Origin: Opitutaceae bacterium
GTDB lineage: Bacteria; Verrucomicrobiota; Verrucomicrobiia; Opitutales; Opitutaceae
NCBI GenBank assembly: GCA_028284235.1
Contig: JANQSC010000058.1
Coordinates: forward strand, 1-64,000
Direction of reading: 5' to 3'
DNA length: 64,000 nucleotides
The notes beneath the pieces were generated by a model. The model was not told the DNA's origin, made no database searches, and was given only the letters and a program-made list of their open reading frames with translations. The first letter of the stretch is position 1, and the number at the start of each line of letters is the position of its first letter. The translations under genes and the position numbers were made by a program. This document shows, in pieces, positions 1 to 64,000 of this stretch.

Positions 1-147
1 GTCGGAGATGAGACTCTTGCCGCGGCCGTTGAGGCCGACGACGGCCACGCGGATGTCGCCGTTGGCCGCTTTCGCCCACGAAGGCGTGATCGCGAAGGCA
101 CCTGTCGCCAGGGCGGAAGTTTTGATGAAATTTCTACGAGATAGCAT
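1..147 (-). CDS. Gfo/Idh/MocA-like oxidoreductase, N-terminus only
   Basis: Only the first 49 codons lie in the window, read leftward off the edge from an ATG at 147. The peptide opens with a Tat-type signal (MLSRRNFIKTSALATG, with the S-R-R-N-F-I-K twin arginine), an Ala-rich core and a cleavage site near AKAA. Then comes IRVAVVGLNGRGKS, a beta strand plus Gly-rich turn typical of the NAD(P)-binding Rossmann fold of Gfo/Idh/MocA proteins. Tat-exported members of this family are very common in Verrucomicrobia and Planctomycetes and usually act on sugars. Substrate cannot be told. Another Rossmann protein is possible because the catalytic domain is missing. Confidence 0.7.
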   Translation of the reverse strand, partial: MLSRRNFIKTSALATGAFAITPSWAKAANGDIRVAVVGLNGRGKSLISD

Positions 148-232
148 AATTTAGACTTGGGTTGAGTTGAGGGATTTTCAAACACGTGTGGGGTTTGCTG
201 GCAATCGAAATATTCACAGAATCCGTTCGGGG

Positions 233-1576
233 CTAAGGATGGATCGAGGCCACCGATTCAGAATCCGCGCTTCGCTGCGCCAATTCATCGAGCGAATCCA
301 TGCATTTCTCCTCGAGCCGCCACCCCAACTCGGACAAGCGACGCTTGGCGATCGCAGACGCGGTCCCGCAAATCCATAGCGAGCGTTCGCCCGCGTTTAA
401 TTCGGACGAAACCAACGGCGCCGCGATTTCGGGAGACCAATGGAGGTAGTCCAACGCCAAGGGCAAAACCATCTCCCCCGACTCGCCGTAGCCCACAGCC
501 AGCCCGCGGGACACCCCTACACGCTCCAAAGGTTCGACAAACTGGTCATAGCTGCCAAGGACGGCGAGAATCTTCACCATCAGCATCGCCTCGTCACGGG
601 ATTGCACCTCGAGGAGCAGCTGGGCCAGTTCGAGACGACCCGGCACGTCGAGCGAATCCAAGGTCAAGACCATCTCGGTCTTCTCGGTCAGCGTGTACAC
701 GTCCATTTCGTCGAACAGCACTTGCACCCGCATGCCGACGCCCATGCGCTTCAAAGTTATGGCGTTCAGCCGTTCCAGTTCCGTCTCGGACTTGCTCCAA
801 ACCATCTCCTGCGCCTGCAGCGTGTAGGAAAGCACGGAGCTGCTGGGAATGGCGAATTCTCCCGCGAAGGACCCGACTGACGACGCCCAGGCAATTCGCT
901 CCAATTCGAACTGGAGGTAGTCGTTGGTGCTATAGGGATCCACTTTCAAACGGCGGGCCCAGTCTCGCTTCGCCTTGTCGAATCCAAGGTGTCGGCGACT
1001 TAGTTTCTTCGTCGTGCTGCCCACCTTGCGCGCCGCCCCAGTAACCGCGCCTGGCGACTCGTCGGCGTCTTTTTCCACCCGGCGCAGTTTACTTTCTTTC
1101 TTCTTTACCGCGATCTTCTCTGAACCGCGCTTCACTTCGAAAAACTTGCCGCGTAAGTATCGCAAAACGCCCCCTGGAATGCGGGTTACCGTGGTGATCG
1201 GCTTCCGGGCCACCGCCCACGTCCGGACGATCGGGTTTTTGAGGGCTTCCGAGAACGAGGTCGCGAACGCGTCGGTCTTGCTGATTTCCTCCAGACGGTC
1301 CAAGGCGTCGATCTCGTGCACGCGCGTCTTCAGCATGTCAATGCCCCGGACCTGGTACGCTCCAAAATCGCTCTCGAGCTCGAATTCGTATCCAAAGTTC
1401 ACTACATGGGCAATCGGAGCCAGCTCGAATCGCTCCCCCGACCGAAGCTCCTCCGGCACGAGACCCTCCGAGAATACCAATGGCGGCCCCTCCACCGGCT
1501 CCGCCGACCCGTGCAGACACGCGCCTGCGCACACGCAGCAGACGGCGAGACCAAACTGGATCGAGGAGGACATCAT
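233..1576 (-). CDS. Secreted hypothetical protein
   Basis: I do not recognise this protein of about 447 residues. From the tandem ATGs at 1576/1573 it begins with a short Sec-type signal (SSSIQFGLAVCCVCAG, then a likely cleavage near HGSAEP). The frame stays open to an upstream start at 1642, but that would bury the signal peptide. The body has a basic, Lys/Arg-rich segment around residues 150-210 and a mixed alpha/beta C-terminal half with few Cys. No catalytic motif or repeat is clear. It is transcribed toward the partial oxidoreductase gene, with an 85-bp gap to that gene's start. Codon use matches the neighbours, so it is probably a genuine exported protein of unknown role. Confidence 0.7.
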   Translation of the reverse strand: MMSSSIQFGLAVCCVCAGACLHGSAEPVEGPPLVFSEGLVPEELRSGERFELAPIAHVVNFGYEFELESDFGAYQVRGIDMLKTRVHEIDALDRLEEISKTDAFATSFSEALKNPIVRTWAVARKPITTVTRIPGGVLRYLRGKFFEVKRGSEKIAVKKKESKLRRVEKDADESPGAVTGAARKVGSTTKKLSRRHLGFDKAKRDWARRLKVDPYSTNDYLQFELERIAWASSVGSFAGEFAIPSSSVLSYTLQAQEMVWSKSETELERLNAITLKRMGVGMRVQVLFDEMDVYTLTEKTEMVLTLDSLDVPGRLELAQLLLEVQSRDEAMLMVKILAVLGSYDQFVEPLERVGVSRGLAVGYGESGEMVLPLALDYLHWSPEIAAPLVSSELNAGERSLWICGTASAIAKRRLSELGWRLEEKCMDSLDELAQRSADSESVASIHP

Positions 1577-1686
1577 TGGTGAGAAACGGAAAATGGAATT
1601 TAAGTTCCCAAAGAAACTATTGCCTTTAATATAGCGAAACAATCGTAATTTGTTAATAGAGACTTTCGCTCAATTCTCCCAATGAC

Positions 1687-2115
1687 ATGACACGAGTCGA
1701 ACTCACGGACTACGCCCCGCAAAAGGACACGATTTTACACATTCGCTTCGAAGTGTTCGTCGAGGAACAAGGAGTCGATCCAGCGCTTGAAATCGATGGA
1801 ATCGATCCCGATTGCGTCCACGCGCTCGCCTATGAGGAAAACCTTCCAGTGGGTACCGGGCGGCTTTTACCTGACGGACATATTGGCAGAATGGCAGTGT
1901 TGAAGACGCATCGCGGCCTCGGAGTTGGCAGCGCTTTGCTTTCCACTCTGATCGACGCGGCCCGGGAACGAAAGGTGAAATCGGTCGCCCTGTCCTCCCA
2001 AGTCCAAGCGATCCCCTTCTACGAGCGATTCGGTTTTCGGGCGTCCGGGCCGGTCTACCTCGAAGCCGGAATCGAGCATCGAGACATGACGCTCGCGCTC
2101 GCGCCCGAACAGTAG
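1687..2115 (+). CDS. GNAT family N-acetyltransferase (YjcF/ElaA-like)
   Basis: A compact 142-residue single-domain acyltransferase. The N-terminal IRFEVFVEEQGVDP segment and the early acidic stretch (EIDGIDPDCVHALAY) are characteristic of the YjcF/ElaA branch. The acetyl-CoA pyrophosphate-binding loop is visible as KTHRGLGVGSALL (about residues 75-87), followed by the IPFYERFGFRASG motif near the C-terminus. Family members transfer an acetyl group from acetyl-CoA to a small-molecule amine; the acceptor here is unknown. The gene stands alone, divergent from the secreted protein on its left. Its TAG stop directly abuts a large inverted-repeat element, which may act on its transcript 3' end. Confidence 0.9.
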   Translation: MTRVELTDYAPQKDTILHIRFEVFVEEQGVDPALEIDGIDPDCVHALAYEENLPVGTGRLLPDGHIGRMAVLKTHRGLGVGSALLSTLIDAARERKVKSVALSSQVQAIPFYERFGFRASGPVYLEAGIEHRDMTLALAPEQ

Positions 2116-2363
2116 AACCTATCTTGGCGCCGCTGAGAGCGGTTTTGGCTTGGAGCAAGGCGTGTTTGAAAAGCGAATACCTGAAGGTATTTGTTTTCAA
2201 ACAGAACGCCGCTCCGAGCCAAAAGAGCCTCAGCCCCAAGGGGTTGCTCGGGAGATCGCCTGGAGCTGCGTTCGCTTCGGCGAGGATAGGCCTATGGGCA
2301 TACCCGTAGCCAAAGCCGCCTTGCTCCAGGCGATCTCCCGCGCAACGGCATCCAAGATAGGTT
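2116..2363. repeat. Nested palindromic intergenic element, about 250 bp
   Basis: The gap between the GNAT and rhodanese-like genes holds no convincing gene but several interlocking inverted repeats. The outer arms are AACCTATCTTGG (2116-2127) and its exact complement (2352-2363). Inside lie a hairpin of 2143-2163 with 2205-2224, which encloses a second one (2164-2182 with 2185-2202, arms starting GTTTGAAAA). A third has 24-nt arms with one mismatch (2243-2266 with 2323-2346, core GAGATCGCCTGGAGC). The remaining gap to the next start (2364-2426) shows a second copy of ATAGGTT and nothing else. It could be a miniature mobile element, a BIME/REP-type element or a structured 5' leader. Confidence 0.7.
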
Positions 2364-2426
2364 TTGGGATAGGTTCTAGCATTGCGCAATCGAGCCGACT
2401 TGCGCTCAATGCCATCGCGCTCGCCA

Positions 2427-3332
2427 ATGAACCAAGCCATGAACACTATCGACCCCGCCAACCTGAACGATCGACTCCAAAGCAACTCCCCTCCGCTCAT
2501 TCTCGATCCGCTCCCGGAAGAACACTTCGAGTCGCGCCACCTCCCCGGAGCGCTCAACGCCTGCGTCTACGAAATCGAATTTATAAACAAGATGGAGGGG
2601 CTCGTTCCCGACAAGTCCGCCGAAATCGTGGTCTACGGGGAGAGCGACCAATTTGAAGCGGCGACGCTCGCCGCGAATCTGCTCGCCGGGAACGGCTGGA
2701 GCCGCGTTTCCGCCCTTCAAGGCGGTCTCGAGGCCTGGATTGACCGCGGTTTTGCGATCGAAGGCGACGGAGCCTCCCGCGAATCGCTAAACGGCGCGTA
2801 CGAGGCGGATCCCGGGAAGTGCCATGTACGCTGGATCGGACGCAATCTACTCAATCAGCACAACGGCACGGTCGCCCTCCAAAGCGCCCGGATCGAGCTC
2901 GACGACGGGCGTCTCGCCGGAGGCGAAGCCGTCCTCGACATGACCGCGATCGTCTGCGAGGACATCGAAGACCCGAACCTCGCTCAAGTGCTCATCGCCC
3001 ACTTGGGCACAGGCGACTTCTTCCTGGTGGATTCGTTCCCGACCGCTCGATTTGTCCTAACAAACGCGGCCCCAATCGCGAACGCCCGCCCGGGAAGCCC
3101 GAACTACCACGTTGAAGGCGAATTCACTCTCCGCGGCCAAACCGAGACACTCTCCTTCGAGGCTCTCTTGGGCTCGAACGACGAATCCCTCGCTCTCCAA
3201 GCCCAATTCGATTTCGACCGCGTGCGCTGGAACTCGAAGTACGGCTCCGGAAAAATCTACGAAGCGCTCGGACAACACATCGTCAACGACCTCATATCGA
3301 TCAGCTTCCAACTTGTCGCGCCGCTCAAATAA
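2427..3332 (+). CDS. Rhodanese-like domain fused to YceI-like domain
   Basis: Two domains in one protein of about 301 residues. Residues 1-110 match a rhodanese fold (PPLILDPLPEEHFESRHLPGA, then ALQGGLEAWIDRG), but the active-site loop reads VVYGESDQFEAA, with no cysteine where active sulfurtransferases carry Cys. Residues 125-301 match the YceI family, a lipocalin-like barrel that binds isoprenoid lipids (YEADPGKCHVRWIGRN, ARFVLTNAAPI, GEFTLRGQTETLSFEA). There is no signal peptide, so it is probably cytoplasmic, unlike classical YceI. ATG 2427 was chosen over an in-frame TTG at 2382 and ATG at 2439. The SBF-like transporter follows 20 bp downstream and may be cotranscribed. Confidence 0.85.
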   Translation: MNQAMNTIDPANLNDRLQSNSPPLILDPLPEEHFESRHLPGALNACVYEIEFINKMEGLVPDKSAEIVVYGESDQFEAATLAANLLAGNGWSRVSALQGGLEAWIDRGFAIEGDGASRESLNGAYEADPGKCHVRWIGRNLLNQHNGTVALQSARIELDDGRLAGGEAVLDMTAIVCEDIEDPNLAQVLIAHLGTGDFFLVDSFPTARFVLTNAAPIANARPGSPNYHVEGEFTLRGQTETLSFEALLGSNDESLALQAQFDFDRVRWNSKYGSGKIYEALGQHIVNDLISISFQLVAPLK

Positions 3333-3352
3333 ACCGCTCCCGAATCATCTCC

Positions 3353-4366
3353 ATGATCGAGCGGCTCAAGAACCAAGCGCTGACCGGCGGGCTTCTCCTT
3401 GCGGTTTTTCTCGCTTACCACTTTCCTGAAGCGGGAGCATCCGGCGGCTGGCTCCATACCGAGTTCACCACCGACCTGGCCATCGGGTTGATATTCCTAC
3501 TGCAAGGATTGACCCTTAATTCCAAGGCGCTCAGGGCGAGCGTATTCAACGTACGGCTACATGTGTTTTGCCAAAGCTGGATCTTCATTCTCTCTCCCGC
3601 CCTCATGCTCGGGCTCGTCGCCCTCGCCGGTCGCTGGATTCCCGATTCGATTCAACCCGGACTGTTTTTCCTGTCCGTCCTCCCCACCACGATACTCTCC
3701 TCGACCGTATTCACCGCCGTTAGCGAAGGCGACGCGGCCGCGGCCTTGTTCAACGCCACTCTCGCAAACTTGATCGGCGTCGTCGCCACGCCTCTCTGGT
3801 GCCTCTTTCTCTTCTCCAGCACCAGCGGCCAGTTTCCGCCTGTCGGATCGCTCATAGCGAAAATCGCCTTGTATATATTGCTGCCGACCCTTCTCGGACA
3901 ACTCCTCCGCGGGTTGTTTGGAAATCGGATTACTCCCTGGAAAACGGCGATCAAACGCTTCAACAATACACTGATCCTCTTCGTGGTCTACGCCGCGTTT
4001 TCCAATAGCTTCGCCCAGGGAGTCTGGGACGGTTTTGGATTCAACACCATCGCCACCGCGTTTGTCTGCGCCGCGGCGTACCTCGCGCTGCTATCGGCGC
4101 TGGTTTGGAGTTCGTCCCGAATCAGCTCTTCGCGAATGAGCGATCGAATCGCGGCCTTCTACTGTGGCTCACAGAAAACGCTCGCCGCGGGCGTCCCCAT
4201 GGCTGCGGTCATTTTCGACGGACAAAGCGGCGCTCTCGCCGCGAGCGTGATCATCCTCCCTCTCATGGTATTCCACGTGATGCAGCTATTCCTTTCGGGC
4301 GTGATCAGCGGACAATTAAAATCACTCGCAGAAGCAAACCGCGGTTCCAGCGAAGAGACGGTCTAA
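3353..4366 (+). CDS. SBF-like (bile acid:sodium symporter-like) transporter
   Basis: A 337-residue polytopic inner-membrane protein with about nine to ten hydrophobic helices. The N-terminal LAIGLIFLLQGLTLNSKALRA and the LFFLSVLPTTILSSTVFTA segment are typical of the SBF-like (YfeH/PF13593) branch of the bile acid:sodium symporter superfamily. The second repeat carries FYCGSQKTLAAGVPMAA, the conserved discontinuous-helix motif of these carriers. Relatives move organic anions with sodium; the substrate of this bacterial branch is unknown. It sits 20 bp behind the rhodanese/YceI gene. Its stop codon overlaps, tail to tail, the stop of the PhnA-like gene on the other strand. Confidence 0.9.
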   Translation: MIERLKNQALTGGLLLAVFLAYHFPEAGASGGWLHTEFTTDLAIGLIFLLQGLTLNSKALRASVFNVRLHVFCQSWIFILSPALMLGLVALAGRWIPDSIQPGLFFLSVLPTTILSSTVFTAVSEGDAAAALFNATLANLIGVVATPLWCLFLFSSTSGQFPPVGSLIAKIALYILLPTLLGQLLRGLFGNRITPWKTAIKRFNNTLILFVVYAAFSNSFAQGVWDGFGFNTIATAFVCAAAYLALLSALVWSSSRISSSRMSDRIAAFYCGSQKTLAAGVPMAAVIFDGQSGALAASVIILPLMVFHVMQLFLSGVISGQLKSLAEANRGSSEETV

Positions 4367-4764
4367 AGCGGTTCTTCCCGAATCAAGGCCTCGGTCTCCT
4401 CGTCCCAGTACACCTCTTCGAGGAGCTCCGCCGCCCAAGACTCAGTCCGTCCCAAGCGGTCCAGTATGCGAGCGGCCAACGCTTGCACCACTCGTTCCTC
4501 GCTCCACACCGCTTCCTTCAAAAAATGCCAGCGTTCAGCCTGCAACGCGGCCGAATTCTTGAGGGGCTCCCGGCATTCCGGGCAAAGAAAAAGACAACGG
4601 TCGTATTCGGGTTCCGCCGGAATCGGCCCCAATTCGTAGATCTCCAGCGTACGCCCCGACGCCCCGCACAACTCGCAACAGGACCGCGAACGACGCGTCA
4701 GGTCCTTGCCAAAAAGGGACAGCTTGCGTTCCCGCTCTCGATGCTTTTCGAGCCCTTTCGCCAT
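4363..4764 (-). CDS. PhnA-like zinc-ribbon protein
   Basis: A small soluble protein of 133 residues. The N-terminal third has a basic start (MAKGLEKHRERERKLSLFGK), then a zinc-ribbon knuckle SRSCCELCGASG and a matching second knuckle FLCPECREPL. This is the PhnA/YjdM-type zinc ribbon seen in proteins once linked by name to phosphonate metabolism. The C-terminal part is helical and acidic and ends in EEVYWDEETEALIREEPL. I chose ATG 4764 because the protein-like sequence starts there; the open frame runs on to 5097 with implausible composition. It begins two bases after the stop of the upstream small gene, so the two are probably translationally coupled. Confidence 0.75.
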   Translation of the reverse strand: MAKGLEKHRERERKLSLFGKDLTRRSRSCCELCGASGRTLEIYELGPIPAEPEYDRCLFLCPECREPLKNSAALQAERWHFLKEAVWSEERVVQALAARILDRLGRTESWAAELLEEVYWDEETEALIREEPL

Positions 4765-4766
4765 TC

Positions 4767-4973
4767 CTATTTGGAGGACTCCTGTTTGTCGTCCTCGCCG
4801 ATTCGATAGTCCGTGAAATCGTTCAACACGCCGTCCACCGGACGATCCTGCAGAAAAAGTCGAAGAATTTCCTGATGCTCGTAGTCGGAAGTCGGCCATT
4901 CCTGGCGATGCCCCGGCAGCATGAAGACCGTGAAGGCCTGACTGCGAGTGACTTTTCTTCGGATGACCAGCAT
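4767..4973 (-). CDS. Small hypothetical protein, 68 aa
   Basis: I do not recognise this 68-residue protein. It reads like a real soluble protein: MLVIRRKVTRSQAFTVFMLP, then an acidic helix-rich stretch ending RIGEDDKQESSK. The only ATG in the open frame is at 4973. Upstream codons up to the in-frame TGA contain no ATG, GTG or TTG, so this start is well constrained. It sits directly before the PhnA-like gene with a two-base gap, which is the best argument that it is expressed. Confidence 0.5.
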   Translation of the reverse strand: MLVIRRKVTRSQAFTVFMLPGHRQEWPTSDYEHQEILRLFLQDRPVDGVLNDFTDYRIGEDDKQESSK

Positions 4974-5354
4974 GACTCCCAGTTTCGCGAGCCACCCGAA
5001 ATCCGCAACGCCAAAGCCGCTTGAAGCGGGCGCGCAGACCGATTGCGACCCCCTTTTCCCTACTCAATTCCTCGGCGCCGTTCAAAGCGGACTCCAACGC
5101 CGAGCGCAGCCGACCGAAACAAAGAAAATCGTCTAGAAGCGCCTAGCGCTGGAACTCAATATCAGGAGAACCCATAGAGTATATCCTCTATTTTGCTGAA
5201 AATCGATTGCATCAGAGGGAAAATGCATTCCTTTTATATCCGCCAACGGCGCGCCGAGCCGCCTGAAAACGCCACATCGATGAAGCGATTCCTCTAAGCG
5301 AAACGACAAATCCGCAATTCCGAGCCAAATAAACTACTCATCACAAACTCACAC

Positions 5355-5597
5355 ATGGATAGCGTCGACCCAAGCCCCAATTCCCGCCCCGCCAATCCGA
5401 ATTTCGGGCAGCGGATAGATCCCTTGAAAACCCCCAGCGCAAATCCCGTGGAATCCGGCCGGCCCGAGAAATCGAACCCAGTTTCCGCGTACTCCGACAT
5501 ATTCGACGATCAGGAGTTGGAGCGCCTGCAGAATAACCTCAAGTCCGTATCCGAGCTAGCTAGCGAGGCGCTCGAGCGGTTTAAAACCGAGCGATAG
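5355..5597 (+). CDS. Small hypothetical protein with C-terminal helix
   Basis: An 80-residue protein of unknown role. The first 45 residues are rich in Pro, Asn and Ser and look disordered. The last 33 (DDQELERLQNNLKSVSELASEA and onward) form an amphipathic helix with heptad-like leucines. There is no signal peptide or membrane segment. It lies 35 bp upstream of pdxH on the same strand and might be read with it. Codon use resembles the surrounding genes. Confidence 0.55.
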   Translation: MDSVDPSPNSRPANPNFGQRIDPLKTPSANPVESGRPEKSNPVSAYSDIFDDQELERLQNNLKSVSELASEALERFKTER

Positions 5598-5632
5598 CCG
5601 GGTCGTCGCCCGCCGCTTGAATTTTCCGTTCA

Positions 5633-6277
5633 GTGCCCACGGACATCAGTCAACTCAGGCAGGAATACACTGGCAAAAGCCTGCGTCGAGCCGACCTCGC
5701 GGCTGATCCCATCGAGCAGTTTCGAATCTGGTTCGACCAAGCCCAGAAGCTGCAAGTCGTCGAACCCAACGCCATGTCGCTGGCAACGGTCGACGTCGAC
5801 GGCCATCCTTGGCTCCGCACTGTCCTGCTCAAAGGGTTCGACTCCAGCGGATTCGTTTTCTTCACCAATTTCGGAAGCCGTAAAGCGCAGCACATGGAGA
5901 CCAACCCGAACGTGTCCCTGCTCCTGCCCTGGGTTTCGATTCAACGCCAAGTCGCCATCAACGGATCCGTCCAGAAAATCCCCGCGACCCAGTCGCTCAA
6001 GTACTTCATCACTCGTCCTTTTGGGAGCCAAATCGGTGCCTGGGCCTCCCGGCAAAGCAGCGTCGTCTCCTCGAGAGCCCTGCTGCAAGCAAAGCTCGAC
6101 GAGATGAAACGAAAATTCAAAGAAGGCGACGTCCCCCTCCCGTCATTCTGGGGTGGATACCGCGTTCAGCCTCGCTCGATCGAATTCTGGCAAGGCGGAG
6201 ACAATCGCATCCACGATCGATTCCTGTATTCAAAAACAGGGGAGAAAGAATGGAACCTCGACCGACTTTCTCCTTAG
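5633..6277 (+). CDS. pdxH: Pyridoxine/pyridoxamine 5'-phosphate oxidase
   Basis: PdxH is the FMN-dependent oxidase that converts pyridoxine and pyridoxamine 5'-phosphate to pyridoxal 5'-phosphate, the last step of vitamin B6 synthesis and salvage. At 214 residues it has the normal length. Visible signatures are GHPWLRTVLLKGFDSSGFVF and FFTNFGSRKAQ (FMN site), ITRPFGSQIGAWASRQSS, and the C-terminal family signature PSFWGGYRVQPRSIEFWQGG followed by RIHDRFLY. The frame starts with GTG at 5633 and no earlier ATG fits. It converges on the Fpg/Nei gene across a long perfect hairpin. Confidence 0.97.
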   Translation: MPTDISQLRQEYTGKSLRRADLAADPIEQFRIWFDQAQKLQVVEPNAMSLATVDVDGHPWLRTVLLKGFDSSGFVFFTNFGSRKAQHMETNPNVSLLLPWVSIQRQVAINGSVQKIPATQSLKYFITRPFGSQIGAWASRQSSVVSSRALLQAKLDEMKRKFKEGDVPLPSFWGGYRVQPRSIEFWQGGDNRIHDRFLYSKTGEKEWNLDRLSP

Positions 6278-6286
6278 TAACAAATC

Positions 6287-6378
6287 ATAATCCTAATCCT
6301 ACTCTTAATCCTAATCCCCTCCTCGAACTCCGCTCGAGTTTTGAATTAGATTAGGATTAAGAGTAGGATTAGGATTAT
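6287..6378. repeat. 30-bp perfect inverted repeat built of TAATCC units
   Basis: Arms 6287-6316 and 6349-6378 are exact complements of 30 nt, separated by a 32-bp spacer. Each arm is made of repeated TAATCC-type hexamers (ATAATCCTAATCCTACTCTT and onward). The element lies between two convergent genes, and its right arm covers the stop codon of the glycosylase gene (6375-6377). It probably folds at the 3' ends of both transcripts and could act as a bidirectional terminator or stability element, although there is no U-tract. A repeat of mobile origin is also possible. Confidence 0.8.
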
Positions 6379-7169
6379 GACTGCCAAGCCGGCGACCAGC
6401 AGGTCGTGCGACCGCCAATAGTCGTCCGGTCTAGCGGTTGGCCCGTTTTCGGGCAAACGCCACCGGGCTTCCATCGATGTCGGAAGAGCCAGCTTTTCGG
6501 CGGATCCGAATAGTCGGGAGCGATATATTTCATGGCCCCGCGGCAGACGAATCGCACCGCGTTGTAAAGCGCTGTTTGCTCCTCAAGCGACAGCGAACGA
6601 GCCGCTCGATCCGGACGAATGCGGGCCCGCCACAAAATCTCATCGGCCATCCAATTACCCACTCCCGGAAACTCGTCTTGCCCCAGCAACGCGCTCTTCA
6701 AGGCCGTCTTGGCTCGACGACTCAATATCGCATCAAAACGCTTCCGGTCGAATTCACGAGACACCGGGGTGGGCGGCAGTGCAGTCCAAAACTCCGGCAC
6801 GCCTCGGGATCGATGTAGCTCGAGCCGGCCGAATTGACGCGGATCGTTGAACGCCAGCCAGCTGTCTCGCAATTCCAATCCGAAATGGTCGTGCCGCTCC
6901 AAGCCGTTCTTCGATTCGCGAATTTGAAGGCTTCCCGTCATGCCTAAATGCAGTTCCAGCCAAACGCCTTTTTCGAACTCGAAGAGCATCCGCTTCCCGT
7001 GCGTTCGCCCCCCGACCAGTTGATTGCCCGTCAACGCCTCTTCAAGCGTACGCGCATCCACATCGCGGTAGCAACGCGTCCGAGCATTCGTCGCCACGGA
7101 CTTGATACGGCGACCGAAACCCGGCGACCAGCGACCACAATGATAGGCGACTTCCGCAAGCTCAGGCAT
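6375..7169 (-). CDS. Fpg/Nei-family DNA glycosylase
   Basis: A base-excision-repair glycosylase and AP lyase of the Fpg/Nei family, 264 residues. The N-terminal Pro nucleophile and Glu are present (MPELAEVAY), the HGKRMLFEF segment carries the conserved lysine, and ELHLGMTGSL follows. The helix-two-turn-helix reads DEFPGVGNWMADEILWRARI. The C-terminal finger (GGVCPKTGQPLDRTTIGGRT, then TCWSPAWQ) keeps only one Cys in the usual zinc positions, so it is probably a zinc-free finger, a variant found in one bacterial subfamily. The M24 peptidase gene lies upstream on the same strand, 10 bp away. Confidence 0.92.
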   Translation of the reverse strand: MPELAEVAYHCGRWSPGFGRRIKSVATNARTRCYRDVDARTLEEALTGNQLVGGRTHGKRMLFEFEKGVWLELHLGMTGSLQIRESKNGLERHDHFGLELRDSWLAFNDPRQFGRLELHRSRGVPEFWTALPPTPVSREFDRKRFDAILSRRAKTALKSALLGQDEFPGVGNWMADEILWRARIRPDRAARSLSLEEQTALYNAVRFVCRGAMKYIAPDYSDPPKSWLFRHRWKPGGVCPKTGQPLDRTTIGGRTTCWSPAWQS

Positions 7170-7179
7170 GTCTCAATTC

Positions 7180-8349
7180 TCAATCGATCACCCAACGGTA
7201 GTGATAGGCGCTCAACTTTTTCGGTCCATCGTCTTGCACCGCAACGACGTCTTCCACACGGCATCCTCCCAAGCCGGGATAGTAAAGACCGGGCTCGATG
7301 GTCACGACCGCGTTTCGCTTCAAACGACAATTCACCGTCGAGATTCGCGGAGCTTCATGCACTTCCAAACCCAGACCGTGCCCCGTTCCGTGGAAAAATC
7401 CCCGCGCTCCCTTCTCGTCGCGCGTCGTCGGGTAATTCCGCGCCTCGAAATACTTCTGGACCGAGGTGTGAATCGTCTTCCCGTTCACCCCGGTACGCAC
7501 TTGGGCGATCGCTTGCTTATGGGCGCCGCGCACCGCCGCCACGAGCGCGGATTGCGCGTCGGACGGGCGCCCTTTCAGGAAGGTGCGCGTCATGTCTCCA
7601 TGGTAGCCGGTTTTCGCCACCCGCGGAAACACGTCCACGATAATCAGCTCGTTCGCCCGCAGCGGGCCCGATCCCGCGCAATGCGGATCGCATGCTTGAT
7701 CGCCTCCGGCGGCAATCGTGTCCATCGGAATGGAGCCCGCCGCGAGACAGGCGATTTCAATGGCTTCCCGCAATCGCTCCGATGTGAGACGCTTTCCGTC
7801 GAGATAAAGATAGCCCTTGCGAATCGACGCCACTCGCAGGGTCTCTTCCGCCGCCCGAATGCCGGCCGCGCTGCAACGATTCCCTTCTCGCAAGAAGCCG
7901 AGTTCCGCCTCCGTTTTCGTTTCCCGGACCGGGAAAATCGAACCCCTGACGGCGTCGATGGGCAAACCCAGCTCGATCAACTGGAACGCGAGCCAGGCCG
8001 GAAAGTCCGCAGGGACTTTGAATCCACCAATTCGATACGCCTTGGCCAAAGTCGCGATGACTTCCGGCGGGCCAATATCCGATTTGCGAAACGCTTTGCG
8101 AGCCCGCACCGTCCAGTCCTCGAGCGAAAGCACATCGTCGAAGGCGGAATCCTTGAGGGCCCGGGAGAACTCCAACTGACTGAATACGCCAATCCGCTTG
8201 GCTCCTTTCTTGATCGAGATAAAAGCGTCGGGGACGCCGAACTTCGCTAGGTACAACTGGTCCGCCGACGAGCGCGTATCCGCGTACATCAGGATCGCCG
8301 GTCGCTTCGTCGGCTTGGAATTTCTCTTCGATCTGGGCATGCCAGACAC
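7180..8349 (-). CDS. M24-family metallopeptidase (Xaa-Pro aminopeptidase-like)
   Basis: A cytoplasmic 389-residue pita-bread metallopeptidase. The N-terminal half is the creatinase-like domain (about 1-165). The C-terminal half carries all five expected metal ligands: Asp in IIVDVFPR, Asp in GYHGDMTRTF, His in FHGTGHGLGLEVHE, Glu in VVTIEPGLYY and Glu in CRVEDVVAV. Members remove N-terminal residues next to proline or process small dipeptides. It lies upstream of the glycosylase gene in a likely two-gene unit. Confidence 0.92.
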   Translation of the reverse strand: MSGMPRSKRNSKPTKRPAILMYADTRSSADQLYLAKFGVPDAFISIKKGAKRIGVFSQLEFSRALKDSAFDDVLSLEDWTVRARKAFRKSDIGPPEVIATLAKAYRIGGFKVPADFPAWLAFQLIELGLPIDAVRGSIFPVRETKTEAELGFLREGNRCSAAGIRAAEETLRVASIRKGYLYLDGKRLTSERLREAIEIACLAAGSIPMDTIAAGGDQACDPHCAGSGPLRANELIIVDVFPRVAKTGYHGDMTRTFLKGRPSDAQSALVAAVRGAHKQAIAQVRTGVNGKTIHTSVQKYFEARNYPTTRDEKGARGFFHGTGHGLGLEVHEAPRISTVNCRLKRNAVVTIEPGLYYPGLGGCRVEDVVAVQDDGPKKLSAYHYRWVID

Positions 8350-8400
8350 AAAGTCGAATTCGGACCGGCTTGTAAACTCAAACCCAGACTAAGAAACTGT

Positions 8401-9225
8401 CTAAGAATCGCGGGAATCGCCGCTCGGCTCGTTCAAGCTTTGCTCGAAGGCCTCCATCATTTCCCTGCTGATGCGGTACTTTTCGGCGCAGCGCGGGCAG
8501 TTCACTTCGATCAACTCCTCGCCGAGAAAAAGCTCGTCCGGACTTTGCCGCCAAACCGGAAGGAGCGTCTCCAAAATGCGGATCTGGTTGCAACCGCAGC
8601 GCCATTTGACGAGTCGCGTTTCCAGGGGGTTCACCTCCTCGGTTTCCGAGAGGTTCCGAACGTCCTCGACACCGAGGTTGGCGAACCACTCGCGATCGTA
8701 GTCCGGATGAGCCGACAAGATGGCGAAGGTCTCCGCGTCGAGACGGAAAAACCGGGCCGGACGCTGTTCGCTCCGCTCGTAGAACGACTCCACCGCGGCC
8801 AACGGGTCCGAACCTTCGAAAGGAACAACGCTTCGATGCAACGGTTTGTTTCCCTTGACCACTTCCTGATAGAACACGTTCTCCTCCGCCTCCTTGATAT
8901 TCTCGGTGAAGGCGCGACCGACGACCGCGCCCGTTTCCGTGTCGCCGCCGAGAAACAAATTCAGAAGCGGGTCCTGAAAGTTAATGGTCCAGGCCAGGAC
9001 TTCGTTCCGCGGCCGGGATACGCAATGCAGCGCAAACGCGGCGAGGGCCGTCTTCAAAAGCTCGTCCACCACGGGCTGCATCTCGATCCGGTTGTCCTTT
9101 AGGTGCAAGTAGTAGTCCACGTAGAGCGGGCTGAAATTCGCCTGGGCGAACAACACGTTCCTGCCGCGCACGAAACTCGAAACGATGGAAAATACCGATT
9201 CATCCATTGGAACATCCTCTGCCAT
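8401..9225 (-). CDS. hslO: Redox-regulated chaperone Hsp33
   Basis: Hsp33 is a cytoplasmic holdase that is switched on when oxidation releases zinc from four C-terminal cysteines. Here the sensor reads WRCGCNQ (C-x-C) and, about 30 residues later, NCPRCAEKY (C-x-x-C), so all four ligands are present. The N-terminal core shows the family pattern (VSSFVRGRNVLFAQANFSPL and YVDYYLHL), and the linker is acidic. Length from ATG 9225 is 274 residues; the open frame begins with TTG at 9237 and another ATG lies at 9207. It is expressed on its own, on the same strand as the M24 gene but 51 bp before it. Confidence 0.93.
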   Translation of the reverse strand: MAEDVPMDESVFSIVSSFVRGRNVLFAQANFSPLYVDYYLHLKDNRIEMQPVVDELLKTALAAFALHCVSRPRNEVLAWTINFQDPLLNLFLGGDTETGAVVGRAFTENIKEAEENVFYQEVVKGNKPLHRSVVPFEGSDPLAAVESFYERSEQRPARFFRLDAETFAILSAHPDYDREWFANLGVEDVRNLSETEEVNPLETRLVKWRCGCNQIRILETLLPVWRQSPDELFLGEELIEVNCPRCAEKYRISREMMEAFEQSLNEPSGDSRDS

Positions 9226-9371
9226 AATCCGAAGCAAGCAAACCGCTCCAAGCGCGATTGTCCAGCACAGGTTGGGCCTGTCTCAATCCGTAGGGCCTTC
9301 GCTTGCGAAGCGCCGCGTTAGCTCTCGACAATCTCCTACGTCCTCCCGTAGTCCCCCAGTAAATACACTCG

Positions 9372-10184
9372 CTACTTCCGCTTCAACGTCGCCAGGCGCG
9401 ACGCGACTTCCCCGCGACGATCGTCCCAAGTCGCGGTTCTGAGAAAATCTTCCAACGCGTTGATGGCCACCTGCCGGTGCCCCAGTTGCTCCGCGAGTTC
9501 GGCAAGAGACCACAAGAGATCCGTTTGCGTTTCCGGCACCGAGGACTCGATCTCATAGGCCGCTTTCAAGTGGTCAAAGGCCTTCTCGTCCGAAATCTCG
9601 AAGCCGCGGTACGCCTCCCCCAAGGTTCGGTGATAGCTGCGTCGCATGTCGGGAATGTAAAGCCGCTCCCCCATCTTCTCCAGGCGCTCGATCCGCTCGA
9701 CCGGCGTCTCCGCGCTGTCATCCGCGTACAGCTCGAGCAGCAAGTACTTCAAAAACGCCAGTTCCCCGAAGAAGTAGCCGGGCTGCGCTTCAAACAAGGC
9801 TCGGTACGCCTCGCGAGCCGCTTCCAAATCCGGTTGATCCAGATGGCGATGGTTGATTTGGGCCAGGTAATACGCCGAGGCCCGGCCGATGTCGTCCCTC
9901 GGATTCGCCTCAAAGAGTGTGTCGAAAGTCGAACGGGCGATCAACGCATTCGACTCTCGAAGCGGCTCGTTGAAGAGGAGCCCCAGCGCCGCTGCATACG
10001 ACTTGAGTCGCTCGTTTCGGGCGCTCCGCCCGCGCAAGTCGTTGATTTCCGGCGATCCCGCGTTGTAAAGCAGCAGAGCTTCCTCGGACCAGTCGTTGAC
10101 CTGCGAAACGCCGACGGGCGACACGGCCCCCGCGATCAACAACGCGAGCCAAAGGCGACCTCGGTCAAACGGTGTAGTAAGCAT
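9372..10184 (-). CDS. Exported TPR-repeat protein
   Basis: A 270-residue protein with a Sec signal peptide (RLWLALLIAGAVSPVGVSQ) and then mostly helical tetratricopeptide-like repeats. Examples are FDTLFEANPRDDIGRASAYY and YRALFEAQPGYFFGELAFLK, and a final repeat LAELAEQLGHRQVAINALED. TPR domains mediate protein contacts; an outer-membrane or periplasmic assembly role is possible but not shown. It stands alone between Hsp33 and the divergent lipoprotein gene. The 146-bp gap before hslO holds a small palindrome at CTTCGCTTGCGAAG but no gene. Confidence 0.8.
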   Translation of the reverse strand: MLTTPFDRGRLWLALLIAGAVSPVGVSQVNDWSEEALLLYNAGSPEINDLRGRSARNERLKSYAAALGLLFNEPLRESNALIARSTFDTLFEANPRDDIGRASAYYLAQINHRHLDQPDLEAAREAYRALFEAQPGYFFGELAFLKYLLLELYADDSAETPVERIERLEKMGERLYIPDMRRSYHRTLGEAYRGFEISDEKAFDHLKAAYEIESSVPETQTDLLWSLAELAEQLGHRQVAINALEDFLRTATWDDRRGEVASRLATLKRK

Positions 10185-10411
10185 AGTCGTGTCGGGCGAA
10201 GGGAAGAGAAAAACGCGAACCCCGCCCCCTAGTTCGTCGGCTATTCAACAAATGGATTCCAAATTGTCGAGCCCCGTCGCCCAATTCCGCCAAACGCGCC
10301 CGAATCGACACCAACTTCCAAGGATACCCGAACCGATTTAATAAATCCGATTGCCTCGAATCCGAATCCAGGCTTAATCCTAACAACGAATCCGATTGTA
10401 TATCCCATCCC

Positions 10412-11134
10412 ATGAGTAGACGACACAGAGCGCGCCGACTGTTCCTAATCCTCTCCCTCACTTTTATCGCGTTTTCCCTTTCCGGTTGCGTCTACCTGCG
10501 GCTGCTCAACTTCAAAAACCAACTCAAGTCGTTCGACAAGAACGTCGCCGTTCTTTCCCAGGACCGCTTGGCATTCCAGTTCCACAATCCGGTCGTCAAG
10601 GACTCTGACTTCATATTCATCAGCGGGACTTCGCCGGGTCGACGAGAGACCATCGGGCAATCCCCGCCCGAAGAGCTCTGGACCTGGCGTTTCCACAAAC
10701 GGCTCGGAGAGTCCGACCATCAGCCCTTCACAATGGAGTTTCAAACCCGGTTCACCGAGAACCTACTCACGCGAATGGTCGTCGACGACGCGTTCGTCGA
10801 TCTCGTCGGCGAAGACCTCATACTCGCCATGTTCCGCAAACTCGGCAACGCCAAGATAAACACGCTCCGCCGTTCGATGAGCACCGAAATCGGAACGGAC
10901 GCCCTCAAGTCGATGAACCCGCCCTCGCTCGACGGAATTTTCGACGTCATGGGCGAACCGACGCGTATTCACGGCCGCAAAAACGACCCAGTCGCTCGAT
11001 GCGAGTACGAGTTCAATTTCAACGACCCCGATACCGGCAAAAAAGCGGGACAGTTCCGACTCTTTTTCGCGGGCGATCTCAACAACCCCGAGAATCCCAT
11101 CACCGGCTTTCGCGTGACCGGAAAGGGCCAGTAG
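10412..11134 (+). CDS. Predicted lipoprotein, function unknown
   Basis: A 240-residue exported protein with a clear lipoprotein signal: basic start MSRRHRARRLF, hydrophobic core and lipobox FSLSGC, with Cys near residue 26 as the predicted lipidation site. The mature part begins VYLRLLNFKNQLKSFDKNV and lacks recognised catalytic motifs. A repeat of aromatic and charged residues (RFHKRLGESDHQPFTMEFQ) suggests a beta-rich fold. The residue after Cys is Val, not Asp, which favours outer-membrane localisation by the usual Lol rule. The tautomerase gene follows 9 bp downstream, so the two form an operon. Confidence 0.8.
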   Translation: MSRRHRARRLFLILSLTFIAFSLSGCVYLRLLNFKNQLKSFDKNVAVLSQDRLAFQFHNPVVKDSDFIFISGTSPGRRETIGQSPPEELWTWRFHKRLGESDHQPFTMEFQTRFTENLLTRMVVDDAFVDLVGEDLILAMFRKLGNAKINTLRRSMSTEIGTDALKSMNPPSLDGIFDVMGEPTRIHGRKNDPVARCEYEFNFNDPDTGKKAGQFRLFFAGDLNNPENPITGFRVTGKGQ

Positions 11135-11143
11135 ACTCGAACC

Positions 11144-11491
11144 ATGCCAGTCTGCCGCATCCAAACCAACGCCTCGCTTTCTTCCGAGCAAGTCCGCGAG
11201 GCGAACGCTACCCTATCACAAGCGGTTTCCGAAGGACTCGGAAAGTCGATCGACTACGTCATGACGCGCATCGACGCCGGTGTCGAAATGACCTTTGGCG
11301 GAACCAGCGCCCCTTGCGCCTATTGCGAACTCGCGAGCCTCGGCCTCGAAGCATCACAAATCCCGGACCTGTCCCGGTCGCTCACGGAATGCATCGCCAC
11401 AGCGCTCTCCGTTCCGCCCGATCGCGTTTACATCCGCTTCGACGCGCCGCCCCGCTCCCATTTCGCCTTCAACGGAAAACCATTCGAATAG
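11144..11491 (+). CDS. MIF/phenylpyruvate-tautomerase-like protein
   Basis: A 115-residue protein of the macrophage migration inhibitory factor branch of the tautomerase superfamily. It starts MPVCRIQTNASL, placing the catalytic Pro at position 1 after Met removal. LGKSIDYVMTRID holds the conserved Lys near position 33, and the C-terminus RVYIRFDAPPRSHFAFNGKP matches the family's active-site Asn-Gly loop. MIF-like enzymes interconvert keto and enol forms of phenylpyruvate-type substrates and work as trimers. The physiological role in bacteria is unclear. Confidence 0.92.
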   Translation: MPVCRIQTNASLSSEQVREANATLSQAVSEGLGKSIDYVMTRIDAGVEMTFGGTSAPCAYCELASLGLEASQIPDLSRSLTECIATALSVPPDRVYIRFDAPPRSHFAFNGKPFE

Positions 11492-11538
11492 AGCTTCTGT
11501 ATTGACAATCCCCTCCCGCCGCAATCTCTAGCGAATCG

Positions 11539-11931
11539 ATGCAGCCGCGCAAACAGATAGCCGCCATCCTGGCGATCGTTATCATCGTGGTATCCAACGG
11601 TTGGCACCTCGCGCCGATACAGGGATACGCGTGGCTTTCGATGGCGATCGAAGACGCTCAGTCCGAGGACTTTGTCGACGCCCTTAAATTCGCGATGGAG
11701 GAGCGCGAATTGTGCGGCATCTGCCAATACGTCATCGAGCAGGAAAGCGAAACGAACGACACCGCGTTCGGCTACTGGAACATGATTCCCAAATGGCTGC
11801 TCGCCGTACCTGCGATACCCCGTTTCGCCTTCCCTCCCCAGAAGAGTTGGAACCGCATTCTGGTCGACTATTCCGGTAGCCCCGGAGACCGAGCCAGCCT
11901 GGATCCGCCGCCGCCCAAGCGCGTCGCCTGA
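11539..11931 (+). CDS. Small membrane-anchored protein with CxxC motif
   Basis: A 130-residue protein with one N-terminal hydrophobic segment (IAAILAIVIIVVSN), either a signal anchor or a cleaved signal. The short soluble part has an acidic stretch, then EERELCGICQYVIEQE, whose C-x-x-C could bind metal or form a disulfide. It ends in a Pro-rich tail (LDPPPPKRVA). No family is certain. It precedes the Met-rich outer-membrane protein by 165 bp on the same strand. Small CxxC proteins often sit beside metal-efflux genes, so a role in metal handling is a reasonable guess only. Confidence 0.65.
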   Translation: MQPRKQIAAILAIVIIVVSNGWHLAPIQGYAWLSMAIEDAQSEDFVDALKFAMEERELCGICQYVIEQESETNDTAFGYWNMIPKWLLAVPAIPRFAFPPQKSWNRILVDYSGSPGDRASLDPPPPKRVA

Positions 11932-12096
11932 AACTGACTGAATTCACCGCTCATCCCCTCAGATGATGGACGGTTTTACGAACGCGGACCGCCCGAACGA
12001 TCGAGGCGAGCAACGACCGCGTTCCCAATGTGCAATCCACGAGAGCGCCAACGCGAAACACGCGCCCTCAAACTAAAACGATCAAAAACACTTTCA

Positions 12097-13170
12097 ATGA
12101 AATCGACTTTAATCACAACCACGGTCGCCGCAGCGATCCTTTCCACAACTCAGCTCGTCGGGCACGAATACGAAAGCGCTCGTCCCGACAGCCACGCCCC
12201 AATTCAAGTCATGTCCGACCACACGCACCAAAAGGGCGAGTGGATGGTCTCTCTCCGAGCCATGCGCATGGACATGGACGGAATGCGAAGCGGCGAAGAC
12301 AACCAAAGCTCGCAAGACGTATTCGCCGCCAACTACACCGTCACTCCCACTCGGATGACCATGGACATGACCATGCTCGGCGTTATGTACGCTCCCTCGG
12401 ACTCGGTCACCTTCATGGCGATGATTCCGCAAATCGAAACCAAGATGGATCACGAGATTTTCGGTATGGCCGCGCCGCTTATCGCCTTGAACGACGGTTC
12501 CACGACCTTCCAGACTCGCAGCAGCGGACTGGGCGATCTGAAACTCGCCGCGCTCACGCCGATTCGGAAGACCGAGAACTCTCGCGCCCACGTAACGCTT
12601 GGATTCAGCCTCCCAACCGGCTCGATCGGCGAAAAAGGGATCATTCCTGGACCCGGCGGCCGCATCGCTCGGCAAATGCCCGCCCCCATGCAACTCGGCA
12701 GCGGCACGGTAGACTTCACTCCCGGTATCACCATTTCCACCCAAATGGAAACCTGGTCCTACGGCGCCCAGGCGAACGGCCGCATCCGCCTGGGAAAGAA
12801 CCACCACAACTATCGCCTCGGGCATACGCTGCAGGCCACGAGCTGGGTCGCCACCAAAGTGTCGTCAAACGTGAGCCTGTCGGGGCGACTCGCCTACCAA
12901 TACACCGAAGGCTTGAGCGGAACGCAGTCGGACCTCTCGTTTACGCCTCCCTTCGCTCAGACGCGTCGAACCGTCACCACCGCGTTCTCCGAAAACTACG
13001 GGGGACAGCGAGTCGACGCCGCGATCGGTTTGAACTACTACGTCAATTCGGGAGACCTCTCCGGTAATCGTATCGCCCTGGAGTACTCGATCCCAATTCA
13101 CGAGGACCTGAAAGGGTATCAGCTTTCCGTCGACAGCGTCGCCACGCTCGGCTGGCAGTTCGCCTGGTAG
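12097..13170 (+). CDS. Met/His-rich outer-membrane beta-barrel (MetA/transporter-like)
   Basis: About 357 residues with a Sec signal from ATG 12097 (STLITTTVAAAILSTTQ). An earlier in-frame ATG at 12028 would add 23 polar residues before the signal and is unlikely. After the signal comes a metal-ligand-rich strip: MSDHTHQKGEWMVSLRAMRM, then MDGMRSG and later PTRMTMDMTMLGVMY. The rest alternates aromatic/hydrophobic and polar residues and ends with a beta strand closing in Phe-Ala-Trp, as in outer-membrane barrels. Similar proteins annotated only as transporter cluster with copper or heavy-metal systems. Copper or silver handling is inference from Met/His content. Confidence 0.75.
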   Translation: MKSTLITTTVAAAILSTTQLVGHEYESARPDSHAPIQVMSDHTHQKGEWMVSLRAMRMDMDGMRSGEDNQSSQDVFAANYTVTPTRMTMDMTMLGVMYAPSDSVTFMAMIPQIETKMDHEIFGMAAPLIALNDGSTTFQTRSSGLGDLKLAALTPIRKTENSRAHVTLGFSLPTGSIGEKGIIPGPGGRIARQMPAPMQLGSGTVDFTPGITISTQMETWSYGAQANGRIRLGKNHHNYRLGHTLQATSWVATKVSSNVSLSGRLAYQYTEGLSGTQSDLSFTPPFAQTRRTVTTAFSENYGGQRVDAAIGLNYYVNSGDLSGNRIALEYSIPIHEDLKGYQLSVDSVATLGWQFAW

Positions 13171-13188
13171 CCACTGGTTCGCTTTGAC

Positions 13189-15471
13189 TTACGCTCCGGG
13201 GATCACCGAGTGATACCGGTTGATCTCCGGAGCTTCGAGTCGCTGCGTCTGGCCATCCGACCAGATGATTTCGATCGCCTTGACTGTATCGGATTCCCCG
13301 ATACCGAATCGAATCAAAGACGATGGCTGGACGTTGCGAGACGCGCCAAAGACGTGGGCTTTTACCGCCTCAAATGAATCGCCAATCACGCGTACTCGCG
13401 CGCCCACTACACTGCGCTTCTCGGCTGGTTTAAGCTGGACTCCGATCCAGTTGCCGACGCGCAAGAGATTGTTCTCGATAATATTCAAGTGAGCCTTTTC
13501 GTCGACTGAATCCCGCGTAAGGGCAATCAAATCCGTCTTGCCATCCCCATTGAGATCCTCAGCCACCGTCGCGCGCGAATCCAGCTCCGAGGACACATCC
13601 ATCAAATAGGCGATGTCGACAAAGCCCTCTTCCCCATAATTCGCCAGGAGCTTGTTTTTCTGATGCGGGAACCAGCTGCGTTTATCATCATTTATTAGAG
13701 CGCCGGGCCCATTCTTCAGCAAGTAGACGCCCAGCTTAATCCGGTCCTCCGTCTCGGCATCGTAAACATCGTGCCGCCAGTAGATCTCGTCGTAGTCCAA
13801 AACCGTCGCGGCCTTGCTCAAGTACCCATTTGTGAGGAATAGATCCGGGTAGCCGTCGTTGTTGAAGTCGAGGTCCGCGCTTCCCCAAACCGCTCCCGCT
13901 CTCGAAAACGGGGATTGCGGTTCCGCCCGCGTGAAACCGCCACCGGAATTGCCCAGCCAAAGACGGCTTCCCTGAGCGATCTCGCCCCGAATCGCTTCCC
14001 CCGTTTCGTATCCCGGACGACTCGCTCCCATTGCAGTGAGACGCATTCCGACTTCTGACGCTGCACCGCCGACAAACAAATCCAGCGCTCCGTCGGCATT
14101 GAAATCCGCTATCGACATGGTCGAACCCAGCATTGCCGCTTCGCTCGCCCACTCGCCGGTACGATCTTCGAACAGCCCCTTGCCCGCTCCGGTAAACAAG
14201 TCCAGTCCAGCGAAGTTGCTGCTCAAGGCTAAATCCTGAACCCCGTCGCCATCGAAATCGACGATCGCGCTCGAACGATTGCGGCGCTTGGACTTTTCGG
14301 CGGGTATCAACTTCCCAATCGACTCTCTAAACTTGAAATTGCCTTGATTGAGAAGCAGGTACGAGGACAACCCGTCGTTCGCATCGTAGTACTTAATCGG
14401 CAATATGCCTCGCACATAAGGCTCGACATTCTGACCGATGAACAAGTCAGGCAATCCGTCTCCGTTGACGTCTCCCGCCGACAAGGACGTAGCCCCGAAA
14501 AGCGTTTTCGTTTTAAATACCGTTTTGGGTTTGGAGCTGAATTTCCCCGTCTTCTTGTGGGGTTCGAATACAAGCACGCCGACTCCTCGCAAATTGACGA
14601 CGTAATCCCGTCTCCCGTCTAGATCCAAATCAATCAGCAAGGCCGAGTCGGTAACGCTAGGAAGCGGATTGGAAACGAGCGGTCGAGGGTCGAACCGAAA
14701 GTCGCCAACATTTAAATACACGAGATTCGCGCGTGGGAAAATCACATCCGGAAGCCCGTCTAGATCCAGATCTTCAACCAGAATATAGGAGTACGGGGAA
14801 TTATTCTCACCGCTATCGAGCCACTCGCGTGAAGCAAATCCAGGCTTTCCGGTGCGACGGTACATTCGAAAAGATTCGAACGTAATTGTATCAGGATAGT
14901 GGATGTCATCGTCGCTTGGTTCTTTGTTCCAAGCCACCCAGGCCGACCCGCGAAACGAGCGACGGTAAAGCGTGTGCGAGGGACCACTCACATTCAGTTC
15001 GAATCTCACGAGGGATCGAGCCACCCCATCGGGGCCTATCTCGAAATCCGCCTGCCGAAAGTCGGCCTGGTCGATCTGGTAGCCCTCCTCGATGTACTGG
15101 TTGACGAGCGTCTGAATCTGGTAGCTTTTCAGATAAGCGGCTCCCGAGGACGCCGTTTGATGGGCGAATTCGAAAATCTTCTCCGGCAGTCTTCGATTCA
15201 GCTTCCATTCCGGCGCCTCGACATTCCCGAGCCTGAACGTGCGGAATACCTCCAGCGGGTTCTCCGCCTCCCGCAGCGAATTCCAGAGCGCCACGATTGC
15301 CTCTCCATACTTTTCCGCTAACGCCGCTTCTTCAAAGACGGTTGCGTCCACCGTCTCTCGCTTCGCCGCGATCCCTCCCGCTTCCTCCTCGTCTTGCGCC
15401 CAGGCGCCGGGCGAACACAGAAGGGCCAGCCCCAGTAGTTGGGCTGCAATCAATTGGACCGGATTGGTCAT
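13189..15471 (-). CDS. Secreted FG-GAP/VCBS-repeat protein with UnbV-type C-terminus
   Basis: About 760 residues from ATG 15471, which opens a Sec signal (MTNPVQLIAAQLLGLALLCS, cleavage near AWAQ). From about residue 230 it carries at least six calcium-loop repeats of the D-x-D-x-D-G type: DLDLDGLPDVIF, DLDLDGRRDYVV, DVNGDGLPDLFI, DFDGDGVQDLAL, DFNADGALDLFV, DFNNDGYPDLFL and DLNGDGKTDLIA. These build a beta-propeller like integrin heads. The last 90 residues (NWIGVQLKPAEKRSVVGARV, then IEIIWSDGQTQRLEAP) match the ASPIC/UnbV domain. Such proteins are abundant in Verrucomicrobia and are thought to bind surfaces or glycans. It converges on the Met-rich barrel gene with only 18 bp between. Confidence 0.9.
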   Translation of the reverse strand: MTNPVQLIAAQLLGLALLCSPGAWAQDEEEAGGIAAKRETVDATVFEEAALAEKYGEAIVALWNSLREAENPLEVFRTFRLGNVEAPEWKLNRRLPEKIFEFAHQTASSGAAYLKSYQIQTLVNQYIEEGYQIDQADFRQADFEIGPDGVARSLVRFELNVSGPSHTLYRRSFRGSAWVAWNKEPSDDDIHYPDTITFESFRMYRRTGKPGFASREWLDSGENNSPYSYILVEDLDLDGLPDVIFPRANLVYLNVGDFRFDPRPLVSNPLPSVTDSALLIDLDLDGRRDYVVNLRGVGVLVFEPHKKTGKFSSKPKTVFKTKTLFGATSLSAGDVNGDGLPDLFIGQNVEPYVRGILPIKYYDANDGLSSYLLLNQGNFKFRESIGKLIPAEKSKRRNRSSAIVDFDGDGVQDLALSSNFAGLDLFTGAGKGLFEDRTGEWASEAAMLGSTMSIADFNADGALDLFVGGAASEVGMRLTAMGASRPGYETGEAIRGEIAQGSRLWLGNSGGGFTRAEPQSPFSRAGAVWGSADLDFNNDGYPDLFLTNGYLSKAATVLDYDEIYWRHDVYDAETEDRIKLGVYLLKNGPGALINDDKRSWFPHQKNKLLANYGEEGFVDIAYLMDVSSELDSRATVAEDLNGDGKTDLIALTRDSVDEKAHLNIIENNLLRVGNWIGVQLKPAEKRSVVGARVRVIGDSFEAVKAHVFGASRNVQPSSLIRFGIGESDTVKAIEIIWSDGQTQRLEAPEINRYHSVIPGA

Positions 15472-15584
15472 GAAATGTGTCAGGCGTTCCTCGCTCATGG
15501 CGAATTCGAAAACAGTAGGATAGGAAACGCGCGAGAGAGGCCTAGCAAGTCTGAACTGACTCAACTTCCTCAATACCGACGGAA

Positions 15585-16421
15585 TCAGCGGGGTTTACGG
15601 CAAACGATCGTAGCCGAGGCAACCCGCGAAAGGACACGGGACCAAATCCAGTCTGAACCGCGATCCCGATAGGGAAAAGGCTCCCAATCTCCGCTTAGCC
15701 AGCGCCGCGCCAACGCTCCGTTGTAGCTAGGGACGCAAACAAACCCCACGCGTCGGCTCGCCTTAATCGTTTCAAAAAGCGGCCGAAAATAGGTGTAGCG
15801 ACGCAGATACGCGGTGAATTCGTCCACGAACGCTTCCAAGGAATGACCCCGATCGCGACGATAGCCGGGGAACTTCCCCAACCCGAATCTCGAGAACACT
15901 CTCAACAGACGGGCTCGATTCCGATCCGAGCGCGGCCAATGGGCGAATGGGACCCCGCTATGCGGATCCACCCACGACTCGGCGCTCGGGAAATGGTGGA
16001 TGGCAATCCCTCCGGGTTTTAAAACGCGATACTGCTGCTCGAAAAACCAGCCGACATCCGCCACATGCTCAATCACCTGGTTGCTCGCCACGAAGTCGAA
16101 ACTCCCCTTTTCAAACGGCCACTCTTCCTCGGCGCTCGAAACCCGTATCCGCTCCGCCCAATCGACGCTCGGGAACCGGCTCGCCAGCGTCTGGTCGATC
16201 GATTTACGAAAGTCGACGCGCCCGGCAGCATGATCCATCACTTCGAATCCGCTCCACTCTGTCCCTCCTCCGGCATCCGCGTTCGCGTCTCCTTCCATCG
16301 CATCGGCGATCAATCCGCCGCTTCCGCAACCCGCATCCAGTACCTGGATACGTGTCGAAACCGGATAGGATGCCAGCTCCGCGCGCAAGCAAGCGATCAC
16401 ATGCGCATGCGATTCCTTCAT
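15585..16421 (-). CDS. Class I SAM-dependent methyltransferase
   Basis: A 278-residue methyltransferase of the Methyltransf_11/25 type. The SAM-binding motif I reads VLDAGCGSGGL (about residues 27-37), the acidic motif is seen in WSGFEVMDHA, and motif IV/post-IV appears as FDFVASNQVIEHVADVGWFF and then YRVLKPGGIAIHHFPS. This pattern is common in enzymes methylating sugars, quinones or small metabolites. The C-terminal 120 residues are Arg/aromatic-rich and would hold substrate specificity, which I cannot assign. It lies upstream of the FG-GAP gene by 113 bp on the same strand. Confidence 0.88.
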   Translation of the reverse strand: MKESHAHVIACLRAELASYPVSTRIQVLDAGCGSGGLIADAMEGDANADAGGGTEWSGFEVMDHAAGRVDFRKSIDQTLASRFPSVDWAERIRVSSAEEEWPFEKGSFDFVASNQVIEHVADVGWFFEQQYRVLKPGGIAIHHFPSAESWVDPHSGVPFAHWPRSDRNRARLLRVFSRFGLGKFPGYRRDRGHSLEAFVDEFTAYLRRYTYFRPLFETIKASRRVGFVCVPSYNGALARRWLSGDWEPFPYRDRGSDWIWSRVLSRVASATIVCRKPR

Positions 16422-16578
16422 TTCGTTTTATACGCGCGAACTCGCAGAAATCGCGCTAAAACTAAGTTCTGCGCTTTGACCACACCGGAAGCTCGACTCG
16501 CCCATCGACGGCATTTCATCGTAGCAAGCCAACGTCGAACGCGGTCGATGGCGACCTTTTTTCACGATCGCCCTCCGC

Positions 16579-17253
16579 CTAGCTTGCTTGCCCTTCCCGG
16601 ATCACTTTCTTCAACGATTGAGAGGTGAGGAGAAAATAAACTTCTTCCGCGATATTCTTGGCGTGGTCCGCTATTCGCTCGAACGACTTCGAAATGAACA
16701 CCAATTCCGTTCCGGCGTCCACGCTGTCCGAGTCAATTTTCATCATTTCTACGAATTTCTTGAAATTCTGGTGGTTCAACGCGTCCACCGCTTTGTCCTG
16801 CCGGATTATCGAGTACGCTATGCTTTCGTCCTCTTGAATGAAACTGAGCATAGCCTCCTTGAGCATGCTGACCGCAAGGTCGCGCATTTCCGAGATCTGC
16901 TCGCTCCCTGGGAAGACACTTCCGTGCTGGATAATCTTCTTCGTACGTTTGGCAATGCTGCTCGCTTCGTCTCCTACACGCTCCAAATCGTGGCTGGCCT
17001 TCACGGCGACGAACAGCAAGCGCAAGTCGCGCGCTACCGGGGCCCTAAGGCTGACGTAACGAGCGACTTCCTCGTCGATCTGATTCTCAATCTCGTCGAT
17101 GATATCGTCCGAATCAATGACCTGGTCGGCTTTAGCAAGGTCCTTCTCCTCCAACGCTTCCATGGCCCGATTCACGCTGTCGACCGCTTTCTCCCCCATC
17201 AGCATCAAGTTGGACCGGACGGCTTCTAACTCTTCGTGGAAATAACGTTTCAT
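16579..17253 (-). CDS. phoU: Phosphate-specific transport system accessory protein PhoU
   Basis: PhoU is a cytoplasmic, all-helical regulator that couples the Pst transporter to the phosphate sensor kinase. The 224-residue protein has the expected two three-helix PhoU repeats. The metal-binding E/D-x-x-x-D signatures appear as SHDLERVGDEASSIAKRTK in the first repeat and SFERIADHAKNIAEEVYF in the second. It is the last gene of the pst operon, 30 bp after pstB. No phoR or phoB is present in the window, so the partner kinase is encoded elsewhere. Confidence 0.97.
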   Translation of the reverse strand: MKRYFHEELEAVRSNLMLMGEKAVDSVNRAMEALEEKDLAKADQVIDSDDIIDEIENQIDEEVARYVSLRAPVARDLRLLFVAVKASHDLERVGDEASSIAKRTKKIIQHGSVFPGSEQISEMRDLAVSMLKEAMLSFIQEDESIAYSIIRQDKAVDALNHQNFKKFVEMMKIDSDSVDAGTELVFISKSFERIADHAKNIAEEVYFLLTSQSLKKVIREGQAS

Positions 17254-17283
17254 AACAACTGCAACAGGTCTCTACTCCATCGA

Positions 17284-18126
17284 CTATCCGAACCGACCCG
17301 AAATGTACGCTTCGGTCTGTTCCTTGTCCGGACTCATGAAAATCTGGTCGGTGGCGTTCATCTCGATCAGCTCACCCAAATAAAAGAAGGCAGTTTTGTC
17401 CGAAACGCGAGCCGCTTGCTGCATATTGTGCGTCACAATGACTATCGTGTAGCGATTCTTCAACTCGTGGATCAACTCTTCGACCTTCGCCGTCGCGACT
17501 GGATCCAGAGCGGAACAAGGCTCGTCCATGAGGAGAATGTCGGGCTCCACCGCAAGGGCGCGAGCGATGCAGAGCCGCTGCTGCTGGCCGCCCGACAGGC
17601 TCAAACCGCTCGTGTCCAGACGATCCTTGACCTCCTCCCAAAGCGCCGCCCCTTTGAGACAGCGTTCCACCGTTTCGTCGAGAACGGACTTGCGTGTGAT
17701 CCCCTGAATTCGCAGCCCGTAGACCACGTTTTCGTAGATCGACTTGGGAAACGGGTTCGACTTCTGGAACACCATCCCCACGCGCTTGCGCAACTCGATC
17801 GTGTCCACCCGCTCGTCGTAGATATCGACTCCGTTGACCGAAATCGTTCCCGATCCTATCCGGGCGATGTCGATCAGGTCGTTCATTCGATTGATGCAAC
17901 GAAGCAGAGTGCTCTTGCCGCAGCCCGACGGCCCGATGAAAGCGGTCACCTCCCGCTCCTTGATCGACATATCGACATTGAACAAGGCCTGCTTGTCCCC
18001 GTAGAAGAAATTGAAATTCGAAATCTCGATCAGCGAGCGATTGGGGGTGGTCTCCGGCTCGCTCGGCGGAACGTTCTCCTTCTCCACCAATGGCTTTGGG
18101 ATATTCTCGTTCGTCATTACACTCAT
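17284..18126 (-). CDS. pstB: Phosphate ABC transporter ATP-binding protein PstB
   Basis: ATPase of the PstSCAB phosphate importer. Walker A is [17 protein letters not shown], the PstB-specific [13 protein letters not shown] segment follows, then the signature [16 protein letters not shown], Walker [14 protein letters not shown] and the switch His in [15 protein letters not shown]. An N-terminal extension of about 30 residues precedes the ABC domain. The ATG at 18126 overlaps the pstA stop (TAATG), indicating translational coupling; an upstream in-frame TTG at 18132 is less likely. About 280 residues, normal size. Confidence 0.97.
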
Positions 18127-19184
18127 TACCAACGGTATTTTCTCCGCATGCGGATTCTAAGCAGGATCGACGTTAGCGCGATTCCCGCGACAATAAACAA
18201 AAATACAAAGGCGGTACCATACTGCATCTGAGACGTGTACTCGTTCTGCGGGATCTTGGCGCTGACCACGTAGATGTGGTACGGCAACGCCATCACTCCC
18301 TGGAAAAAGAGATCGTACCAATGCTCCAGCCCTTCCCAGGGCAACTGGTCGCGCAGGGCGTAGGCGGCGGTGAACATGATCGGAGCCGTCTCCCCGGCCA
18401 CGCGGGCCACGCCAATGATCGAAGACGTCAGGATGCCGGGCATGGCATAGGGAAGCACGTTGGTCCGAATCGACGTCCACTTGCTCGCCCCCAAGGCCAG
18501 CGACGCGTCACGAAGCCCCTGCGGAATCGCTCGCATGGATTCCTCGCTCGCGGAAATCACGATGGGCAGAACCATGAAGGCCAAAGTGAACCAGCCCGCG
18601 ATCAACGAGACATTCCAGCCGAACGCCAAAACGAACATCCCCATCCCGAAGATGCCGAACACAATGGAGGGAACTCCCGCCAAATTGAGAATTGAAAGCC
18701 GAACCGCGTTCAAAATCTTCCCGGGCTTGGAATACTCGCTCAGGAAAATCGCGCTCAAGACACCCAGCGTCAAGGCAATGGCCATGGCGCCGACCACCAG
18801 CAAAACAGTGCCTACGATACAGGGCCAAATTCCGCCGCCCGAGTACGCGTACGTCTGGGAAACGATCGACGCTCCTGTCTCCTCTTTGAACACACGGAAA
18901 TCGGAGTCTTTCATCTCCATTTTTTCCCCCTCGTATTCAAAAACGTGTAACGTCTGAGGAGAGTCCGTGAGGAACTCGACATTGATAAAAGGAAACTCCA
19001 GCTGAAATACCGTCTGGGCGCCCTTGTAGAAAATATCGATAAAGATCGCCGCGGCGCAGGCCAGGATGAAATAGGTGCCCGCCCGGATGAGCATGAAAAC
19101 CCAGCGCTCGGTCCGCTTGGCCCGAGTGGGCCGCCCGAACAGAGATTCGGCTTCCGGTGGCAAGGGCGTTTGCGTCGTTTGCAT
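18126..19184 (-). CDS. pstA: Phosphate ABC transporter permease PstA
   Basis: Inner-membrane permease of the Pst importer, 352 residues. After TM1 (about 30-50) there is a soluble segment of roughly 60 residues with [20 protein letters not shown]. The ABC permease core follows, with the coupling-helix motif [20 protein letters not shown] and [21 protein letters not shown]. The last helix ends with IRMRRKYRW. It lies between pstC (9-bp gap) and pstB (overlap), completing the transporter. Confidence 0.96.
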
Positions 19185-19193
19185 TTTCTAATC

Positions 19194-20792
19194 TTAACCT
19201 CGGGAAATCTGGAACTTGATCACGATCTTCTGAGCCACGTAGTTGATCAGAAGCGAGATGATAAACAAAACGAGCCCCACAACAAAGAGCGCCCGATAGT
19301 GGATACTTCCGTGCACGACTTCGCCCAGCTCCTGGGCGATAATCCCCGTCATTGTGTGCACCGGTTCGAACACGACCCCCAATCCCTCGGTGAAGCGTGG
19401 AATCTCAATCCGATTGCCCGCGCAGAGCAGAACGACCATCGTCTCCCCCACCACGCGGCCAAAGCCGAGCAGGACTGCGGAGATGATTCCGGAAAGCGCC
19501 GTCGGAACGATGATCCGGACAATCGTCTGCAACCGCGTCGAGCCCATAGCCATCGACGCCTCTTTGTACGACAAGGGCACGTTGTTCAACGCGTCTTCCG
19601 CCAGAGTGAAAATAGTGGGAATCGCCATCAGGGCGAGAAGCCCTCCGGCCGTAAACCCATTCAGTCGCTCGCTCAGCGGGAAAAAGCTAATCCAGCTCAG
19701 CGCCTCCCAATTCGAAATCTCGCGTACGAGCGTGCCAAACACGGCGATACCGAAAAAACCGATAACCACCGAGGGAATGGCTGAAATAAACTCGATGTAC
19801 GGCTTGATGATATTTTGCTCCATCCGACTCGCCGCCTGATTCACGTAAATCGCGGCTCCCACCCCCAACGGGACTGCAAATCCCATCGCGATCAACGCCA
19901 CCAACAAGGAACCCGTAAACAACGGAACGATACCGTACCAATCTTGTATCGAACTATTGGTTACCCAATCTCGGCCGAATATAAACGAAGTCAACGCGTT
20001 GCCCATACCGATGGGTTGTTCGCGATCCCAACCCGTCACCTTCGACTCGAAATCCGGGACCTCCTCCAGAAACATCGCCGCCAGTTCCTGAAAACGCTCC
20101 ATCTTAGCGTTCAACTCCAGATCGTCGTACACCGGCGGCTCGGCAAGCAGCTGCGGGATGGCGGCTTCCAGCGTCCGATTGATCTCCAGAAACTCCGACT
20201 CCCTCGACTTGACCAGATTGAAGAACAGGGCGAGGTCGACCTCCGTGATCTTCAACGCCTCGGCTTCGGCATCCCGACCCGCGTCGAGCAAGTTCTGCCG
20301 GTGGGCCTTCAAGTCGAGCATCTCGACATAGCTGTCGCGGGCGGTCCCCACGATATCGTTGGCCTCCAGCACGAAGTCGCGCAGCGGCATCGCCAAGTCT
20401 TCAAACGCGTAGTAGAAGTCCTCGTCCGTCCGCAAAGCGGCCTTCACTTGCATGAAGTCCATCCCGCTATCGACGAGCTTCTCGCTTTGCAGCGTCCGAA
20501 TGGAATTCAAGTAGCGATTCAATGCGGAAAGAGCGTCTTGCTCCTGCCGCATAGTCTCCACGTACTCCAGGCCGGAAAGCCGATAGAGCCGCAAGCTGTC
20601 GCGATACTGGCCGAAAAAGCCCGCCCCTTCTTTGAACAAGAAAAGGGTGATCAGGCTGAGAACGAGAATGGAAACGAAGGCGTTCCCCCCGAACAGGCCT
20701 TTGAGCAGATCATCTTTGGTGAACCCAAGAAACGACTTGCGCCGCGTGGAGAGATCGTACCGGTTTTCCTGATCGGGGACGTCTGTTTCCAT
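19194..20792 (-). CDS. pstC: Phosphate ABC transporter permease PstC, extended form
   Basis: Permease partner of PstA, but at 532 residues far longer than the usual 300-340. TM1 is near residues 33-55 (FVSILVLSLITLFLF). A soluble, largely helical and acidic insertion of about 200 residues follows, with coiled-coil-like runs (RQEQDALSALNRYLNSIRTL). The canonical permease core starts near residue 280 (GSLLVALIAMGFAVPLGVGA) and includes the coupling motif EDALNNVPLSYKEASMAMGS and the pore-lining IVPTALSGIISAVLLGFGRV. The insertion should face the periplasm. Confidence 0.95.
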   Translation of the reverse strand: METDVPDQENRYDLSTRRKSFLGFTKDDLLKGLFGGNAFVSILVLSLITLFLFKEGAGFFGQYRDSLRLYRLSGLEYVETMRQEQDALSALNRYLNSIRTLQSEKLVDSGMDFMQVKAALRTDEDFYYAFEDLAMPLRDFVLEANDIVGTARDSYVEMLDLKAHRQNLLDAGRDAEAEALKITEVDLALFFNLVKSRESEFLEINRTLEAAIPQLLAEPPVYDDLELNAKMERFQELAAMFLEEVPDFESKVTGWDREQPIGMGNALTSFIFGRDWVTNSSIQDWYGIVPLFTGSLLVALIAMGFAVPLGVGAAIYVNQAASRMEQNIIKPYIEFISAIPSVVIGFFGIAVFGTLVREISNWEALSWISFFPLSERLNGFTAGGLLALMAIPTIFTLAEDALNNVPLSYKEASMAMGSTRLQTIVRIIVPTALSGIISAVLLGFGRVVGETMVVLLCAGNRIEIPRFTEGLGVVFEPVHTMTGIIAQELGEVVHGSIHYRALFVVGLVLFIISLLINYVAQKIVIKFQISRG

Positions 20793-20852
20793 CAGTATCG
20801 ATCACTCAAATACACGCGCTGCTTGCCAATTCGAATCGCTCGAGCCCCGACG

Positions 20853-21689
20853 CTACAAAATAGAGATGAAGTGCACCGCCTTGACGATCTCCTGCCCTTG
20901 TTTGCTGAGGCAGAAGTCGACAAACTCCTTCACGATCGGGCGCATTTCCTTGCTCGCGTCGTAGTAGAAGTAAAGCGGACGGGCGAATGGGTAATTCGGG
21001 TCGTCGGCGTTGATTCCGTCGACTGGCAGCACCTTGACGCCGGGCGTTCCGATGTAGGCGAGGCCGACGTAGCCGATGCCATTCGGGTTCTTCGCCACTT
21101 CCGATGCGATCTGCTCGTTACCCGCCATCTTCTGCGATGAGGACGCGTAGTCGCGCTTGCGCAGCGCCATCTGCTGAAAGACCGCGTAGGTTCCCGATGA
21201 AGTGTTGCGGGTGTAGATCGAGATCGATCCCGACTTGCCGTTGATCGACGTCCAGCTATCGACGTCGCCGGTGAAGATCTTCTCCACTTCGCGACCGCTG
21301 ATTTCCGGAAGCGGATTCGATTCGTGGGCGATGATAGCGATCCCGTCTTTCGCCACGACGATCGGCTCCATCTTTACTCCGCCAAGAAGCGCCTTCGAGA
21401 TTTCAGACCCTTTGGCGTCGCGGCTCGACATCCCGAGATCGGCAGTGCCGTCGATCACGGCGGCGACTCCGGTGGAGGAGCCTTCGGCGGCGATTTCGAA
21501 AATGACGGTCACGCCTTCTTTCGCCTTGAGCGCCTTGAACTCCTCCTTCATCTGCGGCACCATTTTCGCGCCGAGCGTGTCCGAGCCTTTAATCACGATT
21601 TTCTCCGCGGCGCCTGCAATCGAGACCCCGGTCGCGAGCGCCCAAATCAGCGCCGCGCGTATTGTCTTATTTCGCTTTGATGGAATCAT
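20853..21689 (-). CDS. pstS: Phosphate-binding periplasmic protein PstS-like
   Basis: Substrate-binding protein for the Pst importer, 278 residues, with a Sec signal ([19 protein letters not shown]). The mature protein opens [18 protein letters not shown] and has the phosphate-site loops [20 protein letters not shown] (Ser/Thr/Asp ligands) and [18 protein letters not shown]. It belongs to the short PBP-like (PF12849) branch. It is separated from pstC by 60 bp and from the upstream porin by 152 bp, where a possible PHO-box-like repeat is found. Confidence 0.95.
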
Positions 21690-21766
21690 CTATCTTTCTG
21701 CTTTCTTGTGGTTGTTTATCGAACGCCACGATTGACAAGTCCAGCCCGTAGGCCAACCCCTGCACC

Positions 21767-21784
21767 GTTACATTCAAGTTACAT
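21767..21784 (+). promoter_or_regulatory. Possible PHO-box-like direct repeat upstream of pstS
   Basis: GTTACAT occurs at 21767-21773 and again at 21778-21784, an 11-bp period with a 4-bp spacer, as in PhoB-type boxes. It lies about 80-95 bp upstream of the pstS start. The GTTACAT orientation is opposite to that seen before the porin gene relative to transcription, which lowers confidence. A third repeat is poor. Confidence 0.4.
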
Positions 21785-21841
21785 TGAGACTGTCGTAAGT
21801 CGCGTTCTGCCGTTTGCTTTTTCAAAGGCGAGCAAGCGAGC

Positions 21842-23179
21842 CTAAAACTTCACCTCCCCGTCGACCAGAAGCACCTGAGTGTTCCCGAGATTGCCCGGCG
21901 ACGCCAAGTAGTCGTCGTCTATGCTGTCGCCCACCAGGTAGGTCACGCTAAGACCGAAGAAGTCAGTAAACAGCTGCTTGAAGTTGAGCACGTAGCCGCC
22001 CTGGTTAACCTCGCCTTTCGCCCAGTCGGAGTCCGAGAGATTAGGCGTGTAGGCTCCCGCTTCCATGAAGCGGTACTCCGCGCTCCACTGCCTTTGGCCC
22101 GCTCGCTTGGCGGAACCAAACTGGTAGCCCAGGTTGGCGAACTGGTTTTTCGAGCTCTGTCCGGGAGTGCCGCCGTAAAACGGGGAATCCGGATCGTTGA
22201 CGAGTTCGTCCCCTTTCAAATTCACTCCCCAAGCCCCGAAAATCTTGTGCTTGGCGCCGTTTCCAGTCGCGAACCCATACTCGAAGGGAAGCCCCACGAC
22301 AGCGAAATCGTGGAAGTAGCGGACCGAGTTCGCCCCGGCAAAGGTGCCGCTCTCGGAAAAGTTGGAATTTCCTCCAGTCGAAGCCATGGCGATCGGCGCC
22401 AGGACCAGACCTTCGCCGTTGGTCCACTTGGCTTGGGCCATGAACAAGGCGTCGTCGGTAACCGACTGCCCGCCCACCGTTTCTTTCGACTCGTTTTCCT
22501 CGTCAATGATGTACTGGCCAGCGGTGAACGTCCACGCCCCGCGGGTGATCGACTCCGAGAGTCCTTCGACGTTCAAGTCGCCGTCCCAGAGCATTTTGGG
22601 AAGGTAGAACGGACTCGCCTGCTTGCCGAAAACGACAGCCCAATCGTCGCCCTTGTAAGCGAGATAGAGCCGACCCAGGTTGATTCCGCCGCCCGCTTTG
22701 TCGAAGTAGCCACCGAAATTCGAGTTGTTGGAGTCGTTCGACGTTGCCGACTCCAACTGAACGCCTAGCGAAAACGGGCTCTCGTGGAATTGGTAGACGG
22801 AGCCAAGACGAATCCGGTAGCGCCAGCGGGAGCGATCGTTGTTCTCGCCCGCCCGGCTTTCGGCGTTCTCATAGTGGTACCGGAAGCGGGCGTTGCCGGA
22901 AAGCGTCAGTCCCGAGAGACTGCTCGGCAAGGGAACGCTAGGTTCAGGGCTGTAAGCGCTCTCGACCTGAGCGACCGCCGCCTCGACGATTTCAGTTTTT
23001 TGCGCTTCCGCCACCGCGGATACTTCTTGTCGAATTTCGGACGCTTCCGATTCGGTAAGGATCCCCTTGCGGAGGAGCACTTGAATAAGGATGTCAGTCG
23101 TGTCATCCTGGGCTAATGCCACGGAGGAGCCAAACAGCAGCGCCCCACTAAGTAAGAACGTGGTCGTTCGCATAGTCAT
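21842..23179 (-). CDS. Putative porin, probably phosphate- or anion-related
   Basis: About 445 residues from ATG 23179, with a Sec signal (MRTTTFLLSGALLFGSSVAL, cleavage after ALAQ). A short periplasmic helical region follows (LLRKGILTESEASEIRQEV), similar to the N-terminal segment of Porin_5/OprP-type porins. The long C-terminal barrel alternates aromatic and polar residues and ends GNTQVLLVDGEVKF, with a terminal Phe as expected for BAM-inserted barrels. The gene heads the pst cluster and has an upstream PHO-box-like array, so outer-membrane phosphate uptake is likely. The open frame extends to 23506 but has no signal-like start there. Confidence 0.85.
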   Translation of the reverse strand: MTMRTTTFLLSGALLFGSSVALAQDDTTDILIQVLLRKGILTESEASEIRQEVSAVAEAQKTEIVEAAVAQVESAYSPEPSVPLPSSLSGLTLSGNARFRYHYENAESRAGENNDRSRWRYRIRLGSVYQFHESPFSLGVQLESATSNDSNNSNFGGYFDKAGGGINLGRLYLAYKGDDWAVVFGKQASPFYLPKMLWDGDLNVEGLSESITRGAWTFTAGQYIIDEENESKETVGGQSVTDDALFMAQAKWTNGEGLVLAPIAMASTGGNSNFSESGTFAGANSVRYFHDFAVVGLPFEYGFATGNGAKHKIFGAWGVNLKGDELVNDPDSPFYGGTPGQSSKNQFANLGYQFGSAKRAGQRQWSAEYRFMEAGAYTPNLSDSDWAKGEVNQGGYVLNFKQLFTDFFGLSVTYLVGDSIDDDYLASPGNLGNTQVLLVDGEVKF

Positions 23180-23300
23180 GAATGTGATTTTGTGATTTAC
23201 GGGAAGTTGAAAACGACTGTCGCCGATTTCGACACTGCGTCTCCGACAAATCCCCGCGCTACACCAGGCTATTCTCGGCAGAACGCGATTCTTCACGCGG

Positions 23301-23329
23301 CCGTAACACAACCGTAACCTGTTTGTAAC
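23301..23329 (-). promoter_or_regulatory. PHO-box-like array upstream of the porin gene
   Basis: Read on the minus strand, three heptamers GTTACAA, GTTACGG and GTTACGG occur at exactly 11-bp spacing (plus-strand CCGTAAC at 23301-23307, CCGTAAC at 23312-23318, TTGTAAC at 23323-23329). Tandem heptamers with 11-bp period are the hallmark of PhoB-type operators. The array is about 120-150 bp upstream of the porin start and in the orientation of the gene. It would place the porin, and perhaps pstS onward, under phosphate control. Confidence 0.65.
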
Positions 23330-23405
23330 AATTCGATTCCGCGTACCCCAAAGCGGGTAGTTTCTGAACAACTCGGACGCAGAATCTCCGACGGACGAAA
23401 ATCCC

Positions 23406-24365
23406 CTATAAGCCCGCCCGCAAACGCGCGAGGGACTCAAGCACACGAGCGTCTCCGGGGTCGATTCGCGCCGCCCGCTCCAGCATCGCCCGAGCCGTGT
23501 CGGCATTTCCCTCGTGTATCTCCGCCCGCGCCCATTCCAACAAACGAAACGTATCGAAACTGCGCGTCCAAACGCTCTGGAGCCAAGCGTCGTAGGGAGC
23601 CTTTTCTTCCGGGTTCCACTTCTCGATCAAGGCGGCGCGCTCTTCGTCGTCGCCGATACCCGCATAAAGCTCGATTTCCTCCCACAAGGCGTAGAAGTCC
23701 TTCACGGTCGGGTCCAAGTCGATGGCTCGTCTCAGCTCTGTCAACGCCGCCTCGTGTCGCTCTTCGAGAAACAAGCCGTTCGCGATCCCAAAGTGAGCCC
23801 ACGATTTCCAATCGCGATCCTCCAACAACCGTTCAAAGTGAACAACCGAATCGAGGATTTGCCCCGTATCCAAATATCCCCGACCGATTTCGTAGCGGCT
23901 GTTCAAATAAGAGGCGTCCAAATCCAGCGCCCGCTCAAAGGAGACCAACGCCACACTCTTGTCCTGAAAGTCGCGCGTCGTCAATCCGAGGAAGTAAGGC
24001 CACCGAGCATTGTCCCCGTCGACCGCGACGAGGGCCGCGAAGCAACGTTTCGCCTCGCCGTAAAACCCATTGGCAAAATACAGCTCGCCCAATTCGCCCA
24101 TCGCTTCGATCCCATTTCCGGGACCGGCCAGAGCCTCGTGAACCCGGGATAGCTCGGAAACCAGTTCCTTCGGCCAACTGCTCAAATCAGGGACGGGCGG
24201 AATCCCCAAAATCAGCTCCGCGTCTAGCAACCCCGGACCGTCGAGCTCCGACTGCGTGTCGACTTGCCTGAGCAACAAACCGAGCAGTATTGCCGCTCCG
24301 AGCAAGATGTAGATCTGCTTGGGCAAACGCGAGCGACGTTTTTCGCGTTTCCGTTCCACGCCCAA
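23406..24365 (-). CDS. Membrane-anchored TPR protein
   Basis: About 319 residues. A basic N-terminus (RKREKRRSRLPK) precedes one membrane helix (IYILLGAAILLGLLL), so the bulk is periplasmic. Then come at least five TPR-like repeats, for example LGELYFANGFYGEAKRCFAA, SFERALDLDASYLNSRYEIG and LTELRRAIDLDPTVKDFYAL, and a final one MLERAARIDPGDARVLESLA. The start is TTG at 24365 or GTG at 24359. It follows the sugar-binding protein gene by 12 bp and is probably cotranscribed with it. Confidence 0.8.
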   Translation of the reverse strand: MGVERKREKRRSRLPKQIYILLGAAILLGLLLRQVDTQSELDGPGLLDAELILGIPPVPDLSSWPKELVSELSRVHEALAGPGNGIEAMGELGELYFANGFYGEAKRCFAALVAVDGDNARWPYFLGLTTRDFQDKSVALVSFERALDLDASYLNSRYEIGRGYLDTGQILDSVVHFERLLEDRDWKSWAHFGIANGLFLEERHEAALTELRRAIDLDPTVKDFYALWEEIELYAGIGDDEERAALIEKWNPEEKAPYDAWLQSVWTRSFDTFRLLEWARAEIHEGNADTARAMLERAARIDPGDARVLESLARLRAGL

Positions 24366-24377
24366 ACTCCGCGTCCG

Positions 24378-25367
24378 CTATTGAATGGCTTCGCTCCCCT
24401 GCGCGCCCAAGGCCTCTTGGACTTCGGAGCTTTCGATGTTGGACATGGTCACCAAAGTCACGCCGGTATCCACCATCGTCGGAGAATTGCCCCCCTGAAT
24501 GTGATCCACCAACGTCGTCACGCCCACATAGCCCATGCGGTAGGGATTGGTCACAACCAGTCCTTGAATCTCGCCCGTGCGGATCGCGTCGAGCGTCGCG
24601 GGGGACGCCTCGTACCCGACAAGGAAAACCTGGCCCGCCAGATTGAAATTACGCAAGGCGTTCAGCATGGCGTCCGCCCCTTCAACGCTCGAGGCGAAAA
24701 CAGCGTTAACGCGACGACCGTATCGATTGAGCAAATACTGGGCCGCCTCGTCCGCCTCTCTCATGGAGTCGCCCGAATACTGGTCGATGGAAAGCATCCG
24801 AATCGAGGGATAGCCGCGACGTATCCGCTCAATGAATCCCGCCTCGCGCGCCTCGGAATTCGAGTCTCCCTGCTTGTGGCGGAGTAAAATGACATTCCCC
24901 ACTCCCTCGGTCAGCTGGCCAATACGATCCGCGGCGATCGCTCCTCCTTGGAAATTGTCCGTGGCGACATAGCTGATGGGACGGTCCGCATCCAGTCCGG
25001 AGTCGATGTGAACCATAGGCAAATCCGAGTCCCGATCGAAACGAACGTTTCCGCCGAGATGGCTCTCGTCCAACGACGCAACCAAAATCCCACTCAAACG
25101 CTGGCCCGTAAACGTATCCACTACTTGGATCTGCTTGTCGGAGCGAGCTACGTTGTCCCCTTTCCAGAGAATATTCACGTTGATCCCCTCCGCAGCCAGT
25201 TCCTCACTCGCCTTGACCGCCCCGGCGTGAATCGCCTGCCAGCGCGCCTTGTCGGTGCCTTTCGGAACCACCGCTATGCTGTACTCCACTGCGTCCGTTT
25301 GGGCGAAAGCCGCCGACAATCCGATTAGGAAGACGAAAAGCGACAGTGTGATTCGAACAAGGGACAT
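24378..25367 (-). CDS. Periplasmic sugar-binding protein, LacI/RbsB type
   Basis: A 329-residue exported protein with a Sec signal (ITLSLFVFLIGLSAAFA) and a type I periplasmic binding fold (Peripla_BP_4). Visible elements are YSIAVVPKGTDKARWQAIHA at the start, ILVASLDESH in the first lobe, YVATDNFQGGAIAADRI at the hinge, and NAVFASSVEGADAMLNALRN in the second lobe. RbsB-like proteins bind sugars or autoinducers for ABC import or for a sensor kinase. No ABC permease or ATPase gene lies nearby, so it is an orphan that may serve a distant transporter or a receptor. Confidence 0.88.
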   Translation of the reverse strand: MSLVRITLSLFVFLIGLSAAFAQTDAVEYSIAVVPKGTDKARWQAIHAGAVKASEELAAEGINVNILWKGDNVARSDKQIQVVDTFTGQRLSGILVASLDESHLGGNVRFDRDSDLPMVHIDSGLDADRPISYVATDNFQGGAIAADRIGQLTEGVGNVILLRHKQGDSNSEAREAGFIERIRRGYPSIRMLSIDQYSGDSMREADEAAQYLLNRYGRRVNAVFASSVEGADAMLNALRNFNLAGQVFLVGYEASPATLDAIRTGEIQGLVVTNPYRMGYVGVTTLVDHIQGGNSPTMVDTGVTLVTMSNIESSEVQEALGAQGSEAIQ

Positions 25368-25741
25368 GGATCTGCGGAGTTACGCGAAATGTAAAAAGGT
25401 GACCGAATATCAGGCTAGGTCAAGGGCAAAGCCGATATTCACAATTGGTCAATTTCTCGTTAAATCCCGTATCTTCAAATACATAGCGATCCCGACCCAT
25501 CCTTGAAAAGCGATTGGACTACCCCTGAGCGCAAGAAACCCCCATACCCGGCCAGTCGAACCTGCAAACATCCCCTCCAACGCCACGACGACGATTCGCG
25601 GCCAATCGACACCTCAAAATCGTGCCGGATCGCGCCAAACGTTTGCCAGTCGGCCCCGCGTTCGTTCTAGATAGGGTCCATGCTAAATTCGACCGGGAAA
25701 ATAGACCCCGTCACAGCGGCCGCCTCCTGGAACTTCGTCCG

Positions 25742-26200
25742 ATGAAAGCGATCCCAAACGAAGCTCCGATTCGCCCTCTCCGCAAGCCGAGCCGTTCCCG
25801 CCACGATTTGGACCGCCTCGCTCACTGCCTCGCGTCTCGATTCAAAGCCCTCCGCCAAACGCAAACCCGACCCGCGATCCTAGCCGCCGGCATCACGCGA
25901 CTTGGACAGATCGAACGTCTGGAATTCATCAGCCCTCGACACAGGTCCCTACCCGAAAGCCTCCGCAGCCGCGCCGAGGAGAGCCTCTTGATTCGAATTC
26001 GGCAGGAACGCTACTCGGCCGCCGCCTGGCTAATAGCTGGAAACGCCCAAACCGAATCGAAAATTCGAATACACGCCGAACACCAATCGCGGCTGGCCAT
26101 CGCCTTTCAGGCCCTCGCGCGATACAAACGCCCCCGAACCTTGACGGTGGGGCGCCTCGAACCGCTCCTCGCCGCCTGTCGTTGGTTTCGGATCGACTGA
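25742..26200 (+). CDS. Hypothetical basic protein
   Basis: I do not recognise it. From ATG 25742 it is 152 residues and Arg-rich. It contains a helical stretch (DLDRLAHCLASRFKALRQTQ), PAILAAGITRLGQIERLEFI and a C-terminal part reading YSAAAWLIAGNAQTES. The frame is open back to GTG 25622, but codon bias becomes coding-like only from about 25742. It converges on the next gene with a 9-bp gap. It may be a real but poorly conserved protein; a spurious frame is possible. Confidence 0.45.
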   Translation: MKAIPNEAPIRPLRKPSRSRHDLDRLAHCLASRFKALRQTQTRPAILAAGITRLGQIERLEFISPRHRSLPESLRSRAEESLLIRIRQERYSAAAWLIAGNAQTESKIRIHAEHQSRLAIAFQALARYKRPRTLTVGRLEPLLAACRWFRID

Positions 26201-26209
26201 ACGAGCTCT

Positions 26210-26752
26210 CTAGCTGGACTCGCTCGCCGCCTCCGCCTTTACCGGGGCGGCCTCCGGCTCGGCGCTGGCGGCTCCGAGAAAGGCGAGCTTCTCCTGGTTC
26301 TCAATGAAAAACTGCGGATCCAATTCTATATTCGGGACCGCGTACTCCAGTTTCGTGGGCCGATGAATGTAGTGCGTGAACTTCGAGTCCTTCGCCTTCA
26401 CCCGCAACAAGCGCCGTCGCTCCAGCATCAATCCCAAAAGGTGCTTGAGCTTCGCGTTCTCCTGGGTTGGGCCGTCCTCCCCTTCGAAAAGACTGACGAA
26501 CAAATTGTCTGCCGTTAGCTTCATCGCTTCCTGCGCCTCCTTTTCCTCTGTAGAACGCGGTTTGAAAACCACTGTCCAGCGGCAGATCAACTCCCCCGGA
26601 AGCTCATAGCTCGCTTCCTCCGATTCAAGCACATCCGCCCGCATGACGTCTTCCTCGAGCCGGATCAGCAGGCTGACCACGCGAGCGTCCTTCTCAAACG
26701 GCTCGCCGGTCGAAATCGATTGCCGGGAAATTGGAGCGATATGCCATTCCAT
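26210..26752 (-). CDS. Hypothetical protein, 180 aa
   Basis: A soluble protein with no signal or membrane segment. From ATG 26752 it reads MEWHIAPISRQSISTGEPFE. It contains a charged helical region (PRSTEEKEAQEAMKLTADNL), then LLGLMLERRRLLRVKAKD and a short YIHRPTKLEYAVP segment, and ends in an Ala/Glu-rich tail (AEPEAAPVKAEAASESS). I know no function. The upstream in-frame TTG at 26770 is a weaker start. It diverges from the isochorismatase-like gene, whose start lies 95 bp away. Confidence 0.7.
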   Translation of the reverse strand: MEWHIAPISRQSISTGEPFEKDARVVSLLIRLEEDVMRADVLESEEASYELPGELICRWTVVFKPRSTEEKEAQEAMKLTADNLFVSLFEGEDGPTQENAKLKHLLGLMLERRRLLRVKAKDSKFTHYIHRPTKLEYAVPNIELDPQFFIENQEKLAFLGAASAEPEAAPVKAEAASESS

Positions 26753-26846
26753 ACGAAGCCCACTATTCAAGCCAACCCGCGTCTGGCTAGAAAATTCTCG
26801 CTGTTCTTGTTGAATAAGCTCCAGGAAACGCCACGGTACTGCCCCT

Positions 26847-27752
26847 ATGCCAAATTCTGAAATGGATCCCGGCGAGCTTACGAGCGACGCGGCCCTCCTC
26901 GTGGTCGACGCTCAAGACTGCTTCGTCGACACTCTCCACGACAAGAAGACATTCCTCGCCCGTTGCGCGTTCTCGATCGACGCCGCGCGAACGCTGGGAA
27001 TCCAAACCGTTTTCACAGAACAAGTTCCCAACAAGCTCGGCCCCACGCGAGCGGACCTGATCCAGCGCGCTCAATCGCCAGCCGTATTTCCCAAAACAAG
27101 CTTTTCCGCCCTCAACGCCCCCGGCCTGAAAGAGTTTCTGCGCAAGAAGGAAATCTACCACCTGCTCGTCTGCGGTCTGGAAACGCCGATCTGCATCTAC
27201 CAAACCGGGCTGCAAGCCGCGAGCGAGGACTTCGACCTGACCTTTCTCTCCGACGCTCTCGGCTGCCGACGCTCGGAAGACGCCCCCTTCGCCCTGCAAG
27301 CCCTACAACAACTCGGCTGCCCCATCCTCCCCTCCGAAACCGTCTTCTACGGCATTCTCTCAGAAGCGACCCACCCGCAATTCCGCGCCTTCAGCCAATT
27401 GGTGAAACTCTACTCGGAAACCGATTTCTCCATCGAAAAACACCTGGCCGAAGTCCCCAAATTTCCAAAAAAACAGAAAACGTCCCGGCGACCCGCGCCC
27501 AAAAAGAAGGCGACGAAGACCCCGAAAAAGCCGACCGTTCAGCGGAAGAAGTCGAACGAGTCTCCGAAGCGACCTCGGAAACCGGAGGCAACAGCAACCG
27601 AGCCCGCATCGGGAAACGCAAAGGCGACGGCAAAAACGCCCACGCGAAAAGCCACCAAGAAAGCCGCGAGAAAACAAGTGGCACGAAAACGGACCGGCAC
27701 CGCCCAGTCTTCGCGATCGAAAGCGAAACGCCCTCCCAAAGCAGACGACTAG
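26847..27752 (+). CDS. Isochorismatase-like hydrolase with histone-H1-like basic tail
   Basis: 301 residues in two distinct parts. Residues about 14-200 form a cysteine-hydrolase domain of the isochorismatase/nicotinamidase superfamily. The triad is visible as Asp21 (LLVVDAQDCF), Lys83 (FPKTSFSAL) and Cys116 (LVCGLETPICIYQTG). The last 95 residues are almost only Lys, Arg, Pro, Ala, Thr and Ser, with repeated KKKATKTPKK and TRKATKKAARK motifs like the C-terminal tail of histone H1 or bacterial HU/AlgP-type proteins. The tail is in frame and ends at a normal stop. It could bind DNA, RNA or polyphosphate. The enzyme's substrate is unknown. Confidence 0.88.
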   Translation: MPNSEMDPGELTSDAALLVVDAQDCFVDTLHDKKTFLARCAFSIDAARTLGIQTVFTEQVPNKLGPTRADLIQRAQSPAVFPKTSFSALNAPGLKEFLRKKEIYHLLVCGLETPICIYQTGLQAASEDFDLTFLSDALGCRRSEDAPFALQALQQLGCPILPSETVFYGILSEATHPQFRAFSQLVKLYSETDFSIEKHLAEVPKFPKKQKTSRRPAPKKKATKTPKKPTVQRKKSNESPKRPRKPEATATEPASGNAKATAKTPTRKATKKAARKQVARKRTGTAQSSRSKAKRPPKADD

Positions 27753-27768
27753 TCGAGGATTCCCTAAC

Positions 27769-28800
27769 CTAGAATCGCCGGTCGATGCCGGCGCTCGGGA
27801 AGAGGTCGACGGGCTGGACGGAAGCGTCGCCGCCTTCGAAAATCCGGCTGAACGCAATCATCCCGGCGTTGTCGCCGGTGTGGGCGCGACGAGCAAGCAA
27901 GGCCGGGACGTTCGCGTCGGCTCCCAATCTCTGGAAACGCGACCGCAACGACTCGTTGTTGGAAACCCCGCCAGAAAGCCCGAGGCTTCGAAAGCTCCCC
28001 TTTTTCAAGGCTCGTTTCGTCTTCTGTATCAGCACGTCAACTACCGCTTCCTGATAGGAAGCGCACACGTCGGATTCGACCGTTTGCAAGCTCGACGCCG
28101 TCTGCTTCTCAAGCAAGTAGCGCAAACTCGTTTTCAAACCGGAAAAACTGAAATCCAAATTCGGCTTTCGCGCCAGTCCCCTGGGAAACTCGAACGCGTC
28201 CGGATTTCCACCTCGGGCCTTCGCCTCCAATTTGGGCCCGCCCGGATAGCCAATTCCGAGAAGCTTCGCCCCCTTGTCGAGCGCCTCGCCCGCAGCATCG
28301 TCGATCGTCTGCCCCAGGACTTCAATCGAGCGATCCGCGTGAATCCGCGCCAAGATCGTATTTCCTCCCGACACAATGAGCGAAAGATGCGGCAGCCACT
28401 CGGGAAGCCGCTGGTCGAAATCGCTCGGAGCGTTTTCGAACGCGTCGATGAACACCGACTGAGCGTGAGCCCGCAAATGGTTGGCCGCGAGGACCGGGAC
28501 GCCCAGCGCTGTAGACAATGCGTTGGCGACTGAAATCCCCATCGCCAGACAGCCCGCCAAGCCCGGTCCGGCAGTCACTACGATTTCGTCGATCCGGGAA
28601 AGCGAAATCGCCTTGCTCATTTCGGCAAGAAGCGGAGCGAAGTTGTTCAAGTGCTCCCGACTTGCCAGGTCCGGAACGACGCCTCCGTATTCAGAATGCA
28701 GTGACACTTGACTGCTGATCCACTCGCCGACCAATCCGCGCGACCGGTCCAGCAGAGCCAAAGCAGACTCGTCGCAGGAGCTCTCGATCCCCAAGATCAT
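27769..28800 (-). CDS. tsaD: tRNA N6-adenosine threonylcarbamoyltransferase TsaD
   Basis: TsaD transfers the threonylcarbamoyl group to A37 of ANN-decoding tRNAs, making t6A together with TsaB, TsaC and TsaE. The 343-residue protein opens MILGIESSCDESALALLD, then has the metal-binding NHLRAHAQSVF (H-x-x-x-H), the ASKHA loops LSLIVSGGNTIL and GLSGGVSNN, and a distal metal-site Asp in HTGDNAGMIAF. It starts 5 bp after the ctpA stop, so both are in one operon. Confidence 0.97.
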   Translation of the reverse strand: MILGIESSCDESALALLDRSRGLVGEWISSQVSLHSEYGGVVPDLASREHLNNFAPLLAEMSKAISLSRIDEIVVTAGPGLAGCLAMGISVANALSTALGVPVLAANHLRAHAQSVFIDAFENAPSDFDQRLPEWLPHLSLIVSGGNTILARIHADRSIEVLGQTIDDAAGEALDKGAKLLGIGYPGGPKLEAKARGGNPDAFEFPRGLARKPNLDFSFSGLKTSLRYLLEKQTASSLQTVESDVCASYQEAVVDVLIQKTKRALKKGSFRSLGLSGGVSNNESLRSRFQRLGADANVPALLARRAHTGDNAGMIAFSRIFEGGDASVQPVDLFPSAGIDRRF

Positions 28801-28805
28801 TCTCT

Positions 28806-30068
28806 TCAGGACTCGTCCAGCGCTTCCCGCAGCATTTCCAACGACGCCTGGAGCTGCCGGTCCTCGATCGGCTCGAATTCGTACCGCTCGATAAACTCTT
28901 CCAGCGGCATGGTCTTCAACCGGCTCCTCTGAATGTACAAATTGCCCTCTTCCTCCGGCGACAATTCGACCGCCACGTCCGGTTCGATTCCATTGTCGTG
29001 GATCACGTATCCACCCGGCGTGTAGTAGCGGGCGGTGGTCAACTTCAACCCCGTTCGATCGCTCAAAGGCAAAATACTTTGGACCGAGCCTTTCCCGTAG
29101 GTCTTCTCGCCCACGAGCTTAGCCCGGCCGCTGTCTTTCAACGCGCCCGCCACGATCTCCGAAGCGCTCGCCGATCCCGGATTCACTAGGATCACGAGCG
29201 GAAACGTGTAAAACCCTCCCGCGTTCTCCGCGAACCACTCTTCGGTCATGGAGGGATGCCTCCCTTTAATGTATACAATTAGCTGGCCGTCCGGAACAAA
29301 TTGGCCGGCGACTTCCACCGCGGCGTCCAGCAGGCCGCCCCCGTTGTTTCTTAAATCCAGAACGAGTCCGCGCATGCCGAATTCGAGCAAATCGTCGACC
29401 GCTTCGGCGAGTTCCTCCCCGGTTCGCTTCCCGAATTGGGTGATACGAGCGTAGCCGATTCCATCTTCCACGATCTCCGCCCCCAGTACGCTATTCACCG
29501 CGATCAAGTCGCGCTCCACTTCGAAATTGAGCAGGGAATCGATACTATCGCGCCGCACCGAAATCGCGACGAGCGTGCCCGGCTTTCCTTTGAGCTTCGC
29601 CACCGCCTCCATAATGTTCAGCCCTGTGATGCTCGCGCCGTCGACGCCAACGATCTGATCGCCACGCAGCAAACCCGCTCGCTCTCCGGGAGAGCCGTCC
29701 ATCGGAGCGACCACAGTGAGCACTTCCTCCCTCATTTCGACCTGCACACCGATCCCGCCAAACTCCTGGCTGGTCTCCTCGCCGAGCTCCTTTAGCCGGT
29801 CGAAATCCAAATACTGCGAATAGGGATCGAGCCCCGAGAGCATTCCGTCCAGGGCGGATGCGCTTAAATCCTCTAAGTCGGCCGCCGCTTCATCGACGTA
29901 GAGAGCATTCACCAGGCTCAGGGCTTCGCGTAGTTCCGCCGCCTGCTGTCGCGACTCCCAATAAGGTCCAACGCCTCCATGCCGGGCGATGTCGACTCCG
30001 ATTCGGTAGCCGTTCACCAGCAAGAGCGAAAAGGCGATGATGACGATTGCTCGCTTAAAAAAGTTCAT
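28806..30068 (-). CDS. Carboxy-terminal processing protease (S41 family)
   Basis: A CtpA/Prc-type periplasmic serine protease of about 420 residues from ATG 30068, which starts the signal/anchor MNFFKRAIVIIAFSLLLVNG. A PDZ domain spans about 85-165 (GGIGVQVEMREEVLTVVAPM and GERAGLLRGDQIVGVDG). The protease domain has LRNNGGGLLDAAVEVA, the Ser nucleophile in NPGSASASEIVAGAL (near residue 298) and the Lys base in VGEKTYGKGSVQSI (near residue 324). It trims C-termini of exported proteins. It lies upstream of tsaD. Confidence 0.95.
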   Translation of the reverse strand: MNFFKRAIVIIAFSLLLVNGYRIGVDIARHGGVGPYWESRQQAAELREALSLVNALYVDEAAADLEDLSASALDGMLSGLDPYSQYLDFDRLKELGEETSQEFGGIGVQVEMREEVLTVVAPMDGSPGERAGLLRGDQIVGVDGASITGLNIMEAVAKLKGKPGTLVAISVRRDSIDSLLNFEVERDLIAVNSVLGAEIVEDGIGYARITQFGKRTGEELAEAVDDLLEFGMRGLVLDLRNNGGGLLDAAVEVAGQFVPDGQLIVYIKGRHPSMTEEWFAENAGGFYTFPLVILVNPGSASASEIVAGALKDSGRAKLVGEKTYGKGSVQSILPLSDRTGLKLTTARYYTPGGYVIHDNGIEPDVAVELSPEEEGNLYIQRSRLKTMPLEEFIERYEFEPIEDRQLQASLEMLREALDES

Positions 30069-30158
30069 GGTAGCTCGAAACGCGCTCCTCCCGGGAAACG
30101 CCGACCGCAAAAGTTGAGGGTTGAACCGGTCGGCGAGACGACAAGAGTCGGCCCGTCA

Positions 30159-31190
30159 ATGGAGTACACTGAAATAGCATCCCCGTCGATACGGCAAGCC
30201 CTAGTGCGCTCCGCCGACGCGAATGGGACGCTCGGATACCGCCAATTTCTCGAAATCGCTCTCTATCATCCCGAATTCGGCTACTATAGAAAAGAGCGGA
30301 AACGGGTAGGACGCAGCGCAGAAACCGACTTTTTCACCGCCACGAGCTTCAAAGCGGCCTTCGCCGCCATTCTGGTCGAATCGAGCCTCGGCCTCCTAAA
30401 GCAAGCGGGTATCGACCCTGCGGCGACTACTTGGGTGGAAATCGGAGCCGAGCCCGGCGCCGCGCTGTTGGACAATGTCGACTCGCCGTTTGCCGAGAAT
30501 CGGGCGATTGGGATTGGCGAACCGATCGATTTGGAGGGAAATCTGGTCGTCTTCTCCAACGAGCTCTTCGACGCTCAGCCTTTTCATCGGCTCGTATTCC
30601 GCCAAGGGGCGTGGCTCGAGCGCGCAGTGGAGATTTCCGAGACGGGGCTGAGAGAAATCGAGCGGCGCCCCGAGGATGCGGAAATCCACGACGTTCTCCC
30701 CGAATTGCCCGATCCCGCGCCCGAAGGGTACTCGATCGACTTGCCCACTGGATCGCGGGCCGTTCTCTCAGAACTGACGAGAGGCGACTGGCGCGGGGCG
30801 TTCATCGCCCTCGACTATGGAAAAACCTGGAAAGCGATGACCCACGACACGCCCCAAGGAACCGCTCGCGCTTACTCGCGCCATTCCCAGTCGCCTCGAT
30901 TGCTCGAAGCAATTGGCGAACAAGACCTGACCTGCCACATCTGTTGGGACTGGCTTGAGGCGGACCTCGCGGATGCCGGTTTCGGTTCGCTCGTCCTCGA
31001 AAGCCAGGAGTCGTTCGTCCTCAAACGGGCTCCCGAGTTTGTCGCCAGCGTCTTCAATTCTCGATCAGTTGTGGAGAGCGACTTGAAGGGCCAGTTGCGC
31101 CAGCTCGTTCACCCGACGCTGATGGGGCAGAAATTCCAATCGCTCAGTGGCCTGCGAACCGCCCGCTCTGGTCGAGACGCCCCCTCGTGA
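30159..31190 (+). CDS. MidA-like (NDUFAF7-type) SAM-dependent methyltransferase
   Basis: 343 residues from ATG 30159. It opens with the family hallmark FLEIALYHPEFGYYRKERKR and has FFTATSFKAAFAAILVESS, then the SAM loop WVEIGAEPGAALLD. VFSNELFDAQPFHRLVF matches the conserved N-E-x-x-D-A motif. GAFIALDYGKTWKAMTHDTP and RAYSRHSQSPRL match the arginine-methyltransferase-like region. Relatives methylate an arginine of a complex I subunit in mitochondria; bacterial members are uncharacterised protein methyltransferases. It diverges from ctpA and precedes rpmB. Confidence 0.85.
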   Translation: MEYTEIASPSIRQALVRSADANGTLGYRQFLEIALYHPEFGYYRKERKRVGRSAETDFFTATSFKAAFAAILVESSLGLLKQAGIDPAATTWVEIGAEPGAALLDNVDSPFAENRAIGIGEPIDLEGNLVVFSNELFDAQPFHRLVFRQGAWLERAVEISETGLREIERRPEDAEIHDVLPELPDPAPEGYSIDLPTGSRAVLSELTRGDWRGAFIALDYGKTWKAMTHDTPQGTARAYSRHSQSPRLLEAIGEQDLTCHICWDWLEADLADAGFGSLVLESQESFVLKRAPEFVASVFNSRSVVESDLKGQLRQLVHPTLMGQKFQSLSGLRTARSGRDAPS

Positions 31191-31262
31191 CATTTCCCAA
31201 AAAACTGCTTGCCAAGCGTCCGGCCCTACCCTTTTTTCCACCGTTCTTAATCAATTTCCGAC

Positions 31263-31493
31263 ATGGCTAGAATTTGCGCAATCACCGGCAAGAGACCGAC
31301 CACAGGCAGCATCATCCACCGCAAGGGGCAAAGCAAGAAAAGCGGCGGTATCGGCACCCACGTAACCAAAACGACCAAACGCAAGTTCCGGCCCAACCTG
31401 CAACGGGTCAAAGTACGCCTCCCATCCGGCCAAGTGAAACGCCTCTGGGTCAGCGTTAAGGCGATTAAAGCCGGACTCGTCGAGAAAGCGTAA
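31263..31493 (+). CDS. rpmB: 50S ribosomal protein L28
   Basis: A 76-residue ribosomal protein of the large subunit. MARICAITGKRPTTGSIIHR carries the conserved N-terminus, and the core GKRPTTGSII, THVTKTTKRKFRPNLQRV and WVSVKAIKAGLVEKA are typical L28 positions. It is a single-gene unit followed by a strong intrinsic terminator. No Cys-zinc motif is present. Confidence 0.98.
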   Translation: MARICAITGKRPTTGSIIHRKGQSKKSGGIGTHVTKTTKRKFRPNLQRVKVRLPSGQVKRLWVSVKAIKAGLVEKA

Positions 31494-31521
31494 CGAACCC
31501 TCGTTCACCCTAAGAATTTCG

Positions 31522-31554
31522 AAAGCCGCTCTCCCACCAGGAGGCGGCTTTTTT
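31522..31554 (+). terminator. Rho-independent terminator after rpmB
   Basis: A stem AAAGCCGC-TCTCC pairs with GGAG-GCGGCTTT around a short CACCA loop, followed directly by a T-run (31549-31554). It lies 28 bp after the rpmB stop and 40 bp before the convergent cysH stop. Confidence 0.88.
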
Positions 31555-31594
31555 CACGTCCCGACACCTTGGTTCGAACGACACGCGTGACGCT

Positions 31595-32314
31595 CTAAAT
31601 CTGGAAGTCCACCGAACCCGAGGGCTCGTGCAAACCGCACTCGCGGCTTTGGCCCCCAAATCGCGTCTGCGCCTCGGTCATCCCCGCTTCGAGCTTGGAC
31701 GTGCTGTGCCAGTCGCCCAGGGAAACGTAGCCCATGTCCCACAACGGGTGGTAAGGCAGCTTGTTCTCAGTCAAATACTGGTGCATCTGGCGGTTGTTCC
31801 AATCGAGAATCGGGTAGACCTTCGTCATCCGGTTCTGATTCTCAACAATCGCCCGCTTCGCCCGAGTCTCCCCCTGCGAACGTCTCAAACCCGCCAGCCA
31901 AGCCCTCGCGCCCAAGTCTTCGACCGCTCGAGCCATCGGCTCCACTTTGTTCATGAAATTGTAGCGCTTCAACCCGTCCTCGCCCTGCTCCCAGAGACGA
32001 CCGTGCAAGGCCTCCTGCTCCGCCGCCGAAGTCGAAGCGCGGTACTTCTTGAGATTCAGATTGAGCGACTCCGTCAGCTCCGAAGCGAATCGATACGTTT
32101 CCGGGAAAAGATAGCCGGTATCGATAAACACCACCGGAATATCCGGAATCACGGAGGTCACCAAATGGAGCATCACGGCCGAATGCGTCCCAAAACTCGT
32201 AGTCATGATCAGCTCGTCTCCAAACATCTCCGCCGCCCAAGCCACTCGCTCCTGAGGAGTCGCCGACTCCAGGTCTATCTTCAAGGCCGCGTTTTGCGTC
32301 GTCTCAATGCTCAT
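31595..32314 (-). CDS. cysH: Phosphoadenylyl-sulfate reductase
   Basis: CysH reduces (phospho)adenylyl sulfate to sulfite in assimilatory sulfate reduction. The 239-residue enzyme has the PP-loop [37 protein letters not shown], the Arg-rich [15 protein letters not shown] and the catalytic C-terminal SRECGLHEP. It lacks the CC and CxxC pairs that bind the 4Fe-4S cluster in APS reductases, which favours the PAPS type with thioredoxin as donor. The promoter region before it is AT-rich. No other cys gene is nearby. Confidence 0.95.
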
Positions 32315-32436
32315 TTATTTAATCTCCAGTAAATCTATCAAGATATGGTGTTTTACTAGTTAGAATAACGGCGCTGTCAAGGGGTTGATTGAGGCAAATC
32401 GGACGATTTCGACCTTTGCGGCTGGATTTGAGCGGG

Positions 32437-35169
32437 CTACAAGCTCCCCAGGAGACGGGCGATTTCGTCGCGTTTGGCTTCGGTGTCTTCGAGTTGCTTG
32501 CGAGCGCCGTCGACCACATGCGGCGGGGCCTTGTCGACGAAGTTCGGGTTCTTGAGCTTACCGGACCCCGCTTGAATGGCCTTGTCCAGTTTCTCGAGTT
32601 CCTTGCTCAGACGCGTTTTCTCCGCCTCCACGTCGACCGCGCTGGAGAGGTCCAGGTAGACAGTTCCGAGAGCGGAGACCGACCCGGGCAAGTTGTCGAC
32701 CGACTCGCGCAGTTCGATCGTCGCCGCGCCGGCGAGTTTTTTGATTGTATCCAGATTCGCCTCAACAACCGCGCCGCTTTCATTGTCTTTGGGCGTCACG
32801 AACAAAGTGACATCGCGTTTCGAAGCCACATTGTATTCCGCCTTGGTCGCCCGAGCTTGGGAAATCAGTTCCTTTACGTTTTCGATTTGAGCCGCTCCCG
32901 CGGCGTCGATCGTCACACCCGCTTTTTCCAAAACGGACTTCAACTCGGAAGCGGTCAGTAGTCCTCCGTCCTGAATAAAACCGCCGTCAACCGAGTAGCC
33001 CATCGAGCTCCAAAGCTCCTCGGTAATGTGCGGCATCACGGGATGAAGCAAAAGCAAGGTATGCCGTATCACTAAATCCGATACCGCAAGAGCGGCGTCG
33101 TGACGCGGGTCCTCCTCGGACTGCAACATCGCTTTCGCTGCCTCGACGTACCAGTCGCAAAAGTCACCCCAGAAGAAATTGTGCAGCGTGTGGGCGAGCG
33201 CATGCATCTCGAACCGGGAGAACTGCCCTTCGATTTCCGCCATCGTCTCCAGAAGGCGGCTGAGTATCCAATTGCCATAGCCTTCGAGTTCCGATCCGGC
33301 GAGTCGACCCACAATGTCGTCCAATCTCTGGTTTTTGGATACGCCTCCCGCCATCTGGCGGAATCGGCACGCGTTCCACAATTTCGTGCAGAAGTTGCGG
33401 CCAATCTCGATCCGCTCCTCGGAGAAGAGAATGTCCGAGCCGCTGGGAGCGATGTTGATTATGCCAAAACGCAATCCGTCCGCCCCGAACTTCTCGATCA
33501 AGTCGAGCGGATCTGGCGAATTCCCGAGTGACTTGGACATCTTTCGCCCCTTCTCGTCTCGGATGAGTCCGTGAATAAAAATGTCTTTGAACGGAACGCG
33601 CTGGTCGATCTCCTCGTCGGTCAAGGCATCCTTGGAATTGCCGGTAAGCTCGAGTCCGGACATGATCATCCGCGCCACCCAGAAGAAGATGATGTCGAAT
33701 CCGGTCACCAGCATGCTGGTCGGGTAGAAGTAGTCGAGCTCCTCCTTCACCTTCGGGTCGTCGCTCGGCCAGCCGAAGGTAGCGAACGGCCAAAGATTGG
33801 ACGAAGCCCATGTATCCAGAACATCCTCATCCTGCTCCCAGTTTTCGGGATCCTCCGGCCCGTCGACCGACACGTGCCAGTTGGCGGGGTCGCTCGCGTC
33901 GGCCCCTTTGCGATACCAAACGGGAATCCGCTGCCCCCACCACAGCTGGCGGCTGATGCACCAGTCCTGAATATTGTTGAGCCAGTGGAGGTAGACTTTC
34001 TCCCAACGCTTGGGATGGAAACGGACGATCCCCTTCTCCACCGCACGCTTGGCCTCTTCGACTTTCGGGTACTTCAGGTACCACTGCTCGGAAAGGCGCG
34101 GCTCGATGGGCACGCCGGCGCGCTCCGAGAAGCCCACGTTATTCTCGTAATCCTCGACCTCGACCATGAGACCGAGCTCTTCCAGTTTGGCGGCCGCCAT
34201 CTGGCGGGCTTTGAAACGCTCGACTCCCTCGAACTCCGGCCCGGACAGGGCGTTCAAGGTCCCGTCCGGATTCATGACGTCTATCAGCGGCAAATTGTGT
34301 CGCTGGCCGATATCGAAATCGACTTGGTCGTGGGCTGGAGTGACTTTGAGCACGCCCGTCCCGAAGTCCTTCTCGACCGCTCGGTCCGCGACGATTGGGA
34401 TTTCCGCCCGGGGGAACGGACGCCAGCAGTGCTTGCCCACCAGATCCGCGTAGCGTTCATCTTCCGGATGAACCGCCACTCCCGTGTCGCCCATGATCGT
34501 CTCCGGACGCGTAGTGGAGATTTCGACGAAACGACCTGGCTCCTCCACGATCTCGTAGCGCATCTTGTAGAGTTTGCCCTTTTGGGGCTTCATTTCGACT
34601 TCCTCGTTGCTCAACGCCGTCTGGGAAGCGGGACACCAGTTCACCAAGCGCTTGCCACGGTAAATGTAGCCCCGCTCGTAGAGCTCTACAAACGAAGCCA
34701 GAACCGATCGCTGGTATTCAGCGTCCATGGTGAACCGAGCGCGGCGCCAGTCGCAGGACGCCCCGAGACGACGCAGCTGTTTGAAAATGATTCCGCCGTG
34801 CTCGTCCGACCATTGCCAGGCTCGTTCGAGGAACTTCTCGCGACCGAGCTCCCGACGCGACGTCCCTTCCGCTCGCAGCGCCTTTTCCACTTTGACTTGC
34901 GTGGCTATGGACGCGTGATCAGTGCCCGGAAACCAGAGCGCCGACTTGCCTTCAACCCGGGCGCGGCGGATGAAAATGTCTTGCAGCGTGTTGTCCAACA
35001 CATGCCCCATGTGCAGCATGCCCGTCACATTCGGCGGGGGGATCATGATAGTGAAGGGATCTTTCCCCGCTTCTACATTTCCGTCGAAACACCCGGATTC
35101 CTCCCATGTCTGGTACCACTTGGGCTCCACGGTCTTCGGATCGTAGCTTTGGTTCAATTCAGTCGGCAT
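32437..35169 (-). CDS. valS: Valyl-tRNA synthetase
   Basis: Class I synthetase charging tRNA-Val, 910 residues from ATG 35169. The HIGH-type motif is IPPPNVTGMLHMGH (about 43-56) and the KMSKS loop is GRKMSKSLGNSPDP (near 544). An editing CP1 domain lies between them (TTRPETIMGDTGVAVHPED). The C-terminal anticodon domain is followed by the coiled coil typical of ValRS (VEAEKTRLSKELEKLDKAIQ). The open frame runs to 35244, but the first 25 extra residues do not resemble ValRS. A repeat-rich gap separates it from the kinase gene. Confidence 0.98.
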   Translation of the reverse strand: MPTELNQSYDPKTVEPKWYQTWEESGCFDGNVEAGKDPFTIMIPPPNVTGMLHMGHVLDNTLQDIFIRRARVEGKSALWFPGTDHASIATQVKVEKALRAEGTSRRELGREKFLERAWQWSDEHGGIIFKQLRRLGASCDWRRARFTMDAEYQRSVLASFVELYERGYIYRGKRLVNWCPASQTALSNEEVEMKPQKGKLYKMRYEIVEEPGRFVEISTTRPETIMGDTGVAVHPEDERYADLVGKHCWRPFPRAEIPIVADRAVEKDFGTGVLKVTPAHDQVDFDIGQRHNLPLIDVMNPDGTLNALSGPEFEGVERFKARQMAAAKLEELGLMVEVEDYENNVGFSERAGVPIEPRLSEQWYLKYPKVEEAKRAVEKGIVRFHPKRWEKVYLHWLNNIQDWCISRQLWWGQRIPVWYRKGADASDPANWHVSVDGPEDPENWEQDEDVLDTWASSNLWPFATFGWPSDDPKVKEELDYFYPTSMLVTGFDIIFFWVARMIMSGLELTGNSKDALTDEEIDQRVPFKDIFIHGLIRDEKGRKMSKSLGNSPDPLDLIEKFGADGLRFGIINIAPSGSDILFSEERIEIGRNFCTKLWNACRFRQMAGGVSKNQRLDDIVGRLAGSELEGYGNWILSRLLETMAEIEGQFSRFEMHALAHTLHNFFWGDFCDWYVEAAKAMLQSEEDPRHDAALAVSDLVIRHTLLLLHPVMPHITEELWSSMGYSVDGGFIQDGGLLTASELKSVLEKAGVTIDAAGAAQIENVKELISQARATKAEYNVASKRDVTLFVTPKDNESGAVVEANLDTIKKLAGAATIELRESVDNLPGSVSALGTVYLDLSSAVDVEAEKTRLSKELEKLDKAIQAGSGKLKNPNFVDKAPPHVVDGARKQLEDTEAKRDEIARLLGSL

Positions 35170-35575
35170 CGGTCTCTTCTTTGCAAAGGGGGTAGCGATA
35201 AGTCTCCGCCAAATCGAAGACAAGCGGATTTTCCCCACCAACACCAGTGCTTGAATTCAACTCGACTCCGACGATCCACACACTCCGGCAGACACCTCGT
35301 TCAGACCCCAGTTCGGTCATCCATCCGAATGAAACCTCATCGGTATGTGGACCCCCCTGAGCAGTTTTCGTGGTAACGTTACCACGAAAACTGCTCAGGA
35401 GGGGGTCCGGGTGTTGTGTTGGCATGGGGGATGCCAGCTAATCGCGTTTCGCTTTTTTTCCCGCCCAGGATGTTGGGAGCGGTTGTACTCGCATGCTAGG
35501 GGTTGCACACACATGCTAGGGGTTGCACACACATGCTAGGGGTTGCACACACATGCTAGCGGTTTCGCTCGCGGG
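35170..35575. other. Repeat-rich gap between the hybrid kinase gene and valS
   Basis: This 406-bp gap has no convincing gene. It holds about 180 bp of unremarkable leader before valS, then a long palindrome (35349-35408), a short unique stretch (35409-35480), and five 20-bp tandem repeats that run into the kinase stop codon. Open frames drawn through it depend on the repeats and are not credible. Confidence 0.75.
35349..35408. repeat. 60-bp near-perfect palindrome upstream of valS
   Basis: The two halves, starting GGACCCCC and ending GGGGGTCC, are complementary over about 29 nt with a single small bulge. They meet at a central AACGTT inside CGTGGTAACGTTACCACG. There is almost no loop, so DNA cruciform formation or two fused, head-to-head inverted repeats of a mobile element are more natural readings than a transcription terminator. 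Confidence 0.85.
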
Positions 35576-35580
35576 CTAGG
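35481..35580. repeat. Five tandem 20-bp repeats
   Basis: Units begin at 35481, 35501, 35521, 35541 and 35561, each exactly 20 bp. The middle three are GGTTGCACACACATGCTAGG (the third of them ends in C). The first is GGTTGTACTCGCATGCTAGG and the last GGTTTCGCTCGCGGGCTAGG. The fifth unit contains the kinase TAG stop (35576-35578). The 20-bp period is close to two helical turns, so repeated protein binding on one face of the DNA is possible. Confidence 0.92.
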
Positions 35581-38500
35581 ACACGTAGTCCTCGATCGCG
35601 TCGCGCGTTTGGCAGCACAGACGGGTCATCTCGTCCGCCAGACCCGCCGCCTTGTTGGCGTCGCCTTCCAAACAGGCTTTCTCGAGCCGGTCCGCCACGG
35701 CATTGAGACGCCGGGCCCCGCAGCTCGCGGCGCTCCCTTTCACGGAATGGGAAATCGCTCGGGCGGCGTTCAGGTCCAGACCCTTGGAAAGACCATGCTC
35801 CAGCCGACTCACGTTTTCATTGAGCGACTTGACGAATGAGGCCAAAAGAGACGCCACTCGTTCGTCGTCCTCCCCGGCCAAGTCTCTGAAGTCCGACAAA
35901 TCCAGGAGTTCCAGTCGGTCAACCTTCTCCGGCAAGACGTAGGAATCGGAGGAGGCGGAAATCTCGTGTTGACCGTCCTTAAGGCACCGGCTCAAAATCG
36001 CTTCGAGCGCTTTTGGCCGAAGCGGTTTAGCGAGGTAGTCAGTCATACCCGCTTCAATACACTTTTCCCGGTCGCCCCGCATCGCGTTCGCCGTTAACGC
36101 CACGATCGGGGTCTGGGCGTTCAATGAACGTTCGTCCGTCCGAATCGCTTCGGTAGTCTGGTAGCCGTCCATCCCGGGCATCATACAGTCCATGAAGATT
36201 AAATCGAACGTCTCGTTTTGGCACATTTCAAACGCGGATTCCCCGCTGGTCGCCTGAGCGGGTTTGATCCCGTACCGTTCGATAAGACCTTGGGCGACCA
36301 TCAGATTGATTTGATTGTCGTCCACCATCAGTACCGAGAAATTCGAGTACTCCGCGGTATCGATGCCAACTCGCTCATTGCTGCTAGCAGAGGGGGTGTT
36401 CGTTTCGCCGAGCCACGCGACCAATTCGCGCGGATCAAAGGGCCTTCTGAGGGTCTCGATCGATCCGGGCTTCAAGTCGCGCGTGTTCGCGTCTCCCGCC
36501 AGCGAATGGACCAGGGCCACGCGCTTGATCGAGGCGTCCATCGCATCCAATTGCTCCCGATTCGCATCCAAGCAGTTCTCGTCAACCAAGACGGAGGAGA
36601 ACGCGCTCAAGTCTTCCGCGTCGTCTAGACTTTGGCCCAAACGACACACGACTCCCAATCGCTGCAGCAACTCTCGAAAGTGGTTCGCCAGGCTGTCCGA
36701 CTCGGACACCAGCAAAACGCGACTCCCCTTGATCGTTTCGAGTGCATCCTTTGAATCGAGCGGCGACCCCAACTTCAATGCCAGCGAAAAGGAAAACTCC
36801 GATCCCGCTTCGCTCTCGCTTGCGACAACGAGGTCCCCACCCATCAGCTCGACCAATTTTTTCGAAATCGCCAAGCCCAATCCGGTGCCGCCAAATCGGC
36901 GCGTAGTCGACGAGTCCCCTTGGGCGAAGGCGCGGAAGAGATTGCTCATTTGCTCTTCCGATATGCCTATCCCCGTATCTCGTACTGAGAACTCAACTAC
37001 AATCTCATCTTCGGTTTGCTCTACTATTTCGGCGCTAAAGCGCACCGTTCCCGATTGAGTGAACTTAACCGCGTTGCTGAGCAGATTCGAGAGCACCTGC
37101 CGAATTCGAAACGGGTCGCAAACGACATTGTACCCGAAACTGGCCGGATACAAGCAACTCATTTCCAGCCCCTTGTTGTGGGCGCTCGGAGCGAAAAGTT
37201 TGGTTACGCTGGAAAGCGCCTCCATCAAATCGCATTCGGTTTCCTCGAGCTTGAGATTGCCCGACTCGATTTTCGAAAGGTCCAGCACTTCGTCGATCAA
37301 AACGAGCAGCGACTCGGAGCACTGCTCCAAGGTTTCGATGTGACTCAGCTGTGCCGGTGTGAGGTTGGAGTCCCGCAACAAGTGGGTCATCCCGATCACG
37401 CCATTCATGGGCGTTCGAATCTCGTGGCTCATATTGGCCAGGAACTGCGACTTCGCATGCTCGGCCGCGACCGCCTTCCGGGCCAGCTCGTTGGCCCGTT
37501 CCGACTCGATTTGCAACTCGTCATTGAGGGCGATCGCGTTGTTGCGCTCCTTCTCGGCGATGGATGCCGCCCGTATCGCCTCGCCTCGGGTTCGCTCGAT
37601 CTCAGAAGTTCGTTCGCGTATCGCATTTTCCAATACTGCGTTCTGATCTTCGAGTTCCGCGTGAATAACGGTCAAATTTTTCGCGATATAGTAGCCGAGC
37701 AGCAGGGCCAGCGCCGCCACAAGCAACACCAACGCCAAGGTACGGTTGCGAGCGGCCACGATCGACTCTCGCTGGGAGATAATCTTGTCCTCGAAAACCG
37801 ACTCCATAAATTGTGTCGATTCCAGCACGTCGACTGAGACGGACTTGCCGAGACGCCACAAATCGCGCGATTCCGCCGCCCGGACATCCGCGTTCTCCAC
37901 TTGCCCCAATATGTCGAGCAGCGAGAGCTTGCGTTTCTTGTCCAGAAGCTTGCGGGCGCTAAGCTCGTAGCTTTCGAACATTCCCACCACTTGCTTTCTC
38001 AACACGCGCAACTCCGATTTTCGATCGGTTTCCCCGGAAACTTCGCGAACGCTCTTGTTCAAGCTGTCCGCCATGGCGCCCATTCGGATGAGCTCTCCAA
38101 CGCGAAGATTGACCATTTCCCGCGCTCGCTCGCTGTCGTCTTCCAGAAGCGTGTCGATGACCTTGTAGTTCATCAAAAACATCTCCCTGGAAAATCCCGG
38201 TATGCCGGTAAAGAGCAGATCGGATACTTCGTCGCGCTCGAGAACCCGCGCCATTGAATGCCCGAGATGTTTGCGGGCTTCGTCGCTCGCGTGGTCGATT
38301 CCCTCGAATACCTCGACTCTCCAAGCGAGGTCGTTCAACTCTTCATTCCCTCTTCGATATCGTTGGGAGCCGCGCACGCGGTCGACTTTGGACAACGACA
38401 AGGCTCCCATGTCTACGAGTTCCTTCGAAATCGCGTCCATTTCAGACTCGATCTCCTCGTACCGGAATCTCAAGTCAGTGTCTTCCGCGATGAGCTGAAT

Positions 38501-38698
38501 TCTCATCTGATTCAATCGCGACGCCCACTCGAGTCCGGTCAGAGCCCGATTCGAGTGCGCCACCTCCCTATTCAGCGCTCCCACGTAGAGGTAGACTAAA
38601 AGCGCGGTGGGAATCAATAGAATGCACGCGGTGATCGCCAAACGCTTTCCAACAGCGAGCTTCCGGTATTGAGCGGGGACCGTAAACGACTTCCTCAT
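35576..38698 (-). CDS. Hybrid histidine kinase with two receiver regions and HPt
   Basis: A 1040-residue membrane sensor from ATG 38698. TM1 is near residues 17-37 ([20 protein letters not shown]), a helical periplasmic sensor runs to about 318, and TM2 follows ([19 protein letters not shown]). A coiled coil leads to HisKA with phospho-His near 424 ([20 protein letters not shown]) and HATPase_c ([18 protein letters not shown]). A degenerate receiver ([20 protein letters not shown]) comes next. The active receiver has [10 protein letters not shown], Asp near 838 in [11 protein letters not shown], and Lys in YLAKPL. A C-terminal HPt has His near 982 ([15 protein letters not shown]). Its ATG overlaps the YfiR-like stop (ATGA), so it is cotranslated with it. 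Confidence 0.95.
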
Positions 38699-39216
38699 TC
38701 TCCATACACCTCCGCTACTTCCAGAATTTCGGGTCTCCACTTTCGCCCTTCCCGCCTCGACGACTCGTGGTTTAGCAGGATACCGGGCAACCCCTCGTCG
38801 TTGTAGATCGCGAGGGTCGCTCCCGACTCCACGAGCCATCGGTCGTTGGTAACGCTCAGCACTCCTTTTTGACGCGTGTAGTCCACAAGCGACTCGAGAT
38901 TTTCACCCGAACTGAAAAACAGCACATCCGTACCGTTTTCGGGCAACGCCTCGCCGAACGACACTTGAGTGAGTCGAGCCGAACCCGAACGGGCGCCGAC
39001 CATTTTCTGCAACCCTTCCGCAAGTTGAAAGTTATCCACGACATGGATACGAATTTCCTGGGACTTGCGCACATTCAGCTCCAGCTCCAAGAGCTTGACC
39101 AGAATCGCAGCCGTGAGGTCCGCGGGAAGCGCGGCGCTATCCGACGCTTTTCCGAAAGGAACGGCGCAAAAGACGGCCAGCAAAAGGGCAAGAACGTTTA
39201 ATCTGAACACGCTCAT
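38695..39216 (-). CDS. YfiR-family periplasmic protein
   Basis: 173 residues with a Sec signal ([19 protein letters not shown]). The mature sequence has the DUF4154/YfiR pattern: [72 protein letters not shown] and [18 protein letters not shown]. YfiR is a periplasmic repressor or sensor partner of membrane signalling proteins. Here it is sandwiched between a TonB receptor (3-bp gap) and a hybrid kinase (4-base overlap), so it probably relays a periplasmic or outer-membrane signal to that kinase. Confidence 0.85.
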
Positions 39217-39219
39217 CCT

Positions 39220-41643
39220 TCAAATCTTCAAAGTCACAAACAAGGTGTACACCCGTTCCTTGACCTGCGGTATCAGCGAATTTTGAAACCCGTCGAAATC
39301 CCGGCTAAAATCGTCGCCGCTCGCCGCCGCTTCGACTCCCGGCAGCAAATACTCTTCCTCCAAGAGGTTCTCGATTTTAAATCCGAGTCGGTATCGATCG
39401 CGTTCATACAGAAAGTGGGCGTTTACTTTCAAGTAGGACTCCGCGTCGCGATTCCGCATCCGGTCTGGGTTCGAGTCCGCTCTCAACGGGTTTTGGGAAA
39501 ACAACTTCCGATCGGAGATCCAGTTCGCGGCGACGTTCGCGTTCCAATGTCTTCGAACCGGCAGGTTCACCGTGAAATTCACCTTGTGCGGGGCGATATC
39601 TCCCGTTGCCGCGCGCAACGGGTCCCAAACGCCTGTCGCGTTGTTGTACTGCATGTCGGCGCGCGAATCGGTGTAGGTGTAGAAGAACGAACCGGTGATT
39701 TCGTTCGAGTTCGGCAGAAAATTCGGTACGCGAAAGTTGCTCTTGTATTCAATCCCCCATACATCGCGACCCCCCACGTTTTCGGCCCCCGCAATTACGT
39801 TGCAGTAGCTCGCCGTGAAGAGGGACAGCCCGTGCATTATCGCGTCCGCCTGGCAGGTCATCATCAACTCGAGATTGCGGGCCCGCTCGGACAGCAAGCC
39901 TGGGTTGCTGGCCCGGCCATTCCAGCCCCCAAACAGGTCTTTGGGCGACGGCTCCTGAAACGCCTCGCCGTAGGCGATTTTGAAACTCGTTCGAGAAGAA
40001 CTGTGGTGGACCAGCGCCAACCGCGGACTCACCACGGAATCGAAATTGCTGTTCTCGTCCCAACGCACGCTCGAGCTCATTCGCCAATCTCCGCGGTCCC
40101 AGATTCCCTGCACGAACGCCCCGTAGTCCTGGGCGCGCCAGAGATTCGAATCCGCTATCGAATTGGGATCGATCGCCGGCGGAACGACCGTCGGGTTTTC
40201 CGATGTAATCTGGTCCGCTGGCAACACCGCCGAACCGCTCGAACTGGATTCTCCGCCATTCGCCCCAGAGGCCCCCGCCCCTTCCCAGTAGTTGTTTATA
40301 AAATACAGCTTCGACAAGTCCCGATGCTCGTATCGAACACCGCCGCTAAAAGTGAGCTCTTCCGACGGAGAATACGTCAATCGCTCCTCCATGCGCCACG
40401 ACTCGTTGTAGGAATTCCAACTGGACAAACTCACGTTGTCACCAAACGACTCGGCCCACAATCCCCCCACACGGCTGGTTCGATACACGACTTCGGAAGC
40501 GAGCGACACGCGCCCAAACAACTCAGTGTCATGATTCACGTAAATCTGGCTCGACTCGTGAGTCCAGGGCACGCCCGGCTGGGCATCGGCGAAGGAATAG
40601 TAGGGCCCGTAACCTTCGTCGGTCCTCCATCGGACAATTCCCAACTCCCAGTCGCCCAATCGAGCTTCGCCCACAAATCCGTAGTTGGAAGTCGGGTCGC
40701 TGTATTGCCCGAGCCTCTCCTCAAATACAATTTCGTCGGCAGACGCTTGGCCGTCCACATCGAGATCGCCCGCTGGACTGTCGTTTCCGCTGACCGGGTC
40801 GACACCGACACCAATCCCCGGCCCCCAGCGATCGGGGTCCGAAAGCAGCGACTCGTCGGTGAACCCCCACTCCGAGTAATCGTCAATGCCAGCTTCGTCG
40901 CTGTCGTACAGCTTCAATCCCAAGTCGTAGGAAAAGGCGCCTTTCCGCCCGCCCAAGGCAATGTCAACGCCGCGCGAATCGTAGTCGCCCCAGATCACGC
41001 TCGCCTCCGCGCGATGGGCGCCATCCTTAAGTCGCGACGAATCCCGCGTCACCACGTTTACGACTCCCAGGAACGCGTTCGGGCCGTATACCGCGCCAGC
41101 CGGGCCGTGCAACACCTCCACCCGTTCCACGATCGACATCGGGTACTGACGCGAGATCTGGGCGCTGTGGTTCCAGAGATTGTTTTCCACCTTTCCATTC
41201 ACCAGCAACAAGGTCCGCTGCGTCCAAGGCGAGCGATAGCCGCGTTGATAAGCGACCGTCTGCATCGTCCCCGCCGCGGTAATCGTATCGAATCCCGGCA
41301 ACCCCTCCAGTAAATCGTCGAGACTGTCATAGCCGCGCCGCTTGATCGACTGAGCGTCGACCACAAGCATTGAAGCCGGAGCGTCTCGAATGGTTTCCGA
41401 AACCCCCGACGCGGTGTTCGAGTCAACATACAGCTCCGGCCGCTGACGCAGCAAGTCGCCGAGGCTCATCGACCCCAAGTCGCTCTCGACGACTCCCGTC
41501 TCGCTAGGGCCCGCGCCGCCCGCAATCGGGATCGCCCCTCCGAGAAGACTCGCCCAAACGACCCAGAGCAGCAGAGTGCTTCCAAGGACGGAACGAGCGG
41601 CAATCGCCGTTTCTCTTTTTGGAGTCTTTCGGGCAGTGAGCAT
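39220..41643 (-). CDS. TonB-dependent receptor
   Basis: An 807-residue outer-membrane receptor. After a signal/anchor (about residues 20-45) comes the plug domain: DAPASMLVVDAQSIKRRGYD, LDDLLEGLPGFDTI, RTLLLVNGKVENNLW and VERVEVLHGPAGAVYGPNAF, then LGVVNVVTRDS. The rest is a 22-strand-type beta barrel ending VYTLFVTLKI. The substrate is unknown. It is first in an operon with the YfiR-like protein and the hybrid kinase, an arrangement that suggests signalling rather than simple uptake. Confidence 0.93.
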   Translation of the reverse strand: MLTARKTPKRETAIAARSVLGSTLLLWVVWASLLGGAIPIAGGAGPSETGVVESDLGSMSLGDLLRQRPELYVDSNTASGVSETIRDAPASMLVVDAQSIKRRGYDSLDDLLEGLPGFDTITAAGTMQTVAYQRGYRSPWTQRTLLLVNGKVENNLWNHSAQISRQYPMSIVERVEVLHGPAGAVYGPNAFLGVVNVVTRDSSRLKDGAHRAEASVIWGDYDSRGVDIALGGRKGAFSYDLGLKLYDSDEAGIDDYSEWGFTDESLLSDPDRWGPGIGVGVDPVSGNDSPAGDLDVDGQASADEIVFEERLGQYSDPTSNYGFVGEARLGDWELGIVRWRTDEGYGPYYSFADAQPGVPWTHESSQIYVNHDTELFGRVSLASEVVYRTSRVGGLWAESFGDNVSLSSWNSYNESWRMEERLTYSPSEELTFSGGVRYEHRDLSKLYFINNYWEGAGASGANGGESSSSGSAVLPADQITSENPTVVPPAIDPNSIADSNLWRAQDYGAFVQGIWDRGDWRMSSSVRWDENSNFDSVVSPRLALVHHSSSRTSFKIAYGEAFQEPSPKDLFGGWNGRASNPGLLSERARNLELMMTCQADAIMHGLSLFTASYCNVIAGAENVGGRDVWGIEYKSNFRVPNFLPNSNEITGSFFYTYTDSRADMQYNNATGVWDPLRAATGDIAPHKVNFTVNLPVRRHWNANVAANWISDRKLFSQNPLRADSNPDRMRNRDAESYLKVNAHFLYERDRYRLGFKIENLLEEEYLLPGVEAAASGDDFSRDFDGFQNSLIPQVKERVYTLFVTLKI

Positions 41644-42041
41644 ATGTAACGCCCGGATAGCAATATTCTCTCCAGACCCGCTTTAAAAAGAGGTAAAACA
41701 AGTCCTCCCCCTCTGGAAACGAGGCGAAAAAAATCGTCCGCGGGATCAGAAACAGCGACTGCAGGAATTGCCGTGTCAACAATTGCCTACCCAATTCACG
41801 GACACTCGTTTGCCAAAACGCATCAGGATCGACTACTCGACTCGCGCTCAGTTCACCCGTTCGCTCAATCCGAACTGGCATTGGAACGCCCATAATAGCC
41901 CGCCGCGCGGAGAACCTCCTAGGAACCGGCTTGATCGATCGTCCGCCTCGAAAAAGGCGCCGCCAAGGTCGCGATCAAGAGGAACGGCAAGTTAGTAGGT
42001 TTGCCGTTCCCAATCCAACAACTGCTCACGCCTAACACAAC

Positions 42042-42058
42042 TGTCAGAATTCTTTACA
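42042..42058 (+). promoter_or_regulatory. Distal upstream activator-like site of VPDSG gene 1
   Basis: TGTCAGAATTCTTTACA, a 17-bp imperfect palindrome. It differs at only two positions from the site at 48172-48188 in front of the second VPDSG-like gene. It lies 88 bp upstream of its neighbour site. Confidence 0.65.
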
Positions 42059-42129
42059 CATGAACCGCTCCATCCATTCACCTTGGAATCAACAGGATAC
42101 AGAAAAACTAATCGGCTGTTAATGTTCAC

Positions 42130-42146
42130 TGTAAGCCATTCTTACA
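42130..42146 (+). promoter_or_regulatory. Proximal upstream activator-like site of VPDSG gene 1
   Basis: TGTAAGCCATTCTTACA is part of the inverted repeat ACTGTAAG-N5-CTTACAGT (42128-42148). It shares TGT-M-AG and the TTACA end with the other sites. Its last base lies 69 positions before the first base of the -24/-12 promoter, the same spacing as for VPDSG gene 2. Confidence 0.7.
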
Positions 42147-42214
42147 GTTCATTCTATATTCATTATATGAATACAACATGAACCTCCCTTTCAACAGCCG
42201 GTTCCTACTCCGAT

Positions 42215-42230
42215 TGGCATGCGTATTGCT
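42215..42230 (+). promoter_or_regulatory. Sigma-54 (RpoN) promoter of VPDSG gene 1
   Basis: TGGCATGCGTATTGCT fits the -24/-12 consensus TGGCAYR-N4-TTGCW at every defined position. The predicted start point is near 42241, some 70 bp before the ATG. Confidence 0.8.
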
Positions 42231-42310
42231 AGATAGGCAAGGTCAGATCCAACCGCGCGTAGCAAACGTTTACGTCGCCTTCCTATTTAATAACGCAAAT
42301 CACGCAATAC

Positions 42311-42907
42311 ATGATCCAAATGAAATCACTATACAAACTCCTTGCGATGACACTGGTCACTGCGGCTCCCGCATTGGCAATTCCCATCACGTTTTCCGAT
42401 TACGATGGCATAGACGAGACCTTAGACGGGCACGATCCGTATGATTCTGAATACGTATCCTACTTCGACATAGAGAAAAGAGGATACGATCGAACCCGGT
42501 ACCGTATCCATCATTTCCAGATCGTAATCGACATTGACGACTCCGACGGACATGACGAGTGGGGCGGCTTCAAATTTGGCACCGACCCTCTTGACAATAC
42601 ATATCTGTTTTCCAGTCCTACCTGGGAAATAGACGACCAACGTTACACTTTCAATTTTTACTCGTCGAATCCTCATCACAGAAGCCTCTTTGAGGACCTA
42701 TGGGAGGATGGCATCCTCCGCTATCAGGTATTCGCGACTCGAGATCCGTATCAACCCGTTGAGGACGATGACGACAACGACTTTAAACTCGACTGGGCAA
42801 AATTGACTGCCTACGCGTGCCCCATCAGCGACACCGGTTCCGCGCTTGGACTCGCGACTCTGAGCCTCGCCTCGCTCGGGTTTCTGCGCCGACGGTTTTC
42901 GAAGTAA
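42311..42907 (+). CDS. VPDSG-CTERM-like sorted surface protein 1
   Basis: A 198-residue exported protein. A Sec signal (MKSLYKLLAMTLVTAAPALA from the ATG at 42320; an ATG at 42311 is also possible) is followed by an Asp/Tyr-rich mature part (FSDYDGIDETLDGHDPYDSE) with repeated acidic runs. The C-terminus is a tripartite sorting signal: PISDTGS, a hydrophobic helix (ALGLATLSLASLGFL) and the basic tail RRRFSK. This resembles VPDSG-CTERM/PEP-CTERM anchors, which are processed by exosortase-type enzymes and linked to exopolysaccharide. It is preceded by a perfect sigma-54 promoter and followed by a terminator, so it is monocistronic. Confidence 0.8.
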   Translation: MIQMKSLYKLLAMTLVTAAPALAIPITFSDYDGIDETLDGHDPYDSEYVSYFDIEKRGYDRTRYRIHHFQIVIDIDDSDGHDEWGGFKFGTDPLDNTYLFSSPTWEIDDQRYTFNFYSSNPHHRSLFEDLWEDGILRYQVFATRDPYQPVEDDDDNDFKLDWAKLTAYACPISDTGSALGLATLSLASLGFLRRRFSK

Positions 42908-42959
42908 ATGGCCCGGGAATCCGGAGTAATTCCGGACCCACGCATACGAATAACGACCG

Positions 42960-42987
42960 AACTCGCCGAATTTTCGGCGAGTTTTTT
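42960..42987 (+). terminator. Rho-independent terminator of VPDSG gene 1
   Basis: AACTCGCCGAA pairs perfectly with TTCGGCGAGTT around a two-base TT spacer, and a T-run follows. It ends the single-gene transcript 53 bp after the stop. The next gene is on the opposite strand. Confidence 0.9.
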
Positions 42988-43032
42988 CGATAACAAACCA
43001 ACGCGCGAACGCCCCGCCAGAAGTCAGTTTCG

Positions 43033-43944
43033 CTATCGCCCGCCCAGGCGTTGCAAGAGCGTTTTTGTGGCCAATATCCCGGCTTCCTCGCTGAGCGTTT
43101 TGCCTTCGTACTCGATACCGATATATCCACGGTAGCCGGCGTCTTTAACGATTTTCAAAATACGTGGGTAGTCGATGCGCGTTTCGTTGCCATCCGCGTC
43201 GAAATCGCCGGACTTCGCGCTGACCCCCTTTGCGTACGGCATCAATTCCGCCGTCCCTTTGTAGCGGTCGTAGCTTTCGCCAGTCTGACGATTCATCACG
43301 AAATTGCCGAAATCTGGAAGCGTACCCACGCGTTTGTGAGCCGCCTGCTTCATCACTCCGGCCAACCAAGCTCCGTTGCTCGACAAGCCGCCGTGGTTTT
43401 CCACGATCACGTCGATGCCTATCGAGTCTCCATAGTCGCCGAGACGGCTCAACCCGTCGGCCGCGAGCTTCATCTGCTCGTCGAACGAACCTTCCGAAGC
43501 GGCGTTGACGCGAATCGAATGACAGCCGAGCTCCTTGGCGCCGTCCGCCCAGAGTTTGTGCTTTTCAACGGTTTCGATGCGAGCCGCTTTGTCCGGATCG
43601 CCCAGGCGACCCAGCCGGTCGCACATGATCAGCAAATTCTTCACCCCCTCGCCTTCGGACCGGCGCTTCAGGTCGGCGATCACCTTGGCGGTGAAATTGT
43701 CGAAGTAGAATTGGTTCACGTACTCGATCGCCTCGATGCCGAACTCGCGCTTGGTGATTTTGGCGAAGTCCATGGCGTCGCGGGTTCCGGCCCTGAAGGA
43801 CTTGTGCATCGACCATTGGGCGAGAGAGATATCGAACCACTTCTCGTTTTTCTTGTGGTGGGCGGCAAAGAGAATTGGCTGGGCGGCAGCAGAGGCTGCG
43901 GCGAGCCCGAGGGCGGATTTAACAAAGTCGCGACGCGTATTCAT
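43033..43944 (-). CDS. Tat-exported sugar phosphate isomerase/epimerase-like protein
   Basis: 303 residues starting with a Tat signal (MNTRRDFVKSALGLAAASAA). The mature part is an AP-endonuclease-2 type TIM barrel: FDISLAQWSMHKSF, IEAIEYVNQFYF, CHSIRVNAASEGS, IDVIVENHGGLSSNG, GTLPDFGNF and a final GYIGIEYEGKTLSEEAGI. The Glu, His and Asp residues of these motifs match the metal site. Such xylose-isomerase-like TIM-barrel proteins in Verrucomicrobia usually act on sugars. It lies alone between the VPDSG gene and fumarase. Confidence 0.88.
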   Translation of the reverse strand: MNTRRDFVKSALGLAAASAAAQPILFAAHHKKNEKWFDISLAQWSMHKSFRAGTRDAMDFAKITKREFGIEAIEYVNQFYFDNFTAKVIADLKRRSEGEGVKNLLIMCDRLGRLGDPDKAARIETVEKHKLWADGAKELGCHSIRVNAASEGSFDEQMKLAADGLSRLGDYGDSIGIDVIVENHGGLSSNGAWLAGVMKQAAHKRVGTLPDFGNFVMNRQTGESYDRYKGTAELMPYAKGVSAKSGDFDADGNETRIDYPRILKIVKDAGYRGYIGIEYEGKTLSEEAGILATKTLLQRLGGR

Positions 43945-44292
43945 AAGGGAGTAGTCCGTTAGGGTTAATTTGAGATAGAGTGAACCATACGACCCAAACG
44001 TCCCGGGCCAAGTTCCAATTGCGAACGCATGAAGGAATTAACAGGATGCGTTCACCCGCTGTCGCGGCTTCACTCGCTTGATCCCGCTTCGCGGGAGCTG
44101 GATACTTCGTAGAATTAAATCCTTGTCCCGCGCAAGCGGGATCCTGGTCTCGCGCCCGCGAGATTTGATCTCGAAGAGATCACTGTTACACAAAAACTCG
44201 AATTTCGATTAGCATCGTTTCGATGGATCCGCTCTCTGCGTTCGCGGGCAAGATCTCTCCCCCGCGGGAGAGGCAAGTGCGTCTGAAGAGAA
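43945..44292. repeat. Gap with a chain of GC-rich hairpins (44082-44272)
   Basis: The 348-bp gap between the TIM-barrel gene and the end of fumarase holds no gene but five short perfect hairpins in a row. Arms are TCCCGC/GCGGGA (44082-44096), TCCCGC/GCGGGA (44126-44141), TCTCGC/GCGAGA (44148-44163), GATCTC/GAGATC (44167-44181) and CTCTCCC/GGGAGAG (44255-44272). The motif GATCCCGC/GCGGGATC recurs in both orientations. No U-tract follows, so they are more like REP-type elements than a single terminator. Confidence 0.7.
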
Positions 44293-45936
44293 TTAAGTTG
44301 AGCCTTTCAGGACTCGCTTGCGGATCATCTGGAAGAAGTCGTTGCCTTTGTCGTCGACGAGGATGAACGCGGGGAAATCGACCACGTCGATCTTCCAGAT
44401 CGCTTCCATCCCGAGCTCCTCGTACTCCACGACTTCCACTTTCTTGATATTCTCTTTCGCCAGAATCGCGGCGGGACCGCCGATCGATCCCAAATAAAAT
44501 CCCCCGAATTTCGCGCAGGAATCGATGACGGGCTGACTCCGGTTTCCCTTGGCCAACATGATCATCGATCCGCCCGCCTCTTGAAACGGCGCCACGTAGG
44601 CGTCCATTCGCCCTGCCGTCGTCGGCCCGAACGAGCCCGACGGAAGTCCTTTCGGCGTCTTTGCCGGACCTGCGTAGTAAACCGGGTGATCTTTGAAATA
44701 CTGGGGCAGCCCCTCGCCCGCGTCGAGACGCTCCTTGAGCTTGGCGTGGGCAATATCGCGGGCCACGATAATGGTACCGTTCAAGGACAACCGCGTTTGT
44801 ACCGGGTAGCGCGAAAGCTCCTTCAAAATCGCCTCCATCGGGCGATTGAGATCGAGCCGAACCGCTTCCGCCTCCTTTTGTCCACCAGCGGTCGCCGGGA
44901 TCAGGCGTCCTGGATCCCCTTCGAGTTTCTCCAGCCAGAGGCCTTCCTTGTTAATCTTCGCCTTGATATTTCGGTCCGCTGAACACGACACGCCAATCCC
45001 CACCGGACAACTCGCCCCGTGGCGCGGCAACCGGATAATTCGAACATCCAGCGCGAAATACCGTCCGCCAAACTGGGCGCCGATGCCGCACTCGCGGGCC
45101 CGCTCAAGCATACGTTCCTCCAGCGCGATATCGCGGAACGCCCGTCCGTGCTCGTTGCCCGACGTGGGCAGCGCATCCAAGTCCTTGGTCGAGGCGACTT
45201 TTACCGTCTTCAAACAGGCTTCCGCCGAGGTTCCACCAATCACGAACACCAGATGATAAGGCGGACAGGCAGACGTGCCGAGCGACACCATTTTCTCGAG
45301 AAGAAATGTCTCCAGCGACTCCGGATTCAGCAGCGCTTTCGTCTCTTGATACAAAAATGTTTTGTTGGCCGAACCTCCACCTTTGGCCAGGCAGAGGAAG
45401 GAATACTCGCTCCCGCCTTTGGCGTACACGTCAATCTGGGCCGGCAAATTGGTCCGCGTGTTCTTCTCCTCGTACATCGAGAGCGGCGCGGTTTGCGAAT
45501 ACCGCAGATTGTCGCTAGTGTACGTGTTGTAAACTCCTCGAGCGATCGCCGCTTCGTCCTCTCCGTCGGTCCACACGCCCTGCCCCTTTTTGCCCATGAT
45601 GATCGCCGTGCCCGTGTCCTGGCAAAACGGCAGCACGCCCTGCGCGGCGATCTCGGCGTTGCGCAGCAGTGTCAAGGCGACATGCCGATCGTTTTCCGAC
45701 GCCTCCGGATCTTCCAAAATAGCCGCCACCTGCTCGAGATGCTTCGTCCGCAACATGAAGGAAAGATCGTGCATCGCCTGTCCGATCAAGTAAGTCAGCC
45801 CTTCCGACTCCACCTTGAGAATCTCTTCTCCACTAAAGGAATCCGTGGAAACGAACTCGTCAGTCAACAATCGATACTCCGTTTCATCCGGGCCGAGTTC
45901 AAAAAGCGTCTGAAAATGGAAAGGGGGGATCGCCAT
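44293..45936 (-). CDS. fumA: Class I fumarate hydratase (iron-sulfur)
   Basis: Converts fumarate to L-malate in the citric acid cycle using a labile 4Fe-4S cluster. At 547 residues it is the single-chain class I form with fused alpha and beta parts. The cluster ligands are plausible in [40 protein letters not shown] and [18 protein letters not shown]. The C-terminal beta half has [20 protein letters not shown] and the active-site KGNRS loop. It stands alone, with a gap before mpl. Confidence 0.96.
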
Positions 45937-46095
45937 GGATAGTCACCATTGCGTCTTTCGCGCCCGCCGCAAGCAAACTCAAAGACTGTCCGGCAAATCG
46001 AAAATCAAGTAGGGGCGGGCCGTGGTTCGACAATGCTCACCATCCCCAGCCTGTCGAGGGACCGGGCCGTCCACTCCGCAAAGTCGCGTATCTCC

Positions 46096-47502
<1,407 letters not shown>

Positions 47503-47959
47503 CCCGGCACCATAGGTCTCGCGCCGCCCCCAGCAACCCTGATCTTGAGGCCACGCTAAATGAAACTCCCGAAACACCCTAGAAGAGCCCGCTCTCGAGG
47601 CCACAGCGCTCGGTCAAGCAACCAGCAGCAAGCAGCGCGCTTGAATACCAGACATGAAGGAATCCGGGCGCAATCTTGCGATCACTTAAGGGCGACGCCT
47701 CCATTCTTAAGCGCACACGAGCGCGACCCCGGAAGCCGTATTCGTATCCAACTCTAGATAAAACGATTAATCTTTCCTGCCCCTACAAATCACAGGATTT
47801 TAACACCGTTGCAAGGTATTGGAAATCATCCAGATAGCGTTCGTTATAGAATGTATTCATAATTTAGTGGCAAAAAGAGATTGCATCTCAAACTGACACC
47901 GAATTGTCTCAACCCAACGTTTTCTCTTATCGATAAGAATTTCTTGGAACCCCCCTCTT

Positions 47960-47999
47960 GAGAGGCCCGCTTGTTACGACTGGCGGGCCTTTCTCTTTT
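47960..47999 (+). terminator. Orphan intrinsic terminator
   Basis: AGGCCCGC pairs with GCGGGCCT around a loop of about 12 nt, and a TTCTCTTTT tract follows. No gene precedes it on the plus strand within 450 bp, so it may end a small RNA or a transcript reading through the region. Confidence 0.75.
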
Positions 48000-48081
48000 C
48001 ATGGGCGCCGCAGGATTTCACCTGCTACGTTCATGTTGTATTCATTTTGAAGGCACGACAGTTCTAAACGACCGATAGAAG

Positions 48082-48098
48082 TGTCGTTTTCTCTTACA
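48082..48098 (+). promoter_or_regulatory. Distal upstream activator-like site of VPDSG gene 2
   Basis: TGTCGTTTTCTCTTACA has the TGTC start and CTTACA end of the other three sites at the same 17-bp length, but a degenerate centre. It lies 90 bp upstream of the next site, compared with 88 bp before VPDSG gene 1. Confidence 0.5.
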
Positions 48099-48171
48099 CG
48101 ATTAATCAAACTCGTAAACGATTGAACGCCAAGCCGATAGTACGATCATTAATCTTGTATTCATAATACGA

Positions 48172-48188
48172 TGTCAGAAATCCTTACA
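48172..48188 (+). promoter_or_regulatory. Proximal upstream activator-like site of VPDSG gene 2
   Basis: TGTCAGAAATCCTTACA, two mismatches from the distal site of VPDSG gene 1. Its end lies 69 positions before the first base of the -24/-12 promoter, as in gene 1. Confidence 0.7.
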
Positions 48189-48256
48189 GACGATCGGCTC
48201 ATTTAGCGTTCATAATTCCATATTTCACGGGGGGACGAGACCTAGAGAAACCGAGT

Positions 48257-48272
48257 TGGCGCGTGGCCTGCT
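48257..48272 (+). promoter_or_regulatory. Sigma-54 (RpoN) promoter of VPDSG gene 2
   Basis: TGGCGCGTGGCCTGCT keeps the invariant GG and GC dinucleotides at the correct 12-bp offset and matches all but two positions of the TGGCAYR-N4-TTGCW consensus. The predicted start point is about 35 bp upstream of the ATG at 48318. Confidence 0.7.
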
Positions 48273-48317
48273 AGGTTAGGAGGAAGCGATTATCCAAACT
48301 ATTCAATCCAACATCTT

Positions 48318-48857
48318 ATGAAAACCTTCATCAAACTTCTCGCCCTCGCGGCTTTTTCTCTCGTCGCCATTGAACAGTCCAAGGCAGTTCTCATCACCGT
48401 CGATGGAAACGACTACAACGCGGAGATCTTTCAAATAAGCGTCAACGACGCCCTCTCGAGCTACGAGAGCGTGTTCAAGTCTCAACCCTGGTATGAACAC
48501 GATGAAATTGGGGCGCTCGCCAAATTGTTTGCGGAAGCCTACAGGAACAGCGGGATTCTCGGGACAGGCAAAAACGTCTATTTTGTAACCAGTTTTTATC
48601 CCACTGGAGGCACTGCAGGTTACAAGACCGACGCCGTCAAGTGGGACACTACAAGTGGCAACATTTCCGAGGACCAGTCGGATGTTGATATGAAATACCA
48701 AGAGTACGCGCAAAACGACTACTACGCGCGAGTCACCCTTGTTCCGGTCTCCGACGCTGGTTCCTCCATCGCGATGACGATCATTGGATTGGCCACGCTA
48801 CTCGTGTTCTCTTTCAATCACCGTCGGCCAAGGGCGACCGCCACAGTCCGCCGCTAG
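48318..48857 (+). CDS. VPDSG-CTERM-like sorted surface protein 2
   Basis: A 179-residue exported protein with a Sec signal (MKTFIKLLALAAFSLVAI, cleavage near QSKA). The mature part is rich in Tyr, Asp, Ser and Asn (NDYNAEIFQISVNDALSSYE) and shows no catalytic motif. The C-terminus ends in a sorting signal: VPVSDAGSS, a hydrophobic helix (IAMTIIGLATLLVFSF) and the basic tail NHRRPRATATVRR. It is not similar to VPDSG gene 1 outside this signal, yet shares the same two-site plus sigma-54 promoter layout. Confidence 0.8.
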   Translation: MKTFIKLLALAAFSLVAIEQSKAVLITVDGNDYNAEIFQISVNDALSSYESVFKSQPWYEHDEIGALAKLFAEAYRNSGILGTGKNVYFVTSFYPTGGTAGYKTDAVKWDTTSGNISEDQSDVDMKYQEYAQNDYYARVTLVPVSDAGSSIAMTIIGLATLLVFSFNHRRPRATATVRR

Positions 48858-48866
48858 ATTCACGCC

Positions 48867-49079
48867 TCAATTTCCCCACCCGGTGATCCACTCGCTCTTG
48901 TAGAAAAAGGCCGGGACGATTCGTCCCGGCCCGACAAGAGAGAGTCGTTGATTGGGTTTCCAGCCCTTCGCTCCTGCGGCAGCCAAGCCGGCGGCCGTTC
49001 CGGAGTTCGCTTTCTCCAGAAGCAGCCAGTAAGGTCGAACCCGCCTAGCCGTTGCCCCGCGTTCACAAAAAGCCTTCAA
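48867..49079 (-). CDS. Possible small ORF before the priA-side terminator
   Basis: A 70-codon frame (TTG start 49079) reads MKAFCERGATARRVRPYWLL and ends FYKSEWITGWGN. Codon bias is fairly coding-like, and the frame is open further upstream. However, there is no ATG or GTG, and the frame passes through a strong intrinsic-terminator hairpin (48902-48931). It is either a degraded gene, a small protein, or non-coding 3' RNA after priA. The rest of the gap up to 49179 shows nothing else. Confidence 0.25.
   Translation of the reverse strand: MKAFCERGATARRVRPYWLLLEKANSGTAAGLAAAGAKGWKPNQRLSLVGPGRIVPAFFYKSEWITGWGN
48902..48931 (-). terminator. Intrinsic terminator on the minus strand, likely for priA
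   Basis: On the minus strand GGCCGGGACG pairs with CGTCCCGGCC around an AAT loop, followed by TTTTTCT. It lies about 250 bp after the priA stop, leaving an unusually long 3' region. On the plus strand there is no T-tract. Confidence 0.75.
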
Positions 49080-49179
49080 CAGACCCGCAAACGAACGAGT
49101 CCTACCTATCCCTATCGGCGTGAGCGCGCGTATCTTAAGCTATACTGGACATAGAGTAGTTCCTCCATGGCCAACTCGC

Positions 49180-51438
49180 TCAGCTCAGCGACATCGGGTC
49201 CGCGTCCAGCACCTGGATCACGTCCTGCGGCCAATTAATTTCCGCGGCGATCGCCACCAAATCTGCCATGACAGGAGCCACGCTGCCGACAAAATACCAG
49301 ATCTGAAACCGGTAATGGTCCTTCATTTTCTCGATCGAGCACGGCGCCGGCCCGCGCGTCTCCACCCGCCCTTCCAGACGCTCCGCAACGCGCTTGGCAA
49401 ATTGATCCGCGAAAAACACGACCTTGTCCGCGTTGGGGCCCCGAAACACCTGCCGAATCAGATGCCGATACGGCGGATAGCCGAATCGTTCCCTGGACTC
49501 CGCCTCCAGCTCTAGAAACGCATCCACTTCTCCCCGACGGGCGAACTGAATCGGATCCGCGTGTGGCGTAAAGGTCTGCACCACCACCTCCCCCGCCAAA
49601 TCGCCCCGACCGGCCCGCCCCGACACTTGCACGAGCAATTGGAAAGTGCGCTCGTTGGCCCGGAAATCAGGAATGTGCAGCGACAGGTCCGCGTCCACCA
49701 TTCCAACCAAAGTCACATTCGGAAAATCCAGCCCCTTCGCGATCATCTGCGTCCCGACCAGTACGTCGATCTTTCCCGATCGAAACTCCCCGAGAATCTG
49801 ACGAAACAAATGCTTGCGACTCATCGTATCCGCGTCGATCCGAACCACCTTCGCATTCGGCATTACCCGTGTAACCGCGTCCTCGATACGCTGCGTCCCC
49901 ATTCCCTTCCGGCGGACTTTCGGACTCTTACAAGACGGGCAACGCATGGGCGCAGCCGTCTCCGCCCCGCATAGGTGACACTTCAAGGTCTCGTCGCTTC
50001 GATGATAGGTCATCGGCACACTGCAATGATCGCACATCTCCACATGCCCGCAATCCTGGCACAGCATGCACGACGAGAAACCGCGCCGATTGATAAAAAG
50101 TATGCTCTGCTCCTTCTTCTCGAAACGATCACGCAGTTTCTCCACCAGCAAGGTCGACAGCTGAATCGACTTTCGCGAACGGGCGATCTCCGCCCGCATG
50201 TCGACCACATGCATCATCGGAAGAGACCGATCGTCCACTCGCTGCGTTAATCGGTCTAGAGCGTACTTGCCCAACGCTACATTTCGATAGGATTCCAGCG
50301 ACGGAGTCGCCGACCCCAGCACGCACAGCGCCCCTTCCAAAAACGCTCGATACACCGCCACGTCCCGCCCGTGGTAGCGCGGAGTCTCGTCTTGCTTAAA
50401 CGCCGGTTCGTGCTCCTCGTCCACTACAACCAATCCGAGATTTGGAATCGGGGTGAACACAGCGGATCGCGCGCCCACCACGACACGCGCCGCGCCCGAC
50501 GCCAAAGCTATCCAAGCGTCCAGTCGCTCCCCGTCCGACAAATGGCTGTGCCAAACGACGGTTTGAATATCGGCGTATTTGGAAAGTCGCGACCGGATAC
50601 GGCCCACCGTCTGCGGCGTCAAAGCCACCTCGGGCACCAGAAAAAGAACTCCTTGCCCCTTTTCCAAAACCGTTTCCATGGCTCTTAAATACACCTCCGT
50701 CTTTCCCGATCCAGTCACGCCTTGCAAAAGCCGCGCGCTAAAGCCACCCGTCTCCAAGTCCGCAGCGATCGATCGGGTGACAACCGATTGCTCCTCATTC
50801 AACTCAAACGCCTCCTCCGCCGCGAATTCGACCGCCCCCATCTCGTCCTCGTAGGCGACTCGCTCCTGCACCCGCGACTCTTCCTCAATAAAACCCTTCT
50901 CGAGCAACGCATTGTACGTGGCCGCCGACAATTTTAGCCGATTGAGAATCAGGCTCTTTTTCTGCGGCGCCCTTTGCTGTTTCACAAAATCGTACAAAGC
51001 CCTTTGCTTCGGCGCCCGGCGAGCCAGCGCCTCCAACTCCTCGCCGCTGGGCGTCGCGCCCGCCGAGACATACTTCTCCCGCTTCGCCGACATTCCTTGC
51101 CGAATCGGACCCGGTATCATAGTTTCCAATACGGATTCCCGTTTCGCCCCGTAATAGGTTCGCATCCATTCAGCAAGCGCGAGCAATTTCGAAGTCAGAA
51201 TAGGCTGATCGTAGCAGACTTGGGAAACCATTTTCAGACGAGTGAAGTCGATATCCGCCTCGACACCCTTCCCCACCACGACGCCCAAAGTGAACCGTCG
51301 CCCCACCGGGACCCGGACCAGCGAGCCTTCCGAAATCCGCTCCGCCAAACCAGAAGCCGCCCGATAGTGTAACGTCTTGTCGAAGCCCGCCAACGGCCAA
51401 ACCGCCACGATCTCGTCGTTCAAATCCACCGTCCACAC
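49180..51438 (-). CDS. priA: Primosomal replication-restart helicase PriA
   Basis: PriA recognises stalled forks and reloads the replicative helicase. The 752-residue protein has the N-terminal 3'-end-binding domain, Walker A as LLQGVTGSGKTEVYLRAME, DEEH box as VVVDEEHEPAFKQDE, and GSATPSLESY. The zinc module of four Cys pairs reads CMLCQDCGHVEMCDHC and CHLCGAETAAPMRCPSC. The helicase C-terminal motifs include VLVGTQMIAKGLDFPNV and QVSGRAGRGDLAGEV. It starts with GTG at 51438 and diverges from the Fur-family gene with 43 bp between starts. Confidence 0.97.
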   Translation of the reverse strand: MWTVDLNDEIVAVWPLAGFDKTLHYRAASGLAERISEGSLVRVPVGRRFTLGVVVGKGVEADIDFTRLKMVSQVCYDQPILTSKLLALAEWMRTYYGAKRESVLETMIPGPIRQGMSAKREKYVSAGATPSGEELEALARRAPKQRALYDFVKQQRAPQKKSLILNRLKLSAATYNALLEKGFIEEESRVQERVAYEDEMGAVEFAAEEAFELNEEQSVVTRSIAADLETGGFSARLLQGVTGSGKTEVYLRAMETVLEKGQGVLFLVPEVALTPQTVGRIRSRLSKYADIQTVVWHSHLSDGERLDAWIALASGAARVVVGARSAVFTPIPNLGLVVVDEEHEPAFKQDETPRYHGRDVAVYRAFLEGALCVLGSATPSLESYRNVALGKYALDRLTQRVDDRSLPMMHVVDMRAEIARSRKSIQLSTLLVEKLRDRFEKKEQSILFINRRGFSSCMLCQDCGHVEMCDHCSVPMTYHRSDETLKCHLCGAETAAPMRCPSCKSPKVRRKGMGTQRIEDAVTRVMPNAKVVRIDADTMSRKHLFRQILGEFRSGKIDVLVGTQMIAKGLDFPNVTLVGMVDADLSLHIPDFRANERTFQLLVQVSGRAGRGDLAGEVVVQTFTPHADPIQFARRGEVDAFLELEAESRERFGYPPYRHLIRQVFRGPNADKVVFFADQFAKRVAERLEGRVETRGPAPCSIEKMKDHYRFQIWYFVGSVAPVMADLVAIAAEINWPQDVIQVLDADPMSLS

Positions 51439-51481
51439 TCCATCATTGACAGTTATTGAGAACGTATTGAGACTGCATTTC

Positions 51482-51952
51482 GTGACAATTGAAGAGTGCA
51501 GAGACCGCTTCCGGTCCTATTTGATAAAGCATAATCTGAGAATGACTGGCCAACGTATGGCCATCTTCGAAGCCGTATTCAAGGAGTCGAGTCATTTCAC
51601 CGCTGAAGAGCTTCTCGACAAGGCTCGGGTCATTGACCGCACCGTTTCGCGAGCGACGGTCTACCGCACCTTGCCTATTCTCGTCGAAAGCAGCCTCGTG
51701 CGCGAAGTCGATATCGGGACGAACCTGAAGTACTACATGCCCAACAAGGAGCAAGACGCCCACAAGGCTCAGGTCATCTGCAACGACTGTCAGAAAATCT
51801 TCGAAATCCCCGCTCCCTTCATGGAATGGTACGGCAGCACCGTATCCTCGAATCTAGGACTGACGCCCATCAGCCAGCGCCTCCAAGTCACCGCTTCCTG
51901 CGAAGAGCTGCAAGCGAACGGGGTCTGCTCCAAGAGTAAAGGCGAGTCCTAG
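51482..51952 (+). CDS. Fur-family metal-responsive transcription regulator
   Basis: 156 residues from GTG 51482. The winged-helix half reads YLIKHNLRMTGQRMAIFEAV, SSHFTAEELLDKARV and VSRATVYRTLPILVESSLVR, all typical of Fur recognition helices. The dimer half contains AHKAQVICNDCQKIFEI, with one intact structural-zinc C-x-x-C (ICNDC). A second pair lies apart (SCEELQANGVC). The usual HHDH regulatory motif is reduced to DAHKAQ, so it may not be a canonical iron sensor; PerR- or Zur-type roles are open. The open frame extends left, but the GTG fits family length. Confidence 0.9.
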   Translation: MTIEECRDRFRSYLIKHNLRMTGQRMAIFEAVFKESSHFTAEELLDKARVIDRTVSRATVYRTLPILVESSLVREVDIGTNLKYYMPNKEQDAHKAQVICNDCQKIFEIPAPFMEWYGSTVSSNLGLTPISQRLQVTASCEELQANGVCSKSKGES

Positions 51953-52000
51953 CTGAAGGCCAATTAGGACCTATAAGTCCTATCCCCGCTTCCAAAGCCC

Positions 52001-52035
52001 AAAAAAGCATAGGCCGGTAACCAACCGGCCTATGC
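52001..52035 (-). terminator. Intrinsic terminator of the Sel1 gene
   Basis: GCATAGGCCGGT pairs perfectly with ACCGGCCTATGC (12 bp). On the minus strand it is followed by TTTTTT, so it ends the Sel1-repeat gene transcript about 65 bp past its stop. It also sits behind the Fur-family gene and may block read-through there. Confidence 0.88.
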
Positions 52036-52099
52036 GATACTCATACAAACTAGGGCTGCCGCTAAGCAGCCTCACACCTACTATAAACAAATTCTAGGG

Positions 52100-53449
52100 C
52101 TACCAATCGAGTTGGAGCTTCAACAGGCGCTTCTGTGACGAATTGTGGCCCTGACGCGCCGCGTCCTGATACCAGGCGATGGCTTCGTCGCGGTTCTTCA
52201 CCGTCCCTTGCCCCTTCTCCAGCATTACCGCCAGATTGAACTGGGCCGCCGGGTCGCCTTTGTCCGCCGCTTTGCGGTAGAATCCCGCCGCGATGTCGTA
52301 GTCCTTCTTAACGATGACGCCTTCCATGTAGATGGAAGCGAGCAGGCTCATCGCCTGAGGGCTGCCGCGATCGGAAGCGTCGTTGAGCAATTCGAGAGCG
52401 ATTTCGGTGTCTTTGTCGATCCCTTTGCCCTTCAAGTAGCAGCGACCCAACTCAACAGTCGCGTCCAGGTGGCCACGCTTGGCCGCCTTGCCGTACCAAT
52501 CGAAAGCGGTGGCCTCGTTGGCGGTTACGCCAATGCCCTTGTCGAACACGCGACCCAGATTCCACATGGCCGGCGCGTGGTCGAGCTCGGCAGAGCTGCG
52601 GTACCACAAGAGGGCCTTGCTGATATCTTTGTCGAGCCCCCAAGCGTTTTCGTAGCATTGGGCGAGCGCGTTTTGCGAATACGGATTGCCTTTCTCCGCA
52701 GCGATTTGAAACCAGTGCACAGCCGCTTCGTAGTCGCGAGGACCTCCGGAAGCGTCGCGGCTCATCGAACCGATCACCGGCATGGCCGCGTCAAATTCGA
52801 GCTCCGCCGCGCGGCGATAGAACTGGCGAGCCACCTGCAAGTCTCTCAATTCCTCGGGCCCGAAGAAACGAAGCGAAGCCAGCTTGTGCAGCACGACCGG
52901 GTAGTTGGGCTCCAGCTCGATCGCCCGCTCGTAGCTGAGAATCGCGCTCGCAGGCTTTTCAAGCACCTCGAGGAGACGTCCCAATTGAGCATGGAAACGC
53001 GGCTCTTCCGGAAACTCGGCCAACGCGGCGCGGCAGGCTTCCAAGGACGCCTTGTGGTCCAGCTTGTCGTCGTCCACGGGATCCGAAAGCGAAAACTTGT
53101 CGTCCGGAATGGACGCCAGGATATCCGCTTCGAGAACCGGAGCGACCGGGAAAATGCGAACGGGCTCGCCCACTTCCAGGCTAGCCGTCTCGATGCGAAC
53201 AACGACATCTACCTCGAGCAATTCAATCACTTCGCCGCGAATTGTCACGATCTCCTCGTCCTCGTTGATCTTGTCAACGCGAACGCGATCGCCTTCCTTG
53301 GCGCTCCCGACAACTTCAAGCGACACCGTCGCCGTTCCTTGCTCCAGCGAGAGGATGGACCCTTTCGACTCGAGCGCGTCCTCCGCCTGGACGCCAACGG
53401 CGAACCCTAGCGAAGCGAGTAGTAGTAATATGCTAAATCGAGCATTCAT
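52100..53449 (-). CDS. Exported Sel1/TPR-repeat protein
   Basis: 449 residues with a Sec signal (FSILLLLASLGFAVGVQA). Residues 25-130 are beta-rich and unassigned (ILSLEQGTATVSLEVVGSAK). From about 130 a TPR region leads to six or more Sel1 repeats: YEAAVHWFQIAAEKGNPYSQ, ISKALLWYRSSAELDHAPAM, EATAFDWYGKAAKRGHLDAT, EIALELLNDASDRGSPQAM, YDIAAGFYRKAADKGDPAAQ and DEAIAWYQDAARQGHNSSQ. Sel1 proteins are adaptors in signalling or envelope complexes. It is monocistronic. Confidence 0.9.
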   Translation of the reverse strand: MNARFSILLLLASLGFAVGVQAEDALESKGSILSLEQGTATVSLEVVGSAKEGDRVRVDKINEDEEIVTIRGEVIELLEVDVVVRIETASLEVGEPVRIFPVAPVLEADILASIPDDKFSLSDPVDDDKLDHKASLEACRAALAEFPEEPRFHAQLGRLLEVLEKPASAILSYERAIELEPNYPVVLHKLASLRFFGPEELRDLQVARQFYRRAAELEFDAAMPVIGSMSRDASGGPRDYEAAVHWFQIAAEKGNPYSQNALAQCYENAWGLDKDISKALLWYRSSAELDHAPAMWNLGRVFDKGIGVTANEATAFDWYGKAAKRGHLDATVELGRCYLKGKGIDKDTEIALELLNDASDRGSPQAMSLLASIYMEGVIVKKDYDIAAGFYRKAADKGDPAAQFNLAVMLEKGQGTVKNRDEAIAWYQDAARQGHNSSQKRLLKLQLDW

Positions 53450-53789
53450 AATCGTGGTATGTATAATATTGAATTAGCGCCCCACCCGCATTCGGGCGGC
53501 CGCGCGGAATAGTTATTTGGTATTTGGAAAATAATTCCCGATAGTTTCCAACGGCCCCTAACGGATACAGATCAAGGGGTATTTTGCATAAAATCACTCT
53601 CGGCGCGGACGTCTCATAAGGGTCCCTAGCTTAGTCTACCCGACCGGCGCTAAACGCCACTGGAGCGCTAGGCGCTTGAGCTCACCGCGGAGCCCGTAGC
53701 AGCGCCTAGTTCGATCGGCGCCGCTCAACCCGATCGAAACGGCCAATCCGACGCTTGCAGACCGCCCCCTTCCCCCTAGATTCGCCCTC
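53450..53789. other. 340-bp gap with short CTAG-centred palindromes
   Basis: No gene is seen. The left end is the AT-rich promoter side of the Sel1 gene (near 53450-53480, TATACAT/ATTAT words). The right half has several short palindromes, including AGCGCTAGGCGCT at 53664-53676, whose reverse complement (with one extra base) is also found at 5137-5150, and AGCGCCTAG at 53701. Nothing else stands out. Confidence 0.6.
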
Positions 53790-54149
53790 GTGGAAATGGA
53801 CTCTCAAGACGCGTTCGAGATCACCTTCTACGAGAACATCTTGAAACGCGACCGGGCCAATCGCGAAGCGCTGGAGCTTCTCGGCGGACTGTACTCGAAA
53901 TACTCAATGGCCCAGCAAGCGCTTCGCATCGACCGCCGACTCGCCCGACTCCTGCCCAACGACGCTCGAGTTCGCTACAACCTCGCTTGCAGCCTCTGCC
54001 TGCTCGGAAGAAAACGCGACGCTCTCGTCGCCCTGAAGCAAGCGATCGAACGCGGCTACAACGACTTCGAATGGCTCGCCCAAGACTCCGACCTCGCCGC
54101 CCTGAAAGACCACCCGGAATTTCAAGCGCTGATCCCGGACAGCCCCTGA
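53790..54149 (+). CDS. Small cytoplasmic TPR protein
   Basis: 119 residues with no signal peptide. It holds two to three TPR-like helical hairpins: NREALELLGGLYSKYSMAQQ, DARVRYNLACSLCLLGRKRD and ALVALKQAIERGYNDFEWLA, ending with LAALKDHPEFQALIP, a phrase common in TPR proteins. GTG 53790 or ATG 53796 may be the start. The frame after its stop runs on into the MFS gene without another stop, so the two genes are in the same frame. Confidence 0.8.
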   Translation: MEMDSQDAFEITFYENILKRDRANREALELLGGLYSKYSMAQQALRIDRRLARLLPNDARVRYNLACSLCLLGRKRDALVALKQAIERGYNDFEWLAQDSDLAALKDHPEFQALIPDSP

Positions 54150-54299
54150 ACAAACACGTTACGTTTTCCACTTCCGAGCGCCTCTCGCGGATTCGCGCTC
54201 GCCCAATTCAGGCGGAGCCCTAGCGTACTGCGAATCGAAGCGACCCACAATTCCGAAAACGCCCGAGAGATCGCCCGCCGGACTTTCCGATGGGACCTA

Positions 54300-55448
54300 A
54301 TGCGAACCGGGCTGTACGGAACTCTCGACGCCGGCTGGCGCATTTTCGCCCTCCTGATCGTAACACGCTTTTTCGACGGATCCTCATTCTCCAAAGCGAT
54401 GGTGCCCGCCGCCTACATGATCGGGCTCCTCTCAACGCCGATCGCCTTGTTCTACTTGTCGCGACTTAAGATGCGTTCCGCTCAGATCTGCAGCGTCAAC
54501 TACGCCATCGCCGGAGCCCTTTTCCTCGTGTCGTCGTTCGCCAGCGACTCCCTGTGGCTTTTCCTCGGCTCCGGCGTCCTCGCCGCCGCCCTGCTCGCCC
54601 AGCAAATGCCGCTCATCGTCCACATCTACTCTACGAACTACACCGCCGCGGATCGCGGCAAACGAGTCGCCCACGCCATCACCCTGGGCGTCGCCATCGC
54701 CCCGTTGTTTGGGTGGTTCGGAGGGATCTTTTTGGAGGAAGACCTTTCCCGGTTTCCGGTTATTTTTCAAATCATGGCCGGAGCGTGCGCGATCTCGGCC
54801 CTGTGCATGGCCCAAATGCCCTCCGAAACGCTGCAGCGAAGCCCGAGCGCAAACCCCCTCGCCCATCTGTCCCTCGTCTGGAAAGACAAAGTGTTCGGAT
54901 CGATCCTGGCCATGTGGATGATTCTCGGATTCGGCAACCTGGCCACCATGCCGCTGCAAATCGAGTACCTATCGAGTAGCGAATACGGTATCCAGGCCAC
55001 CAGTACGCAAATCGCTATTGCCACCATCGTCATTCCCAGCGTTGTCCGCATCCTCACCACTTCAATTTGGGGCCATCTATTCGACTCCTTCAACTTCTTG
55101 CTCGTACGCGGCCTTTCCAGCGCCTTCCTATTCGCGGCTATACTCGTGTTCTTTTTCTCCGACACGATCACGGGTATCTATATCGGCTCGGCGGGCTACG
55201 GCCTCGCCCTGGCGGGGGCCAACGTGAACTGGAGCCTCTGGGTCACCAAATTCGCCCCGGAAGGCGAGGAATCCAACTACATGACCGTCCATTCGTTCCT
55301 CACCGGGCTTCGAGGGCTTTGCGCGCCGTTTATCGGATTCTACATGATCGGTTTCTTCTCGATTCGCGAATGGAGTGTCATCGGAGCCTGCCTCGTGGGG
55401 CTCTCGATTCTCCTTCTCTACCCCATCGACCGTCTCTCCCGACGCTGA
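54300..55448 (+). CDS. Major facilitator superfamily transporter
   Basis: 382 residues with about 11-12 membrane helices. Typical elements are the N-terminal GLYGTLDAGWRIFALLIVTR, the loop SRLKMRSAQI and later LIVHIYSTNYTAADRGKRVAH, then GLALAGANVNWSLWVTKFAP. The substrate is unknown. The annotated ATG may not be the true start. An in-frame stretch upstream (54228-54299, SENAREIARRTFRWDL) looks like the cytosolic N-terminus of such carriers, but its only initiators are non-canonical (CTG at 54228). Confidence 0.85.
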   Translation: MRTGLYGTLDAGWRIFALLIVTRFFDGSSFSKAMVPAAYMIGLLSTPIALFYLSRLKMRSAQICSVNYAIAGALFLVSSFASDSLWLFLGSGVLAAALLAQQMPLIVHIYSTNYTAADRGKRVAHAITLGVAIAPLFGWFGGIFLEEDLSRFPVIFQIMAGACAISALCMAQMPSETLQRSPSANPLAHLSLVWKDKVFGSILAMWMILGFGNLATMPLQIEYLSSSEYGIQATSTQIAIATIVIPSVVRILTTSIWGHLFDSFNFLLVRGLSSAFLFAAILVFFFSDTITGIYIGSAGYGLALAGANVNWSLWVTKFAPEGEESNYMTVHSFLTGLRGLCAPFIGFYMIGFFSIREWSVIGACLVGLSILLLYPIDRLSRR

Positions 55449-55526
55449 TTTCCGCGAAACGCACGCAATCTTCTATTGGAAGAGATGCCTTGATTCGTCC
55501 CTCCTTACGCGCAACGTGTCGATCCT

Positions 55527-56909
55527 ATGAGTGACGTTCGCGTTAGATTCGCTCCCAGTCCAACCGGGTCGACCCACATCGGCACCGCGCGTACCGCCTT
55601 GTTCAATTGGCTCTACGCGCGCCAGAACGACGGGGTCTTCGTCCTTAGAATCGAGGACACAGACAAGGAGCGAAACACCGAAGCGGCCCTCGAGGAACTC
55701 CTCGACGGGCTAGAGTGGCTCGGGCTCGACTGGGACGAAGGCCCCGGGAAAGACGGGCCCTACGGCCCCTATTTCCAGAGCCAGCGGAGCGACATCTACC
55801 AAGCCCACTTGCAAACTCTCAAAGACAAAGGACGCGCCTACGAACGCGACGGCGCCGTCTACTTCAAACTCGAAGGGGAACGCTACACAGAGTTCGACTC
55901 CTACGCCAATGCCGAGATCGAGAAAGTCCGCGCCGAACCCGTCGTCATCGACGATCTCATCCGCGGACAGGTCACCCGCAAGGAGGAGCGCGATTTCGTG
56001 ATCCAGAGATCCAATGGCGACCCGAGCTTCCACTTCGTCAACGTCGTCGACGACATCGAGATGAAGATCACCCACGTGATCCGGGGAGAAGACCACCTTT
56101 CCAATACTTCGAAACACGTCGAGCTGTTCAACGCTTTCGAAGCAACGCCTCCAAAATTCGCCCACCTCCCGATGATCCTAAAGGACCCGAGGGAAGGGAA
56201 AGGGAAAATGTCCAAGCGCGACAAAGGCGCATTGATAAGTGAATACAAGGAACGCAACTTCCTCCCCGAAGCAGTCGTCAACTTCATCGCCCTGCTCGGA
56301 TGGTCCCCCAAAGACGACCAGGAATCGCTGACGATCGACGCGCTCGTCTCGCGATTCAACTTGAACGACGTGCAAAAAGGCGGCGCCCGGTTCGACGAGA
56401 AGAAGATGTCGCACCTGAACTTCGAGCGGATGAAGTCCATGGATCTCTCGGAATACGTGTCCACCGCCCGCGCCTCCCTCGAAAACGCGGGTCTCGCGTC
56501 CAGCGATACAGACGACGCCTACCTCTCGTCCGCGCTGGCACTCTGCCAAGAGAAAATCGACAGCTTCGAAAACCTCCCGGAATTCGCCGCCTATTTCTTT
56601 TCCGAAGACTACGCGGTCGTGGAAAAAGCGGAAAAGAAAGTCATGCAAAAAGACGGCGCAGTCGATCGACTCGACGAAATCGCCCCTCGGCTCGCCGCTC
56701 TGGAAAAATGGGATCAAACATCGATCGACTCCGCCTTCAATCAGCTCGCCGACGAAAAAGACCTCAAACCCTTCGCCTGGTATCCGGTTGTTCGCTTCGC
56801 CGTCAGCGGCACCAACTCCGGACCCGACTTTCTGCCTATGCTTGAAACCCTCGGCAAAGAACGCGTTCTCAAACGTATCGACAACGCTCGCGAACGCTAT
56901 CGCCCATAA
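55527..56909 (+). CDS. gltX: Glutamyl-tRNA synthetase
   Basis: A 460-residue class I enzyme charging tRNA-Glu. The HIGH motif is RFAPSPTGSTHIGTART, the ATP-site EDTDKERNTEAALEELLDGL follows, and the KMSKS loop is GKGKMSKRDKGALISEY (near residue 228). The C-terminal anticodon domain is helical, as in bacterial GluRS. It is immediately followed by glnS (9-bp gap), so both form an operon. With a true GlnRS present, this GluRS is probably discriminating. Confidence 0.98.
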   Translation: MSDVRVRFAPSPTGSTHIGTARTALFNWLYARQNDGVFVLRIEDTDKERNTEAALEELLDGLEWLGLDWDEGPGKDGPYGPYFQSQRSDIYQAHLQTLKDKGRAYERDGAVYFKLEGERYTEFDSYANAEIEKVRAEPVVIDDLIRGQVTRKEERDFVIQRSNGDPSFHFVNVVDDIEMKITHVIRGEDHLSNTSKHVELFNAFEATPPKFAHLPMILKDPREGKGKMSKRDKGALISEYKERNFLPEAVVNFIALLGWSPKDDQESLTIDALVSRFNLNDVQKGGARFDEKKMSHLNFERMKSMDLSEYVSTARASLENAGLASSDTDDAYLSSALALCQEKIDSFENLPEFAAYFFSEDYAVVEKAEKKVMQKDGAVDRLDEIAPRLAALEKWDQTSIDSAFNQLADEKDLKPFAWYPVVRFAVSGTNSGPDFLPMLETLGKERVLKRIDNARERYRP

Positions 56910-56918
56910 GCCTTCCCT

Positions 56919-58589
56919 ATGACCGAAGAAACGCCCAGCAATTTCATCCGCGACATCATCGACGAGTACCGCGCCGAAAATCCCGACGCGCCCATCGTGA
57001 CGCGATTCCCGCCCGAACCGAACGGCTACCTCCACATCGGCCACGCCTTCGCCATCCAAGTTTCCTCAGGGATCGCCCGCGACTACGGAGGCCAGTTCAA
57101 TCTCCGATTCGACGACACCAATCCCGAGAAAGAAGAAACTGAATACGTCGAGGCGATCAAGAAAGACGTCCAATGGCTCGGAGCCGACTGGGGCGACAAC
57201 CTCTTTTTCGCTTCCGACTACTTCGAGCAACTCTACGAGTGGGCGCTCCATCTGGTTCGCGAAGGACACGCCTACGTCGACGACCTTTCTCACGAGGAAA
57301 TGAGACGGATGCGGGGCAGCCTTACCGAGCCCGGGGAAAACTCCCCGTATCGCGACCGTCCCGTTGAGGAGAATCTCGACTTGTTCCAGCGCATGCGCGA
57401 CGGGGAATTCGCGGAGGGCGAGCGCGTCCTGCGGGCGAAGATCGACATGAGCGATCCCAATCTCAACCTGCGCGATCCCGTCCTCTACCGCATACTCCAC
57501 GCCCACCACCATCGCACCGGCGACAAATGGAAAATCTACCCGTCCTACGATTTCACCCACGGACAAAGCGACTCGATTGAAGGCATCACCCATAGCCTCT
57601 GCTCGCTCGAATTCGAGTTTCACCGCCCGCTCTACAACTGGTTTCTCGAGAAACTACCCGTCCCCTCCCAACCGAGACAGATCGAGTTCGCCCGCCTCAA
57701 CATCGAATACGTCGTCACCAGCAAGCGCAAGCTTCTCCAACTGGTGACGGAAGGCCACGTTCGCGGTTGGGACGACCCGCGCATGCCCACCGTATCCGGT
57801 TTCCGAAGACGCGGATACACTCCAGAGGCGATCAACGAGTTTTGCCAGCGAGCCGGCGTCGCCAAACGCGAACGAGTCAACGAATATTCCCTTCTTGAAT
57901 ACTGTATTCGCCAAGACTTGGAAGAACGGGCGACGCGCCGCATGGCGGTGCTCGATCCGGTAAAAGTGGTGATCGAGAATTTCCCCCAAGACTCGTCCGA
58001 GGAGTTCGAGGGCCCCAACCATCCTGGCAAAACGGAACTCGGCTCCCGAAAAGTCGCTCTCACGCGCGAAATCTACATCGAACGCGACGACTTCATGGAA
58101 GACCCGCCGAAGAAATTCTTCCGGCTCGGTCCGGGACGCGAAGTGCGGCTGCGCTACGCGTGCTACATCACCTGCACCGGATTCACCAAGGACGAGAATG
58201 GCGAAATCCAGGAGATCCAAGCCACCTTCGATCCGGAATCCCGCGGCGGCTCGACTCCCGACGGGCGCAAAGTGAAAGGAACCATCCACTGGGTCAGCGC
58301 GACCGAGAATGTTCCAATCGAAGTGCGTTCCTACGATCAGCTTTTCAGCACTCCTACTCCCGAAGAAGCGGAAGAAGGACAGACATTTATCGACAATTTG
58401 AATACAGAGTCCGAAACAATCAGTCGCGCCTATGGCGAGACTGCGCTGGGCGAGGCCCAGGTCGGAGACCGATTCCAGTTCGAACGCAAAGGCTACTTCG
58501 CGGTCGATCCCGACTCGACCAAGCAAACGCTCGTCTTCAACCGCACCGTCGCCCTCCGCGACAGCTGGGGGAAAAAGCAAAAAGGCTAA
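56919..58589 (+). CDS. glnS: Glutaminyl-tRNA synthetase
   Basis: A 556-residue GlnRS. The HIGH site reads [20 protein letters not shown] and the KMSKS-like loop is [13 protein letters not shown] (near residue 266), with the GlnRS-type [20 protein letters not shown]. The C-terminal beta-barrel anticodon region has [20 protein letters not shown]. GlnRS in bacteria is of eukaryotic origin and scattered. The adjacent GluRS makes a compact pair, followed by an intrinsic terminator. Confidence 0.98.
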
Positions 58590-58612
58590 TTCTTCGCCCC
58601 GAAAACGAACAA

Positions 58613-58654
58613 CCCCGACCGTTTGCAACGATCGGGGCGGTGTTACGGTTTTTT
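58613..58654 (+). terminator. Intrinsic terminator after glnS
   Basis: CCCCGA pairs with TCGGGG in a stem continued by imperfect CGT/ACG pairs, then a G/C-rich tail and a T-run at 58649-58654. It lies 24 bp after the glnS stop and just before the convergent response-regulator gene. Confidence 0.7.
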
Positions 58655-58667
58655 GTATACAAGACTA

Positions 58668-59789
58668 TTATAAAGACTCTCTGGCGAGTTCGATCGACTC
58701 GCTGAACTCCCAGTCTTTCGACTCTTCGAATTTGCGGCTCTCTTCGATGATCTTCGGGCTGCCGGCAAGGGCGTACTTCAAACTCAATTCGTTGCACACG
58801 CGCATCGACTGAAGCAAAAGCCGGACGACTTCCAAGTTCAGTTGCTCCACTTCTTGCGTATCGAAAATCACGTTGGAAATACCGTTGTCAACCGCCTCGC
58901 ACGTCTTGGTCTTGAAGTAAGCGCTGAGCTCGTTAACCGACGTGTTGCTGCACTTGCTGGGAAGCTTCACCGTCATGAACCCGTCCGACAAGTCGAAGTA
59001 GCGTCCGGACGCGTCCAGGTTGACCGCCTTGGCGATCTTCGCCTCCAGCTCTTCGAAATCGATCGGCTTGGTGATAATCGTCGAGAAGCCCGCCTGCTGA
59101 GCGCGTCGCTGTTCTTCCGACTCGGTTTTCACCGACATGCCGAACATCGGGAGGTACTTCGTTTTCGCGTTGGAACGCACGATGCGGTACAAAGTGATCG
59201 CCGCGTCGCTGGGCAACGAGAGACTGACAATCAGACAGTCCGGAACCTTATTCTGGCAGTAGTCGATCGCCTCGCCCGTCGACGAGACGCCGTTGATGTC
59301 CCATTGCGTGTGCTCCAAGCCTTGCTTGATTTGCTGGATGATCGCAGGCTTGTCTTCGACGATCAAAACGTCGATCGGATCGTCGATCTTCTTCTGAGCC
59401 GGGGCCGAGTCGCCCGCGGGGCGCAGATCGACGATTCGGCTCACTTTGTCGACCAGCACTTCTTCCTTAAACGGTTTCACGATGTAGTCCCGCACGCCGA
59501 TCTTGGCGATCTTCATCACGTTCTCGCGGCCGGCCTCGGCGGTGAGCATGATGACGGGAATGCCCTTCAAATTTGGATCGGACTTCAACTTCGTCAGCAT
59601 CTCCACGCCATCCATCACTGGCATGGTGATATCCAGGAGAATAATGTCCGGCGTGTCCTTGGCGGCCATGGCGAGCCCCTCCACGCCGTTTTGGGCTTCC
59701 AGCACATCGCAATCGAACGTCTTGAACGCTTTTCGAACGATGATCCGGACTGTCTTTGAATCGTCAACTGTTAGGATTTTAACTCGCAT
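58668..59789 (-). CDS. REC-REC-STAS-like response regulator
   Basis: 373 residues with an unusual three-domain layout. The first receiver (1-122) has ILTVDDSKTVRIIVRKAF, the phospho-Asp in DIILLDITMPVMDGVEML (near 55), MLTAEAG and IVKPFKEE. The second receiver (about 140-255) has LIVEDKPAIIQQIKQGLE, but its Asp position is changed (CLIVSLSLPSD), so it is probably not phosphorylated. The C-terminus (about 265-365) resembles a STAS/anti-anti-sigma fold (GISNVIFDTQEVEQLNLEVV, RVCNELSLKYALAG). It lies directly downstream of a CheX-like gene, hinting at chemotaxis or a related signalling switch. Confidence 0.85.
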   Translation of the reverse strand: MRVKILTVDDSKTVRIIVRKAFKTFDCDVLEAQNGVEGLAMAAKDTPDIILLDITMPVMDGVEMLTKLKSDPNLKGIPVIMLTAEAGRENVMKIAKIGVRDYIVKPFKEEVLVDKVSRIVDLRPAGDSAPAQKKIDDPIDVLIVEDKPAIIQQIKQGLEHTQWDINGVSSTGEAIDYCQNKVPDCLIVSLSLPSDAAITLYRIVRSNAKTKYLPMFGMSVKTESEEQRRAQQAGFSTIITKPIDFEELEAKIAKAVNLDASGRYFDLSDGFMTVKLPSKCSNTSVNELSAYFKTKTCEAVDNGISNVIFDTQEVEQLNLEVVRLLLQSMRVCNELSLKYALAGSPKIIEESRKFEESKDWEFSESIELARESL

Positions 59790-59802
59790 GGCTTGATTTA
59801 AA

Positions 59803-60339
59803 TTAAAGTTCTTCCTCCATTATGATATCGATCACGAACGTGTCGCCGTCGCAGTCGATTTTAAACGTACGACGCAAGGCGGACTCGGTCGACTCGATCG
59901 AATAGTTGCTTCCACGCAAAATGGACGGGATCGTCATACGGCAGTCGCAACCATTGTTGTTGAGGTCCGTTTTGAACGCCCCGGCAATGATGTTGGTCAA
60001 CTCCCCGATTGCGTCATTAACCGTTTCATTTTCCTCGCGTTCAAGGTCGGAGGCGTCGAGGCCGAGCAGTCCGCCCGTGATCTTCTCCGCGAGGGAGAGC
60101 CCCATGAAAATGTAGAGGACGCCGCGAATCTTGCCGATGAAACCCACCGATCCCGCGATCAAGGTTTCGGACGGTTGCAGAGACAGCGACGGGGCGCCGC
60201 CGGGACCGGTCGTTTCGTCGATCCGGGTCGTCGTTATTTGCGACGCGTCCTCATTCAGCATCATGGAGTAGACGCTGCCGACCGCGCGAGTGGCGAGAGC
60301 CTCTAGCTCAATATCTGAAATGGGAATAGTCTGCTGCAT
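59803..60339 (-). CDS. CheX/CheC-like phosphatase domain protein
   Basis: 178 residues. The central segment GGLLGLDASDLEREENETVN, then DAIGELTNIIAGAFKTDL holds the E-x-x-N signature of CheC/CheX/FliY phosphatases, which remove phosphate from CheY-type receivers. The remaining strands (LIAGSVGFIGKIRGVLYIFM and FKIDCDGDTFVIDIIMEEEL) fit the CheX fold. It precedes the REC-REC-STAS gene by 13 bp, so the neighbour's receiver is its obvious substrate. Confidence 0.88.
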   Translation of the reverse strand: MQQTIPISDIELEALATRAVGSVYSMMLNEDASQITTTRIDETTGPGGAPSLSLQPSETLIAGSVGFIGKIRGVLYIFMGLSLAEKITGGLLGLDASDLEREENETVNDAIGELTNIIAGAFKTDLNNNGCDCRMTIPSILRGSNYSIESTESALRRTFKIDCDGDTFVIDIIMEEEL

Positions 60340-60506
60340 CGAACCGATCGGGTGGGAGGTCCCATTCTATATCGTTCAAGAACGACAAAGGTTTAGGCAG
60401 TTTTAGGGAGGCATCCGGTGAAAAATGCGCGAATCCACCCGAATCGGACGAATTTGCCAAAATCGGGCCCGAATGCACGCGCTCGCCGGGCAAAAAACCG
60501 CCCCGA

Positions 60507-62015
60507 TCAGTCTTCTCCAGCGATGAACTCGCCTTCCTGGCGATAGAGAGACAGCTTGTTCCTCAGCGTCCGAATGCTTATTCCCAATAGCTTCGCCGCG
60601 TGAGTCCGATTCCCGTCCGTCGATTCCAGCGTGCTGAGGATGTGGCGCTTCTCGATCTGATCGAGGGGAAGCGGCGTTTCCGGCTCTTCCGAAAGCCCGC
60701 TTTCAATCGCGACGCTTTCGGAGACGGCAGCGCTTGGAGTCGCGAATTGAGGCGACGTTCCGAATCCGTCTGGAACGGCGCCCACGGGTACTGGCTCCGG
60801 TTCAGGGGCGCCCGCCGCGGCGGAAACCAACGGAGCGCTCACATTCATCATCATCGGCATCAACCCTAAAGAGGTCGCAGAGATTTTTGACCCTTGCTCG
60901 CTCAGAATCACCGCCCTTTCGATCGTGTTCTGCAATTCCCGCACGTTGCCAGGCCAGGAATGGCTGGACAGCGACCGGGAAGCGGGGTCATCGAATCCCG
61001 TCAGCTTGATCCCGTGCTTGCGAGCGAATTTCTGGGCAAACGTCTTCGCCAAAAGCATCACGTCGCCAGCCCGATCGCGCAACGGCGGTACTTGAATTGG
61101 GAATACATTGAGGCGGTAGTACAAGTCCTGACGGAAATCGCCCTGCTCCACCGACTTGAGCAAATCCCGGTTCGTCGTGGCGATGACTCGAACGTCTACC
61201 TTGATCGTCTTGTTGCCGCCCACCCGTTCAAACTCTCGCTCCTGCAAAACGCGCAGCAGCTTCGCTTGCACCTTCGGCGATATCTCGCTGATCTCGTCCA
61301 GCAAAATCGTTCCCCCGTCGGCGAGTTCGAAGCGCCCTTCTCGACGCTGCATCGCCCCTGTAAAGGCCCCTTTCTCGTGCCCGAAAAACTCGCTCTCGAT
61401 CAAGGTCTCGGAAATCGCCGCGCAATTCACTTTGATAAACGGCGCGTTCTTACGCGCGCTCATCCGGTAAAGCTCGTTCGCGACGAGCTCCTTGCCGGTG
61501 CCATTTTCGCCGTTGATCAACACCGTCGCCTCCGTCGGGGCCACCTTTCCCACCATACTGCGCAATTGCTCGATAGAAGGACTCTTGCCGATCAACTCGA
61601 CGCTATCGACGCTCTCCTGCGTGAAAAACTGATTCACCTTCACCAGCTGACGGTAGTCTTTCGCCTTCTTCATCAACACGTCGATCTGCGACGAGGAAAA
61701 GGGCTTGATGATGTAGTCAAACGCCCCCGACCGCATGCATTCGACCGCGGACTCGACCGTTCCGTTGCCGGTGATAATCACCACAAGCGGCGGATCCGGC
61801 ATCGTCTTGATCCGATCCAAAAGCTCCGTGCCATTGCCGTCCGGCAGGTGCACGTCGACAAAAAGCAAATCAAACTCGTCGCTCTGCAAATGGCTCTCCG
61901 CGTCTTGCAAAGTGGATACACTGCAAACCGAAAGACGCTTTCGCCTCAATTGCTCTTCCAAAGCCTTTCTAATTACTAGCTCGTCGTCGAGTATGAGAAT
62001 TCTTTCCACGGTCAT
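60507..62015 (-). CDS. Sigma-54-dependent response regulator (NtrC family)
   Basis: 502 residues from ATG 62015. The receiver (1-120) has ILILDDELVIRKALEEQL, Asp near 53 in FVDVHLPDGNGTELL, and YIIKPFSSSQ. The AAA+ domain has Walker A INGENGTGKELVANELY, the sigma-54 contact loop EKGAFTGAMQRREGRFE (near 218) and LLDEISEISPKVQAKLL. The C-terminal Fis-type helix-turn-helix is DGNRTHAAKLLGISIRTLRN. It activates RpoN promoters when phosphorylated. Its partner kinase is not in the window. It could in principle serve the sigma-54 promoters of the VPDSG genes, but nothing links them directly. Confidence 0.96.
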   Translation of the reverse strand: MTVERILILDDELVIRKALEEQLRRKRLSVCSVSTLQDAESHLQSDEFDLLFVDVHLPDGNGTELLDRIKTMPDPPLVVIITGNGTVESAVECMRSGAFDYIIKPFSSSQIDVLMKKAKDYRQLVKVNQFFTQESVDSVELIGKSPSIEQLRSMVGKVAPTEATVLINGENGTGKELVANELYRMSARKNAPFIKVNCAAISETLIESEFFGHEKGAFTGAMQRREGRFELADGGTILLDEISEISPKVQAKLLRVLQEREFERVGGNKTIKVDVRVIATTNRDLLKSVEQGDFRQDLYYRLNVFPIQVPPLRDRAGDVMLLAKTFAQKFARKHGIKLTGFDDPASRSLSSHSWPGNVRELQNTIERAVILSEQGSKISATSLGLMPMMMNVSAPLVSAAAGAPEPEPVPVGAVPDGFGTSPQFATPSAAVSESVAIESGLSEEPETPLPLDQIEKRHILSTLESTDGNRTHAAKLLGISIRTLRNKLSLYRQEGEFIAGED

Positions 62016-62308
62016 AAACTGATAGCTCAAGCTCCGGTTTTAGCAGGTTTGTGGGTCAATTGTGTGAGAAGGGTCAGGCTCGAACGATCTCGAGCGCGAC
62101 TATAAACCTAGCGCGCGTCGGAAATATTGAAACAAAATCGAAGCCGTATATTGTAAAAATAGACTCAATCTCCGCCCATTTCGCCCCTCGACTGGTACAA
62201 TCGGAGCGCGATCCGCTTCGTTCGGAGTCTTTCCGCGAATTCAGCGTCGCTTATTGATTATGCTCATTTACAACCGCTAGCGAATCCTCCAGATTTCGCT
62301 CAACACAC

Positions 62309-63304
62309 ATGCTAAACGGGAAAACCATAATGATCACCGGAGGCACCGGCTCCTTCGGTAAACGCTGTTGCCGGGAAATCCTCGCCCGATTCAATCCAGA
62401 AAAAGTGATCATCTTCTCCCGCGATGAACTCAAGCAATCGGAAATGGCCTCCGACCCCTTGTTCGCCTCCAATCGAATACGCTTCTTCATCGGCGACGTG
62501 CGCGACGGGCCGCGCCTGCAACGCGCCATGGCCGGTGTCGACTACGTGATTCACGCCGCCGCGTTGAAACAAGTCCCCGCGGCCGAATACAATCCGCACG
62601 AGTTCATCAAGACCAACATCAACGGAGCCATGAACGTAGTCGACGCCGCGATCGAGACCGGCGTGCAACGCGTCATCGCCCTGAGCACCGACAAAGCTGT
62701 CAACCCAATAAACCTGTACGGGGCCACCAAACTTTGTTCAGACAAGATCTTCATCGCCGGCAATAGCTATAGTGGAAAAATCGATACACGCTTCTCCGTC
62801 GTCCGCTACGGAAACGTCATCGGCAGCCGCGGCTCAGTAATTCCGATTTTCCTAAAGCAAAAAGAAGCGGGACGGATCACCATCACCAAGCCGGAAATGA
62901 CTCGCTTCATCATATCGATCGAAGACGGCGTTTCGTTCGCCTTGCAGTCGCTCGCCGACATGATGGGCGGAGAAATTTTCATTCCCAAGCTGCCCAGCTG
63001 CGCCATCGGAGATCTCGCCAAAGCCATCGCTCCCAACTGCCCAGTCGAGATCATCGGCCTGAGACCCGGAGAGAAGCTGCACGAAGCCCTCATCCCAGCC
63101 GATGAAGCGCACCACACGACCGAACAAGAAGACCGCTTCATCATTCACCCGTCCAACCCCTACTGGAGCTACAAGAGCGAACGATACGAAGGTGAAGTTT
63201 GTAAGGAGGGATTTGGATACAACAGCCTCGACAATCCGCATCGCTTGAACATTGAAGCGCTCACCCGACTCGTCGAAACGTTCAAAGAGTCGGAAAGCGC
63301 CTAG
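62309..63304 (+). CDS. pseB: UDP-N-acetylglucosamine 4,6-dehydratase (inverting), PseB
   Basis: First enzyme of pseudaminic-acid synthesis, converting UDP-GlcNAc to a 4-keto-6-deoxy-L-arabino sugar. The 331-residue SDR has the Rossmann loop MITGGTGSFGKRCCREILA, VIHAAALKQVPAAEYNPHEF, the catalytic region LSTDKAVNPINLYGATKLCS (with the Lys/Tyr pair) and the PseB-typical RFSVVRYGNVIGSRGSVIPI. It is followed 11 bp later by a PseI-like gene. Nonulosonic acids decorate flagellins, O-antigen or capsule, which fits a motile or surface-glycosylating cell. Confidence 0.95.
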   Translation: MLNGKTIMITGGTGSFGKRCCREILARFNPEKVIIFSRDELKQSEMASDPLFASNRIRFFIGDVRDGPRLQRAMAGVDYVIHAAALKQVPAAEYNPHEFIKTNINGAMNVVDAAIETGVQRVIALSTDKAVNPINLYGATKLCSDKIFIAGNSYSGKIDTRFSVVRYGNVIGSRGSVIPIFLKQKEAGRITITKPEMTRFIISIEDGVSFALQSLADMMGGEIFIPKLPSCAIGDLAKAIAPNCPVEIIGLRPGEKLHEALIPADEAHHTTEQEDRFIIHPSNPYWSYKSERYEGEVCKEGFGYNSLDNPHRLNIEALTRLVETFKESESA

Positions 63305-63315
63305 AGTCGCGCCGC

Positions 63316-64000
63316 ATGTCATTGATTGAGCGCATTCGAAATCACCGCGAGCCGCCGTTATTCGTCGCCGAGCTCTCCGGCAACCATCACCAGGATTTCG
63401 ATACCGCCAAGAACCTGGTCGCCTTGGCTGCCCGCAACGGTGCCGACGCGATCAAACTCCAGACCTACACCGCGGACTCGATCACGCTTCCTTCGACTCA
63501 ACCTGAATTCATGGTTCAAGAAGGACTATGGAAGGGGCGCAGCCTCCACGAGCTCTACCAGGAAGCCGCCACCCCCTACGAGTGGCACAAGCCTCTGGCC
63601 GCCCACGCCGCTACCCTCGGTATCCAGCTCTTCAGCACTCCTTTCGACGAGGCGGCGGTCGACTTTCTAGAAGAGGAGATCAATCCACCAGTTTATAAAA
63701 TCTCCTCGTTCGAAGTGACCCACATCCCCTTGCTCCGCCGAGTCGCCCAGACGCGAAAACCCGTCCTAATGAGCGTAGGCATGGCCGAGGAATCCGAAAT
63801 CGCAAACGCAGTAAATTCCCTGAAAACGAACGGCTGTCCCGAAGTCGTCCTGCTCAAATGCGTCACCCAGTACCCAAGCGTTCCAGAAGGTTTCCATCTC
63901 CAATCTATGGGCACGCTCGCAGATCGATTTCAATGCGAAATCGGACTCTCCGACCACACTTTGACCAACGAAGTCGCGCTCGCGGCGACCGCCCTCGGAG
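63316..64000 (+). CDS. pseI: Pseudaminic acid synthase PseI, N-terminal part
   Basis: The open frame starts at ATG 63316 and runs off the window after 228 codons. It matches the NeuB/PseI TIM barrel: FVAELSGNHHQDFDTAKNLV, AARNGADAIKLQTYTADS, LFSTPFDEAAVDFLEE, VYKISSFEVTHIPLL, KPVLMSVGMAEESEI, and CEIGLSDHTLTNEVALAAT. The ISSFE (not SGE) loop and the pairing with pseB favour pseudaminic over sialic acid. It condenses phosphoenolpyruvate with the 6-deoxy hexose. The AFP-like C-terminal domain lies outside the window. Confidence 0.93.
   Translation, partial: MSLIERIRNHREPPLFVAELSGNHHQDFDTAKNLVALAARNGADAIKLQTYTADSITLPSTQPEFMVQEGLWKGRSLHELYQEAATPYEWHKPLAAHAATLGIQLFSTPFDEAAVDFLEEEINPPVYKISSFEVTHIPLLRRVAQTRKPVLMSVGMAEESEIANAVNSLKTNGCPEVVLLKCVTQYPSVPEGFHLQSMGTLADRFQCEIGLSDHTLTNEVALAATALG

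Follow-up and report, generated by a model that had tools for sequence, protein, structure and literature searches.

A MAR1/ISOC-type hydrolase with a disordered polybasic tail in the Pelagicoccus-related part of Opitutales

What might a long lysine- and arginine-rich C-terminus do for a cysteine hydrolase, and to what could it hold the enzyme? The question is raised by an ATG-started open reading frame of 301 aa that occupies positions 26847-27752 (+) exactly in the window, the 64,000-nucleotide stretch of an Opitutaceae bacterium genome analysed here. The MAR1/ISOC branch of the isochorismatase fold, to which the catalytic part of its product belongs, is present in bacteria and eukaryotes, and we know of no settled physiological substrate for it. 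The first-pass annotation of this DNA had described a complete hydrolase domain continuing in frame into a histone-H1-like tail, and had proposed that a tethered enzyme might act near nucleic acid or on NAD-linked nucleoid signals.

The domain itself is as first described. Residues 15-164 match Pfam Isochorismatase (PF00857) with 96.3 bits versus a gathering score of 27 (E 3e-27), as do all 54 homologues, and the Asp-Lys-Cys triad D21, K83 and C116 shows no variation across the 54 aligned sequences. The catalytic domain (residues 1-188; 26847..27410, +) also carries the motifs TEQxPxKLGxT and GLETPICxYQT, and the protein is the only member of PF00857 in the 6.13 Mb genome. In the AlphaFold2 model, residues 11-200 mostly have pLDDT > 92; secondary structure ends at residue 201, and pLDDT drops to 50-60 from about residue 221.

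Its sequence places the domain with the short MAR1/ISOC type rather than among nicotinamidases. Aligned to 2b34, 8rkz and E. coli PncA and YcaC, it has the EQxPxxLGxT motif of the MAR1/ISOC short subgroup and, like that subgroup, no substrate-loop insert. Its nearest relatives by sequence are MAR1 entries and the cysteine hydrolases 8rkz and 8rl0 (best E 1e-19 to 1e-16), and by fold MAR1-type and cysteine-hydrolase entries again (VIA Z 23-26, likewise with Foldseek). The MAR1-type proteins (PDB 2b34, 1x9g, 1xn4) and the fungal/oomycete 8rl0 and 8rkz have EQxPxxLGxT and GxE..xCxxQT in common with the window protein, but their chains of 192-220 residues are only 22-28% identical to it and lack such a tail; YcaC (1yac, 4wgf) has the same fold as the window domain (Z ~23), but is 18% identical and tailless. 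The earlier suggestion of NAD chemistry, in which a nicotinamidase or pyrazinamidase would feed or drain NAD near the nucleoid, fares poorly in these comparisons and is in our view highly improbable. The superfamily and the triad are common ground, and there is a weak hit to the NCBIfam PncA equivalog model (19.6 bits, cut-off 174). However, the metal-ligand insert of PncA (an Asp/His/His loop, DWHPANHGS... in the E. coli protein) has no counterpart in the alignment, and isochorismatases and nicotinamidases score lower by fold than the MAR1-type entries (Z 18-20; nicotinamidases 18.6).

Two precedents bear on a link between this fold and RNA. The MAR1 protein of Leishmania tarentolae was isolated as an endoribonuclease associated with mitochondria (PMC10213629), and among MAR1-type proteins RNase activity is claimed for this one only. 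CrcA (PA1677) of Pseudomonas aeruginosa is an isochorismatase-like protein that acts in Hfq/Crc post-transcriptional control by binding Crc; the authors who tested it for RNase activity saw none, and the early claim for MAR1 could not be reproduced for this bacterial protein (PMC10213629). By description, CrcA resembles the window protein as a short isochorismatase-like protein with a tie to post-transcriptional control (PMC10213629), but is set apart by a Ser that replaces the catalytic Cys, by its binding of Crc and by a description that includes no tail. In a limited collection of literature, we found no paper on 8RKZ or on YhaM together with an isochorismatase.

The tail (residues 204-301; 27456..27749, +) is disordered and polybasic as judged from composition, AlphaFold2 and relatives: residues 206-301 (n = 96) comprise 23 K and 11 R (34 K + R), 15 A, 12 P and 12 T. 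In the window, none of the three forward frames is interrupted by a stop along the tail, so the window alone could not settle which one is read, and this openness is what a frameshift or assembly artefact, allowed for by the first-pass annotation, would have in its favor. The relatives refute that explanation, to which we attach a negligible probability. An in-frame tail is carried by 23 distinct genomes, namely 20 of the 74 family members examined (window included) and three further genomes of the Pelagicoccus group (genus g20). All 15 of the other tailed genes checked are open in the tail frame and interrupted by stops in one or both of the remaining forward frames. In close pairs, dN/dS is 0.21-0.49 for the tail versus 0.08-0.20 for the domain of the same pairs, which is purifying selection at the codon level. 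The Lys/Arg/Pro/Ala/Thr tail is therefore read in the frame in which it was annotated.

A second way in which the fusion might have dissolved, a lack of the tail in relatives, holds outside one clade and fails inside it. The 54 tailless relatives end 2-11 residues past the domain, after a conserved LVK. In a maximum-likelihood tree of the domain, a single change accounts for all tailed orthologues, which lie on one side of one branch (support 79/85; recovered in 77% of bootstrap trees), and every tailed-clade orthologue found has kept the tail, with no loss. The sequences favor, though they do not prove, a single gain of the tail in the Pelagicoccus-related part of the family, and the fusion is conserved across the 23 genomes of that one clade. 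Outside the order, the nine phylum orthologues inspected (L269-L277) have no like tail, and neither a YhaM nor a phosphoesterase gene nearby. Between domain and tail lies a short extension (residues 189-203; 27411..27455, +) that adds a helix at 196-201 and bears the motif xFSxxxFsxexYL, delimited by AlphaFold2 and alignment. It can be made out in most core tailed members, is blurred in genera g9 and g13 and in two members of g1 (the genus of the window), and absent from g33, g37, g34 and g14.

Across the family, the tails are 101-259 aa long, with 19-33% K + R and a net charge of +8 to +31. Their sequence and length drift and their composition is kept: tails are 34-55% identical where domains are 68-90% identical. 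Free length under purifying selection is a pattern that selection on composition typically leaves. The mean profile of 20 tails has its R maximum in deciles 3-4 and its K and A maxima in deciles 8-9, the part poorest in acidic residues. In tails of the Pelagicoccus group, RRGRRRGRGR-like stretches precede KKAAKKVAKK runs; the window tail is a short, plainer form without the RG stretch. Of 268 window frames of at least 100 aa, this gene alone has such a C-terminus, so DNA composition in general does not explain the tail, and a local composition effect is ruled out by the same count. The 16 kb flanks of the relatives hold no other C-terminus of the polybasic type.

The label “histone-H1-like” survives in part. 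The composition fits, and the window tail has a few [ST]P-x-[KR] motifs (3, versus 0.4 in shuffled sequences). However, the Pfam HC2 histone-like model (PF07382) leaves the window protein unmatched at E ≤ 0.01 and matches one of 54 homologues, weakly (E 0.0023). H1-type composition and motif enrichment are points in favor of a tail that anchors the hydrolase on nucleoid or polyphosphate granules, a role proposed for the KPAA tails of AlgP/PhaF, with AlgP as the precedent (PMC9239181). Those proteins likewise join a folded N-terminal part to a disordered K/A/P-rich tail, but their KPAA repeats accompany a helical or phasin domain, whereas inspection of the window tail finds no tandem KPAA repeats and its partner is a hydrolase; granule or DNA binding by the window protein would be putative. 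The missing repeats and the single HC2 match count against the nucleoid or granule reading, as do the RG-rich stretches of the Pelagicoccus-group tails, which are more typical of RNA binders.

Similar blocks on other proteins were surveyed with the single pattern KK[AT][AT]KK, which gives a sample rather than a census and misses the window gene itself. In the window genome, the pattern falls in or near Rho (N-terminal), a topoisomerase C-terminus, ribosomal protein S2 (C-terminal), a ribbon-helix-helix protein, a helix-hairpin-helix protein with a K-rich tail, a helix-turn-helix-like protein and one small unassigned protein; a second topoisomerase has a single motif away from its end. Rho, the topoisomerase and S2 have the same KKAAKK-type block, but they are core nucleic-acid machines, and here the block is partnered with a small-molecule-type hydrolase. 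The ribbon-helix-helix protein has very long KKAAPKKK-type tandem tails that differ in length among species (L157, L168, L169), Rho of this clade has an N-terminal K/A block and an N/R/G/Q-rich insert (L163, L165, L171), and S2 at L161 has a long C-terminal extension, acidic and then K/A-rich. In genome G387, a protein that by eye is probably pyruvate phosphate dikinase (PPDK) has an N-terminal K/A-rich block (L221).

K-rich end pieces in this lineage are therefore not limited to nucleic-acid proteins, the probable PPDK being an example, and this bears on the strongest rival reading: that K/A repeats readily spread to many N- and C-termini in the clade, and that on the hydrolase they form a low-complexity decoration, nearly neutral and lineage-wide, with no dedicated job beyond charge or solubility. 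K/A blocks on several unrelated clade proteins, the probable PPDK among them, and the strong drift of the tails relative to their domains both suit such a decoration. It sits less well with the retention of the tail in every tailed-clade orthologue found, with dN/dS below 0.5, with an ordered layout of R and then K, and with the lack of a comparable C-terminus elsewhere in the 64 kb window or the relatives' 16 kb flanks. Most other carriers in the window genome, moreover, bind nucleic acid. We regard neutral decoration as possible, if somewhat unlikely. The ribbon-helix-helix and topoisomerase proteins, which bind DNA and have like tails, also lend something to the nucleoid reading.

The gene neighborhood points toward RNA. 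A cluster of an ApaH/PrpE-like phosphoesterase, the MAR1-like hydrolase and a YhaM-like 3'-5' exoribonuclease is found order-wide, at 30+ loci (for example L065, L017 and L021). The upstream phosphoesterase is calcineurin-like (PF00149), with best NCBIfam matches to ApaH, bacterial PNKP and PrpE, all below cut-off; the downstream OB + HD protein matches YhaM best (E 1.6e-48), also below cut-off. Among the 54 tailless genomes, the phosphoesterase gene is adjacent to the hydrolase in 33 (30 of 46 genera) and the YhaM-like gene in 32 (26 of 46 genera). The cluster is likely an operon, co-transcription being suggested by this arrangement, and the hydrolase's partners in it are concerned with RNA or nucleotide ends rather than DNA. 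We consider a tether to nucleoid or polyphosphate distinctly unlikely.

The tailed clade itself divides. Early tailed genera keep the cluster: g33, g37 and g14 retain both partners, and g34 has YhaM beside the hydrolase; in the core tailed genera g1, g13, g20 and g9, tsaD directly follows the hydrolase. In the window, this convergent neighbor (27769..28800, −) marks the site where the YhaM partner is missing. Searched genome-wide, none of 19 core-clade genomes has YhaM (hits ≤ 30 bits, RNase Y where checked), and a YhaM gene elsewhere in the window genome was considered and rejected, the sole match being RNase Y. The phosphoesterase is absent from 17 of the 19, with a 69-bit hit in G395 and a 27-bit hit in G001. 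On this distribution, the tail would have arisen before the partners were lost, if the tree is right. On the other side of the gene, the divergent neighbor upHyp (26210..26770, −; 186 aa) flanks the locus in 39 of the 54 tailless genomes, order-wide in most Opitutales. It matches no Pfam family. A fold comparison of its AlphaFold2 model (pLDDT 80) with the PDB gave no match at E ≤ 0.001, a result from which novelty of the fold does not follow. A promoter and terminator scan returned nothing beyond chance.

Taken together, we give even chances to the reading that this MAR1/ISOC-type cysteine hydrolase is held to polyanions by its tail acting as an electrostatic tether, with RNA (transcripts or the ribosome) likelier than DNA. 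In the Pelagicoccus-related lineage, the C-terminus gained, probably once, a disordered polybasic tail with, on average, an R-rich stretch and then a K/A-rich end; this tail would concentrate the hydrolase on polyanions, with RNA first among the candidate sites (RNA, ribosome or nucleoid), and the hydrolase would act there. RNA is preferred on account of the ancestral gene's likely operon partners, the YhaM-like exoribonuclease and the ApaH/PrpE-like phosphoesterase; since the core clade has lost both, that link is not valid in the window organism today. Also in favor of the tether are the MAR1 entries as closest matches and the MAR1 and CrcA precedents; on the other side stand the lack of RNase activity in CrcA (PMC10213629) and the K-rich ends of proteins with no obvious tie to nucleic acid. 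The earlier proposal of a hydrolase tethered near nucleic acid was thus its best-supported idea, given the K/A ends of nucleic-acid proteins in the same genome, although the operon shifts the likely site from nucleoid to RNA.

A bolder version, which we think improbable, is that the MAR1-type hydrolase belongs to a bacterial RNA-end-processing module, and that in the Pelagicoccus lineage it gained an RNA-binding tail of its own, after which the phosphoesterase and YhaM became dispensable and were lost. If true, this would give new life to a doubted proposal, that RNA or an RNA-linked group is what the fold acts on. The exoribonuclease cluster and the lineage-specific polybasic tail together offer an independent, testable link between a MAR1/ISOC enzyme and RNA, and the clade provides a natural series: tailless genomes that have the cluster, tailed ones that have it, and tailed ones that lack it.
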